Shown here piece by piece: positions 1 to 64,000 of a stretch of 64,000 bases of DNA. The notes beneath the pieces are model-generated. The model worked only from the letters and a program-made list of their open reading frames with translations. It did no database searches and had not been told where the DNA came from. The position numbers and the translations under genes are program-made. The number at the start of each line of letters is the position of its first letter. Position 1 is the stretch's first letter. This stretch comes from Brachionus manjavacas. Taxonomy: Eukaryota; Rotifera; Eurotatoria; Ploima; Brachionidae. The DNA lies in NCBI GenBank assembly GCA_019054805.1, contig JAHQIY010000002.1:5580001-5644000 (forward strand). Direction: 5' to 3'.

Positions 1-1
1 G

Positions 2-1225
2 CTTGAACCATCCGATCAAATGAGATTTGAAGCTAACCTAAACCAAGACGACTTTGACTTCGAAATAGATAAATTAATCCTCAATTTAATCCGCTTAAAA
101 GAATCGAGCCAATTTAGCAAGAAATTGACTGTGTGCAAAAAAACACTGGTCGAAAAAGCTGCCAAAAATGATGAAAACTTGATGGACTTTGAAGAGAGTC
201 ATTCGTCGCAAGACAGTTTTTATGACGAAGAAGATAACAATCAATGGTTAGTTGTTTGGAATAAAATTCTTGTCGAACAAAGCGAACTCAGAAGAGAAGA
301 TTTAACCGAATACCTGCGGAACTATACGCAAATTTTGTACCTACACATAAAAAACCGGATTGATTTAGATTTTAAATGTTTCAATGTAATAAGTGCTTGC
401 CTTGAGCCTAGCTATATAAACGATCTATTTGACAAAAATCTCATTGACTTGAATGATTTAAACCATTTTTCATGTGTTTTCAATCACCAAAATTTGTTCA
501 ACCACTTTCATCCCAGCCAATTTAACAATACCTCCAATGAACCAAGCAAATTAATTGCGTCATTAACTGTCTTTGTTTACAAATCAAATTGTTATATGTA
601 CAAAAAAAATATTATAGAATCAATGATCAAAAGATTGAGTGTTTTTATCAATCGTGAAAATTACCATAAAAGTTTTAGACAAATTTTTGTCAAGCATTTT
701 TTAAAAGCTGTTTATCTAAATGGTCTATTTAGTTTTAAAACTTTAAACCAATTTTTAAACAGTAATCAAAGAACCTGGTCGGATACTAGACGCATTTCGA
801 TTAGTGATGACTCGTCTGATGAGTTAAGTGATGAAGATAGTTTGAACAGTGACTCCGAGTCTTTAATTACTTCAACTGATTCGGACTCTGACATTGAGAA
901 TAGACCAATAATGAATGATCAGCAGCCAAGATCAGTCGGAAAATTGATTGAAATTTTGCCATCTGATGAATTTAAGAGTTTTTTTCCTCTCAATTTAAAA
1001 AATTTGTGCCGAATTGCTATCAAAAATAGAATGAAAAAATATTCGTATGATAGTGTTCAAAAACTTAATTTATTGTCAAATGTTTACAAAGATTTCGTTC
1101 TTTTTAAAGAAGAAATCGACCTTGTTATTAAATTGCATTCCGAAATATCTAATCAAAGGACTAATAGCTCCAGACATGAACGTGATCCAAGGGCTTTTTT
1201 AAATAGTCTGCGAATATTTGTTTGA
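2..1225 (+). CDS. SOCS-box-like protein, 5' partial
   Basis: The frame is open to the left window edge; the first visible Met is at base 20 (401 aa from there), so the gene probably starts outside. About residues 321-362 read like a SOCS box: a LKNLCRIAIKNRM core followed by a hydrophobic VQKLNLL and VYKDFVLF stretch. SOCS boxes recruit elongin B/C and cullin-5 to make a ubiquitin ligase, and in ankyrin-SOCS (ASB) proteins they sit at the C terminus. Residues about 263-300 are a Ser/Asp/Glu-rich low-complexity linker. I see no ankyrin repeats or SH2 domain in the visible part, and about 40 residues follow the box. An AATAAA-type signal lies near 1303. The substrate-binding part is unknown; it could also be a diverged ASB member. 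Confidence 0.6.
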   Translation, partial: LEPSDQMRFEANLNQDDFDFEIDKLILNLIRLKESSQFSKKLTVCKKTLVEKAAKNDENLMDFEESHSSQDSFYDEEDNNQWLVVWNKILVEQSELRREDLTEYLRNYTQILYLHIKNRIDLDFKCFNVISACLEPSYINDLFDKNLIDLNDLNHFSCVFNHQNLFNHFHPSQFNNTSNEPSKLIASLTVFVYKSNCYMYKKNIIESMIKRLSVFINRENYHKSFRQIFVKHFLKAVYLNGLFSFKTLNQFLNSNQRTWSDTRRISISDDSSDELSDEDSLNSDSESLITSTDSDSDIENRPIMNDQQPRSVGKLIEILPSDEFKSFFPLNLKNLCRIAIKNRMKKYSYDSVQKLNLLSNVYKDFVLFKEEIDLVIKLHSEISNQRTNSSRHERDPRAFLNSLRIFV

Positions 1226-2740
1226 TAAAATTAGCTTTTGAACAGAACTTTTTTTTAAATTAATTTAGATGTTTCCCATTTTTGTCAAATTTAAACTATT
1301 AAAATAAAATTTTGATACATTTAACTTTTTAAAAAAAGATATCCAAGTATTATTTACAGTATTTCCCACCTGACTCCAACTTCAAGGATTATACAGAATT
1401 TTTCTATGATAGAAATCCCATTTTTGTCTTCATTTTCAAGGTAAACTAACATGCTTTATCACTTGAAAATAAAAATACTGGCCAACTTTTTAAATTTTAA
1501 ATATCTATCTTCAAATTTTTTTTTGCTTATTTTTCCAATTTAAGTGAGTTGAATTTTTAGAGGTATGGACATATTTTATTAAATACTCTATTCGATTATT
1601 CGATTATACGAGTATTAGATTATTAAAATTTCTCTTATTGTTTAATTACCCGGAGTCCCTAAACCGGGGCTGCGCCCGGACCCCGTTTAATCCACAGTTT
1701 GTTTAAAGAAAATATATTTGTGATTATTAATAAATTAAATAATACTATTTTTTCTTCATTGAATTTATAAAATATCCCTTAGAAAATAATTGCTTTCGAA
1801 TAATGAAATAATCGAATAATCGAAAAATTGGTTTTAACTCAATTTTGTCCATGACTGCTGTACAACTATATGGTCGTAAATCATAAATATTAACTTCAAT
1901 AAGCTCGCAAAGACAAGCTATCTATTTTTGCTTTAATAAATGTTCGAAATTAAGGAAGAAGATAATAAATTAATAGTCTTGAAAGCCTTGTAAAAGATGA
2001 ATATAAATATATAAAAAATAAAAATTGTAACAGTTCAATGAATTGATCTGTCATTTTAAAACTTACTAAAAAATTTTAATTAGTTAAATTTACTTAAAAA
2101 AATTTCAAATGTTTTTATTATTTTTTATTATTATTAAAAATATTTTTCCTTTATTTTAATTTTACTGAATTTCACAAGAAAATATAAAATAAAATTAAAA
2201 ATTAAACAAAGTATAATTTTTTAGAAAAAACATGAATTGGTGCAATATGAAAACTTAGTACAATAATTAGAATATAAAAATAATAACAAGAATATAAATT
2301 CTATGTATTTCGATGTAAAAATATTAAATGATTCAAATCAAAAACAAATCATTTAAGATTAGTTTTTAAAATGAAAAGATTTAAAAAAAAAAGTTAAGCC
2401 AAAAGCTAAAAAATGAAAAGCACACGTAAGCCAAAAGAAAACTCAGTATAAGCACGTATTTTTGTAAAATGGACTCAAATTGAAATATCTGAAATTCATC
2501 TTGGAGCTTTCAAATCATGTGAAGCATCTATAGAGGAGAGTAATGGAGAAAATATCTTGAAATAAATAAACTGTAAACTGATTTGGCTGCAGCAAATCAA
2601 ACAGCAATCTCATCTAAAATTAAGTACTAAAATATAGTAGAAAATTGATCAAGTAGTAAAACAAGGGAAAAAAATGCTAAAAAAAGAGTCTTTAAAAAAG
2701 AAGAGAGAGCTTAAGATGAGAAAAAAATCAAAGAAATTCT
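1226..2740. other. intergenic, AT-rich, with one inverted-repeat element
   Basis: No coding signal was seen. It holds the likely 3' UTR of the preceding gene and the inverted-repeat element at 1591-1824. The rest is A/T-rich sequence with many stops in all frames. Confidence 0.5.
1591..1824. repeat. small inverted-repeat element with GC-rich core
   Basis: TTCGATTATTCGATTAT at 1591-1607 is repeated exactly in reverse complement at 1808-1824. Between them is a strikingly GC-rich block (about 1649-1686, with CCGGGG and GCCCGGA words) in otherwise AT-rich DNA. This suggests a miniature inverted-repeat transposon. I could not find a convincing target duplication. Confidence 0.5.
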
Positions 2741-5635
2741 GACCACTATTGGAAAAAGTGATATCACGTCAGCGTATTCGTTCGTTTGAGATCTAAAGAC
2801 CAAAGTGAACCAAGCCCAATTCTTTTAAAACTCAAAGAATAAGCAAACAGAGATCCAATAATCGTAGAAGCCAAAAAATTAAGGGATTCAAATAATCGTA
2901 AATTTGTTTATATTAGTCAGATTTGACTTAAACTGAAAGAGCTTTAGACCTTGAATTGAGAAAACAAAAAAAAGAAGCAAATAATGGTCTTACACAAAAA
3001 TCGGCCTTTTGTTATGCCATCTGATGAAATCAGATCGTCAAATTCAAAAATCAATAATCGTTCACAAGAAGCGTCATTACATTTATATAGTGTCGAATCA
3101 TTAAAATGTTTTTTTAAATGCAACTTCTTTGGTAAATAGACTATATGAATTCGGTGTTGTTATTAAAGCATATAGCCCAAAAATTGTGGCAGTTAGTGAG
3201 ACATTTTTCAAAAGAATCTCAATCACAAATGTTAAAGATTCAATTTTTAGAAAAAGGACAGTATTGATGGCCGCAGAGACGATGGTGTGCATCTCAACAT
3301 TTGAATTAAACGATGTAGGTTCTAATTTAAGGAAAATTGAAAATTTTGGGAGTTGGTAACTTTTACTCTGGAAATAGACTATGAAGATGAAATAAGGATT
3401 TGAATACCTTCTTATCATCACTAATTTAACTTTCCATTAATTATCTTGTCAAAAAGCTTTGTGTCAGAAATCTTAAGCGATAATGGCATCGAAGATAAGT
3501 TCAGATAGACGCTATGTGACAATTATTTTTATCAGCATGTAAATATCCCAATTTTTCAAATGGTAAACGAAAAAGTTTTTAAAAATTTAGATTGATTATT
3601 ACGACTTAGCCTGGAAGTGTGTATTCAATCGATAAAAAATGCGTACTTGGTAGCATTTGTTAAGAACATCTGGTTATCTTTTTCAATTTTGTTCTCAAAA
3701 AAAAGGGGTAATCATATACCTGTAAAAAATTATTTTTAATAAGCTGACTTAGAAGATATTTCTCATTTTCTATCAAATGTTGATTGGATGCACTTGTTTA
3801 ACAATTTAACTATTCAGGAATTGTTCGATGAGTAAATTTTCTATGTCAGCGAAGCTAGTAATCGGATGGCTCTAAGAAGAAAAGTATCTTAGAACCTTGG
3901 ATGATTGATAATCTCAAGATCTAAATTAGAAATAAGAAGAATCTTAGATACTGAAACTGTTCATTTAAAAGGAAGGATACGAATCAATACAAAGATTACC
4001 ATCGTATGTGTAAATTAGATCCATCAGAAAAAAAAAGAGCTAAACTAGCAAATAAATAAAAATATAGTGGAAAAAGCTAAGAAGAATCCAAAAATATTGT
4101 ATTAATACATAAATAATTAATAAAGCAAAATGAATTATTAACTTTATAAGAATAATATTGAGGTGTCGTGATATAAGATCAACAACAACATGGAGCTAAC
4201 ATCAGCAACGTCGTACTTACATCATTAAACAAATGTTACATCAAACAACAAACAACTGGCAATCCTATGGAAGTTGTTTGTAGTTTTATAAGTTTGCGCA
4301 CGGCACTATAATTAATTTATTTATAAACTAACTACCAGCTAATGAAAGAAAAAAACATTATTTTATTTTTATTATATTTCTCTCTCTCTCTCTCTTCTCT
4401 CTATTTTGTTCTCTAATTAGCGTGGTTACTTAGAGTGGCCACTTTCAGTTATTTGTTTAGAATAAAAGCTTATTAATATAATCATTTATTCGATATTTTA
4501 ACATCCTATTGGTAATTATTTCAAATATATATGTATCTAAAGAAAAGCATGAATTTTTCAAGAAAAAGTTAAATAATATAGAAGACAAAAATATGAAATT
4601 TAATTGGATTGGGTTCAGATTTTTAGCGTTTTACCACAAGAGCCAGTAATTGGTCCACTTTTGCTTGTTTTATATATTAATGAATAGAAAATTTTGTCAA
4701 AATGTATGCAGATGATAATAAAATGTTCTTCAATGTTCAAAATGGATCAGAAAAATAAATGCAGCGAAACTACAATCAGATTCAGATTTAGTTTTCAAGT
4801 GTAATCAAGATTGGTTTCTTCTCTTGAACACTTCAAAATGTATGGTCAAGCAAAATGGTCATATAAACAAAGATTTTCCTTATTTTATCATTGGTAAGCA
4901 GTTACCAACGTCAGTAACCGAAAGATTTCTTGAAGTTATTTTCAAAACAAATATGAAATGGAAAAATCAAGTGATAAAGGCTACAAACAAAGCAAATCAA
5001 ATGATAGGTTGCATCAGGAAATCATAGTTTTTATCGTTAGTTATTTAGATCTCTGTGTTTAACATTTGTTCGCCCTCATTTGGAATTTGCAGTGCCTGTA
5101 TGGTCTCCAACACTTAAGTCAGGCTGTGAGGATGTTGATGGAATTCAAGGCAGAGCTATGAAATTTGTTTCTTTAATTAGAAACAAACCGTAAGATAGGG
5201 AAGCAGGGCTTTACAATTGCGAGTAACGAGGCGTTAAGTGTTAACTTTAATGTAATGTTTTATTTGCATGTTTATTATAATATATTAGTTTCGAGAAAGT
5301 AAAAAATAACATGTTATTTATCAATTAATGTGTATACTCTATTGACGATTTACGTCCAGAATTTTTTTAATAACTATTCAGAATTTGTTTTTTATTCACT
5401 TGTGTCTATGCTTAATATGCTTGTCACGCACCGCTCGTTCCTCGAAAATGAAAGCAGATTGAAGGCTTTGAACATACTAAATCTAGTGGAAAGAAGAAAA
5501 AGAGGTGATCTAATTCACTTATACAAGTTGATGCATGGAATAGAATTGGTTGAAAAAAGCAACAATTCTAATGTCACAAAAAACCAAGGAAGATGTCAAT
5601 GCTTCAAATTTCACAAAGTCTCCTTCTATTACTAG
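2740..5635 (+). mobile_element. decayed CR1/jockey-like LINE, ORF1 to reverse transcriptase
   Basis: Broken reading frames follow the LINE order. About 2760-3000 resembles the RNA-binding part of ORF1 (AKKLRDSNNRKFVYIS). At 3129-3360 the endonuclease start is recognisable (YSPKIVAVSETFFKR). About 3740-4050 holds the endonuclease-RT linker (PWMID, then a KLDPSEKKRAKLA stretch). At 4600-5000 are RT pieces matching the PQGSVIGPLL block, YADD (here YAD-N) and LGV..W regions, with KANQMIGCIRKS. At 5080-5200 is RPHLEFAVPVWSPTLKS, and at 5450-5635 RLKALN..ERRKRGDLIHLYKLMHGI. Many stops and frameshifts. About 250 bp of unrelated DNA (roughly 5195-5445) splits the C-terminal region, and further foreign DNA including a CT microsatellite lies near 4260-4600. 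Confidence 0.75.
4378..4405 (+). repeat. CT microsatellite
   Basis: A run of about 13 CT units with one interruption, inside the disrupted middle of the LINE at 2740-5635. Confidence 0.9.
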
Positions 5636-6674
5636 AATTAAAAAAATTTTTTTTAAGTTTTCGCATTACCATAAATCGAAAGGTTTGAAAAAATTCTGAA
5701 CTTTTCGAAATTTGGTTTTTTGAAGAAAAGCGCAAATTTACAAAAGTTATAAAAAAACATCGTTATTACACTTTTCTTAGAATATCTTTAGCTATTTCAA
5801 ACTTTATTACCTATTTGAAGCAATTGTTAGTTTCATGCAGATTTTCATTTAAGATTTCAATTTTTTTCAGATACAATATTGACATTTTCTGGAGTCAATG
5901 ACATGAAATCCTTCTTTTTTTGCTACTAATTTACTTTTAAGGTTTCCTAAGACGACAAAAAATTTAACTAAAATATTTCAATGTTTGTGTGAAATGGAAA
6001 AGAAACAAATTTCTATAATTATGAAAAGTTTTAGGTTTCTTTTCCTCATAAATACCTTAAGTTCGTTCCACAAATTAGAAACTTTTTTCCAATATTTTCT
6101 GCCAATAATAAAAAGATTGATTAATTGAATTCATTTTTTTACATTTTTGAAAAATATTTGCCATTTTTTACTTAAAAAATTGGAAATTAAATAAAACTTG
6201 CAAAAAACCCTTAATATCTGGGCTGAATCGGAAATGTTAAGTCTACTTAAAAAGGGGCAAATTCCAATGATCAAATTCGGATTATTTTTTGCGGTAAAAA
6301 AAAAATTTAAAAATCACTATTACAATAAATTAACAATTAAGAAAAGATATTTTTTGAATATTTATTAGAAAAAAATCTTGATTTTTTAATACATATTTCA
6401 AGAATTATACTAAATCTTTATTTGAAATTATTAAATTGTAAAATATTAATTGATATATTTCATAATAAACGAAATATACTAATGGCATCGTGTGGACCAC
6501 TTTAGACAAATGATTAACACTTCTTTTTCTTAACTGTCATTAAATATCATCTCATATTGAATAATTGTATTTAAAACCATTTTAAACTATTTAAATATTG
6601 AAAAATTTAAGGTACATTTTTTGACATTTGACAAAATTTAACAAAAATTTCAATCGAACTAACTTTTCTTTATC
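5636..6674. other. intergenic, no gene seen
   Basis: A/T-rich DNA with homopolymer runs. No coding signal was recognised on either strand. Confidence 0.5.
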
Positions 6675-6800
6675 TAATTTAGTTTCTGCAAAAGCCATGC
6701 AAGCCTGTAAAACACTTTTTTTTATAGATAAAAAGCTTTGTTCAGCTGATGCATTTTGCCGAACGAGTTTTAGACCAAAAAAAGTTCTTTTTCAAATAAA
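6675..6800 (+). repeat. degenerate relative of the fold-back element at 15.5 kb
   Basis: AATTTAGTTTCTGCAA at 6676 and CAGCTGATGCATTTTGC at about 6743, followed by GAAC and TTTTAGAC, match the inner left arm and the right arm of the fold-back element at 15487-15827 (AATTTAGTTTCTGCAA; CAGCTGATACATTTTGC; AGAACT; TTTTTAGAC). The arms here have decayed and the middle differs, so this looks like an old copy of the same family. Confidence 0.45.
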
Positions 6801-6911
6801 GAATTTTTATAATTGAACATATAAAGATGTGTGAATTTATTGATAAAAAATTATTGTTAAAAAACATTAAAATTAAACAACTAAAAATTTCGATATTTAG
6901 ATTTACATTTT

Positions 6912-7143
6912 TTAAGTAACTGTCGCATTTCTTCCATTTGAAATTCCCAAACAAAGTCCAATTATCAAACCCGAAATTAATCCGATCAGCAAAAGACCAA
7001 GCAAAAGTCCAAAGCAAAATTTTAAGGCTCTTTTATTTTGAATAAGTTAAATTATTGTTTTTTTTACTTTTGTCCTACCTGGGTACAGATGGTTTTTCAA
7101 TGCAAGCATTACTAATTGGTAATAGACCAGATTGATTGTTCAT
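6912..7143 (-). CDS. 60-aa single-pass membrane microprotein, two exons
   Basis: Exons on the minus strand: 7143-7079 and 7029-6912, joined across a 49-bp GT-AG intron (GTAGGA...AAAAG). The joined frame is intact (65 + 118 nt, 60 codons plus stop). The N-terminal 22 residues (start MNNQSGLLPISNACIEK) are polar. Residues about 25-49 form one transmembrane helix very rich in Gly and Leu with repeated small-xxx-small spacing (GLLLGLLLIGLISGLIIG), a pattern typical of helix packing in membranes. A short tail follows with an N-glycosylation sequon (NAT). There is no cleavable signal; the tail would face the lumen if the N terminus is cytosolic. I do not recognise a family. The low number of stops, the splice junction and the hydrophobic pattern support a real gene. 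Confidence 0.55.
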
Positions 7144-8371
7144 TTCCAATAGCCAGATTTTGTTAGATTTCAAAATTTTCATACAAAAATCAACAATATT
7201 TATACTATTGATTATTATGTCATGCTTGAACTAAGTTTTTTAAGTTAGATTATCAAAGCTGAAATAAAACATTCAAAGTTAGTAATATAAAACTCTTTTC
7301 GTTGATCTTATCTTTGTAATCAAATATCGTTTTTAGTAGACAAAAATTTTAAATAAAAGCTAAGCTATTGTTATACATCAACTTCAAAAATTGTAATTTT
7401 ATCCCTTAAGATAAATTAAATCAAAGCGCTTAGCAGAATATTTAGTATGAAATAATTAACCTACAAAGATGCATAAAACCATTTCATAAATTAGATGAGA
7501 AAATATTTTAAATTTTTAGATTAATTTTTAGTTAAAAAGTGACACGCATTAATCATTTCGGAAAATTCTACCTGAATTTTGTCAATGATTTTAATTTTAG
7601 TTCATTTGAATTGTAAATAAATTTAAATGATTTTTATTTTGATTTATTATTTGATGCTTCTTATTCTTAGATTTGTATCATATTTTAGGCCTAGACCATT
7701 CGAATCATTTATTTGAATAAATATTATCTAAAAAATTATAAAACAAAAAAAACTCTTTCAAAAAGCCATACAACCATCGAATATGAGTTTTTTAACAAAA
7801 CCTCTTTTCTACGCTTTGAAAATAAATTTAACTAATATTACCTTTTATTAGCTCACTTTACAAGCTTTAATAAACACTATATATTTTCACAATTTTTTCA
7901 ATAAACTTTCCGGTTCTGGGCATGTAACAATTCATTTCGTCTAAGAAAATCACAAATAACTAAAATAAATTGTTACCAAGTATTTTTAAAATTTAAAATT
8001 AAACATATTTCAATTACATAATATTTCAAATTGTTTTTTCCAAAATATTTATGGTCAACAAGATTGGACAAGTTGAGCCGAGAGAAAAAAAACCTGCGCA
8101 CCTCTTCGTATTAATTTAATTAATATTTGATTAATTAGTTTTGAAAAATAAAGTTTAATTACGCCAAAATTAACCTAAATCCAAGCTCAATTCAACTGAC
8201 AAGAGTTTTTTTTTCATACGAAATTATCAAAATCAAACTGAAAATAATAATTCAAATTTCTATTTCGAAAAAGCTAAATTTACTCTTAAAACGTAAGAAG
8301 TGTAAATCAAATAGGTGATCGTAGCAATAAACGAATTTCTTCTAACATAAAATTTACATTTAATTCCAAAA
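7144..8371. other. intergenic, no gene seen
   Basis: A/T-rich DNA between the microprotein gene and the membrane protein at 8372. No motif was recognised. It should contain the promoters of both divergent neighbours. Confidence 0.5.
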
Positions 8372-9514
8372 ATGGTTGATTTTAAAAGCAAAGCCAAGCT
8401 ATCAGCAATCGGTTTTTCCGTGTTGGCCCTAACGCTATGCATCACCATATTCGGTCTGGATATTCACATCCAAGAACAGACCAAGCAAAAGTTATCCATA
8501 GCATTTTACATAAATAATTCCACCATTTCCTATGATGCAATAAACGTAGCGTTCTACGTTCTTACTATTTTATACATAATTCTGAATATAGTACTGATTG
8601 TCTTGACAATTATTGATTTTCACCCAACAATATTTGTGTCAACACTTGGACTTCTGCTCCTGTACTTGCCCAAAGAGGCAATTCTGCTTAAATTTTATTC
8701 TTGCTTCAACCATTACGATCATTCATTTATCATAGCCAGGTCCATTTTAACATTCGTTTTTTGTCTGGTAGTTGGTCTTTTCGGCATTAGCTGCATATTT
8801 GTACTGGACAAAATTAGAAAAATTCTTCACCGTGTCATCAACTTGTTGACTTATCCTTCTTTTGTGCTGTCTATAGTCATTTTGCTGGCCATTATAGCCA
8901 TTAATATAGCAATGGCAGCCATACTCAAACCGCCACTTTTATACGACACATCGCCACACAAAATTCAAATGGGCTTTTTTAGCAAAAGTGACATCAACCG
9001 AATTCAGAATGGAGTTTTTATCAAAGACAATAATTATGACCAGAAAATTATTGGTAATCTATCAATGCTACTGAACAGTGACAAAACTTATTCAAAATCC
9101 GGGTCATTGTATCGGTCATATGATCGCACCATTACTTGTTCCGGTAACGACGGCATTTATGAGATAGACTGCAACAGCAAGTCATATTTGACCATAAGAG
9201 TAATTTACAGAGATAGGTATGCTTATCCGAGTTACAATTGCGCTAGATATTCCAGAACACTAAATGGAGTTACCTGCTCGCCAGGATGTCACAATTTGAT
9301 GAGTTGGTATAGGCTGTATCTTGTCCAAGAGAATAAAGATATAATTTATACAGCGTGGGATCGATTCAGCAATTGTGAGCTAAAACCAAGCTTTACCTTA
9401 AACGAAGATTCGACTATTGATTTGTGTTCTGCTGCTGTTCTATGTAAGAGTGAATTTTCACCTCTTATAATTAGTTTCATATTATTTTATAAATTTTCAA
9501 GATTTAATTTTTAA
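8372..9514 (+). CDS. multipass membrane protein, unknown family
   Basis: 380 codons in one exon, clearly less AT-rich than its flanks. Hydrophobic helices lie near residues 11-30, 56-82, 86-106, 121-145 and 157-185. A soluble domain of about 170 residues follows with roughly eight cysteines (SPGCHNL, NCARYS, CELK, CSAAVLC), probably extracellular and disulfide-bonded. The C terminus is again hydrophobic (SPLIISFILFYKF), which could be a last helix. The annotated end may be wrong: GTAAGAG at about 9443 looks like a splice donor and a pyrimidine-rich AAATAG follows at about 9549, so the last 24 residues might be intron read-through. The start Met at 8372 follows an in-frame stop-rich region. 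I recognise no family. Confidence 0.6.
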   Translation: MVDFKSKAKLSAIGFSVLALTLCITIFGLDIHIQEQTKQKLSIAFYINNSTISYDAINVAFYVLTILYIILNIVLIVLTIIDFHPTIFVSTLGLLLLYLPKEAILLKFYSCFNHYDHSFIIARSILTFVFCLVVGLFGISCIFVLDKIRKILHRVINLLTYPSFVLSIVILLAIIAINIAMAAILKPPLLYDTSPHKIQMGFFSKSDINRIQNGVFIKDNNYDQKIIGNLSMLLNSDKTYSKSGSLYRSYDRTITCSGNDGIYEIDCNSKSYLTIRVIYRDRYAYPSYNCARYSRTLNGVTCSPGCHNLMSWYRLYLVQENKDIIYTAWDRFSNCELKPSFTLNEDSTIDLCSAAVLCKSEFSPLIISFILFYKFSRFNF

Positions 9515-9611
9515 TTTAGTGTTTATTTTCACGTATATTTTTTTTTTAAATAGTAAAAATAAATTTTATTCGAAGCAAAAAAAAGAATTTTTATTTTTAA
9601 ATTTTAATTAA

Positions 9612-11415
9612 ATGTTAAAAAATTTTCATAATAAATTTTTAAATTTTACTCGAATGACTTCACAATTTTCAAAGGTGCCGCCTAATATTCTCGTTCTTGC
9701 AGATGATGAAAACGAGTTCAGAAGGGTCAAGTCTTTTGTACAGAAGATACTAGGCAAAAATTCCTACACTATTTACAATTTGACCTTGGCTGATTTACAA
9801 AAATCGTCTTTATGGATACCTAGTTGTCGTTTACTGATTTCCTTGGAACAGTTTAACCTATGCGAAGAAGCGTTAGACAATAAAATCAAGACGTTTACTA
9901 GTTATCTGAGAGCAGGTGGAAAAATTCTCAGTCTTCCATCATTAAATGATAATTTAGAGCGTGATCACAGAAAATTCGAAGATGGAACTATTTTTTTTCA
10001 TGGAGAAAAATATTTGTTTGAATCGCATTATGAGAGCGATTTATCTCTAACTAAAAAAGAATGGCAAATTAATTTGGTCAGAAGTGAAGACTTATTTTAT
10101 TCATTTGAATCGACTGAAAATTCAGGAAGCCACTTTATATCTAAAGTAATTTAGGTTTTATTCAAAATGTTTGGATAAAATTTAAAATTTTGAATTAAAA
10201 GGCTTTTATTGAACCAGATAATCATCCACCTCAATCATTTTTCAATGATCTATTTCTTCGTTTGTTCAGTGAATATTTTCAGTTGACAAAAACCCAAGAA
10301 ACCGATAGTCATACTCAATTAAAAGAGAATTATATAATTTTTTCAAAAAATAGAGTAATTTAATTATTTTTATTTATTCACAATAAAATAGTAATATTTT
10401 TTATTATTAAAAAAGCTTTTGCAGTCGGTCAATGTAATTAGTAAATATTTGCATGGAACGATGAAAAAAGAAGCAAATATTGATCTTGAATCAACCAAAG
10501 CTGATAATTTTGAGCACAAAAAATATTTTGAAAATTTACAAACAAAATCAATAGGCTCGATTATTATGTATTCAGATTTGGTTGAATCAACTATGAACTC
10601 TATTACAAAGTAATTAGTCTATTTTAAATTTAAATTTAAATTAAGTACAATTTTAAAAAGCTTGGTGAGCTCTTTAGATAGCATGGTAGTTCTGGCACGG
10701 CAGCAAATTCAAGGCCAAGGGAACAATAAAAACGAATGGTTGTCTCCGATCGGATGCTGCATGTTCACACTTTATCTGAATTTAAATTCGAATAATTTTT
10801 CAACCTCAAGAATCTGCTTGCTTCAATTTGCCGCAGGCCTATCTTGCGTTAAAGCCATAAAATCTATCACGGGCTGTGAAAATTTCGCCATCGGCATTAA
10901 GTGGCCTAACGATGTTTATTTTGAAGGTAAAATCAAACTAGGAGGTGTTTTGGTAAAATCATCTATAATGGGTTCTCAAATCGGACTGAAAATTGGAATA
11001 GGATTTAATTTAGACAATCAACATCCTACTGAATGCTTGAATTCTATCCTCAGGGAAAAAAGATTACCAGAGTGCAGTCAAGAAGTTTTTGTGGCGAATT
11101 TTTTTAATTTTTTTGAATCATATGTTTCTTTATTGTCTCAACCAAATTTTAATAGTTGGCTTAAATTTTCGGCTGATTATCAAGAAAATTGGATCCATCA
11201 GTAGCTAAAATTGGTTAATCTATTTGAAAAACTTTTAATTTATTTCATTAAGAAATCAGAAAGTGAGAATTAATTTTTGGGACGAGGATGCAGAAATTAT
11301 TGGAATCAATGAATTTGGTTATCTCAAAGTTAAAAGATATGACAAAACTGAACATTGCTTGCAACCTGATGGAAATCGTTTTGACTTAATGCAAAATCTG
11401 ATTGTTCTAAGATGA
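9612..11415 (+). CDS. HLCS: holocarboxylase synthetase (biotin-protein ligase)
   Basis: Attaches biotin to carboxylases through biotinyl-AMP. Exons: 9612-10145, 10202-10354, 10425-10609, 10661-11200, 11253-11415; introns 51-70 bp, all frames agree; 524 aa. The N-terminal half is the glutamine-amidotransferase-like region of eukaryotic enzymes (LISLEQFNL; YLRAGGKILSLPS). The catalytic domain starts about residue 263 (GSIIMYSDLVESTMNSI), then WLSPIGCCMFTL, KWPNDVYF at about 371, GGVLVKSS, IGIGFN, and the C-terminal SH3-like part ending PDGNRFDLMQNLIVL. The usual GRGRGG loop reads GQGNNK at about 309, so both arginines are replaced. The human enzyme is longer (726 aa). Met1 starts a basic 14-residue stretch before a second Met at 9654; the long form could be mitochondrial and the short one cytosolic. 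Confidence 0.92.
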
Positions 11416-12489
11416 CTCGAATCTTAAATAAAAATTTAAAATCGTCACTTTATTTTGTATGTTTTGAATAATCAATTTTAAGTTTTAAGCAAAAAAAATT
11501 TCCAAAGGAAAATTGAGGCTAAGAATTTTGAAAAAAAACAAAAATTTTAAGTGAGCAATTAACTGAGAATCTTGAGCTTTTAGTTAAATAAACAAAAACA
11601 AATTTTTATAAAAAAAACAATCATGAGCCATATTATTCTTGAAACAATTGCTTGCCAAAAAAAGCTATTATATAACAAAATATTATGTTATATTAGACGA
11701 TTTGCTCTCATAATTAACCTAATTGTATTAATTTTAAAAAGTATGCTTGTTAATTTAATTTTAAAAAACTAAGCTTTAACTAATTATTCGGAAGGCTCTG
11801 AAATTCAATCAGTCTGCTCATGATAAATTTTATTTTCTAAATTAGCTATCAATTTTAATTATTTTATTTTACTAAATGAGTAAACAGTTGTAGTTTTCTA
11901 ATTGCTCAGAAATGATGTAAATTAAAGAAAAAAAGCTAAATGTCAAAATAGATCATTTTTTGGAGAATTTTTAATAATTTAGTTTTTTGTAAATTTTTTG
12001 ATCTGTATGAAGTAGATTAAAAAGTTATGAAGCTTTATTATAAATTTTCTAAAATTTACATAATTTTTTTATATAAATTTCACATTTATCAACGAAATAA
12101 AAATTACGTAAATTTACATTTTTTTTTCGTAAAGTTTTATCAATTTATTAATTAAGATTAAGCGCTTCGTAACTTTTTTATCTTCTTAATACAGGCCAAA
12201 AAATTTTTCGGAAAAAAATTTGATTCGGCATTTTTTAAATATACATAGTTTCTGAAAAATTTTCATAAAAGATCCCAAAGATATTTAATGAACCTTAAGC
12301 CATTTGCACTTATGAACACTTACTTGCTTTTCTTTGTTTTTATCATCTATTCATTGATTTACAATTTCTGATATAGAGATTTTTTTATATAGCTCGGTTT
12401 TCGTTTGTACAATATTGTTCTGTTCACAGAACAATTTTTTCACAATTAGAAAAAGAATTATAACATTTACTTTTTTGTACTAAACTTTC
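11416..12489. other. intergenic, no gene seen
   Basis: A/T-rich DNA after the holocarboxylase synthetase stop. No coding or structural signal was recognised. Confidence 0.5.
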
Positions 12490-12745
12490 ACATTGCCCTG
12501 GTGGAGGATATAAAGCGGGTTTCGAATCAAAATATATTGAATACCCAACTCCATTGTGTAATTGCTATCTAACTATTTATTCTTTTATTTCCTGAAGCTT
12601 CAACTATATAAACATGTGTCACGTGTAACTCTCTATTCCAATACATCTCTTTTTAATTTTCTTTACATTTTATTTTAGCTTATCTAACTTTACTTTTATT
12701 TTATTTTATTTTTTATTCTATACTGGGCTATTACAGAAAACAAAT
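12490..12745 (+). mobile_element. LINE 3' end, family R
   Basis: Shares a block with 44510-44800: a CTGGTGGA..ATATA start, then ACTCCATTGTGTAATTGCTA, then a T-rich region ending in CTG..(A/G)..CTCGGTA-like sequence and an AAATAAATAA tail. Shorter tails of the same family occur at 39660-39820 and, reversed, at 17095-17215. The conserved end plus AAATAAATAA repeat is typical of a non-LTR element or SINE terminus. Confidence 0.6.
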
Positions 12746-12879
12746 AAATAATAATAAGAAAAATATTAATTTAAAATTCAAAATGCAATGCTGATCTAAT
12801 ATTTGTAGTATATGTAGTATTTTTTTTTTTGTTATTGTTATAATTACATACCACAGTTACCATTGATGGGATCCTACTG

Positions 12880-12955
12880 TTTCCCATCTTCGCAAGTCTA
12901 GCTTGTTGTAACTAGCTTATTGTTATTATTATTATTATTATTATTATTAATATAA
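12880..12955 (+). mobile_element. LINE 3' end with TTA microsatellite
   Basis: A short, less AT-rich block (GGGATCCTACTGTTTCCCAT) runs into about nine TTA units. Other LINE copies in the window end the same way (46.8 kb), so this is probably a 5'-truncated insertion. Confidence 0.5.
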
Positions 12956-13214
12956 TATGATATTATAAGAATTTATAAATTATAAAAAATTCTAATTAAA
13001 TCATCAAAACTATCGGTTTTGATACTTTCTCAATCTTCAATAACCATTTTTTCTTTTCTATTGTGAATGTTAACTGTAAAAAAATAATTCTCACATATCA
13101 TTTTAAGATTTAATCGTGAAAAGCTAGAATAAAATTTTCTCATTTTGATCTGGTCAGAAACATTATTTTGATAACCGTTTAAATCAGCATAAAAACTTTT
13201 TATCCAAATAATTT

Positions 13215-14121
13215 AATTTTTTGTGTTTGAATTACAAAATGTATCCAATGTTGAAATAGCATAGAAAAAGTGCGATGTTTCAAATATGTTCTTTAGTTTC
13301 AAAAAAAAAAATTTAAAGTTAATATTGCAATCATTTTCATATTTGAAATTAAATTCGGTGGTGAAATAGAATGAGTTTAATTTTTGTTTGGAAATTTGAA
13401 ATGAAAATTGAAAATTTTTTTATCTTTTAAATATTTTTTTTATTTATCTAGTTGACTTGGAATTACCCTTTCAACAATCCTAAATACCCAAATGCGCTCT
13501 CTACTTAAATCTTTGCCTTTAGACATAAATAACAAAAATTAAAAAAAATTTAAAATTAATTTTTCACTCAAGTGTTTGACTTTGGAGAACATAGATTCAT
13601 CTATATTCTCCTTCGCAAAATTTACCTTCTTCGCCCAACCATAAATTTTCTATCTAATTATTTTTTCTATATTATTTTTTATTTATTACATTAGCTTTTT
13701 TAAATTAAGTGAACAATTTTTAGATTAGGTGTAATAGTTCATAAAACCTGAGAACAAGGATTGTTCCAGTAAAAGGTGAATCATAATTTACCTAAGCGAC
13801 TAGACCCGAAAAACTTTGTTTTCTTCTTATAAAATTTTGACTTAAGTGATAATTTACTTTCGTTAGGTGCATTTTAACAAAAACTTAATTTATGAAAAAT
13901 GGAAAACAGAGCGTATTAAGTTTTTTAAACTACTAATATTATCTTTAAGGATCATCATATCACAAACCCAAAGTCAAAATTTAAAAAAAAAAAGTTTTTA
14001 ATGCTTGCAATACTAACTTAAAATTATTTTTTTTTGAAACTGAAAAAAATATTTGAAACATCGCACTTTTTCTATGCTATTTCAACATTGGATACATTTT
14101 GTAATTCAAACACAAAAAATT
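13215..14121. mobile_element. non-autonomous DNA transposon with long terminal inverted repeats
   Basis: The first 72 bases or so (from AATTTTTTGTGTTTGAATTA) are repeated in reverse complement at the right end (ending TAATTCAAACACAAAAAATT). Weaker matching continues to about 125 bp per arm. The roughly 650-bp interior has no open frame that I recognise. Flanks CCAAATAAT and CCAAATTAAT may be a decayed target duplication. Length about 907 bp. Confidence 0.65.
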
Positions 14122-14984
14122 GAACCAAATTAATAAACAATTATCTATAGAAGATGGAGCATAATTTTTATATTTTATTAGCTTTTAAATAAATCATTTT
14201 TCTCTGAAAAAAATAATTCATTTAATAATTTTAAAAACAACTTGCTTAATTTTTTGCAATATTATTACACATACTTTAAAGACTAAATTGTATTTGATCT
14301 TTAACTCAACCTTCAAAAATTGAAATTTATCTTATCTAATACTAGAACAAATTTTAGAAATTAAAATCAAAAAGGACATTTTAGACCTGAAAATTGAACC
14401 CTTAAAAAAACTTAAATAAAATTCAAATTTTCAAACAATAAATACATTAGAATATCCAAAAATTAATAAATTCTAAATTTTATCTTCTTTAGGCAACAGG
14501 GCCTGAAAGTTTAACAATTAAAAAAAAGTTGAAAGTTTGAATTATTTGGATAAATTTATTTTTTTTTAACTAAGAAGTTGAATTTGAATATCTTCTCATA
14601 ACTTCAACACCAATATCGTCATAGGTTCTTAAAACTCGTTAAAAATTGTTCATATTGACAAATTTTCAGTCGTCCCGTTTGTTTGCTTCAAGATTTCATT
14701 AAATTTAATTTAACTTTATTTAAGAATTACCAAATTTCTAATCGATGAATTTAAAATAGAGTTTGTTATTCAGATATATTATAAGAATTCATTTTTTTTC
14801 TTGATTAAATACATGTTTATCACAAATAATCACGAAAATTAAGTGATCTATTCAAAGCAATTTATTAATCTTGAATAAAAATAATTCAATATAAATCTAA
14901 TAATTCTGATAGCAATAAAATTTTCTTAAAAGATGTCAAACTTTAGCAATATTTCTTTCATTAATAAACCTAAAATGTGAAATG
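14122..14984. other. intergenic, no gene seen
   Basis: A/T-rich DNA with no recognised coding or repeat structure. Confidence 0.45.
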
Positions 14985-16270
14985 GTAATATTGGATCTCT
15001 CAACGGAAATAGAAAAAGAACCCAATACAAATTAATGATCACTGAAAGGACAACCTACAATACTTGAAAAAGAATCAAAATCATCTTGATGAATAATATA
15101 GTCGATTTAACTTAACTTAGCTTTAACTTCCCCAGAGTTGTTTAAGAAATTTATTCGTGAAGGTTCATTAGTTAAGTTTTTTAAGTTATAATCCTCTAAA
15201 AATTTAACAAAACAATTTTCACCAGATTTATGATCCATATTTATATCTCCTATAATTGTAGTTCTATAATTCAAATTATAGGATAATAAAAATTGCTCAA
15301 GATTTTTAATGAAATCAAAATCTGAAAACGATAGTGGTTTGTAACAAAAAAAAGAAAATTTATTTTGTTTAATAGAGCTAACTTCAAAAGATATACCTTC
15401 AAAGTCAGTGTGAAAATGTAAGTTTGTAATTTTCAAACTCTTTTTAACAAGTACAACAATACTTCCCCCATCACTACATCTATCTCGGCACTGTGAATTT
15501 TGAAGCAAAAAACAAAAACAATAATCTTAAAATGAAATAACTTTTTTACTAAAAGTCTAAAAATAGTTCTGCAAAATGTATCAGCTGGTACAAACTTTGT
15601 ACCACCCAAATTTAGTTTCTGCAATAACTCTGCAATTTAATTTTAATGATTTTCTAATACTTTTAGTGCTTTGCAAACTTGCAGAGTTTTTGCAGAAACT
15701 AAATTTGGGTGGTACAAAGTTTGTACCAGCTGATACATTTTGCAGAACTTTTTTTAGACTTTTAGTAAAAAAGTTATTTCATTTTAAGATTATTGTTTTT
15801 GTTTTTTGCTTCAAAATTCACAATGCCATCTATCTCTACGTTTTACAGTATAATTAGGAAAATCAAGAAAAGAATGAGGAAATGAGTATTCTAATTTTGT
15901 TTCATTTAAAGAAATGATATCAAAATACTGAAGCAATAAAATATCATTTATCTCATCTTTCTTAAGAAAAAGCGAATTTATATCTAAATGAAGAATGTTT
16001 AAATTGTTCTAAAAATTTAAACAAAATTTCTTTAACTGATCAAAATAATTTGGGTTAGAAGGAGTATAAAATTTATTTACAAAAAAATCATCACTAAATG
16101 GAAATACTTGATTCAGTAAATAACCTAAAAAAATTTCTTTGTCATTACCCAGATTATTAGCACATAATTTTAAATATTTCTCAAACCATTTTGAAGAAAC
16201 ATATTTTTTAAAACACTTTGGACGAATTAAATTTGGTTTTTCAGACATTATTAAAAAAATATAAAACAAT
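14985..16270 (-). mobile_element. LINE fragment, endonuclease domain, interrupted by a fold-back element
   Basis: On the minus strand from 16269 a nearly intact frame runs through an ORF2 N terminus into an apurinic-type endonuclease: LNILHLDINSLF, YFDIISLNETKLE, RRDRCSDGGSIVVLVKKSL, GDINMDHKSG, IDYIIHQDDF and CPFSDH. One in-frame TAG lies at 16009. The fold-back element at 15487-15827 splits the RRDRCSDGG motif; the frame runs on either side of it with no shift once the insertion and one target copy are ignored. The reverse transcriptase half is missing, so the 3' part was lost by deletion rather than by the usual 5' truncation. Confidence 0.75.
15487..15827. mobile_element. fold-back MITE with 149-bp arms and 9-bp target duplication (MULE-like)
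   Basis: Left arm 15487-15635 and right arm 15679-15827 are near-perfect inverted copies (I see about three mismatches) around a 43-bp loop. The ends are GGCACTGTGAATTTTG and its inverse with one change. ATCTATCTC occurs directly before (15478-15486) and directly after (15828-15836) the element. Nine-base duplications with long inverted arms are typical of Mutator-like (MULE) and Foldback transposons. It has no transposase, so it must have been moved in trans. The intact duplication and matching arms indicate a fairly recent insertion. Confidence 0.88.
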
Positions 16271-16649
16271 TATCAACTAAGAATAAAATTGAAAAACTTA
16301 TTAACAAAAAAAATTCAATTTTTCAATTTTTAAAAATGACTCAAGAAAATTGAAGACATAAAGAATACATTTTAAAGAAAAAAACTTACCAAGTCCAGCA
16401 TAGGCAAAAAGTTGAAATTTTTATTTGACCACAAGGTAGCTTCTCACATTTTCTGTTCAAAAATATTTAAGCATAAGGCTTAAGTGAGAACGACCAACTA
16501 CCAATTTGAATCATTTACTTCATATATCATAAATATTAGTTATAGGAAGTTATTTAATCATAGTGAAAAGAAGCAGATAAAGTTGAGTTGATAAAAGTTA
16601 AACAAGTAATTTACGGTTTAATAAATAGTAAATTAAACATTTTTTTTTT

Positions 16650-17600
16650 TTTAAATAAACAATTATCAAATAATTATCATTCTGTTTCTTAACTAGTACT
16701 GTGTGTAATATAACATTAAAGACTAATCTCTTTGAAAATAAACGAAACTATTTTGAAAAATGTTATTCCTAAAAAAAAAAAAAAATGTTGATAAAACCAA
16801 AAGTATGGAAGTGTTGATTTGAATATTTTTGATGCTTTTCTTAAAATAAAACACTTTGCAATAAAAAAAGTAATTGACTAGCTGATTATTAAGTTTATAA
16901 TCAAATTTAGACTTTAAATTAAAAAAAAATTGTCCCATCCCTTGGTTTATTTTCAATAAAAGATATTAATCCTTCTATAAGATAAAAATAATTTTTAAAA
17001 AAAGCAGTCTTTTTTTAATAATTATTCTGAATTTTTTATTTTCCGCTGAAAATTGGTTTTTAATTTTAAATATTTTTAAAATAGTAAATAGTAATTGTTA
17101 TTCATTTATTTATTTGTTTTCTTACAGAGCTAGAGCTCCTTCAGAATAAATATTAAAATAAAAAATAAAAATAATATTACATAAGCTAAATTAAAATGAA
17201 AAGAAAATTTAAAATAGATTTATTGGAATAGAGAGTGAATTTGGAAGGGTTCTGATGTCGCTTCACTTTTTTTAAAGCCATAATTAATTCATTTGAGCAA
17301 ATTGGATCTCTAAAACTACACTGATTATAACTTTTAAAGAAATTCAGAGTAAGAATTAGTTATTTCGATATCTTTCTCAGTATCAATTAAATCAGAATTA
17401 GGACTAAAAGAAAATAAAAATAGTTCTCCCAAGTATTTTCCCTTTTCTTCAACTTTGATGAAACAATCAAATAATTATCATTCTGTTTCTTAACCGAATC
17501 AGAAGAAACAGAATGATAATTATTCATTCAATAAAATAATTATCATTAGCACATAAATAGACTTTAAATAAACAATTATCAAATAATTGATAACCAGTAC
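16650..17600. repeat. repeat-rich stretch with a perfect 21-bp hairpin
   Basis: TTTAAATAAACAATTATCAA occurs at about 16651 and again at about 17566. The adjoining TCATTCTGTTTCTTAAC occurs at about 16678 and 17479. At 17471-17491 and 17503-17523 a 21-bp perfect inverted repeat (ATAATTATCATTCTGTTTCT plus T) surrounds an 11-nt loop. These look like ends and internal copies of a small transposon family flanking the LINE piece at 17095-17470. Confidence 0.5.
17095..17470 (-). mobile_element. internally deleted LINE fragment with family R tail
   Basis: The minus strand from 17470 reads VEEKGKYLGELFLFSFSPN, then, after a frameshift, FRDPICSNELIMALKK. This is the linker before the reverse transcriptase in CR1/jockey-type LINEs. 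It runs almost directly into the 3' tail TTCTGAAGGAGCTCTAGCTC followed by AAACAAATAAATAAAT, the same terminus seen at 12.7, 39.8 and 44.75 kb. The whole RT domain is missing between them. Confidence 0.6.
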
Positions 17601-17623
17601 TGGTTAACAAAAACGCTTTGTTA

Positions 17624-17890
17624 ACTAAGCAGAGGCCACCAGTTTGGCCACTATAAATTTGTTGAAATTTGTCTATGTTTTAAAAGTTAAAAGATCACAA
17701 GTAATGTTTATCTTTTAACTTTTATTTATCAGTTAAAATAAAAGCTATAATTGTTAATAAAAAATAAAAATGATTTGGAAAAAAAATTATGCGTTAAGAA
17801 CTTAAAACATTTACTCGATATTTTGTACGTCGCGTTAATTTGATATTTATTTATTTATTTACTAAGCAGAGGCCAACAGTTGGGCCACTA
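17624..17890 (+). repeat. two copies of a 30-bp GGCC-containing block
   Basis: ACTAAGCAGAGGCCA, one variable base, CAGTT, one variable base, GGCCACTAT occurs at about 17624 and 17859. The first is preceded by the hairpin GTTAACAAA-AACG-CTTTGTTAAC. Probably the ends of short interspersed elements; no function is visible. Confidence 0.45.
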
Positions 17891-18059
17891 TCGATACGCT
17901 GTAAAATAAAGCGTGTCGTTAAAAATTAGTAATAAAAAGCATATAAATAGTTTGTACAAGAAAAAAACAGAAAAGCCGTTTTAAATTCTAAAAATAAAAA
18001 GAAGAGGACAAACATTAAATATAAGAATATAATATTAAATTTTTTTCTGCAGTTTTAGT

Positions 18060-18515
18060 TTTAGTTATGTCGATCAAATCTGGTGAACTCAAAGCATTTT
18101 TGGATCTCCTCTCTATTCATGTGGCTAAATGACTCTCTAATCTTCAGGACTAAATGATTTTTTTTTGAAGCCCTCAGGTCAGTCTTTACTATGTATTTGT
18201 AGACACTACAAACTTCACTCCGTTCCAAAGAGTTGTCATCTCTTACTAAGTTTTTTAATTTGTCTATTTTAGTAATAAAACTTTGATTGACTTCAATTGT
18301 TTCGAAGATTCTTAATATTTCCCTGGTGTAGGTATTTCGGTATTTCGGGTGATAATTTAATATTATTCCTAAATATTATTAAGTTATCCATCGTGTTGAG
18401 CTCAAGTAATCTTAGATATTCGATGATTTTGTTAGATAAACACTTGATTGCGAAGTTTTTTAAGTAAATTGTTTTTAAATCTTTTGTGCAATTATTAATT
18501 TGTTACTGACTTTAA
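18060..18515 (-). pseudogene. coding relic of unknown origin, frameshifted
   Basis: On the minus strand from about 18510 a frame reads NCTKDLKTIYLKNFAIKCLS, then IIEYLRLLELNTMDNLIIF. It shifts once near 18350, at a local direct repeat of CGAAATAC, and continues as TYTREILRIFETIEVNQ, LVRDDNSLERSEVCSVYKYI, SKKNHLVLKIRESFSHMNRE and CFEFTRFDRHN to a stop at 18066. Amino-acid content is that of a normal soluble helical protein, unlike the surrounding DNA. There is no visible start. I do not recognise the family; it does not look like LINE protein. It could be a decayed gene end or an exon of a gene with unseen splice sites. Confidence 0.45.
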
Positions 18516-18949
18516 AATGGAAAAAAAATTATATTATCAATTCTGAAAATTCCTTATTAATTAATTTATTGTAAGTAAATATTATTAATTAATCCGATAC
18601 CGAAACAATACTCGGTTATTGGAAGAATTGTTTGAAAAATACCAATACCAGAAATAGATTTCAAATTAGATACTTTGATACTTTTTTCTAAATCTGATTA
18701 TAAACGTAATATTCAGCTTTTTTTTTACTTTTAGGTAATTTAATACTTTAATCTACCATTTTAATGAATTTTAAAATAGAGTATTAAACGAACTTATTTA
18801 TCCTTTCTTGGAAGTAAATTAATTCTGGGATCCCTATTAAAGAACGCTCTTTTATCAATTTCTCAACATAGTTTCGTTCCATAAAAGTCATGTTCTATAA
18901 ATTTCTAAGAAAAAATCGACCCAATCTCAAATCTACTAGCTTCTGGCAA

Positions 18950-20060
18950 ACAGATAGATATTGAATAAACTTACTTTTACAAAGCTTTTGGTAAAGCTTC
19001 ACATCGATTGTTACTATACAAGTTATCAGCTTATTGATTTGAAAGATAGCGTTCTTGGTAACCTAGAATCAGAATGACTTGATGTAACAAGCAGTGTTCG
19101 GCAAAGATCGGTTCTTGGGCCTCTACTATTCTTTATTTTCAATAATTATACAGTTGTCTGAGTCTTTAAGTAATGACACAAAAGTCTATACTGATGATAT
19201 GAAAATCGTCTCGGCGATTAACCATCTAAATGATAACTTAGCTTACAACCTGATATAGATACTGATGCTAGTCTTGAAGAGCTAATAGATTTTTGAGAGT
19301 GTTTTGGAAAAACTTGTAATTTTTGGACGCAAATGTATTAAAGGTACTTAATACCTCACTGATGAGGCATCTTATTAACTATGGAATTATTGTTTGCAAT
19401 CCATAGATGAAAGAAGATAAAAGAGAATTAGAAAAAGTTTAACGAAGAATAACGAATTTGATTGCGGCTTGTACTAATCTTGATTATGAAGAAAGATAAA
19501 TGAGTAGAATGAAACTTAGGTCTCTAGAAATAAGAAGAAAACGAGGCGTTTCTGTTTTATCTTTAACTTTTTTTAAATTACACAAAAACAATTTTATTAT
19601 TCTATTTTTAAATCACATGAGGTCTAAAAAGAAGGCATAAAGCCGTTCGGGAGAGTCCTAGGAATATGTCCCTCAAAATATTTTTTTTAAAATAAATAAA
19701 AAATAATACAAATTTTTACAATTTTTAATGATCTAGAAACTGTTAATTTGGAAAAACGGATTTTGAAAGAAAAGAATTGTAATTTAATGTGACATGCAAA
19801 GATGATTACAAGGGAGCTTATTAAAAAGTACAAATCATGCTTCAACTTTTTGCCAAATATGGTTGTAATAGGCTGGAATCGTTTACCAAAAACTAATTGG
19901 CATTCGCATATATCCCGAACAAACATTCCAGACCTTCAATGAAATTCTAAAAAGAAGCATAAAACAAATTCCCAGTTCTAATGGAGTAAAGACCAGCATA
20001 CTCATTACTTAAATCTAGCCATTCTCTCTTTTTTAAAGCATTGAAATAGAACTGAAAATC
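18950..20060 (+). mobile_element. decayed LINE, reverse transcriptase to C terminus
   Basis: Pieces in order: KAF and SHRLLLYKLSAY (about 18975), an RQRSVLGPLLFFIF block (about 19095), VYTDD for the YADD box (about 19185), then YGIIVCNPWMKEDKRELEKV and LRSLEIRRKRGVSVL (19380-19560), and PNMVVIGWNRLPK (about 19850-19890). This order is typical of CR1/jockey-like RT C-terminal regions. Frameshifts and stops throughout. It belongs to a different subfamily from the copy at 2740-5635. Confidence 0.7.
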
Positions 20061-21469
20061 AAAGCTTTATCGATTCAGTTAAATTAAAAATAAACAAACG
20101 TAAAAACTCAATAAAAGGATGATTTTTTTTACTTATGTAATTTCTTAAATTTTTAAAAAGATAAAATTGTAATAAATTTAACAAACTATTTTACTTAATT
20201 TTTGTTACTTGAAATTTTTACTATTTTATTTTATTTTTAAATCTAAGTTTTTTTTGCTTTATTAAAGAAAGAAATTTAAAAGTTCGGCACAATTAAAAAA
20301 CTGTTGGACACATGTAATAATCAGTTCACCACAAAAAAATCTTTTTAACACAAAAGCAGAGTTTTTTTTTAACTCACAAGCCTTAATTCAAGTCAAGTTG
20401 ACTAAAATTTTTTTAAATCAATTCTCAATTTTATTTTTTTCCCTACCTGTTGATCAAAAATTTATGTGACCTATGACCACAAAGAACAGTAAAATTTCAT
20501 GTGAACGCCGCGGCCAAAAACTGCAGTATTAGTTTTGACTAAACTAAGTTAAACTTTTGACTTAAAAACAATTCTCCACAAAAATTTGTTCTTACTGGAA
20601 ACAAAAAAATAATAAATCTTAATTTTTATTTTCAAATGAATGCCACTGGTCGATTATCTTTAAAGAGTCCTTTTATTGTATATAAACAAATTCAGTTTTC
20701 TTCAATTATCTTCAAATGGCCAATTGATGGCAACAATAACTTTACTTAACAAAATATTTGCACTCACAGGTTTTGTTTTTAGAGTCAAGTTAATATTATT
20801 TGGTTAATTTGTTAGAGTTATAATTATACTTGCCAATTTGTGTTGAAATTTTTTCAATTTGTCATTGGGTTTTTCAATGGCTCTGCTATATTAATTTTCC
20901 TTGAAGTTTGAGTTTGCTCTTTTTCAAACAGTTTTGAAGTAAGAAAAAATTATTAATCAAATCAAAACTAAAATGAATAAAAATAAATTTTTTTGTTTTT
21001 AAAAGTTTTATATTCGTGATTAGTATTTTTTGTGTTAGTCAATAAAATTTGTAACTGGAAATTTTTTTTTTTAAAGTAAACAATGAGACTCTTTATAATA
21101 GCCATTAAAGACGACGATTTGGAGATTACCCGTTCCTCTATCAGCAAGATAATAGATATGAACTAAAAATTGATTTGCAACAACCTTAGAAACATATTTT
21201 TATTTTTATATTACTTTTCTCTATTCTGTATATGAGACTAAAAATAATTAAATAAAAAAAAACAATTCTGTATATTAATTTTAATTAATTAAATATTTTA
21301 AATTATTAATAAAAAAAATTTAATTTTTTTATTTAAACTAAAACTTAAAATTAGATAAAGTAAAAAAAAATGATCTTTGAAAATTTTAAGGCGCTTAATC
21401 AACTACTAAAGCAATAAATTTATATTTTTTGATTTTCAAAAAAGTCAAAGAGATTTGACGCTTTATAAT
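20061..21469. other. intergenic, upstream of calcineurin A
   Basis: Mostly A/T-rich. A 27-codon frame starting MRLFIIAIKDDD at about 21083 is present but isolated. A GC-bearing patch at 20505-20530 (GAACGCCGCGGCC) stands out, without a recognisable function. Confidence 0.4.
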
Positions 21470-22900
21470 ATGACGGATCCAGTTAAAAAAATGTCTCAAG
21501 ATAGGCAGATTAAGGATGTCCCCTATCCAGCTACGAACAAGTTAAGCTACAAAGAGGTTTTTGACGAAAAGAATCGACCGCGCATAAACATAATCAAAGA
21601 ACACTTTATTAAAGAAGGTCGCTTGGAGGAATCAGTCGCCCTTAAGATAATCAATGATTGTTGCTCACGTTTAAAGCAGGAAAAAAATTTGGTTGATGTA
21701 AGCCAGCCAGTATGCATAGTAGGAGACATACATGGTCAGTATTATGATCTTATAAGAATTTTAGAGATAGGCGGAGATCCAAAAAATACCAATTATCTTT
21801 TTTTGGGAGACTATGTTGACAGGGGACACTTCAGCATCGAATGTGTTCTTCTGCTATGGGCCCTAAAGCTCAAGTATCCGAGTAGTATAACCTTACTAAG
21901 AGGCAACCACGAATGCAAACACTTAACAACACATTTTACTTTTAAAAGAGAATGTGAAATAAAATATTCTAGCAAAGTATATGATGCCTGTATTCGTTCT
22001 TTTTGTCTGTTGCCTTTGTGTGCTTTGGTCAACAAACAACTTTTCTGTGTTCATGGAGGACTGTCTCCAGAGATGGAAAAACAATCCGACTTGAACAAAC
22101 TTAACCGAGATAGAGAGCCTCCTTCATCCGGACTGATGTGTGATCTGCTATGGGCGGATCCTGTTTCTGATTTCAATGAGGACAAGAAAAATTCTGGAGA
22201 AAAAAAGAATTTCTCGGTCAATTTAAATCGTGGTTGTTCCTATTTCTTTGGTTATAATGCAGTGTGCAATTTTTTAAAAACTAATGATTTGCTTTGTTTA
22301 ATACGTGCCCATGAGGCCCAGGACAATGGTTTTAGACTCTATAAAAATATAGAAAAAACAAAATTTCCATCAGTGATAACAGTTTTTTCAGCTCCTAATT
22401 ATCTTGATGTTTATAATAATAAAGGAGCCATAATTGTGTATGATAAGGGTTTAATGAACACTAAGCAGTTTAGTGCTTCGCCACATCCATATTGGTTACC
22501 AAATTTTCTGGACGTATTTTCATGGTCATTACCTTTTGTAGCCGAAAAGGTCACCGATATACTGGTCTTTATATTCAAAATGAATGTTGACCAACAAGTT
22601 TTGGAAAGGAAAGAGATAATTAAGACCAAGCTTGTTGCAATTAGTAGAATAGCTAAGCTTTATTCAAAAGTTCGAATAAAAAGCGAAGATTTAATTCAAC
22701 TTAAAGGAATAACTCCAAGCTCTTTGACTCATTTAAATTCACTGGTAAAATATGCGTCCAACGAGAGCGATATGAATAAAAAAGAAAAATTTTTAGGAAA
22801 TGATTTTTGTCTGAGAAGAAAGCTTTCTGTTGATGAGTTAAAGGAAATGGATAAATTAAATGAATATTTTCCAAAAATGAATAATGGTGAAAAAAAATAA
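21470..22900 (+). CDS. PPP3C: calcineurin A, catalytic subunit, intronless
   Basis: Ca2+/calmodulin-dependent Ser/Thr phosphatase. 476 aa in one exon; the start chosen is the ATG at 21470. All metal and catalytic motifs are present: GDIHGQYYD (residue 85), GDYVDRG (113), LRGNHEC (145), CVHGGLSPE (H195) and RAHEAQDNGF (H281). The calcineurin-B-binding helix region (PYWLPNFLDVFSWSLPFV) follows, then a calmodulin-binding-like basic helix (RKEIIKTKLVAISRIAKLYS, about 378-400) and an autoinhibitory-like segment near 453-470 (LSVDELKEMDKLNEYFP). GDYVDRG is followed by H where Y is usual. Other conserved enzymes in this window have introns, so this may be a retrocopy that kept its full frame. Whether it is the only calcineurin gene cannot be told. 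Confidence 0.93.
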   Translation: MTDPVKKMSQDRQIKDVPYPATNKLSYKEVFDEKNRPRINIIKEHFIKEGRLEESVALKIINDCCSRLKQEKNLVDVSQPVCIVGDIHGQYYDLIRILEIGGDPKNTNYLFLGDYVDRGHFSIECVLLLWALKLKYPSSITLLRGNHECKHLTTHFTFKRECEIKYSSKVYDACIRSFCLLPLCALVNKQLFCVHGGLSPEMEKQSDLNKLNRDREPPSSGLMCDLLWADPVSDFNEDKKNSGEKKNFSVNLNRGCSYFFGYNAVCNFLKTNDLLCLIRAHEAQDNGFRLYKNIEKTKFPSVITVFSAPNYLDVYNNKGAIIVYDKGLMNTKQFSASPHPYWLPNFLDVFSWSLPFVAEKVTDILVFIFKMNVDQQVLERKEIIKTKLVAISRIAKLYSKVRIKSEDLIQLKGITPSSLTHLNSLVKYASNESDMNKKEKFLGNDFCLRRKLSVDELKEMDKLNEYFPKMNNGEKK

Positions 22901-23972
22901 ATAAATTATTTTATTAAAATTTTCTTTAAATAATTGCAGTTAATTAACAAAACTCGTTGTGTGAATTTTTTTAGTTTTGATCAGGTTTTATTTTTGGATT
23001 ATATTTTTTATTAAATAAATCTAAACAAAATTTTAATAATTTTCAAATGGAGGATAATGGAATTTAATTTAATTAATTATGCATTTGATGAATAATTTTT
23101 TTTTCCTTTTCAAAAATTTGTTCTTAAGGAGAGATTTTGGAAAAATTTTTTACTTAAAATTATGTATCTATCACATTTCGTTCGTCGTAAAAAGAATCAT
23201 TTGATAATTTTTCTTTTTTTAAATTAGACTTTTAGAATTCAAATATTTAAATCTATATAATTATTTGAATAAAAAGATAATTTAGTTTCGGAAAAATTAT
23301 ACTTTAAACTCTTCTATAAATTTTATGGATTACCATTATTATATTTAATTTTTTATCCCTTTGCATTTTTTTAATTAAATTGTTATAAGGAAAAACTTTA
23401 AATGATTTTTATATGATTAAGGATGATTTTATTTATCATATTACTACTTAAAAATTTTTGAAAAGCATCGAATTGTTATAATAAAGATGTATTGATAGAG
23501 CTAAAATTACTCTTAAATTCGAATTCTATTTTTACAGATATATTATGGATTTATAAAAAGAAAAATTAATTATTCAAAAAAATCAATTTTTGTCAAAAGA
23601 TTTTATTAAGTTCTAAATTATCATTTATTATTTCATTTTCAACAGGTAAAATTTTCGAACGAGCAACATGATATTTTGTTTTATTTTAGGTAATAATGAA
23701 ATTATTTATAAAGTATAGTAGATTTTGTGATATTAAAATGAAATGATATGTATCAATTTTTTTGTTAATTTAATTTATTTGATTTAGAGATTAATTTTGG
23801 AAAAATATTTAATAAAATTTTTTTGGAATAAAAATAATTTTAAATATAAAGAAAATGCATTGTCATAATTAAAAAAGAGATATTTTCAAGTATAATAAAG
23901 TTAAAATAACAAAAAAAAATTGAATAATAATTGATGGGAGGTTTCAAGAGCCAAGTTTTTTCATTATTCAAA
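22901..23972. other. intergenic, no gene seen
   Basis: Very A/T-rich DNA. No coding or repeat signal was recognised. Confidence 0.5.
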
Positions 23973-24230
23973 TTAGTTTTTTTGAATCTCATCAAAAAGT
24001 CTAACTCTACCAAATTGTTTTTTTAATTTAGAGTTTGGATTTTGTATTATGAGAGGCGTAATTGGAGAAATGTAATGTGAAGGTCTTTTTAACATCAAAG
24101 GAGTTGATGGCTGAATCAGACTTTGCTCGTGCATGTTTTGATTATTAAGTTTTTTTGAAGATTGCTTTTTAAATTTTAAACAAAAACTCAGTTTGGTTTT
24201 CTTGCAAAATTTAGCTACGAATTTGTTCAT
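23973..24230 (-). CDS. hypothetical 85-aa basic protein
   Basis: Open frame of 85 codons starting at an ATG. The first third is Lys/Phe/Cys-rich; the middle is proline-rich with two TP sites (QPSTPLMLKRP, SPITPLII), and the end is charged (FGRVRLFDEIQKN). There is no signal peptide or membrane helix. Composition is more like protein than the surrounding A/T-rich DNA, but I recognise no family and it may be a chance frame. Confidence 0.35.
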   Translation of the reverse strand: MNKFVAKFCKKTKLSFCLKFKKQSSKKLNNQNMHEQSLIQPSTPLMLKRPSHYISPITPLIIQNPNSKLKKQFGRVRLFDEIQKN

Positions 24231-25690
24231 TTTAACTTTTTTGAGTAAAACAGATTATTATATTATTTATTGAGGGAAATTTTTTTTTAAATACCACACA
24301 AAGACTCGTCTAACATCAAAAGAAACTTTTTCTGATTAAATGATTGAAATGATGTTTGAAAGATTTCAATTTATTGACACCTAATTCCATGCAGTTAAAT
24401 TACAAGCTAATTGGGACAACAACCAAAAAATGTTTGCCGAATTTTGTTTTCTTTGTTTGCCTTCAAATTAATGAGATAGTTTCCAAATTCTCCAAGATTA
24501 CTAATCTTTGAATTTAATTTAAAGAAATATATATTTAAACAAAAAAAACACCGACTACCATATTTTTAATTTAGTTTAGGTATTATTCTTTAGTTTTTAT
24601 TTAAAAAAAAAAATTATTGCTTTCCAGCTCTTTTTTACCTTATGTAATCAAGCTCATAGTTAAATACGAACATAATAAAAACTTGAAAAATTGATTTTGC
24701 AAGCTGCTAGTAATGTTTTACGCTCAAATAATGAATAATCAAAATTAATTAAAAGCAAGCCATAATTGCGTCACTTATTTTTAATATTGTTGAAAAAAAT
24801 AATCGATTGGAAATGTATAGATTTTTAGATTGAAAATAAATTAAAAACATGGCGATTTATTTTATGCGCCGCCTCTTTTTTTTTAATCTAGTTGATTTAA
24901 AATACAAAAAAATAAAAATTCGTTTAATATCTAAAAAAATTTCTATTTAAAAAAAGTTTTATGCTCGGTATAATTAAGAATGGTTAAATAAGACTTTTGA
25001 TAAAAATGGCGATGTTCTTCAGCTAACAAAGTAAAGCATTTTTTTTCGTTCTAAGCAAATATGTATACACCCTTTTAAAAGCTCTAAATAATACTATATT
25101 TTAGAAAAAATCTATACTGTTATTTAAATTTTTAATTTACAACCATTTTAAAAATGGATGGAATTGCTAATTTTTCAATTATCCTTGACTTGGAATATTT
25201 CCAAATTTTACTCAACAAATATTGCCGTGGAAAAGCATTTTGTTTCTACAATAGAATTATAATATTTTGATAGATGATAGACTTATTCCAATCACGATCA
25301 AGGCTAAATTAATACATTTTTTTTGGTATTTAAACATTTTTCTTCTAGTCAAATAAAAATCATTTTAAAATCATAAAAATAATTTAAGTACAATTTGGGA
25401 CCATATTTGCCTAGGTTAGATAAAATTTATTCCTAAAATCTTACATTCTTCAAATTATGCTAAAATATATATCGACAGGTGCCAAAGATACATTTTGTTG
25501 ACGGAACAGAAATTTTACGGTTAGAGTTACGCTCATTATTATGGTAATAATTCTTTTAGAAAAAAACAGAAAAATAATTTCCAATAAATAAAGTTGTTTA
25601 AATACTTTATGGCCATAATGACCAAAAACTGTCTCCTAAGAATTAAATAGTCTCTGCCTTAGAATCGATTAGCATCCAAAAATTACAAAC
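24231..25690. other. intergenic, no gene seen
   Basis: A/T-rich DNA without recognised features. Confidence 0.5.
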
Positions 25691-26039
25691 AATAATCAAT
25701 TTATTTTTATTTTTAAAAAATCATTAAAGATTAATTAAGATTTATTAACTTTAAGATGTTTTGTGATTGTTTTGGGGCTACCTAAGGGACAAAGCAGCCG
25801 AAATATGTCTTCAGATAAAGTAAATCACCATTCTGAAATTTTATAATAATAAATATTAGATTGAACTCAGTTTTATTTAAAATATTTTTTTTTATTATTT
25901 TAACAAAGGTTTGAAAATGAGGTCTAAAGTTTTCACATTAAGTGACCTAGGCTCTGTCTAAATTATTTTAAAATAATCTAAAAAAAGAATTGATACAAAA
26001 ATAAATTTGTAATATTGAAGTGGCTTTCAGGGCTCTAAT

Positions 26040-26430
26040 ATGAATTAAAAGTATTAGCTTAAGAATTCATTAATTTCAAAAAATTAAAATCTACAATGAT
26101 TGTTTTATTTTAAATTTGATAAAGATCAATTAATTTTTTATGTTTTGTGCTTGTTTTCGAGGCTACCTAATGAACAAAGCGACCAAATTAATGTCTCACA
26201 ATAAATTAATACTAATAGTTTAAGAATTCATTAATTTCAGAAAATTAAAATCTACAATGATTGTTTTATTTTAAATTTAATAAAGATCAATTAATTTTTT
26301 ATGTTTTGTGCTTGTTTTCGGGGCTACCTAAAGGACATAGCGACTAAAAAATTGACTCGCTATGAATCAAAAGTGTTAGCTTAAGAATTCATTAATTTCA
26401 GAAAATTAAAATCTACAATGATTTTTTTGT
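26040..26430 (+). repeat. tandem repeat, period about 162 bp
   Basis: About 2.4 units. Each contains TTAAGAATTCATTAATTTCA (near 26058, 26220, 26382) and ATGTTTTGTGCTTGTTTTCG followed by GGCTACCTAA (near 26162, 26324). A more diverged unit with TTTGGGGCTACCTAAGG lies near 25775. This is a local satellite-like array. Confidence 0.8.
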
Positions 26431-26481
26431 TTAAAGTAGCAACCAAAAGATTGTTTATTTGTTGAATAAACTTGAAATTAA

Positions 26482-27030
26482 TCAGCAATCGATCATGCTT
26501 TTCACCTCTAATTCATCATGATTTTGTTCCATATTTTATATAAAACTCAAACAACATGAAGCTTATAGTAAAAAATCGTTCTTAAAACTTTTTTTATACG
26601 CAAAATCAATTGTATTTGTATATCTCTTAAGAGTGAAGAGCTTTAATCTATGCGAAACTAAAATAAAAAGTGATTGACATATAAGTTCATTATCATATAT
26701 TATTTTATTTTTTTATTTCAAGTTTTTTTTGCTTAAAAAAGGGTTAAAATTCCTGTCAGTTACTAATCATGTTTTTCACCTCTAGTTCGACATGATTTTG
26801 TTTCATATTTAAAGCAGAATTGACTGCAGATGGAACATTTGAGCTTTCAAAATAAGAAAGATTTATATCGTTGTTAATTTATTTCTAAAGATTCCATTGC
26901 CAGACACAGCTTTTTGACCGCTTTATTATTTATTCTAAATATACAAGATACAAACACTAAATTACAACAATCAGCAATTGATCATGCTTTTCACCTCCGA
27001 TTTGTCATGACTATTGTTCTATTTTTAATA
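26482..27030 (+). repeat. three dispersed copies of a 55-60 bp motif
   Basis: Copies at about 26482-26540, 26757-26810 and 26971-27030 share ATCATG(C/T)TTTTCACCTC, then a short variable part and CATGA, a T-rich bit, and TTGTT..AT. ATCATG and CATGAT make the unit partly palindromic. They lie 0.6-1.1 kb upstream of the GPCPD1 start. They may be transposon remnants or regulatory repeats. Confidence 0.6.
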
Positions 27031-27476
27031 TAAAAAACGCAGTTTTTGTTTATTATAGAAAAAGAAATTTTTAGCGAGACCAGCAAAAAATGAAAGGGTG
27101 TATGTCGAGAGGAAATTTTTCACCAAGCTAATTTTGCTAATCAACCCAACCTTTTTTCCCAAGCATAGACTTTGAAGCTCACTCGACAAATTCGTGACGC
27201 ATCTGCACCCTCTCAAGCTAAGCAAGTGAACAAAATGAGCGACACAGCAACAAAAAATCGATAAGAAAAAATGGCTCTCAAAATCCAGGTTAATAGAAAG
27301 AAATGCATTAAATTAGCATAAGTGTTCAACTCAGAGAGTCTAGGTGCATTGGCCCCAAGTGATAGCTAAATTACGACATAGCTTAAATTTTCTGAATGTT
27401 ATGTAATTTTGAAGTGCTAGACTTAAAATATTATCGTAATAAATTATGAATTGTAGGGATGATTTTCGAATCGTCT

Positions 27477-27514
27477 CTAGAGAGAGAAAAGAGAGAAAGA
27501 GAGAAAGAGAGAGT
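27477..27514 (+). repeat. GA-rich simple repeat
   Basis: A run of GAGA units with AAAGAGA variants about 115 bp upstream of the GPCPD1 start codon. It could act as a GAGA-type promoter element; position is the only evidence. Confidence 0.6.
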
Positions 27515-27627
27515 GCTCGTTTGGGAGGGGAAGTTAATAAGCTTAAGATTCAAGCATTAGCTGCTTGCATAAATACTTGGAATTGTGGGCAAATTATTAA
27601 AATTTGAAAAATTAATTTAGATAAAAA

Positions 27628-29913
27628 ATGATTGTTAAATTTCAGCTAAGCTTCGGTCTTGACGATGCCCAGACCAACTTTAACATATACAAAGATAGCG
27701 TATACATTTGCGGCTCGTCCAAAGCGCTAGGATCTTGGGATCTGCGCAAGGCGGTCGAGCTCAAGTCCAAGGTGGCGGACGCTTGCAGCGAGAACTGCTC
27801 GCTCTCTCTGTCATCACTGTCGCTCTCTTCCAATTCTTCATGCGAAGTTTATGTGGAAAATTTGTAAGTTAATTAGCTAAAAACGGTCTTATTAGGACCT
27901 AAACAACCATTTTTACACACAGGCCAAGTAGTGTGCTTGAGTTCGAGGCGACCATCGATTTGAACGAGTCTTTCGAGGCCCTGGTAGCCGATTCTGTTGA
28001 ATACAAGTACTTTATTGCGCAGAAGATGTCTAATCAAAAGGACACACGAGTGTTCCTCAAGCAGATTGAATACAACCCGAGAAAGCTCGAGTTGACCAAC
28101 TCTTCATTGTTGTGCCATCAAGTGGTGGACAAGTGGCCTTTGGTCGGTGCAGACAATAAGCCGACTAGAATCGACCATGGCTGGTTGTTGAATGGCGAAA
28201 ACGAGGTCCAATTCCATTTTTTCAAGCATCCTCTCCAATTGTGGCATGTAGAGCCGAAGAGTTTGTGCTATGACATTGTGCCATGGAAAGCCAGCAACGG
28301 TCTCCACGAGCTCAAAGACTTCTGTGTCCACAGCTCTGTAAGATTTGGATCAAAACTTATTGTTTATATTTTGTCAATTTTTTTTTATTAAATTAAGGAT
28401 TTTGACGAAAACCAAATTGTAAATGACAAAAAGACCAAATTCAATGCATTTAATTGTGCTGGTGTGTACTCGACGTACAAAATTCGCACCTATGAGGCCT
28501 TGTCTGATTTGGTGAGTGAAAAAATAAAAAAGAGACAAAAATTTGTAAAATATTTATTTTTTTCGCATCTAGTTGTTTCAAGTGAATGTGTATGAAATTG
28601 ACGAGCTTGGCAAGCCTAGCGATAAATACTTGGCCACTGGATATTTTAAGATAAACCGATCAGTAATAGAAAGCTCTGTAATGGAAATGGACTTGTCAAT
28701 GCTAAATTCAAATCAAATAGTCGGAAGCTTGAAGTCTGAAGTTCTGCTTATAACTTCACTCAACGAAGACTCTAATTACAAGATTAGAAAAAATTATAAC
28801 TATCACTTCAATCGATCTTGTATACCTATTGGACACAGAGGTATGGGCAAAACATTTGACGCTGGTACACTGCCAGGAACAGAGTTAGTTTTTAAAAAAA
28901 CAAAAAAAATTTTCAAAGCTTTGTTCACTTTGCACTAAGCTGAACATGGCACTTGAAAACTAGAAAAATATCACCCAACTAATTAACTAAACAAATTTTC
29001 TTTTTAGGTATGTAGAAAACACAATTGACTCGTTCAGAGAGGCGTACAATCGTGGCGCTCAAATGGTCGAGTTTGATGTAGTATTGACCAAAGACAACAT
29101 TCCCATAGTGTATCATGACTTCATGTTTTGTATTGATCGATTGGCCGAGACCAGCTCGAGCAAGTACTTGAGCATTGGTGTAAATCAGCTCACCTATGAT
29201 GAGGTCAAGCAAAGTCGCGTTTTTTCACAAAAGATCCTGAAAAATGCTGAAATGACCGACGAACTGCAGCACTTTTTCACCAGCAAATTCATGTTTCCCA
29301 CACTCAAAGAGATGTGCACCCAGTTGGACCCCAAATTGGGATTCAATGTTGAAATTAAGTATCCGCTGGATCTTGAGGATGGCTCGCATGAAATAAGCAA
29401 TCACCTAAAATGGCTCAACCGCAACCAGTACGTTGATCGCATTCTCCAGGAATTGTACGACTGCTGTCAAGATGAACAACGATGTGTCATCATAAGCACT
29501 TTTGATCCCAATTTGTGTTCAATGTAAAATTAAAAGATTACTTTTAAATAATTTATTAGAAAATAAAATAAATTTTTTTTAGAATCAGAATGAAGCAAAA
29601 TAAATTTCCAGTGCTATTTTTGACGAACGGAGTGACAAACAAATGGGTGCCATACAAAGATGCGCGCTGCAAAAATACTCAGCGATCATTTAGCTTTGCC
29701 CGAGCTGAATCATTGCACGGAATAGTTGCCCATGCCGAAGAGCTAACCAGAGACATGCACATAATAAACTTGTTGTTTTCGCACACTGAGAAAACAGCCA
29801 ACTTTCTGGCGTACTCGTGGGGCGATGATCTAAACGACTTGGACAAGCGGCAACAACTGACTCAGCTTGGCATCAACGGAATTATTTACGACAGAATTAA
29901 TGAATCTTTCTAA
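27628..29913 (+). CDS. GPCPD1: glycerophosphocholine phosphodiesterase GPCPD1
   Basis: Hydrolyses glycerophosphocholine to glycerol-3-phosphate and choline; cytosolic. Exons: 27628-27863, 27923-28337, 28398-28511, 28573-28883, 29008-29523, 29583-29913; all frames agree; 640 aa, close to the human 672. The N terminus is a CBM20 starch-binding-type domain (VYICGSSKALGSWDLRKAV, about 26-44). The GDPD domain starts about residue 340: GHRGMGKTF (H343), ENTIDSFREA, VEFDVVLTKD, PIVYHDF (H395), FNVEIKYP, VIISTFDPNLC and LGINGIIYDRI at the end. These contain the two catalytic histidines and the acidic metal ligands of the family. Exon 4 uses a weaker donor (GA|GTTAGT). The first exon carries an unusual Ser/Leu run (SLSLSSLSLSSNSS) inside the CBM20 fold, probably an exposed loop. 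Confidence 0.95.
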
Positions 29914-32900
29914 GATTTTTTTGTTGTGTCTAGGATCAAATAGTGTTTATTTAAGGAAAAAAAATGTGTATTAATTAATTGTCTGGCATTACTTAGGCAC
30001 TCGATGGAATATTTATCTAAAATTGATTCTTTTAAACGCGTGAATAGACTTTATTTATTGCTGGACTATATAAATAAAATTTTTTATTCGAAGCCGGCCC
30101 GGTACTTACAGTTATTCACTTGGGAATCAATTTTTTTTCAAATATTTTATTTTTTATTCTTATTTTAATCACCGAAAATTTCCTTCTTTCCTGATTAACA
30201 TGTATCATAAGATAACCAATTTTTTTCATTGTTTATCACCACAAAAAAATACAAAAAATGAATTTATTTGTTTGGCTCATAATTTTGAAATGTTTAAAAA
30301 ATGAAATTAAAAAATTATTTAATAAAAATTATGACAAAATTTTAACAATTAATAAATAAGGAGACTTTTTTCAATTGTATGTACGTGCTTGTATTGGATT
30401 TCTAAACGAATGTTTTTTTTAGATAAATTAAAATTCGAAATATAAAAAAAAATAAAAAGTTTAACAATATCGAGATTAGTTCTGCAAGAGTTGTATTTTC
30501 ATAATAAAGAAAAAAAAACTAATCACTTTTATTAAGAGTGATTTCTTTTGGAGTTTAAGAAAAATTTTCACTTTTTCTATCCGATGATTATACTGGTAGG
30601 TATTTTGATTATTCTTTAGATTAAGTTCTAAATCTTTATTGTTAAGATAAATCAATCAATTTTTGGCGTTTCTTGAAGGATAAAAGAAGAAAATGAAGAA
30701 GTCGGTGAAGCGAAAATATTTAATTCGAAAGCAAAAATTATCTGAGAGGAACTAAAAAATAAATGAAGCAAACCTTGAAAAAAATTTATCTAAATTTTAT
30801 CAGAACAAAATATCATAAATTCGATTTGAAGTTACTCAAAATTGCATAGATAGCATCGAAATAATTTTGGAAAATCATAGTTCTAAATTTTTGGTTGAAA
30901 AATCATATACAAATCTTTTGATGATTATCCAATTTGTGTTTATGGTTTCAGCTTTGTAATCACATCCAAATATCGGTATAGATTGATATTTAGTTTTTAA
31001 ACAAGTCGTTTGGAGCAGTCTTTCTCTGTGAAGATTTGATTAAAATAGGACAAAAGTTGACAATAGTTCTACTGTGAATAGAACGCTGTTTTGAGCTACC
31101 AAAATCTAGTGAATTTTTTAGGTTATTTTTGTTACTCGTGGAGGCTTTGAAAAGACTATGGGCTAAAAATTTACAATTTGCTGATTCTAATTGATTGAAG
31201 TTAGATACAAATTTTTTCAAAATATGATTAATTAAAGGTTTAAATATTTTTATTTAAAAACTTAATTCTACCTTAATCAAAACAAGAAAAAATGTGCTAA
31301 TTTTTTTTCAAAGGTAAAAAAGCATAATTAAAATACAAGATTCAAAAACAAACAAAACGATCGACTATGTATCTAAGTCTTCAAATAACTCATCAAATTT
31401 TATAAAAATTTTTACAGATTAATTATATTTTAATTTTTAAAAATAAATAAATGAAAAAAACTAACTTCTTTTTAAAATATCATGTTCCAAATTGGTCAAA
31501 TATCAAATTGGCTTAAGTCAAATTTAAATTCATTTTTCCTTTAAAAAATTAAAGAAATAACCAGCATTTATTGATTTTTGATGATTTGACTTTTAATTTT
31601 TGTTGATAATTAAATGAAGATGAAATAATTTTAATTTATAAAATATAAGAAGAAAAACTTTTAAATTATTTTTTGAAATTAACCAACAGAACCAAAAATT
31701 CTTCTATTCGATTTTTCAATTAAAAATATTTCTCATCTCTCAAAAAATTAAAAAAATTAAAAGTGTTTAAAGATTGACTCTTGTATTTTAAATTTATTAG
31801 ATATAATTTGGAAACCATTATTATAATATAGAAAAATGTTAACAAATTAACAATTGATATTTTGAATCACATATTTTTACTTAATATATAAATCACGATG
31901 CCTAATAAGTCAATTTTTGTCTTTAAATTTTTAGATTTAGAAATACGAAGCTCAATAAATATCTTCATTTTTACTACCATTTTAGCTACACTAATAAAGT
32001 CATATAGTGCAAATATTATTTTAACGTAATTTTACGTAATATTACTCATGACTTGGTAAGATTAGATAATCATGCATTTAACTTAGTTTGTAAAAAATGT
32101 AATTTTACCAAATCTGACGTAATTTTACTTAATTTCCTGGAATCGCAGAAAATGCTTAGATTGAAGAAAAAGTGCGTTTTTTAGCTTTTTTGGTTATTTT
32201 AATGATTATTAGAATAAGCATGAGATAGATTAAATAGAAAGATGAAAAAAATAAGAGTTTGAATTGTTAGAAAATGGAATATTAAGTAATATTTGGTAAA
32301 TAATTTTAATTCTAAATTATTAACAAAAATTCAATGATCTTAACTATTTGACAAATTCAGAAACAACATGTGTGAGCAGTATTCATTAACCTTTTAGGAT
32401 TTTTTCTAATCTAATCATCTTATTTTTATAAAGCTCTTTTGCTACTTCGCTTAGTAACCACTCTAGTTGCATTATCGGAGGAGGCTAAAGGATTGTCAAT
32501 TGATTTTCTATGGCCTGAATTTTTTCAATTAATAAAAATAAAGATAAATTTAACTTGACTTTTTTTTTTTCCTTATTCACTCCTTGTGGAGCATTGGGTC
32601 ATAATATAAATTTGGTTAATAAGAAATCTTCGAGCGGCTAGATTTTGTGTGATAGGTAAATTAATATCATTTCGTTTCACTAATCGAAATACAAATATCT
32701 GCTATTGTATTTTAAATTTAATTGTTTTAATTTTTCTAAATAAAATAACTTAAAAAGACGACCTTCAATTTTAAATTCTAGGAAATTAAAGTTCCTTAGT
32801 TGTCCTGATAAAAAGATCAAAATAACTTACATAATGTTCTATTTTTGTAATTTTTATTTCACAAAAAACTGTTTTAAAAATAAATCTTTAATTAAGATCT

Positions 32901-32982
32901 AACTTTAATTAATTCTATAAATAATTAAAAAATCAGATATAAATATGCCATAGTTCACCAGCAATCTCAAGAAAATATCAAC
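29914..32982. other. long intergenic stretch, probable old repeat debris
   Basis: A polyadenylation-type AATAAA lies near 30073. A 76-codon minus-strand frame at 30990-31220 (Ser/Asn/Lys-rich) resembles no family I know. Around 32440-32560 a less AT-rich block (TAACCACTCTAGTTGCATTA) with an AATAAAAATAAAG tail looks like a LINE 3' remnant. GTAATTTTAC is repeated near 32027, 32089 and 32120. No gene was recognised. Confidence 0.4.
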
Positions 32983-33517
32983 ATGCTTTATTTGATAATT
33001 ATAATATTTTTTTCGACAAATTTCCTCAAAACTCAAGCAGGTAAAATTAATATATGTTTTTTTGAGGAATCTTATTTTTTTTAAAGTGGTTTGCTATCGG
33101 GCTGAACAAATGAGAACTATGTCATGTCAAAATTCAGTTTTTCAACTATGTGAAACTTATGGAATTCAAAAAGCCTGTGATTACCAATTGCGTCGACCAA
33201 CATCTTGGAGACGTGGAATGAGTGTTCAAGAAGCGTGTAAAACAAATCAACCACCAGCTCGCTATACTGCTATTGGAACATTTCTAAGAGAAAATGAGCA
33301 TTATCCATTTACACACCGCTATCCCCATTTCCAACCTCATTCAGCGTTGTTCTTGGCATGTGGAGCCTGGAATTCTATCATAGTTTTGGACCAGCATACT
33401 GATAATAGAACATTTTCCGTATGGGGGACAAATGTTTTAATGGATAGAGGAAATGATGTCAGTGAATATAACTCAAGGATGTATTATACGATCGAGGGGT
33501 CTCAACGATATAACTAG
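32983..33517 (+). CDS. secreted protein resembling the bacterial BPSL0067 (NlpC/P60-like) family
   Basis: Exons 32983-33040 and 33087-33517, 46-bp intron; 162 aa. Residues 1-19 are a signal peptide (MLYLIIIIFFSTNFLKTQA). The mature part has six cysteines. From memory of the family pattern it matches BPSL0067 proteins: an N-terminal Cys patch (SCQNSVFQ), SWRRGMSV, then YTAIGTF..YP, HSALFL (the candidate catalytic His), IIVLDQ, and a C-terminal N..MYYTIEG. BPSL0067 proteins are mostly bacterial and are thought to be cysteine amidases of the NlpC/P60 superfamily. With a eukaryotic signal peptide and an intron, this would be a domesticated transferred gene, perhaps used against bacterial walls. 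That role is inference. Confidence 0.6.
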
Positions 33518-34500
33518 AATTTAATTTTAAATTTTTCATTCACCTTTTTTCAATAAAAATTTAGCTTTTATTTTCTAGCTTTGAATTGAGAAAAAAATTA
33601 GTTCCAGTATTTATTAAAAGCTTTTAGGCTAAGTGAAATCAAGAAAATAAAACTATAGAAAAGTGAATTAATTGAGACGAACAAAAGGTTTAATTTGAAT
33701 AAAAAAATATTTATTTCAAAAATCGATTTTATTTCCTGGATAATTTCAAAATTAATCTTGTTGAAAAATGCTGACGCACTTTTATTTTCAATTGTGCTAT
33801 GTAATAAGTTTTTATATTTAAAAGAATTTTTTTTCAATTTTTTTCAATTAGGTCGAGCTACATTAAATGCACACCACAAAATAGAAAATTTAAAAGTTCG
33901 AAAACTATGAATCACATTTTTTGGGATAAATTTGAAAGAAAATAATAATAAAATTTAAATTTAATCACTAAATGTAAGTAAGTACATTAGCTGAATAATG
34001 TCTAAGCGTCAAATATGGTCTGATCTTGAAAATAACTTTGAATTATTTTTCTAAAATTATAAAAAATCACGTTTCAGAATCATAATAATTTATTTCAAGT
34101 TTATTTCTAATTAGATAAATTCATTTTATTTCAATTGAATGTGAAACAAAGTCTAGAGACTTTGGAATTTGACTTTTTTAATCAATGAATTAATTTAGAA
34201 AACAAAAATCTTTTGATTAATTTCTTGTTTTAAATGCAAAAAGAAAGCTAGCAATCGCGTTTACTCGAGTGATCTAAATTAAGACCAAGCAAAAATAACC
34301 AAATATTCTTTAAATAACTATAATATTTTATTCCCTATAACAACATCAGTTTCAGAATTTATTTACTATCACAATTTTATTAATTATTATAATAAATAAA
34401 AAAAATTCTAGAAAATTCGGATAATATTTTCCCAAATTAATGAACAACATTTCTTTATTTTATTTTGTATAATAAATATTTTTTCTAATTTAGCTAAATA
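33518..34500. other. intergenic, no gene seen
   Basis: A/T-rich. A pyrimidine-rich TTTTTTCAATTAG at about 33838-33851 followed by an open stretch could be a splice acceptor of an unseen exon, but nothing confirms it. Confidence 0.4.
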
Positions 34501-36005
34501 ATGTCATCAACAATCGCACTAATTAGCTCTGCCGTGTTCGACACCCTACTCTATCCATTGAACCTGGTGTCCAATGGAACCGAATCGGTATCTAGCATCT
34601 ACGAGGCCATCTATTCAATGCAATTGGTAATACTGCGACAAAACATTGCTTACATATCCATTTGCCTCTATTTGCTCTGGTATATCAAAGCCTACCTTTC
34701 TGTAAGAATATAAAATTTGTCTTGTTAGACTTTTATTTGTTGACTTTTTTGTTTGACCAGAAAACAGACATCATTGCTAAAGAGGGCTCGCTTATGCACA
34801 AAATGCTGGACACATTCACAGCTGTTCACAGTGGTTACAGACCGACAATTTGGTGCTTTCCAGCAGCACTGAATACCATTGTTTTTGCTTTTATTCAGCG
34901 TTGCATTAAACAAGAATATGAAAGAGAAATTTTAAAAGCGGATGATGGCGGATTAATTGCCATCGACTGGGTGAATTTGAATGCACCCAAAAAAGTAATA
35001 CTCATCGTTTTTCCTGGCCTAACTGGATGCTCTAGAGATAATTATGTAACGCATTTAGTGGACAAGGCAGTCAAAGAGGGCTGTAGTGCAGTGGTTATGA
35101 ACTACCGAGGCATTGAAGTTGAACTAACAACGCCTAGGACCTACTGTGCTACGGACACCAGTGATTTGCACATGGTAGTCAATCATGTTCACAACAAATT
35201 TAAGGAACATAAAATTTTTGCCGTCGGTGTCAGCTTAGGGGGCATCAAACTTGGTGGTTATTTGGCAAAGCAGTACGAAGATTCCTTGATCTCTTTCGCC
35301 ATGATCGTGTCAGCTCCTATGAACACTATTTACTCATGTGAAGAATTGGAAAAGACTCATAATTTTTTTATGTTCAATATACATTTGAGTCGATCCCTAA
35401 GCAGATATTTTTCCAAGTAAAACCCTAGTTTAAATTTAGAAAAAAATTTAAAAGAAATCTATTTTAGATATCAGCATTTATTTGAAGCCGATCAGCGCTA
35501 TGATTGTGCCGCAATAGCTAGGGTATGATAGGTACAATAAGAAAAAAATTTTCTTAATTTTTGTTCTTTTAAATAGTGTAGCTCTTTGCGGGAATTTGAC
35601 ATCAGATTTGTGTGCAAGCAATTTGGCTACGCTTCTTGGCTCGACTATTACAAGGATGCATGTTTGGACGCCAAGATTCAGAATATAAAGGTTCCAACTA
35701 TTTTTTTGAACGCCGGCGATGACATGTTCAGTCCGGCAAGAGCTTTTCCGGTTGAAAAAATTAAACAAAATCCCTATACAGCCATGGTTTGGACCAAGTA
35801 TGGCGGACATATTTCATTTTGTGAAGGAATCATGCCTACTGGTTGCAATTATGTGTGTCGTTTGCTTAAAGAATATTTGCACTATGTTTTAAATGAGAGT
35901 AATGAAATCGAAAAATTGATCGAACTAGAGCGAAGTAGTTTAAAAATCTCAAGCGATTTAAGCGAAGAAACCGATGAAAAAGAACTAAAATTTACCTTGG
36001 AATGA
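34501..36005 (+). CDS. ABHD1/3-type alpha/beta hydrolase, membrane-anchored
   Basis: Predicted serine hydrolase acting on phospholipids or related esters. Exons: 34501-34701, 34761-35416, 35468-35522, 35577-36005; 446 aa. A transmembrane anchor lies about residues 49-67 (NIAYISICLYLLWYIKAYL). Family landmarks follow in order: VHSGYRPTIWCFPAALNT, VFPGLTGCSRDNYV (oxyanion region), VVMNYRGIEV, the nucleophile elbow GVSLGG (S225), SLREFDIRF, FLNAGDDMFSP (D352 or D353) and YGGHISFCEG (H382). The Ser-Asp-His triad is complete. The family usually has 400-430 residues. The C terminus is acidic. Mammalian ABHD3 cleaves medium-chain phosphatidylcholine; whether this one does so is unknown. ABHD1, 3 and 15 are close relatives and I cannot separate them. 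Confidence 0.9.
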
Positions 36006-38304
36006 AATTTTTCAAAAAGAAGGCTGAAATTATTTCAAAAGAAAGTCAGGCTGAATTTTTGTTTTTGTATACCTTTAAATTTTTAATTTGTCAAATAAAT
36101 AGTTTTGATAAGTGTGTTTTATTTTTTATTAAATAAGCTTAAAGATTCGGAGTTTTGATTTATTTAGATATCCCAATTAAGGACAAAAACTTGACTAAAA
36201 AACTTTGCTGAAAAAAAATCTAAAAAACTGAAAAGGAGCTTTTATTAAAGTCCAGGGCCGACTGCTTCTTTATAATAAACAGTTCTGTCCATTAACTTTT
36301 AAATACCATTTAGACTCTGTCTTATGGGACAAAATATTATATCATTAGGGAAAGTTAGGTGTAGTATGATGGTTTTAAAAAATATTCAAGGATAAAAACC
36401 ATATTTGAGACATTGAAAGTTAAGTAAATCGAGCAAATCTACTTAAAAGACAAAATATTCAATAATCAACCATTCTAGAATATCTTTGAATTAATCAACA
36501 GTCTCTTTTTGTAGGGAGATCTCGAATCTTGTGAAGAATTACATATCAATTACTTGGAATTTGATTTAGTACCAAAATTGTAATAGTACAATAATAAAAA
36601 AAAAGCTACGGCTTGTTCAGAAAAATAAATTACAAAGATAGAAGAATGTATACATTTTTAGAGTCAATAGACATTATTTACAGTACAAAATAAGAAGGAA
36701 ATAATAAGAAACTGGGAGGGGTATATAGTAGAAGTTTTTACCACATAAAATTATTTTTTTACCAAAATTGTTTGTTGGAAATTAAAATTTTGTCTATCAA
36801 AAAAATGCAATGCACTTGTAAATAATGTAAATAATGTATTTGTACAAGTAGAGATCATTTTATTTTAATTTTTTTTATGCTGTTAAATAATTTATTAGAA
36901 AAAGTTTAGTCAAAAAAACGTGCTATTTAATTTTATTTAATAAGCGTAATTAAAAAAATAAAGATTTGATATGCATTGTTATCTTTTTGATATGTTAAAT
37001 CTTTTTATATTTTTTTTTTGGTAAATTCATTTTCAATTACAAACAAAATAAGCAAAACAATAAAGAAACATACAGTGATGTTTCACTTTTTGATTTTTTT
37101 ACCAAAAATTAACGTAAATTTCAAAAAGTAAAAAACAATAAATTTACCAGATTTTTCGTAATAAAATGTAAATGAAAAGAATTCGTTTTGATTTACTTTA
37201 GGATTAAGATAATTGAAAAAAAAATTGTAAACTTCCCAGAAATTCCTAAACCTCTTAAAAAACAAAATTGACAAAAATCTTATTTTTACGCAAATTGTTG
37301 TAAAAAACGAAAAGCAAGACATCTATGTATTTATTCAAATTTTGTTTTAGATATTAGAAAAACAAAATTTATAATTTGAAAAATAATTGTTTCAAGGATT
37401 TAAAAATATTAAAAGAAAATTCTATCAAGATAATTTATTAATTTAAAAAAGAGAAACAAATCTCAAAACGAAGTTAAATTTTTTATTTGAAAATAAAACT
37501 CAATATTTTACTTATAGATATTAAGCAAATTATTAAGTTAATGTTTTAAGCACTTAAAAGAGCAGTTGTTCATTCATAATTTTTTGGAGACATTAAAAGG
37601 TAACATATTTTTACTCTTGAATTTTATCTAATTAGTTTAATTAATTTAAAAGTTCTTTTAATTTTGTAATCTAAAATTAACGAATAAAACTTAAGGCTTA
37701 AGTTTAAGAAAGAAAGAAAGTCTTATTTGAGCAAAATTGTTATCTAAGTTTTTTGAAAAGACCACACCATTTATTGTGCAATTTCTTACTAATTTAATTT
37801 TTGAAATTTCGTTTATTTTAAAAAACAAAAAATAAAGATATTATAATATTATTATAATTATAAAGATTAAAATATATTAATAAATAAAAATTATATGTAT
37901 TTTATAAACTCTTTTAAAAATTGAGATAATGAAAAATTGATTTCCAAAAAAAATTATAATAAGACTTAGGTGATTAAATAAATCTCTTAAATCATGAGTA
38001 TTCACATAAATATTTTTCATGATAATTTTTTTATATAAAAACATATTCTAAAAGGCAAGTTTTTTCAATATTCATTTTAAAAAACTTGTTCTGAAAAGGA
38101 ATCATCTTTTGTTAAATTTGAAAATAAATCATTCATGATTCATTATTATTCTGTGATTTTTCAAACCATTCGAAAGTATTGAGTATAAAATCTATTCTAA
38201 GTTAATCAATTAATAAAAATAATAATAATATATTCCTATTTTTTTAGCATAGTTAAAAATTTTTAAAGGACATTAAATGAAAATAAAATTTTTAATGTGA
38301 GACC
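36006..38304. other. intergenic, no gene seen
   Basis: Very A/T-rich. A polyadenylation-like AATAAA occurs near 36096. Several 60-80 codon frames (for example 37083-37322 minus) are rich in Phe, Lys and Asn only, and look like chance. Confidence 0.5.
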
Positions 38305-38892
38305 ATGCACAAAAAACCAGAGCAGTTTCAAAGTTCAAATAGTTTTCAAACAGACAATTCCTATCAAATTGCTAAAAATCAGAAAGAATTTATCAAAAAA
38401 ACAATACAAGAAAAATTTCCAGCAAAATTTGCCATTCTCTATTCATTTATTTTAATATTAATCGGTATCACCTTGATATCACTTGAAATAGTAAGTATTG
38501 TCTACAATGGTATATTTGCAATTGGAAGTGGCATATGGGGAGGTTTAGTGTGCATCTTGCTTGGATTGTCAGCCTTAAGCATAGTGAAGTGGAATAGTTA
38601 TTGCTCGCTTCTTTTCGCTCTTATTGTCCATACTGCCTCAATATCTATTCTAATTACTGGTTTGATATTTATAAATGTAATGGGCATTGGATTCTATTAT
38701 TCAGGCGTTGCATTCACACAATCGAATAATAAAATGATACCAATAAATTTTATTTTAATTTTACTTGCAACGATCGCTTTAATTTTTTCGATTATATTTT
38801 TAAGTATTATTTGCAGAATGGGTATTTTCAGACGAAGGCGTCTTGGTCATAGTGGTGGTTTGCCAATTCATTTAAATAATTTAAAGAGTTGA
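38305..38892 (+). CDS. four-span membrane protein, MS4A/CD20-like
   Basis: 195 aa in one exon. A polar N terminus of about 40 residues is followed by four hydrophobic helices near 43-66, 71-92, 98-124 and 146-168, then a basic end (FRRRRLGHSGG). Helix 2 starts with GSGIWGGLVCILLGLSAL, resembling the conserved second-helix entry of the MS4A/TMEM176 group. This similarity is by pattern only. MS4A proteins are small ion-channel regulators or receptors in vertebrates; invertebrate members are poorly known. The gene lies alone between long A/T-rich spacers. Confidence 0.6.
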   Translation: MHKKPEQFQSSNSFQTDNSYQIAKNQKEFIKKTIQEKFPAKFAILYSFILILIGITLISLEIVSIVYNGIFAIGSGIWGGLVCILLGLSALSIVKWNSYCSLLFALIVHTASISILITGLIFINVMGIGFYYSGVAFTQSNNKMIPINFILILLATIALIFSIIFLSIICRMGIFRRRRLGHSGGLPIHLNNLKS

Positions 38893-39659
38893 TAATAAAA
38901 ATTAATTTAATTATAATAAATAAATGGCTTATGATAATTTAGTTAATAAATTATATTTATTTAATTTGAAACAGGATTATGAAATTTTCAATTAAATACA
39001 TGTAATTATTTATTTATTTATTTATATAAAAAAAAGCCGCAACTAAGGCGATTAGGGGTTTGGATAATCATCATGGACATCCACCCCTTTTTAGCGTTTT
39101 ACAAAAATAAAAATAAAAAAATTAAAAGTAAAAATTAGATTAATTATATACAATATATTATATTAAATACATGTAATTAAATTTCTGGATCCAACTTTCT
39201 CTTTTTACCTTTTGGTTTTTCTAATATTAGTTTCAATCTTTCGAAAAACACCAGCTTTAATTTTAACTTCAATGGCAAATTGGAATTTAAAAAAAAAAGT
39301 TTTCCAAAGAGTATTTAAAATTTATTGAGATTTCTGCAATACATTCTCATTTAATTATTAATTTTCCAAGGATTCTTTTGTGCAAGCCTTTAAAAGCATT
39401 TATTTAATTTGATAATAATTTGATAATAAAAATGACTAAAATGATCTATTATAAATATTTTTCGATGATTTTTTTTAATGTGGTTCAGGATTTAAAAAGA
39501 GTTGAAGAAATAAAAGAACTTTTTTGAAACTGTCAACTCTTGCTTTCTACTCTTAAACTAAGCTGAAATTAAAGTCATCCATAACATGTTAAAGCAATTT
39601 CTTAAATAATATTTTAGAAAAAAATTTCCGTATTCACTTCTTCGATATTGAAACCTCAT
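38893..39659. other. intergenic with a reversed repeat tail
   Basis: At about 39004-39062 TATTTATTTATTTATTTAT is followed by AAAGCCGCAACTAAGGCGAT, probably a minus-strand LINE or SINE terminus. Otherwise A/T-rich without a recognised gene. Confidence 0.4.
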
Positions 39660-39820
39660 AAATTGAAACACAGCTTTGATGCATTTGGACCGTCTAACCT
39701 CTAGCTATTTCAGCTTATCGTTTTAATTTTCATAATTTAGACTTTTTACATTTTTGCTGATTTTTTATTTTATTCTGAAGGAACGTAAGCTCGGTAAAGA
39801 TAAACAAATAAATAAAATTA
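39660..39820 (+). mobile_element. LINE 3' end, family R
   Basis: TCTAGCTATTTCAGCTTATCG, minus one base, and the terminus TTCTGAAGGAACGTAAGCTC with AAACAAATAAATAA match the family R end at 44640-44800. Only the tail is present. Confidence 0.55.
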
Positions 39821-41194
39821 AAAATAAATTCCGCCAAAAAAAGGGCCAATGTTTTGGCGATCGGCCGGGTAAGTTGCATATTTTCTGAAAAAAGTTTCCA
39901 TAAATAAGGTAGAATAAATAAAAAATAATTTTTTTTCATTTTTCAAATTGTTTTTTAGAAAATTTCATCTTTTTTTTGCAAAATTGTCTGAAAGTTTAAG
40001 TGACGACCAGTTTTATTTTTTTTCGTATTTTTTGGTGGTCCGTCTTACCGGCGTAAAAATTACACTGCCAGGCTGATCGGCCTAATCATCGTCAAAAACC
40101 GTCCGTGTATTGGACCGATTTGTCTTGACCGTATTTCTAAACTTAATAAATTTGTTGTTTGAGACTTGAGAAACAGGAACTAACGGAGACCTTCGAGAAA
40201 AGGGACCGAGAAAGTTATCTGCAGTTTTAAAGTTTTCAAATTTTATATTTGGTTCAAGAAAATCTTACCCACCCTTTTTATGGTAATTCTGAAAATGTGG
40301 TTTTGCATAACTTTTTTAATTTCTAATTAGCCAATCCTGTAATTATTAGTGGTGTTTGTTAACTATAAACTTAGAATCGTCTTCTTCAACAAAATGATGA
40401 TATCTAAAATATATTAAAACTGTTATAATTTATTGTTTTTTTTGTAGCTGAACCAAGACTCGAACAGAAACACAAATAAATAAATTATTACAAATCTTCC
40501 AAAAATTACAAAAATGAAATTCTTTTTCATAATTTGACAAAATTGAGCTTAATGATAAAATAGTTATACATGTTTCATTAAATTAACAGAAAAAAAATTA
40601 ATTTTGATTCACACAGGAGATAGATAAATATTCCTTAAATATCTCTTAGAAAAATATTTAATTATCGATTTTTTTCAGTAAAAATTTAAAAACCGGGTCT
40701 TAACTTGGGATGCTTCTTGGTATCAGTATGTAAGATACGAAATTAGAATCAAAATACTTTCATGACAAAAATGGATGGTATGAAAGATACTTTCTATTAA
40801 TGCTTTAATTCGTCTTTATTATTTATATATAATACAAAATATAAATTCGTCTGCCTAATGATACTCAATTATTTAAAAACCTCGGGATTAGTAGCGGCAA
40901 TCAGTCTGATTCTGAGTCAATTCTCAAGAGCAAACTATTACAAAAAAACAAACTAGAAGAAGAAGGATACGGTGAGTGCGCAGCAGAAATAAAACACAGT
41001 AGCTTTACAGAATCTAAATTTTTTAAATATTTTTATAAAAAAAAATTCTGTTTTTTTGTTTCCTTCAATTTACACAATTTTTCCGTGTTTTTATCATTTT
41101 ATATCAATAAATATAATTATTCCCAACATCAGTGTTTTTGTTAATAATTTGTAAATAATAGAGCTACAAAATTTGTTTCTTCAATTAGAAACAT
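39821..41194. other. intergenic with GC-rich patches
   Basis: Two unusual GC-bearing patches, TTTTGGCGATCGGCCGGGTA (about 39851) and CCGTCTTACCGGCG with GCCAGGCTGATCGGCC (about 40041-40081), may be parts of one degenerate inverted element. A further LINE remnant is likely near 40840-41000. No gene was recognised. Confidence 0.4.
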
Positions 41195-41605
41195 ACCGTA
41201 TGAAAACATCAGATTGAAGGCTTTGAACAAATCCAAATCTTCCAAATCTGATGGAAAGAAGAAAAAGAGGTGATCTCATTCAATTATACAAGTTCATGCA
41301 TGGAATAGAATTGGTTGAAAAAAGCAACAATTTTAATGTCACCAAAATCCAAGGAAGAGGTCACTGCTTCAAATATCATAAAGAAATTTCAAGGCTCCAG
41401 CATAGAGATAACTTTTTTTTCAACAGAACCGCTAACATATGGAACTCACTGCCAAATCAATTAGTTGAAGCCCCCAATGCTAACAGCTTTAAAGCAGGCA
41501 TTGATTGCTGGATGAGCAGCATCAGCTGTCTTAGTGTGGCTTATCAGCACACTCGCTGGCTAGCCAGCTACAGTCAAAACTACTACTACTACTATTACTA
41601 ATAGG
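41195..41605 (+). mobile_element. LINE C terminus ending in a translated microsatellite
   Basis: From 41251 an uninterrupted 116-codon frame gives the end of the RT protein: ERRKRGDLIQLYKFMHGI, FNRTANIWNSLPNQLVEAP, SFKAGIDCWM. It ends in six tyrosines, coded by the TAC/TAT microsatellite that forms the 3' end, then TAA. This is the same subfamily as the copy at 2740-5635, which shares LKALN and ERRKRGDLI..LYK.MHGIELVEKS. It is much less decayed there than the other copies. Confidence 0.75.
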
Positions 41606-42580
41606 TAATAATTGGTGTAATTTTTCTTTTTTAAATAAAAATTTTAATACAATTATGAGAAAGCATGAAAAAAGTGCAATTTTTCAAATTTATTTGAAAT
41701 AATTTCTAAAAGCAATTTTTTTTTAAAGTTTCAAGAAATTCAAAACATATGTGCTATCTGAATTTCTAATTTATGACTTGAAATTCGTAAACAAAGTCCC
41801 TTGAAATCCTAAATTTCAATTTTTTGGGAGGCTCTTAAAGAATGTTTATACCTGGAAGTCTAAAAATAACTAACTCTCTTAAAAGTTTAAGTTCTTTCAA
41901 ACCCAGATATTCAATTATAAAATGAAAATATTTTTTAAAATCGTAAATATTCAGAAACATCATTAGATTTTCTTGTGTACATTTTTAAAAAAGTGTGTGT
42001 TAAACCCCATTTTTTTTCCAAATGAACAAGACAAAATTCTGAACAAATAGAATAGTTTAAAACTAATAAAGTGAGTTATCTTTTAATTTTTATTTGAATT
42101 TTTTATCAATTTTAAGAAAAAAAATAGATTGCAAAAAGTGCTTCAGTTTTTATTCAAATAAATTTAAAACATTAGACTTTTTTTGTTTAAATCTGGAAGA
42201 ATTATTTCTATTTTTTGTTGACTAAATTGATTTTTACTCGACAAGGTAACTCTTAGATAGAATCGACAAATTTGAACAATTTTTTTAATGATAACAATTG
42301 CAAGCAATTATTCTTTTAGAAAGGAATGTTTCATATCAATAATGCCCGAAAAATTTTTCTTATTTTGGTCCAATATTATCAAGTTATTCAAAACAAATAT
42401 CCCATAGTTTTATAATATTTTTCATAATAAGTTACTAATGTCCCGTAACAAGAGCATTAATGTAACTTGATAATAAACAAAACTCATAGAATCAGCACGA
42501 AATATTCACCTTTGATAAATAATTGATTAAATAAAAATATATAAAAAGAAATCTCTTTTGCTCAAAAAAATCAACAAAAA
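41606..42580. other. intergenic, no gene seen
   Basis: A/T-rich DNA. No coding or repeat signal was recognised. Confidence 0.5.
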
Positions 42581-43048
42581 ATGTTTAAAAATTTAAAAAA
42601 ATTTATTCGAAAATCTTTTTTTAAATCAAATGTATCAAAGTCGAACTGTCAATTTTTGCCAGAAGACACTAATAAAACAACCTCCAAAATTAAGGTAAAA
42701 ATAATCCGAGAGAACGATTGCCCTTACGATTATTGTTTCGAGTGCATTAAGCGTTTAGACCAGTATGGTGAAGCAAAATTTGATGTGAGCGATGAAAAAT
42801 ACGAGTTTGATAAAAGCGAAATTTATATCTGTTGTATTTCGTTTGATTCAACGTGTTATTGTGAGCTATCTACTAAATATATGGAAGAATTCACTCTAAT
42901 TAATGGTACAGAACCTCAAATGATCAATTACTATCTGGTCAAAAGCATTAAAACCGGCCAAATTGGGTATGTGCCCAAATATTGCTTGAGTCCAGCATTT
43001 CAATTTTATTCTGATTTACATGAGTTAAAGAATAATATTTATTTATAA
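42581..43048 (+). CDS. 155-aa protein with SH3-like domain
   Basis: Single exon. A basic N terminus (about 20 residues, many Lys/Phe) precedes a region about 37-140 that reads like a diverged SH3 fold: KVKIIRENDCPYDYCFEC, FDVSDEKYEFDKSEIYICC, and the ending YYLVKSIKTGQIGYVPKYCL, which corresponds to the WW..A, G..GY.P.NY end of SH3 domains. The usual tryptophans are tyrosines. Eight cysteines are present. No SH2 or kinase domain follows in this frame. It may be a stand-alone adaptor or a fragment of a larger Src-like gene. Confidence 0.5.
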   Translation: MFKNLKKFIRKSFFKSNVSKSNCQFLPEDTNKTTSKIKVKIIRENDCPYDYCFECIKRLDQYGEAKFDVSDEKYEFDKSEIYICCISFDSTCYCELSTKYMEEFTLINGTEPQMINYYLVKSIKTGQIGYVPKYCLSPAFQFYSDLHELKNNIYL

Positions 43049-43319
43049 AATTTTAGAATTTTTTTTTAATAAAATTTTTAGGACGAAATTTTTTTAATTA
43101 GCATCATTTAAAATGATGTAAAGTTAACTCCAAATTTAAATTTAAACTTGTAATACAAAGACATTTAACTCAAATGACTTGATAAGATATTTATCAGAAT
43201 TTAATTTAAAAATAAAAGATAAGCCTTGTTAATTATTGATACTTAAGTGTTCAGTAGACTCTAGAATAAATTTTATTAAATTTTTAAAAATATTTTGTAA
43301 AAAAATTGATTAATTTTTT

Positions 43320-44292
43320 TTTTAATTTTGGAGCATTTTTAGAAAAATACAAGGTACAAAATAACTTGAACGAGCCTATTATTCTTTTGGAGCTAACAAA
43401 TGCTTTAAAAAAATTAAAAGAAGAAGCAGGCTCTGGATTAGATTAAATCCACAACCTAATGTTAAAAAATTTACCTTATGAGACTTTAATTGAACTAAGT
43501 AATTTTTTTAACAGGAGTTTGGAACTAGGCCAAGTGCCAAAATCTTGGGAATTAGCAAGTATAACCATGATTCCCAAGAAAACATCTCACACTCAAGACT
43601 CTTATAACTATCGTCCAATTAGTATGACAAGCTGCCTTGGAAAGTTACTTGAACGCATCATCTTCACTAGAATATATAATTTTCTTGAGAACAATAGTCT
43701 ACTTATTCATGAACAATCAGGATTTAGAAAACATAGACGCACTACAGATAATCTTTACTTTCTTTTTCAAAAAGTTTCAGAGTCCTTTAAAAGAAAGAAG
43801 AAAGTATGTTGTCTAAATTTTGACATTTCTAAAGCTTATGAAAAAGTTTGGCATGATGGGCTAATTTACAAGTTAATAAGAATTAATCTACCTCCTTATC
43901 TTATCTATTGGATAAGATCGTTTCTGCACTAAAGGTTTTTTAAAGTATATATAAATGGTCATCTAAGTGAGTATTACCCTATTATAGCAGGAGTTCCACA
44001 AGGGTCAGTAATTAGTCCGCTTTTTTCTTAGCATTTTCATAAATGATGTAACAAAAAGAAACAAAACAAACTGCCAATACTCTTTTCTTTTTGCAGATGA
44101 TTTGGCTACCTTTTTTATTATTAAAAAGGAAATCTTGAAAAAGTGATTAATAAGTATCTAAAGGAAGTCGAATTATGGATTTTCAAATGGAAAATGAAAA
44201 TTAGATCTTTGAGAAAAAAACTAAAGTTAAAATTAATCTTAACCTTAAAATTAATGATAGCAATTTAAATAATAGTAGTAGTAGTAGTAGTG
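43320..44292 (+). mobile_element. LINE reverse transcriptase fragment with TAG-repeat tail
   Basis: The frame 43459-43932 gives RT fingers and palm: QVPKSWELASITMIPKKT, YNYRPISMTSCLGKLLERI, EQSGFRKHRRTTDNL and LNFDISKAYEKVWHDGL. After a stop it continues with AGVPQGSVISPLFS (about 43990) and a frame-shifted FADDLATFF. An upstream stretch (EPIILLELTNALKKLKEEAG, one stop) belongs to it. It ends with seven AGT units at about 44272-44292. RT of the CR1/jockey type, missing endonuclease and the RT thumb. Confidence 0.8.
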
Positions 44293-44509
44293 TAAATGCT
44301 GTAGGAAACACTAGTTTCCAAGTAGTTGCGCACGTAGTCGCCCTACTTTAACAGCCTCTGGCCAAATTTTATTGTAGCATCTTGTCATTTCTCATTTTGA
44401 AGATTCTTGTGTTTGTCACGCACTTTGTCACTTCATCCAGAGCGTTCCAATATCCCGCTGTTCGATTTGTTCGCTGTTAGACAGGATTGATTCATTCTGT
44501 TATATTGGT

Positions 44510-44800
44510 CGTCAGACTGGTGGAAGAATATAGAGAACGTTTTCAATCAAGATATATCGAATATCAAACTCCATTGTGTAATTGCTATTTAGTAACTTCT
44601 TCTTTTTTGCCTGAAACTTATAATATTTAAATATGTCTATTTCTAGTTATTTCAACATATCGTTTTTAATTTTATTTTGACTTATTTATCCTTTTTTTTA
44701 TATTTTTCCCTTTTTTTATTTTATTTCTTTTTTTTTTATATATATTCTGAAAGAGCATTAGCTCGGTACAGATAAACAAAAAAATAAATAATAAAAAAAA
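44510..44800 (+). mobile_element. LINE 3' end, family R, longest copy
   Basis: Starts near CTGGTGGAAGAATATAGAGA, contains ACTCCATTGTGTAATTGCTA and ends ATTCTGAAAGAGCATTAGCT, CGGTACAGATAAAC and an A-rich AAATAAATAATA tail. The preceding 220 bp (44293-44510) is unusually GC-rich and non-coding and may belong to it. Confidence 0.6.
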
Positions 44801-45059
44801 TAATAATACTTATTTTTAAACTATATGAAAAAGAAAAGAAAACTACGTAGTAGTATTGAAACGATTATAATTAACGATGATAGATTAAATTAACTAAATG
44901 ATCTATATTTCATTTTTATCATTAATTTTGTCTTTCATTTTACTTTTCTTTTTTTTTTAATTTTAATACATCGTCAGAATTGGCGTTAAATGAAATAAAT
45001 AAATAAATATAATAAACGACACAATGTGTTCAAATCGCCTCGAAATTGCTGATCACTTT

Positions 45060-46290
45060 AATGGCTTTTTCAGGTCATTTTTTACTCCTGAAGTATTTAG
45101 TAGTATTTAGTATTAAGTAGATATCAAAACTTTTTCATAGATCCTCCTTTGGCTTCTAGTCCTACCAAATAGTTTAGACTCATCGAAATCCTCTGGACCT
45201 GATAGCATGAATGCGTTTTGAAGGGTAGTTCAAAGGAATTTTCGATCCCATTTTCAAAAATGTTCATTTAGTCTTTTTCAGAGGGACTTTTACCCGAAAA
45301 AGTCACTTAAGTCACTCAAATTTTTTAAGTCCTTGTCTTTCAGATGCTGACGATTTGAAATTGATGGGAATTTTCGATTTTCGATCGATTTAGAGAGCTC
45401 AAGAATTGAGTTCCAAGAAGATTTGGAAATGTTAAGCGAATGGAGTAGAACTTGGTCTACAGAGTTAAATTTCTCAAAATTTAAAGTGATATACCTTGGC
45501 GGAAAAAGGCAAAAGAATGTTTACCAAATGTCAGACCTGAATTGTATGCATTCAATCGAGGAGAAGAGTCAAGAGAAAGATCTTGGAGTGTTTATTTCAA
45601 ATTATTTAAAATGGAACAAGTAATTTTACGCAGCGGCTGCAAAAGCAAAAAGCGTTTTGGGTCAAATCAAGAGTTCTTTTTCATATCTGGACAGAGAGAC
45701 GATTGTGCCACTTTACAAGGGGTTGGTTCGCCCTCATCTTGAATATGTAGTCAGTGCTTGGTCACCTTCGTTTAAAACGGACATAAATATTCTTGAGAAG
45801 GTTCAGAGTAGAGCAACCAAATTGGTTTAATCAGTTGAAAAAAAAACTTATGAAGGAAGACTTCGAGATTTGGATCTCATTAGCTTATTGGAACGCTGAT
45901 TAAGAGGTGACTTAATCCAAATGTATAAGATTGTGCACAAGGTTGAGAATATAGAATTGGTAAATGATGTCAATTATGCTAAAAGTTTGACTCTAAATTA
46001 AAGAAGAACAAATAATAAAAAGTTTGTAAGGCAAATAAACAGAAGAGGATGGTATCGCTACAATTTCTTAACGAACAGAGTTGTCGAGATATGGAACAGT
46101 TTGTCATCAAATGCGGTTAATGCGAAGTCAGTCAATAGTTTCAAAGCATTTATAGACCGATAAATTTTTTGAATGGCTCAAGGCAGCGCCTGCAATGGCC
46201 ATTTTAGGGATTGGAGCAATTACGCGCTAGTATAGGCAAATGCTTATACTGCAGTTTATAACTACTACCACTATCACTACTATTAATTAA
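45060..46290 (+). mobile_element. decayed LINE, RT to C terminus
   Basis: ADDLKLMG (about 45347), then EMLSEWSRTWSTELNFSKFK, KDLGVFISNYLKW, RPHLEYVVSAWSPSFKTD, LRGDLIQMYKIVHKVEN and RVVEIWNSLSSNAVNAKSVN follow in order over several frames. It ends in an ACTACC/ACTATC microsatellite at about 46259-46286. This is a third subfamily by sequence. Confidence 0.75.
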
Positions 46291-46299
46291 TTTTTCTAA

Positions 46300-46865
46300 T
46301 TAATTTATATAAATGACCTTCCGGAAATGTTCAGTGGAAGATCCTCTCTGATCCTCTCTGCGGATGACTGCAAGATATATTGCATATTTAATAAATTAAA
46401 TGATAAGTTAAATAAAGAGCACTTGCAAGATGATATAAATAGTCTTGTCAAATGGTGTAGTGAATGGTCGATGAATCTGAACACTGAAAAATGTGAAGTA
46501 ATGCATATTGGTAGGAATAACCCAAGAACGGATTATTATATATCAAAGGAAAATGTAGTCCACAAATTGACGAAGGCTTCTGAACAGAAAGATCTAGGAG
46601 TCATAGTAAATCCCGACATGAAATGGTGTAAGCAAATATGTGCTTCATCGGCAAGAGCAAACAGAATTCCCGGGCAAGTATTAAATGGTTTCAGTAACCA
46701 TTTTAGAATTCGAGATTCTTATTCGAATTAGCGATTCGATTAAATTAGAATTAGTTAATTTACAAAAACAAACTAGATAACATATTAAGTGACTAATATT
46801 GCTTACATTCTGATTAATCCAGACTTCACGCATAAGCGTAGCAATTATTATTATTATTATAAATG
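46300..46865 (+). mobile_element. 5'-truncated LINE with TTA tail
   Basis: The frame 46327-46731 holds SADDCKIYCIFNKLNDKLN, LVKWCSEWSMNLNTEKCEVM, KDLGVIVNPDMKWCKQI: the end of an RT palm and thumb. It starts right after the microsatellite end of the preceding LINE and finishes in ATTATTATTATTATTAT at about 46843-46860. Hence it landed in or beside the tail of the older copy. Confidence 0.75.
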
Positions 46866-47904
46866 AAGGTTAATTTTATTTAATAAGAATTTTTTTAATT
46901 AAATTATCTAAGATTCTGCACAAAAAAAAAATTTAAATTGACCAAAACGCATAAAAATTTATTGAATTTATCAGAAAATTAATTTTTCATACAAACAGTA
47001 TGTAAAGTTATGTAAAGTATGTATTAAGTCAATAATTTAAATAGAATATATTTTTTTTAATTATAAAAATAATCAAAAAAAAAACAAAAAAACTTCAATT
47101 TAAATGAAAAAAACACATTTCATTTTAATCTTTTATGTAAAGAAACAATGACTTTTAACACGCGATTTCAATTTTAATTGGCTTTCCTTGGTCTCCATTT
47201 ATGCAAGATAAGCATTTGTGGTCAAAAAAGTCAAATTCAGATAGTGCTATAGTTTTGACCTGCGTGAACCTTATTTGTTTATTTTTTATTTTATCATTAA
47301 TTTTGATTAATCATTATCAATAAGAGAAAATTTGCTCAATATGTTTAATTTAAAAAATTCACAAAGCTCTAAAATCTTGTCCGATTTTAGGTTTTTTAAA
47401 AGTTGAATATCGTATACTTTTTGACTTATGTTATCTTGCATGAAACTTTTAAAAGTAAATCATCGTTGTAATTATTCGAGTTAATGTAATGAAATCTTTG
47501 TTATTTTCTTATGTAATAATTTTTTTCTAATTTAAATTAGATTTGCAAGTTTTTAATTTTTGCAATTTGCAAACAATCATCAACAAAAAAATCAACTTCA
47601 ATCAAGTTACTAAAATTTACAAAAAGTACAGAAATTCCTAATTTCATTCATAATACAGCACGAAAACATCGTGGCAAATCACAAATCTATCATTTTAATT
47701 TGAAATTATTGCAACATATATCAAAAATATTTCAATATATATTTTTATTAGAAGATTAAATAAAAAAAAAAAAAGATTTTTATTTTTATTATAGCAAATA
47801 CGGCTTCGCTGCAAATCTCAAAGCTTTTAAGACTTAAAAGTCAGATAAAGTTTGACAATTTTTCAAAACTAATTCATTCTTCATCAATTTTGAACAAAAA
47901 TAAA
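46866..47904. other. intergenic with possible small minus-strand exons
   Basis: At about 47262-47160 on the minus strand, after a TTCACGCAG acceptor-like site, a frame reads VKTIALSEFDFFDHKCLSC and INGDQGKPIKIEIAC then stop. Its composition is protein-like, with a CxxC pair. Further short frames occur at about 47457-47318 (MQDNISQKVYDIQLL...) and 47610-47545. I cannot join them into a gene. The last 110 bp (47795-47904) are in frame with threonyl-tRNA synthetase. Confidence 0.35.
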
Positions 47905-50167
47905 ATGACTGACGGATTAAAGAAATTATGTGAAGTAAGCTCATTAAGTAGTTCTTGTTTGAAGAATACTAATTTACCAATTGTTAGCTAAATCCCAGAC
48001 CAGACTTTGTGGAGCATAGGCTCAAAATTTGGGATGAACTAATGCAAAAGTACAAAAACGATTTGTCGCTGAAACCAGTTGTTCCGATTAAAGTCTCTCT
48101 GCCAGATGGTAAAGTAATGGATGGTGAGTCATGGCGAACTACGCCGCTACAAATTGCCGAAAAAATAAGCAAAGGATTAGCAGAGAATACGGTAATAGCC
48201 AAAGTAAATGATGAATTATGGGACCTGGAGCGTCCGCTAGAGACAGACTGTAATTTAAAACTTCTTAAATTTGAAGACGAGGAGGGAAAATTCGTTTTCT
48301 GGCACTCGACCGCTCACTTGATGGGCGAGGCCATGGAACTTGCCTACGGTGGATGCTTGTGCTATGGACCTCCGATTGAAAATGGTTTTTACTATGACAT
48401 GTATTTAGAAAACAGACAAGTATCCAGCAATGACTTTGAGGAACTTGAGAAAATAATGAAAAAAGGTGCAAATGAAAAGCAGGCCTTTGAACGACTGGAA
48501 ATTAGCAAAGAAGATCTGCTGCGTCTTTTTGGCGTAATTTATTTAATTTTTTTGATAAAAATAATTTATTTTTCTTATTAAAATTTTGTTTATTTTAGTA
48601 TAACCAATTCAAAGTGAGAATATTGAACGAAAAAGTAAACACTCCTACCACCACTGTTTACCGATGTGGTCCATTAATCGACTTGTGCCGGGGTCCACAC
48701 ATAAGACACACTGGCAAAATCAAAGCTTTCAAGTTGACCAAAAATTCATCGTCGTACTGGGAGGGTGATTCAAACCGCGAAAGTCTACAGCGCATCTACG
48801 GCATCTCGTTTCCGGACTCCAAGCAGCTCAAAGAATGGCAGCATTTTCAAGAAGAAGCAGCCAAAAGAAACCATCGCAAAATTGGAGTTGAACAAGAGTT
48901 GTTCTTTTTCCACGAGTTAAGCCCGGGCAGTTGTTTTTTTTATCCCAAGGGTGCCATCATATACAACAAGTTGGTAGATTTGATCCGCAGTGAATACCGC
49001 AAGAGAGGCTTCCAAGAAGTGATCACACCAAATGTTTACAACTACAAGTTGTGGGTCACTTCGGGACATTGGCAACATTATGCCGAAAATATGTTCCAAT
49101 TCGAAGCTGAAAAAGAAAAATTCGCTCTCAAGCCCATGAACTGTCCTGGTCACTGTCTGATGTTCGGCTCTCGCAACCGATCATGGCGCGAACTTCCGCT
49201 TCGCATGGCCGATTTTGGTGTGCTGCACCGCAATGAACTATCTGGCACTTTGACTGGCTTGACTCGGGTAAGACGCTTCCAGCAGGACGACGCTCACATA
49301 TTCTGCATGCAATCTCAAATAAAAAGCGAAATAACCAGCTGTTTGGAGTTTTTGCAGCACATTTACGGAATTTTTGGTTTTACCTTTGAGCTAAGATTGA
49401 GTACGAGACCGGAAAAATACCTCGGTGAAATCGAAACTTGGAACCAGGCTGAGAAACAATTGGAAGAGGCGTTGAATGAGTTTGATAAAAAATGGACCAT
49501 AAATCCAGGCGATGGTGCCTTTTACGGACCCAAAATAGACATTACCATTCAGGATGCGTTGAGGCGCTCGCATCAATGCGCCACCATTCAACTTGACTTC
49601 CAACTTCCTGAACGCTTTAATCTTCATTACGACGCAGCTGATGAACAAGGCACCAAAGAAAGACCAGTTATTATACACAGAGCTATCTTAGGCTCCGTTG
49701 AGAGAATGATTGCTATTTTGACCGAAAGTTTTGGTGGCAAATGGCCATTCTGGTTGTCTCCAAGACAGTGTATTGTATTGACAATTAGTGATAAATTTGA
49801 TGAGTATGCTAGAAAGGTTAGGGATGAAATCTATGCAGCTGGATTTGAATGTGACTATAATGCAGATTCGGGAACTACGCTGAACAAAAAAGTTAGGAAT
49901 GCTCAATTGGATAATTATAATTTTATTCTGGTTATTGGTGAACAAGAAAAATTAGCTAATACTGTTAACGTAAGAACTAGAGATAATAAAGTGCATGGAG
50001 CTGTGTCGATCCAGGAAGCAATTAGACGATTTAGAGTTTTGTCAGAAACCAGAACAAATCATGCAGAAGAAGACTTTGGAAATAGTGGATCTAGTGAAGT
50101 GTCGTCGACTAGCGATGCCAAACCACAACGACCAGTTGAACCATTAGATCAATCTAAATATTGCTAA
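47905..50167 (+). CDS. TARS1: threonyl-tRNA synthetase
   Basis: Charges tRNA-Thr. Exons: 47905-47934, 47988-48533, 48599-50167 (introns 53 and 65 bp); 714 aa, near the human cytosolic 723. Regions in order: N-terminal helix ([16 protein letters not shown]), TGS domain ([14 protein letters not shown]), editing domain with [11 protein letters not shown] and [12 protein letters not shown], zinc-type catalytic core with [13 protein letters not shown] (about 372), motif 2 region [29 protein letters not shown] and motif 3 [17 protein letters not shown], then the anticodon-binding domain ([20 protein letters not shown]). The C terminus has an extra Ser/Asp-rich tail. The frame is open upstream of the ATG to an acceptor-like TTATTATAG at 47794; see the finding on a possible mitochondrial form. 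Confidence 0.96.
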
Positions 50168-50600
50168 TTAGCTTGATTTTATTTTAGTTAATAATTGTTG
50201 GGTTTTAACTATTTTGACTTGAATAAATAAGATTATTTTATTTTTAACAAAAATAAAATTAAAAAAAAACCTATTTGTAATATTTAACACTATTTCTTCA
50301 TTGATACATCTCATTTAAATATTTAGTGATGTTTTATTATAGGTTGAAAGTTAACTTTATTATGAATTTAATTTGACACAAAAAAAAACTTTTAGTTTTT
50401 ATTATAGTATTATGGTGTTAATTTTTTTTCTTAAATAACTAAAAATTTATTTAGTGAAGTCCAATTAAACTACACATAAAACTAAAAAAATTCTAAAATT
50501 TTAGTCTTTATTTGAAATTGATGGAAAATATAGGCAGTAAAAAAATTTGATTATAGATTTTCAATTTTAAAAATTGAACCAAAAAAGTTTTAATTGCCAT
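50168..50600. other. intergenic, no gene seen
   Basis: 3' flank of threonyl-tRNA synthetase; AATAAA at about 50222. A/T-rich beyond. Confidence 0.5.
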
Positions 50601-50821
50601 AAAATCTTGCAAACTACCCCATTGGATTCAAACGAAAAAATGGTGGGTTTTTAATTTAACAGTCATTTTTTTTGTAAAAATTATTTAAAATTTTTTTTTT
50701 ATACAACTCTGGGGTAATACAAAATTTTTTTTTAGCCCATAAAATTATATTATATATTATAGTAGAGGAAGGGGGCTTTTGCAAGTACACACAATAATCC
50801 CGGGGTAGTTTGTAAGGTTTT
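50601..50821. repeat. inverted-repeat element 1
   Basis: AAAATCTTGCAAACTACCCC (50601-50620) pairs with its reverse complement at 50802-50821 (18 of 20 bases). The interior includes CTGGGGTA and CCCGGGGTA words. Likely a miniature inverted-repeat transposon. Confidence 0.5.
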
Positions 50822-50846
50822 ACGGTCCACAATTTAAATAAATAAA

Positions 50847-50969
50847 TAACGTAATTATCCGAATTTAGTGACATTTCACTAAAGAAACTTTTACATGTTA
50901 TTACAGCGTGTCACTAAAATTGAAAACTCTATTTTAAAGACATGCTATTCAATTCGGATAATTACGTTA
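50847..50969. repeat. inverted-repeat element 2
   Basis: TAACGTAATTATCCGAATT at 50847-50865 recurs exactly in reverse complement at 50951-50969, with an inner near-palindrome AGTGACATTTCACT. A second small inverted-repeat element directly beside element 1. Confidence 0.55.
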
Positions 50970-52602
50970 CTTAGTTTTTAAAACTTATTAGCAAAAAATT
51001 TATTAATATTTCCAAATCGGGAGCGTAAACTCTGGTGCAAAATTTGAACTGATTATTTTGTTTTAAATTGTATTGGAAAAATTTTTTGAAAGAAATTTGT
51101 CTTTCAAGTTTCTGCCATTTTCCTTTGAAATTTATTTTTTTTACTTGAATTTTGTGTCAAGAATTACGATTTACCTTAAGATTGATTATATATCCTTAAC
51201 GATATTAAGACGTTTTTGGTTGAAAAAAGGAAGTAGCATTATGCAAGGTTTTACGATACTTATACAATTTTTCTCTCAAGAGTGCTCACTTTTTTCTTAT
51301 GGTAGTGTTCCCAACGCTTAGAAAGAGAAAAATTAGAAAAATTAAAAATCAAATCAAACCAAATTTTTTTATTTAAGTTATTTCTAGTATTCTTAAAATC
51401 TTCCACATTCTTTGCTTGAACAAACAAAACATTTTGACAAGATTTTGGGACCATTAAAATGTCTATCCTGGTCACAGAACGAGCAAGAATCACAGAAATT
51501 TTTAAAGCTTATGAAATTTAAAGTAAAATTGAGATATCAATTTTTTTAAATTTATTAATGTTTTCTATGAAATTAAAATTTGGATCTATTTTTTCATTTC
51601 ATACAAAATTATGTACGTTTCATTTTCAAATTTTATTGATAGTTAGAAAAGAATTTTGAAATATCAAAATGAAAATTTTTTAAATTCGGCAAACCTTTTA
51701 AATTGTAAATTGATAAATTAAATCCAAAGATTTTTTCTAAAAAATTAAATTTTAAAAATTTTAGCGCGGTAATTCTTAATCATAAAATAATAATTTAGGT
51801 TTTTTTCTTTAGGTTAGATTGATTATTTTCATTAAAAACTATTAGTCGCATAAACTAAACCCGAAAGAGAGCTATTAGACCATTTTAACTTATTCATGTC
51901 TTCCAAAAACTATTTTTTTAATAATAAAAGTCTCTTTTTAAAATTAAATTTACTAGTAAGTCAACGTGTCTTCAATAGTTGAAAACGACTTTAAATTGGA
52001 TTTTATTTATATTCTTTTTTTTTCTAATTAAAAATGCGATATTTCTATTTTTTTGTCGGGGATTCCTTGGTTCTAAACAGCAAAAAAGTAATTAATTTAA
52101 TTTAAATGAATCGTCATTTAATGTAAAAATTTACTAAAACATTTAGATTCAAAAATGAAAAATTACTCTACTAAATGTAAAAAATTAGCATTAAAAATTC
52201 ATAGTAGTTTCTCTTAAATTGAGCCTTTTATTTATATGACTCACATCGAATCTAAAACGAATAAATTTAAATTTTCTAATTTAAATTAAAATCTTGCTTT
52301 AAAAATGAGATTGATTCAAATGATTAAACGGGAAAATAATTTCTCAATTTAATAAACTAAACTTGCTTAACTAAGTTTGTCAGAAACAAAAATAGCTACA
52401 ACCATTTTTGGCTTTGCAAAACGTGAATAGAGAAAATTTAAACTTTAAAATTACTTAATCATTCTTTTAAAGAGTTTTCAAACACACGCAGACTTGCAGC
52501 TAAATTCTCATTTATTGTTCAGTCATATAAAGACTTTAAATTCTGCTTGCTTTTCACATTTTCCCAATTTACTTTGGCCAACGTGTTTTTATTTTAGAAA
52601 GA
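50970..52602. other. intergenic, no gene seen
   Basis: A/T-rich DNA before the first ZIP gene. GCAAGGTTTTACGATA at about 51244 echoes the end of the inverted-repeat element at 50821. Confidence 0.45.
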
Positions 52603-54550
52603 ATGAAATTCTTACTTTTTGCGCATTTGATAGTAATAACCTCAATTGTAAATGGACACTTGCACACAAATGAAGAAAATCCGCAATGGAAAATAGACTT
52701 GAGATCCGAATTGGAATCCAAAATACAAACCATGTTCACACATTTCTCCAAACAATACAAAATAATCAAAAATCAACAGTTGAAATTGTTTCTAGACTCG
52801 TTAGGAACAGAAATAAAAAACACAGTTAAGATTCAAGTTGTCCATGATCATGACCATGAACATGAGGACAGCCATGATCACGAACATGATCACAGTCATA
52901 AAGAATCTCCCAACATCAATGTAAACTGTCTAAGGACAAAACTTGATGAAATATTCAATTTTGTCAAATTAAATAATGAAAATAAAACCAATTTTGATCC
53001 AAGCCGCTTTCTTAATAGTTGTCCCTATTTTGCCTATAGTATGGCTTCTTGTTTTTCTCAAAAATTGACTCACAAAATTGAATATAAGAGTAACTTTATT
53101 TTTTTATTTGTTCATTAAAATAAATTTTTATATTTAAGGTATTGTTTCGGCATTTGTATCAGCAATTGTGATAACCATTATTGGTATTTTGTGCTATTTG
53201 GTTGTACCGTCCATTGAATCGGAAAAATTCAAATATTTTTTTCAGTTTTTAGTAGCACTAGCAGTTGGTACTCTTTCAGGAGACAGCTTGTTACATTTAA
53301 TTCCGCATGCATTTATTGACCATGACCATGACCACAAAGAGCACGCTCACGACAGTGCCGAAGTTTATAAAGGATTAGCGGCAGTTGCAGGAATTTATCT
53401 ATTTTTCTTGATAGAAAAAGTCATGATGATTCGAAGAGCAAGAAAAGAAAAGAAAGTAAAAAAAATTTTAATTAAAAAAAAAAATTAATTTTGAATTTTT
53501 AAGCATAAAGAAATAGAAAAGAACCATGATAATAATTTAGAGGTAGCGATTTCATCCGACAAAACAGGCGCAGATCAATCCTATTATATGCTCCATGCAA
53601 ACAAAGACTTAAAATACATTGCTCAATATTTACCAAATAATCCGTGTAATGTTGACATTGAACATCATGATTCAGAGAGCGAAGTTAAACACTTTCATAA
53701 ACACGCATTGAGCACAGATGCTTGTAACTTGGCAACAGCATCCTCTCACGGGTCTTACTGTAGCAGTGATACAGAGAGTAAACTTATTCCACCGGCAGCA
53801 AATCCAAAGTGTTTGTGCACACCTGAAATTGGCTACGCACCAAAAAAATCTCATGGACATGGACACGGACATAGTCATGGTCATTCGCACAAACATCATA
53901 TATACAAGTCAGAAAGAGAAAAGGCTCACCACGATCATCACATAAAACACGAAAAAGAGCTCACTGACATAAAATTAATTGCGTGGATGGTTCTGATGGG
54001 AGATGGCTTGCACAACTTTGCCGACGGATTGGCCATTGGCGTCTCATTCGGCTCCAGTCTGACCACTGGATTCGGCACAGCCATCGCTGTCCTCTGCCAC
54101 GAGCTTCCGCATGAAATCGGCGACTTTGCTGTTCTAAGACGCGCAGGGGTTTCTTTGAAAAAAGCTCTTTTCTTCAATGCAATCAGTGGTATACTTTGTA
54201 TGTTCGGAGTTCTTGTTGGTCTGTTAATTGGTGGTTTTGTTTTTTTTACGAATTTGTCCTATATGTTTATTGCCGGAACTTTTTTGTACATTTCTTTGGT
54301 TGACATGGTAAGTAATCAATTGTTGGGAAGTAAAAAATTAACTTTTTCGTTTTTAAGATACCCGAGCTATCTGAAAATAAAGAAGATGACAGTATCTCAA
54401 ATTTTTTAATACAGAGTTTGGGAATTTTAATTGGAGTGGGTTAGTAATTATTAAAAAATGTAATTATTTTATTTAATATCCTTTTTTTAAGGTGTCATGG
54501 CTTTGATTGCAATTTTTGAAAGCGATATTCAACACATGTTTGACCATTAA
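52603..54550 (+). CDS. ZIP metal transporter A (SLC39, LIV-1 type)
   Basis: Divalent-metal importer, probably zinc. Exons: 52603-53089, 53139-53455, 53504-54307, 54358-54439, 54492-54550; 582 aa. A signal peptide (about 1-19) leads into an extracellular domain with a long His/Asp run (VVHDHDHEHED, HDHEHDHSH). Membrane helices start about residue 164. The core has a His-rich cytosolic loop (SHGHGHGHSHGHSHKHH), helix 4 GDGLHNFADGLAIGVSF and helix 5 HELPHEIGDFAVL (about 467), the metal-binding signature of LIV-1 ZIPs. Bases 53876-54234 are the same as an inverted stretch in ZIP B except one base. It converges on ZIP B, with a small minus-strand gene between the tails. The 82-nt penultimate exon is shared in length by all three ZIP genes here. 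Confidence 0.94.
53876..54234 (+). repeat. inverted conversion tract, copy in ZIP A
   Basis: 359 bp that pair with 56393-56751 in reverse orientation. I compared them base by base: a 269-bp perfect run, then one silent difference (54145 A versus T in B), then 89 matching bases. A second shorter matched run covers the end of the next intron and exon start (about 54338-54370). Confidence 0.9.
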
Positions 54551-55107
54551 TCAGTTTAATTAATTAATAATCAAATTCGAATTAAAAATCTCTTTTAATT
54601 AACTATTTTTCTTCACGTTTTGATTTTGAAATTAAGAATTTTTTTATCAAAATTGGAAATAAAACCATTCGTAATAATTTTTTTTCTTAATACCAAAAGA
54701 TAAATTTTTTTAGCCTTAAATACCAAGTCTGAAATGATGGTTGCTTTGATTCTTTTATTGTACAATTCTGCATTATTATGAAAATAATCTTAATAAACTG
54801 ATTCAGATACTGCGAAAATTGCTGACACTTAAATTAGTGCAAAATAGTACAAAAATTAATGGATATTATTTTAAATATAATCAAAATTAATCATTTTTTT
54901 TATTTTTGATAGTGGCAAGGAAACTTCTCGGACCTTCTGTGTTAATTATGAAAAAAAGAGATCTTGTTAGATAATTTATTGAGATTAAAAAAAAAGTTGA
55001 TATTGAGATTTAAAAATCTTTTGGTCTTCTATTTGGATTAGGTGGTTTGATGCCTTTTGTGTGCATGTACCTTAATTAATAGAATAAAATTAATAATAGA
55101 TTCTAAT
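54551..55107. other. intergenic between ZIP A and the small secreted gene
   Basis: 3' flank of ZIP A and of the minus-strand gene. No further signal was recognised. Confidence 0.5.
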
Positions 55108-55485
55108 TCAATAAATAAAATACTCCATAAATTCTGTAAAGAGAGTTATAAATTCCTCCCATCTGCTTTTTTTATCATTTGAATCATTCTCCGAACGTTT
55201 GGACCTAAAAAATTGAATTAAAAATTTTCTACTATAAATATTATCTAAAAATACTTTATTGACAAGGGATTGACAATATCATCCCTAAATTTAAAGAATC
55301 AAAGCATAATTTAAAAATTTTTAAATTTAAAGTTACTTTAAATTTTCAGAGCTTTTTTCAAATGAAAAATTTTCAAGCTCATTTGAACTATCATTTTCTT
55401 TTTTGACACTTAAAGCTGATGCTTGCTGGACAAGAATTGCCAAAACTATTGAAGATAAAATTGTGATTTTCAAAATTCGATTCAT
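55108..55485 (-). CDS. 81-aa secreted precursor, neuropeptide-like, two exons
   Basis: Minus-strand exons 55485-55337 and 55204-55108, with a 132-bp GT-AG intron; joined length 246 nt, frame intact. Residues 1-24 form a signal peptide (MNRILKITILSSIVLAILVQ then QASA). An acidic spacer follows (KKENDSSNELENFSFEK), then the dibasic site SKR at about residue 53 and a 28-residue C-terminal peptide (SENDSNDKKSRWEEFITLF ... EYFIY). Secretory peptides are usually cut after KR, so this could be a peptide hormone precursor. There is no amidation glycine and only one copy. A small secreted protein of other function is possible. I recognise no family. Confidence 0.55.
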
Positions 55486-56070
55486 TTTCTGATCATTATA
55501 AAGAATCTAACTTGAATTTATATCAAATAATTAAATTAAAATTGAGCCTTTTTTAAATGTTCCTTGGCTACCAATTAATTAATTTAAAAAATGATAAAAA
55601 TTAAAATAGCTGATTGATTAAAAATAAATATTAAAATTAAAATTTTATTTTCAAAAAAAAATAACAAGAAAATACTCATAAATTAAACATTTATGACTTT
55701 AAATTGAAAATCTCAGCGGTTAGTTCAAGTGAATGTGAGCTTGAAAGACTGGACAAAACATTTCAGAGAGGTGTTGCCTATTTGATCAGCATCACACTCA
55801 AACCTTTGGTCGGATCACTGGGAGGAATTTTATGGTGTCTTTTTTGACTTGTTTATCTAATTAAAATTGAAACAAAAATTTTAATTTTAAAAAATCACCC
55901 GGCTGTGCTTTTTTTTAATTTTTACAAAATTTAAATCAAATAGAAACTCTCGTTCGGGCGAAAATTAATTATTAAATTAAGTACTAAAAATTTCTATTTT
56001 AACAAATCTATCCCAGCTTAATCCGATTAAACAAAAAATCGAAACAACTATATAATTTTTTTTGAAGTTT
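55486..56070. other. intergenic between the secreted-peptide gene and ZIP B, with coding-like island
   Basis: At about 55690-55845 (+) an open stretch of about 55 codons without a start Met reads SAVSSSECELERLDKTFQRG, then VAYLISITLKPLVGSLGGIL, ending in a stop. Base composition is clearly richer in GC than its surroundings. It could be an exon or a remnant; no partner was found. Otherwise A/T-rich. Confidence 0.4.
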
Positions 56071-58529
56071 TTATTTGCTTTTAAATAAATTGACAATATT
56101 CTCTTCGAAGACGGCAATAGCGAACATAATCCCTTGAATTAAAATCAAAAATGATATTCAAAAAAATTAAAATTGGACTTACCAACTCCAAAGAGTATGC
56201 CAAAACTTTGTATTAAAAAATTTGAGATACTGTCATCTTCTTTATTTTCGGAAAGCTCGGGTATCTTAAAAACGAAAAAGTTAATTAAAAAAAAAGAGTA
56301 GGTCCTTTTTTTGATTTACCATGTCAACTAATGAAATGTATAGAAAAGTTCCAGCTATGAACAAAAACGACCAATTTTTAAAAAAATCAAAGCCACCAAT
56401 TAACAGACCAACAAGAACTCCGAACATACAAAGTATACCACTGATTGCATTGAAGAAAAGAGCTTTTTTCAAAGAAACCCCAGCGCGTCTTAGAACAGCA
56501 AAGTCGCCGATTTCATGCGGAAGCTCGTGGCAGAGGACAGCGATGGCTGTGCCGAATCCAGTGGTCAGACTGGAGCCGAATGAGACGCCAATGGCCAATC
56601 CGTCGGCAAAGTTGTGCAAGCCATCTCCCATCAGAACCATCCACGCAATTAATTTTATGTCAGTGAGCTCTTTTTCGTGTTTTATGTGATGATCGTGGTG
56701 AGCCTTTTCTCTTTCTGACTTGTATATATGATGTTTGTGCGAATGACCATGGCTATGCCCGTGTCCATGTGTGTGACTATGCTTCTTTAACTTTTCCTCG
56801 GAATTAGGTATCTCGCAGCTTTTAGATTCATGTCGGTGCTTGTGCAAATGCTGTCTTTCATTTTCCGAGTCATGATGGTCTATATTTACATCACATGGAT
56901 TGTTTGGCAAATATTGAGAAATGTACTTTAAGTCTTTGTTTGCATGAATGACCAAGCAAGCTGGATCATTTGAATTTTCGAAATTAATTGTGTAAGCATT
57001 GGAAGTTTCGTTTGTTTTTCCAAATAAAGGCTCGACTAAAGTTTTATCATCATCCTTTTCTCTTAAATTGTTGTTTACATTCGCAGCCGAAACATTTTGA
57101 CCAAAATTTTTAGAACTATCTGCAATTTTGTCCTGATAAATCAACTTTTCTGAATTGGCGTCCAACTCGCTCATTCTGTGCTAAAATTTCAAATCAATTT
57201 TTTGCCTAATAATACCATTTTTTAATTAAATAACTAACCCTTTTTTCTTTTCGTGCTCGTCGTATTTGCATAATTCGTTCAATTAAAAAAAATACATATA
57301 TTCCAATAACTGCTCCGAGGCCTTTATAAACCCCGGATGAATGATCATGACTGCCTTCGGAATCGTTTCCATGATCCATAAAGGCCTAAAAATAAAATTA
57401 AAAAAAGATAAGCATGTATTTTTTAATTTGATTCCAAATTTCAAAATTTTCATTTAAAATTTTGTTTTGAATGAAAAATTGAAATCTTTATTTTTATCAT
57501 TATCTGAAATTTTTCGTAAATTAATTATTATTCATTGTAAAGATTTTAAAACAAAACGCAAATCAAGAATTCTACAAATTTGAAAAAAGATAAGAAAAAT
57601 AAGGCAAAAAAGATTATTTAATTTTTAAACTTTTAAAATTGAATTTAGATCGAGAGATCTTGATACTTATCATTCAAAGGTAAACACCAAATTTTGATTT
57701 TGCAACTTACATGTGGTATTAAGTGTAGCAAACTATCACCAGAAAGAGTTCCGACCGCCAAAGCTACCAAAAATTGAAACAAATTGTTGAAGCAATAGGT
57801 GTTGATTGAGGGAACGACTAAATAGCATAAAAGTCCAATAACACTGATTAAAAAGGCCGATAGAAATGCATAAATCCAATCTTAAATTAAAATTAAATAA
57901 AAAAAATTTCAAGCCATACCACTAAAAAAATATTCTAAATACATGACTTATATATTAGAAAATAAAAAAAAAAGCTTGAACCTACTTTCTTGTTTTTCTT
58001 TATCCCAAATGGAATATTTTTTTGGATATTTTTTCAAAGTCGTAAGATTTGTAGTGTTACAAAAACAAAAATCTATGTCGGCCATTATGACGCCAGTTAG
58101 TTTATAAAAATTTTTTTTGTCCAAAATATGATCAGGCGTTTTGCCAAAAATGGCTTCTTTTATTTCTTTAAATTTTTCAATTAAGCATTCAATTTTTTCA
58201 TCATGGTCATGCTCATCATGGCTATGCTCATGCTCATGATCATGGTCATGATCATTGTGACCATGTTCAGCATTTTCTTCGTGAAACATTTTGTGCTTTT
58301 TTTGATCGTTGCTCAGCAGCTCGATTAAATGATCCAAAAACTTTTCCATCTGAGTGTGGTTCATAGATTGACGATCAGTGGAATACTTTCCGAAAAGGCT
58401 GTCTATTTTTGAGAAAAACAGCGAGCTCAGGGCTTCATCTTTTTGAACAGGCATGAACTCATTTTGGTCAGGTCGAACTGTTAGACCCATGAAAAAAAAA
58501 ATAGATAGAGATAAATACAATCGGATCAT
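56071..58529 (-). CDS. ZIP metal transporter B (SLC39, LIV-1 type)
   Basis: Paralog of ZIP A on the opposite strand. Exons: 58529-57986, 57880-57711, 57385-57239, 57180-56320, 56264-56183, 56132-56071; 621 aa. Signal peptide (MIRLYLSLSIFFFMGLTV), His-rich ectodomain (HNDHDHDHEHEHSHDEHDHD), NLFQFLVALAVGTLSGDSLL helix, a longer cytosolic loop than A with Met-Ser-Glu-Leu and Asn-rich segments, then the core helices GDGLHNFADG and HELPHEIGDFAVL. A 325-bp intron at 57710-57386 splits LIPH|AFMD; A and C have no intron there. From the His-rich loop to helix 6 the DNA matches A almost perfectly, though the ectodomains differ strongly. Divergent from ZIP C, 1.6 kb away. Confidence 0.94.
56393..56751 (-). 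repeat. inverted conversion tract, copy in ZIP B
   Basis: Partner of 53876-54234; the inner ends are separated by about 2.16 kb. One mismatch (56482). Flanking sequence differs immediately outside on both sides. Confidence 0.9.
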
Positions 58530-60139
58530 TTTGGCTATAAATTTTCGAAACTAATGCTCATCTAAAATGGGAAAATGTGAAATTAAAAAAAGATAAATCG
58601 AAAATTTTTAGGAAATTTCAGAAATAAATTATTTGTATTTTCAATAAAATATAGAAATGAAAAACTCGTGTTTCTATTAATACACCATATCTATAGTAAA
58701 AAATACTTAATGCAAATATTGAGAATCTTTTCTATTTACTTGAATTTCTTGAACGAATTATTAAAATTTTATAAAAAAAAAGCGAGCATAATTTTAAGAT
58801 TGTTTTTAAAATGATTTGTGAAAATCCTTCATTAGGCAATTCACATTTCAAGACCTTAAATAATGGGAATAGCGTTTATCCAATCAAGCTACATAATTTA
58901 AGATAAACTCTTATCTATTGAAAATTACAAAAAGTGTATTTTTTATCTCAACCATTTGTCTAATATTGACCCTTGAAAATTTGATTAAAAAAATCGAATT
59001 TCTTCACATATTTAAAGAAAAATATTAAATTAATTCTAATTTTTTGTCAAGACTCCTGTCAATAATCAATAATCATTGCTTTGTATTAAATATCAATTTT
59101 TATAAATTAGAAAGCTTGAAATAGACTTAATAAGAAGAAAAACTTAATTTCTTGAAAAAAATTACCTTTCTCTATTATCCACTGTCGATTGAGTCTAAAT
59201 AGTCAGCAAAAATCAATCCAGAAAAAAAAATTACAAAGCAAAAATTTCTTTGATGATTTTGTAAAAAAAAAATGAGAAAAATTCTGATAATAAAACGTTT
59301 CAGTATGAATAATTAAAATTATAATAAATTTCACTTTTTCCCTTTGTTCCATAAGTAGGTATTATGAAAATAAACACAGAAAAAAAACATTTTTAACCGC
59401 TTGGGTATTTTTTTTTATGTTTAAATAAAAAAATTAGAGATATTAATTACAAATTTAAAAAAAATTAAACGCATTGCGTTGTTAAACCTAAATTAAATTA
59501 TTTATAATTTAATAAAAATTTCGCATTTAACAAAAATTAAACAAATTCGAACTTGATTTCAAAATTAGATTTACAATTGAGTCTTGATTAACTATTAATA
59601 AAATATCTAATCTATTTTTTTTTAATTAACAGCTACAGGTGTGGTTAAAATAATGAATAGAGTTTTTTATTAATTATGTTTAAAATTCATGCCATTTATA
59701 AATCTTAAACATTTTTTTTGCAACAAAAAATGTGAAAAACATTTCTTTATTTCTTTAATTTACAAAAAAAAGTTTATAATAATTTATTTAAATGAAAAAA
59801 GAGTTATATTTAAAATGTGGAATTCCGATTCCTTTACCTGATCAATTGCGACTTCCCAAGCTGAATTTTATTTTAAAGCGTCATTTAAAACCAAACAGTC
59901 CAATTCCGATCACATCAGAAAACTTCAAATCTCAATATCTCTCACTTTGCACTAGATTTTTTTATGATTTTTTTATCTAGCATGATCTTTAAGTTTTAGC
60001 CTAAGAAAATATCAACAATAAAATATTTTTATCTAAATTATGAATTTGAAAACTAACTTAAACATGCAAACGCTTTAGAGAGAACAGATAAAAAATTTTA
60101 TTAAAAAAAAAAATTTATCTCCAAAGACACAAAATCAAA
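58530..60139. other. intergenic between divergent ZIP B and ZIP C
   Basis: Shared upstream region. A/T-rich; no TGCRCNC-type metal-response motif was noticed. A 62-codon frame at 59792-59980 (+) with a proline-rich middle (GIPIPLPDQLRLPK) might be a small protein, but nothing supports it beyond composition. Confidence 0.4.
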
Positions 60140-61910
60140 ATGATTAAATTTATAATTCCAATCTTAATGTTGATGCTGACATCGCGAGCATCGAGTCAAA
60201 GCAACGCTGAATTAGACTCGATAATTGTAAAATACTCGTCTAACAACAAATTTCAACAGGAAGCTTTTTTTGATAATTTCAAAAAAATACTAAACAAAAC
60301 CTCAGCATTCGAGTGCTTCGAATCAAATTTTCACTTTTTAAATTCAAGTCCAATATCAAACAAACAAGATTTTTTACTAATTAGCTCCATGTTGGTATCA
60401 AAACTGGACCAATGCTACAATGCAAATTTTAGCTTGGTAGAAACAAACATTCCTCATGAAATTACAAATACGACAAGTTTTGTAAATAATTTGTTCAGAA
60501 ATGTATTCGAAAAAACTAAGTCTTTAAAAAAAGAAGGTCAGTCTTGGAAAAAAAAATAAATTTTTTTAAAATTCCTTTTAAAAGCTTTATTTTATTCATT
60601 TGTGTCGGTTGTAATAATTAGTTTTGTTGGAGTTTTATGCATCATAGCTGTTCCTGTTCTTAACAATTTTTGTTTCAATTATCTGTTTCAATTCTTGACT
60701 GCATTGGCTTTGGGTACTCTTACCGGTGATGCCCTACTCCATCTTGTTCCTCACGCATTCATGGTCAGTGGATCTCACAACCACCTAATTCCGCATCAAG
60801 ATAATATTTACAAAGGCCTAGCCATAGTCACCGGAGTTTATTTCTTTTTTTTGATAGAAAATTTAATGAAATTTCACCAATGTCGCAGAGAAAAAGTAAT
60901 TTTCTTTTAAAGAACTTAACTAAATAATTAATTTGAAGTTGTTTAGAATCGTAGACGGAAAGAGTCGAAAAAAAAAATAGTTGAAAATAAAAGAATACAC
61001 AAGCACGAACTTGATAATTTGATTGAGAATCCGAATAAACTGAGCCAAAGATTTAAAAACTCGGTGAAAAGTAAAGCTGAGTCTGAATCAAGTTTTTATG
61101 ACAACGATATAGGCTTACAAGATCAGAACAATTTTACATACCTTAAAAATGTATTTTTTCATTTACTTTTAATTTTAGATCTAAATTTAGTTTAAAAAGA
61201 ATTTAATAAATTCGAACAAAGAGAGAGCTCATGAGCATTCGCATTTGGCAACCAAGACATCTGTCTTGATGATAATACTTGGAGACGCTCTTCATAATTT
61301 TAGTGATGGTCTAGCTATTGGTGTATCATTTTCGTCCAGTATAACTACTGGAGTGGGAACTTCTTTAGCAGTTTTTTTTCATGAATTGCCTCACGAAATC
61401 GGAGATTTTGCAGTATTACGCAAAAATGGATATTCAATGAGAAAAGCCTTGCTCTATAATATTTTGTCAAGTATTCTTTGCTTTGTTGGAGCTCTGATCG
61501 GTCTTTTACTCGGAAGTATTGAAAAATTTTCAAACTGGAGTTTTTTGTTCATAGCTGGATCATTTATTTATATTTCTCTAGTTGACTTAGTAAGCTTTCA
61601 TTAAATTATTAATTAGTCTAAAAAAAAAATTTCCTTAAGATTCCCGAACTAAATGAAAGTAATGATGATGGAAATTTCTTGAAACTTTTATTGCAAAATC
61701 TAGGCATAATCCTCGGTTTTGGTAAATATAAGCATTTTTTCACAATATTTGGCAATAAACACCTTTCTCGTAAGGTTGTTCAATAACCTTTTAAATGCCG
61801 AATATTCTTCAGTTTTCACAAATCAATAATTTAATAATTTTAAATTTTAAGGGTTGATGCTTACTATTGCACTATTCGAACATGATATTGTTGATTTATT
61901 TGGAAAATAA
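60140..61910 (+). CDS. ZIP metal transporter C (SLC39, LIV-1 type, His-poor)
   Basis: Exons: 60140-60536, 60585-60895, 60947-61150, 61191 (or 61200)-61589, 61640-61721, 61852-61910; about 483 aa. Signal peptide (MIKFIIPILMLMLTSRASSQ), a short ectodomain with two or three Cys and few His, then FQFLTALALGTLTGDALLHL, a cytosolic loop that is basic instead of His-rich (RRRKESKKK; only HEHSH before helix 4), GDALHNFSDGLAIGVSF and HELPHEIGDFAVL. The metal-binding signature is complete. The intron at 61151 is only 40 or 49 bp, depending on which of two in-frame acceptors is used. No sign of sequence exchange with A or B. Loss of His loops suggests different metal sensing or turnover. Confidence 0.92.
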
Positions 61911-63630
61911 TTCGACTGTAATTAAAAAAAAATTCAGTAAATTCTTGATTTGAATAAATTTTAAAACTTAAAATTTTTTTGTTTTTATTTTCCAGAAAAG
62001 AATCAAATTAGACCAAGAATACATTTTGCAAAAACAATCTATCCATTTGAAGTTTTTTTAGAATTAAACAGAGCAAAATAATTTTTTAAAAGAAAAAATA
62101 ATTTATTTCTAGAAAAAGTAAAGTTATGCTCAAAAAGAATTATAATTTACAAAACCCCTTTGGAATAGGCACTGGAAAGTTTGGAACAAAAAATTGAAAA
62201 AACTCAATAGCTATTTTTCTAAGATTTAATCAAATTGTGACATTTTGAAGAAAATATTAAAATTATTATAACACACATTTGTTTCAAAACCTCAATTAGG
62301 TTTCTGTAAATTCTATCAGGTGATACGCAATTCGTAACATCCCGAAATTCCCGTCTTTTCATTGAAAAATCTTTAATGATTTAATTTAGAAGAATTTAGA
62401 AAATTTACCATGAACAATTGTAATCTGATACAAAGATGCATCACTCGACAAAATTCACATATAGTTAAATAAGGTATTCTCAGGTCTCAATCTCATTTCA
62501 GATCTTACTCAAAAAATAAGAGTAATTTTTTAATTATTCTCATTTTCTCAAAGAATTTTAAAGAAATTTCTTGCTGATTTTTTGTGTTATATCTTGGATA
62601 ACGTGAAAATTAAAAAAAAAATACCAGAATTGTTTAAAAGTTTTAAATTTTTGAAGTCCTAATTTGGACTTTTTTTCCTGAACACCTGAACTTTAATTTG
62701 GGACTTTTAAACAACTCCGAAAAAAAAACATTGTTTCTCCCTTTAGATCACAATCAAAATAAGAAATTATCGTTTTCGCTTCATTATTTAAGATCTAAAT
62801 TGAAAATTTTGAAATTTTTTTAATTCATCTCATTTCTATTTCAAATAGAATATTTTAATATATTTTTTTTGATGCTAATTGTTTAATTAAATATAAAAAA
62901 TATGAAAAATTAATTTTTTTTTGTTAAAAACTAATTTTATTTTTTATTTTTGTTTTATCATAAGTTTTGATAATTAGCTTCAGAAAAAAAATGGAATATT
63001 AAAAAATTTATTTTATTTGAGCCATTCATTTAAATGATGTAAATACTATCATATAATAAAATCGAATATGGGAACCTAGGTCTAATTAGATCAAGATTTT
63101 TTAAAAAATTTCCTAATTTAATTTTAACAATATCTTTCACAAAATTCATTTAAAATAGATAAAATTTTTGAAATTAAATTCAAAATATGACTGGAATAAA
63201 CCATTGAATTGAATTTTCAATCTTATTTAAAGATCAATCAATGATGATAACTTTATTTAAAAAGCTTCTATTCAATTAAAAATTCTTTGGGAATTATTTT
63301 GGATGTTTTTCAAAATTTTTTCATAAATACATTTGTTACTCAGCTAAAAGTGTAGAAGAAAAAAATTATTTTTGTAAAGTACTTTGAGAACAAGACTATG
63401 TCGTGATCAATAAATGTAACCGAAACGAAATTATGCAAAATGGTTTAAAATCTGATTTTTTCATTAAATAAAAATTCAAAATAAAATTTTTTAAAAGAAA
63501 TATTCAACAAAGATTTTGACACTCAACGACTTGAAAAAAAACCATAAACACTAATTAGCAAAGTATTTCAAGAATACAGTCAAATTTTGCTTTTAATTAA
63601 GCTCAAAATCTACAAATTGTGCATTAATTT
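61911..63630. other. intergenic, no gene seen
   Basis: A/T-rich 3' flank of ZIP C. No gene or repeat was recognised apart from homopolymer runs. Confidence 0.5.
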
Positions 63631-63817
63631 GTAGGAACAAATGCAACCATAGATATTGGGCTACAAATATTTGCGAATTAATATTTATCATGGATTGATG
63701 ATCATTTGGAAACATTTACGGTAGTTAAGATAGCAATTAGAAAAAACAATAAAGGTACCATATCCATGGATACATCAATCTCAGTTTTCTCTTTGCATAT
63801 TGCTCAAAATTTATTAT
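63631..63817 (+). pseudogene. hAT-type transposase remnant
   Basis: One frame with a single stop reads GTNATIDIGLQIFAN, stop, YLSWIDDHLETFTVVKIAIR, KNNKG..., HIAQNLL. This resembles the hAT/ZBED catalytic core, where a T-DIW motif is followed by a strand with IDD/E and later HT..NI. The first Asp region and the HIAQNL end are in the right order and spacing. Only about 60 codons survive and no terminal repeats were found. Confidence 0.45.
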
Positions 63818-64000
63818 GATTAGGATTTAAAAAATAAAAATTAGCTCAAAAATCTCCATGGAAATAGTTGCTTTCATTCTTTAAGTCTATAAGAGTATAG
63901 AATTGGATTTCTTCAAAAATAAATTACTTTGGTTGATAAGCATTCATAACAGTTACAATCTTTTTAATAAAAATTAGAAATATAAATTTTATTGAAGTAG

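Follow-up and report, generated by a model that had tools for sequence, protein, structure and literature searches.

Islands of near-identity shared by inverted ZIP-family genes of the rotifer Brachionus manjavacas point to ectopic gene conversion

Introduction

Two inverted neighbouring genes of the ZIP family in Brachionus manjavacas, here called A and B, share an almost identical tract of about 360 bp inside coding sequence that is otherwise widely diverged, and ectopic (interlocus) gene conversion between these linked paralogs is very probably its cause, as judged from the sequence of one genome. The genes lie in a window of 64,000 nucleotides, the whole stretch of DNA that was analysed, and coordinates given without a contig name refer to it. 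The process itself is well known; what is new is its place, in ZIP copies that are unusually diverged. A further inverted ZIP pair, D/E, presents the same kind of mosaic and is a new observation beyond A/B. Two pairs from a single gene family of this genome would thus continue to undergo conversion although their remaining synonymous sites are saturated, which offers a testable case of conversion islands surviving inside otherwise diverged genes.

Gene models and the shared tract

The exon models of A and B (Table 1) have GT/AG introns and frames that are open from ATG to stop. The Pfam Zip domain (PF02535) was found in A, B and the neighbouring gene C with E values of 9.7e-69, 9.7e-78 and 4.9e-68, and with scores of 232.5, 262.1 and 230.2 bits, above the curated cut-off of 35.1. 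Solved relatives matched with B comprise putative membrane proteins and BbZIP (5tsa and others; best E 5e-10). All three genes encode HELPHE, a form of the HExPHE motif that we take to mark the LIV-1 subfamily of ZIP (SLC39) transporters. On sequence grounds A and B derive from an old tail-to-tail duplication of a LIV-1-type ZIP gene, with metal transport as their predicted function; an intron at 57386-57710 is present in B and absent from A. C, the third neighbour, is not homogenised with either and serves as outgroup, although a distant one (pS by segment 0.65-0.85 to A and 0.43-0.86 to B).

Table 1. Features of the A/B locus (window coordinates)
Feature	Position	Strand	Parts or content	Length or match	Basis
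ZIP gene A	52603..54550	+	exons 52603-53089, 53139-53455, 53504-54307, 54358-54439, 54492-54550	582 aa	splice sites, open frame, Pfam Zip
ZIP gene B	56071..58529	-	exons 58529-57986, 57880-57711, 57385-57239, 57180-56320, 56264-56183, 56132-56071	621 aa	splice sites, open frame, Pfam Zip
ZIP gene C	60140..61910	+	exons 60140-60536, 60585-60895, 60947-61150, 61191-61589, 61640-61721, 61852-61910	483 aa	Pfam Zip
Spacer between convergent A and B	54551..56070	.	AT-rich short matches only seen inside
Near-identical tract, A copy	53876..54234	+	end of His-rich loop, HNFADG 54011-54028, HELPHE 54098-54115, part of next helix	358/359 equal to B
Near-identical tract, B copy	56393..56751	-	counterpart of A 53876-54234
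GC-rich tract centre	53960..54145 (B counterpart 56482-56667)	+	GC3 0.58	62 codons
Second patch, A copy	54336..54413	+	last 22 intron bases and start of exon 4	33 bp + 41 bp, 2 mismatches between
Second patch, B copy	56209..56286	-	counterpart of A 54336-54413

The first 269 bp of the tract are perfectly identical (A 53876-54144, B 56751-56483). The sole mismatch, A/T at 54145, distinguishes GCA from GCT, both of which encode Ala, and is followed by 89 identical bases that run to 54234 in A and 56393 in B. These counts bear out the initial annotation, which had described a 359-bp inverted tract with one silent difference and a 269-bp run. It had also assigned to the tract the metal-binding helices and the His loop; this holds for the helices, with HNFADG presumably in TM4 and HELPHE presumably in TM5 by the general ZIP topology, but only the C-terminal part of the His-rich loop is included and the exon for TM1-3 lies outside. 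A search of the genome (114 Mb) with the tract returned two matches, A and B themselves, and a donor is therefore present in the same genome.

A second, shorter patch follows downstream. It begins with 33 identical bp (54336-54368 in A, 56286-56254 in B), made up of 22 bases of intron end and 11 bases of the next exon, and after two mismatches within four bases continues with 41 identical bp (54373-54413, 56249-56209). The interval between tract and patch (54235-54335) is diverged, so that a separate patch across an intron end and exon start, as had been noted earlier, is indeed present.

Divergence within and around the tract

Between A and B, tract codons have a pS of 0.02 and a pN of 0, against 0.75 and 0.32 in the other 422 aligned codons, in agreement with the earlier description of silent-site identity amid widely diverged coding sequence. 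Uniformly low divergence over both whole genes, which that description had named as evidence against conversion, is ruled out, since pS reaches 0.72-0.87 in exons 1 and 2, in the 5' part of exon 3 and in the last exon. Chance does not come close to explaining the identity: identical codons follow one another for up to 89 positions (542 aligned, 240 identical), against a maximum of 19 in 20,000 column shuffles, and when only degenerate codons for the same amino acid are considered the run covers 86 of 336, with none of 20,000 shuffles exceeding 33. Such codons are identical in 114 of 116 cases inside the tract and in 118 of 219 outside; the inside count includes two silent differences, since the final codon (54233-54235) extends one base beyond the tract. 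Divergence in the tract is therefore far below that of both flanks, with edges that lie inside homologous sequence.

Purifying selection or codon constraint acting on the metal-binding core, with no exchange at all, has almost no chance of accounting for this pattern. The motifs of the tract are nearly the same in C (HNFSDG, HELPHE), in keeping with constraint on the protein, but the contrast in degenerate codons concerns synonymous sites, and in the tract A and B each stand at a pN of 0.31 from C (pS 0.85 for A), which means that the core is not frozen by protein constraint. Intron sequence is also identical, both here and in D/E, which selection on the protein would not bring about. The tract centre, moreover, folds no better than shuffled sequence (z 0.32). 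A structured RNA element at this position likewise finds no support, given this folding energy and a search of the window against Rfam in which no family reached its gathering score.

A young duplication in which only the flanks have evolved quickly is just as improbable, for A/B or for D/E. The tract taken alone would fit such a history; against it stand saturated synonymous sites on both sides, the placing of the identical segments in mid-gene, sharp edges inside exons, and the intron private to B. RNA-mediated copying was also considered and is rejected, as are protein constraint and young duplication, because silent sites and introns are homogenised and the neighbouring segments are saturated. 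The preference of the initial annotation for conversion over simple recent duplication is thus borne out by the saturated pS around the tract, the mosaic of patches and the inclusion of intron sequence.

A second inverted pair

The D/E pair lies elsewhere on the same contig as A/B (C2), with cores about 18.5 kb apart, and is a clearer mosaic than A/B. Its core of 297 bp has one difference and contains a complete, identical intron of 59 bp; further perfect runs of 124 bp and 102 bp, and shorter ones, are separated by segments with a pS of about 0.6-0.86. Homogenised sequence also occurs in portions of the N-terminal exons and along a 3' stretch, and most of the conserved TM1-3 exon is unconverted. 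D and E carry EEFPHK in place of HELPHE.

This pair bears on whether the A/B tract could be an assembly or polishing artefact, in which one copy had been overwritten by the consensus of the other. Near-identical sequences about 2.2 kb apart are generally a weak point of short-read polishing, but an error of this kind is very unlikely because a comparable mosaic is present in D/E at another place on the contig. In both pairs multiple discrete patches are set apart by private differences, and polishing would not be expected to bring sequences of 70% similarity to identity. The contig is 9.9 Mb long in an assembly of 61 contigs, which suggests that long reads span the locus. In separate pattern searches of the genome, (TTAGGG)5 had 22 matches, some of them within the first 66 kb of contigs C6, C8, C14, C15, C19 and C30, and a bdelloid spliced-leader sequence had none when up to 2 mismatches were allowed.

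Selection may also favour the exchange, keeping the transport core uniform and leaving ectodomain and loop free to diverge, as in domain-limited concerted evolution, and this would be an addition to conversion, not a replacement for it. The HNxxDG / HE(E)xPH core does fall in the longest converted tract of both pairs, with most of the TM1-3 exon unconverted. However, homogenisation in D/E also reaches into the N-terminal exons and the 3' stretch but passes over the conserved TM1-3 exon, as would be expected of tracts that land wherever identity allows. Two pairs are too few to argue from, and we regard such selection as unlikely.

Base composition of the tract centre

GC3 at the centre of the A/B tract is raised (Table 1), compared with 0.22 at the same place in C and 0.16-0.31 in 13 other ZIP genes. 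Among third-position differences from C to A/B at shared amino acids, 17 in the centre are towards GC and 5 towards AT; upstream the counts are 15 and 20 for A (centre versus upstream, Fisher p 0.014 for A) and 20 and 16 for B, and downstream 7 and 5 for A and 5 and 1 for B. This hump, confined to the centre of the A/B tract, suggests older rounds of GC-biased conversion, an argument that is weak in places: it is weakened by the upstream counts for B and the downstream counts for both genes, D/E have no hump (0.29 and 0.27), and a GC3 of 0.60 over 62 codons was also reached by 2 of 28 other ORFs examined.

Possible route of copying and related systems

We propose that a minimum of one tract, about 360 bp long, was recently copied between A and B, and that the second short patch was probably copied too. 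A break in one of the two genes may have been mended by homologous repair, with strand invasion starting where conserved coding sequence retains enough exact DNA identity and with spreading stopped by the diverged flanks. Each event would restore identity and so yield a self-renewing island, and older GC-biased repair rounds may have lifted GC3 in its centre. The earlier suggestion that conversion was repeated receives moderate support from the two A/B patches, the several D/E patches and the GC3 hump.

The palindromic Hsp70 and Amylase pairs of Drosophila are closely linked inverted paralogs kept alike by ectopic conversion (PMC3924832); A/B share their linked inverted order, but are alike in islands only, with other synonymous sites saturated. 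The same source reports that conversion tracts of Drosophila duplicates are generally GC-richer than their flanks, and that within one family the converted members are no richer in GC than the unconverted ones; for the ZIP pairs GC is higher in A/B and not in D/E. For the HMA4 metal-pump genes of Arabidopsis halleri, which are also linked copies, ectopic conversion of the coding sequences is described as recurrent (PMC3749932), and such conversion is said to be prevalent among duplicates more than 95% identical. HMA4 is a P-type ATPase, and conversion in its tandem copies of 99-99.3% identity is supported by population data, whereas the unconverted exons of the ZIP pairs agree at about 70% and the evidence comes from one genome. 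The mmr-b repeats of the Brachionus plicatilis complex (PMC3495898) are, unlike A/B, tandem repeats within genes for a mate-recognition protein. Among the titles listed for the ZIP family and gene conversion, with subscription journals mostly uncovered, there was no conversion between ZIP paralogs; in passages of PMC8664490, SLC39A14 and gene conversion appear as separate topics, and in those of a ZRT1 paper (PMC3618353) the word conversion is used with a different meaning only.

For trees and dating the divergences carry a warning, since the core would be expected to make A/B and D/E look young and the flanks to make them look old. Crossover may also take place at the inverted tracts, with the conversion islands maintaining a switchable pair of chimeric metal transporters, an idea we consider rather improbable. 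If it were true, a crossover at the A/B tract would turn the segment 54235-56392 around and trade the 3' exons of the convergent genes, whereas one at the D/E core would reverse about 18.5 kb and trade the 5' parts; ectodomains and C-terminal parts would be exchanged around a common core.

Other paralog pairs

Four inverted pairs of ZIP neighbours were seen, of which A/B and D/E are homogenised, and B/C and a pair on contig C6 (L036) are without a long tract, the best DNA match in the latter being 52 bp at 83%. The same-strand pair A/C is not homogenised. Two dispersed ZIP pairs, L040/L041 and L044/L045, show about 70-71% similarity over 570 and 607 bp and lack any long near-identical tract; the closest short match, in L040/L041, is 57 bp at 89%. 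At the 3' end, degenerate codons for the same amino acid are identical in 26 of 37 cases between B and C (51 of 97 upstream) and in 18 of 34 between C and A (28 of 75); an exchange between B and C at this end is tentative, rests on small numbers and is not claimed here. Outside the ZIP family, two HSP70 genes on contig C5 (4759863-4761443 and 4776460-4778280) agree at 99.3% of positions along 1734 bp, and past one end the matches are only short and weaker. They resemble A/B in having a near-identical stretch, but they lie in the same orientation, the stretch takes in most of the coding region, and a young duplication is possible for them.

A near-identical tract in two inverted ZIP genes

A and B are neighbouring ZIP metal-transporter genes for which the initial annotation had described a near-identical tract and a second, smaller patch within otherwise diverged coding sequence, and we were able to confirm each of these points. 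The tract (358 of 359 bases equal) consists of 269 bp of perfect identity, a silent difference at 54145 and a further 89 bp of perfect identity, while the second patch, of 33 and 41 bp, starts inside an intron. In a codon-by-codon alignment of 542 codons, synonymous divergence (pS) is 0.02 in the tract, but 0.72 in exon 1, 0.80 in exon 2 and 0.87 in the 5' part of exon 3; 3' of the tract it is 0.64 in the rest of exon 3, 0.46 in exon 4 and 0.85 in exon 5, the value for exon 4 being intermediate because the second patch sits there. The observed run of identical codons was reached in 0/20,000 shuffles of the codon columns and, when the tract was used as a query against the whole genome (114.2 Mb, 61 contigs), both of the two candidates scored were matches, namely A and B themselves. 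Over the tract region A and B each differ from the neighbouring ZIP gene C, used as an outgroup, with a nonsynonymous divergence (pN) of 0.31 and a pS of 0.85-0.86, and thus this core is free to change.

Coordinates of the features discussed (plain numbers, window positions; C2, the contig of the window; C5, another contig)
Feature	Position	Strand	Remark
ZIP gene A	52603-54550	+	582 residues
ZIP gene B	58529-56071	-	621 residues
ZIP gene C	60140-61910	+	483 residues
ZIP gene D (L033)	C2:3351861-3350083	-	second inverted ZIP pair
ZIP gene E (L035)	C2:3366199-3369810	+	second inverted ZIP pair
A/B tract	53876-54234 / 56393-56751	+ / -	
A/B second patch	54336-54413 / 56209-56286	+ / -	
D/E core	C2:3350689-3350393 / C2:3369204-3369500	- / +	
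B-C inverted match	56316-56438 / 61471-61593		
Intron of B	57386-57710	-	
HSP70 pair (L047 / L048)	C5:4759863-4761443 / C5:4776460-4778280		same strand
Small ORF	55333-55485	-	50 aa
tRNA synthetase gene	48599-50164		class II
Near-palindrome	15487-15827		

A second inverted pair

A Zip family search of the genome gave 32 matched places, grouped here into ~16 genes, among them the inverted pair D and E. The D/E core aligns over 297 bp with one difference and encloses a complete, identical 59-bp intron; a 124-bp perfect run crosses from the end of an intron into the first part of exon 1b, exon 1a has runs of 74, 46 and 45 bp, and runs of 102 and 36 bp lie near the 3' end. Between these patches, in the remaining exon 1b, the TM1-3 exons (helix numbers by ZIP topology) and exon 3, pS by window or exon is ~0.46-0.82; it is 0.75-0.86 just before the core, up to 0.77 just after it and 0.92 over the final 20 codons. 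D and E are arranged divergently, A and B convergently, and the longest tract of each pair is the core that carries the HN and HE motifs. However, the core is not the sole target of homogenisation, since N-terminal exon parts of D and E have been homogenised too.

Proximity and orientation

No near-identical tract was found in B/C (inverted neighbours), A/C (same strand) or a convergent ZIP pair on contig C6. Two dispersed ZIP pairs, L040/L041 (one contig, 1.6 Mb apart) and L044/L045 (separate contigs), show ~70-71% similarity across aligned lengths of 570 and 607 bp, close to the 70-72% of the unconverted A/B and D/E exons, and L040/L041 share one more short piece (57 bp at 89%). From these few pairs, homogenisation would tend to accompany proximity together with sufficient identity. 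Near-identity in this genome is not confined to inverted pairs, as two same-strand HSP70 genes 15 kb apart are 99.3% identical over 1734 bp, which may reflect either conversion or a young duplication; their open frames encode 560 and 665 aa. At the 3' end B-C similarity exceeds A-C similarity, including an inverted match of 71% over 123 bp, and these small numbers are perhaps consistent with an older B-C exchange.

Possible mechanism and relation to known systems

The two separate pairs both have mosaic identity that includes introns, with both partners within one genome. We propose that a break arises in one ZIP copy, that the inverted neighbour would serve as the repair template and that the diverged flanks may limit the spread of the repair tract. 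RNA-mediated copying does not account for the intron-containing patches. Gene conversion between paralogs is itself a known process; two sources describe it between palindromic neighbours for Drosophila Hsp70 and Amylase (PMC3924832) and, as ectopic conversion, for metal-pump copies of Arabidopsis halleri (PMC3749932). What appears new, as far as the literature searched on the family and conversion reaches, is gene conversion in the ZIP family; new too are its persistence in pairs with saturated flanks and the occurrence of two such cases in one genome.

GC content of the tract centre

The central 62 codons of the A/B tract have a third-position GC (GC3) of 0.58, compared with 0.27-0.36 for its two arms. 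The equivalent region of 13 other ZIP genes has GC3 of 0.16-0.31 (for two of the 13, just 26 and 15 codons could be aligned); one further ZIP locus, L046, had no match to this region. G/C-ending codons make up 37/62 in the centre against 160/520 elsewhere in A (p 1.3e-5) and 183/559 elsewhere in B (p 6.5e-5), for a window picked after inspection. At amino acids shared with C, third-position differences of A and B from C in the centre number 17 to GC and 5 to AT; upstream the counts are 15 and 20 in A (p 0.014 versus the centre) and 20 and 16 in B, and downstream 7 and 5 in A and 5 and 1 in B. This composition is suggestive of older conversion rounds with GC-biased repair in the centre, followed by a later, wider event. 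However, two results count against GC-biased repair: the GC3 hump is absent in D/E, and a GC3 of 0.60 over 62 codons is also reached in 2 of 28 other ORFs (5 of at least 200 aa in the window, its three A/B ORFs excluded, and 23 of at least 150 aa, some of them ZIP exons, in 12 of 14 fetched loci).

Gene models and other features of the locus

All three genes A, B and C lie at the right end of the window (C2:5580001-5644000, GC 27.4%) and score far over the Pfam Zip cut-off, and the solved structures that B matches comprise BbZIP and putative membrane proteins. The stop codons of A and B are ~1.5 kb apart, and between them lies a small ORF whose start, MNRILKITILSSIVLAILVQQASALS, resembles the signal peptide of a short secreted protein. 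One intron of B is missing from A and C; an intron occurs in D and E at the corresponding position, after HLIPQ, so that it is probably ancestral and was likely lost in A and C. Elsewhere in the window, a gene matching Pfam tRNA-synt_2b, HGTP_anticodon and tRNA_SAD, which by inference is threonyl-like, has a local GC3 of 0.60 amid AT-rich DNA, and a near-palindrome with a 90% match to its own reverse complement over 347 aligned positions is perhaps a foldback element.
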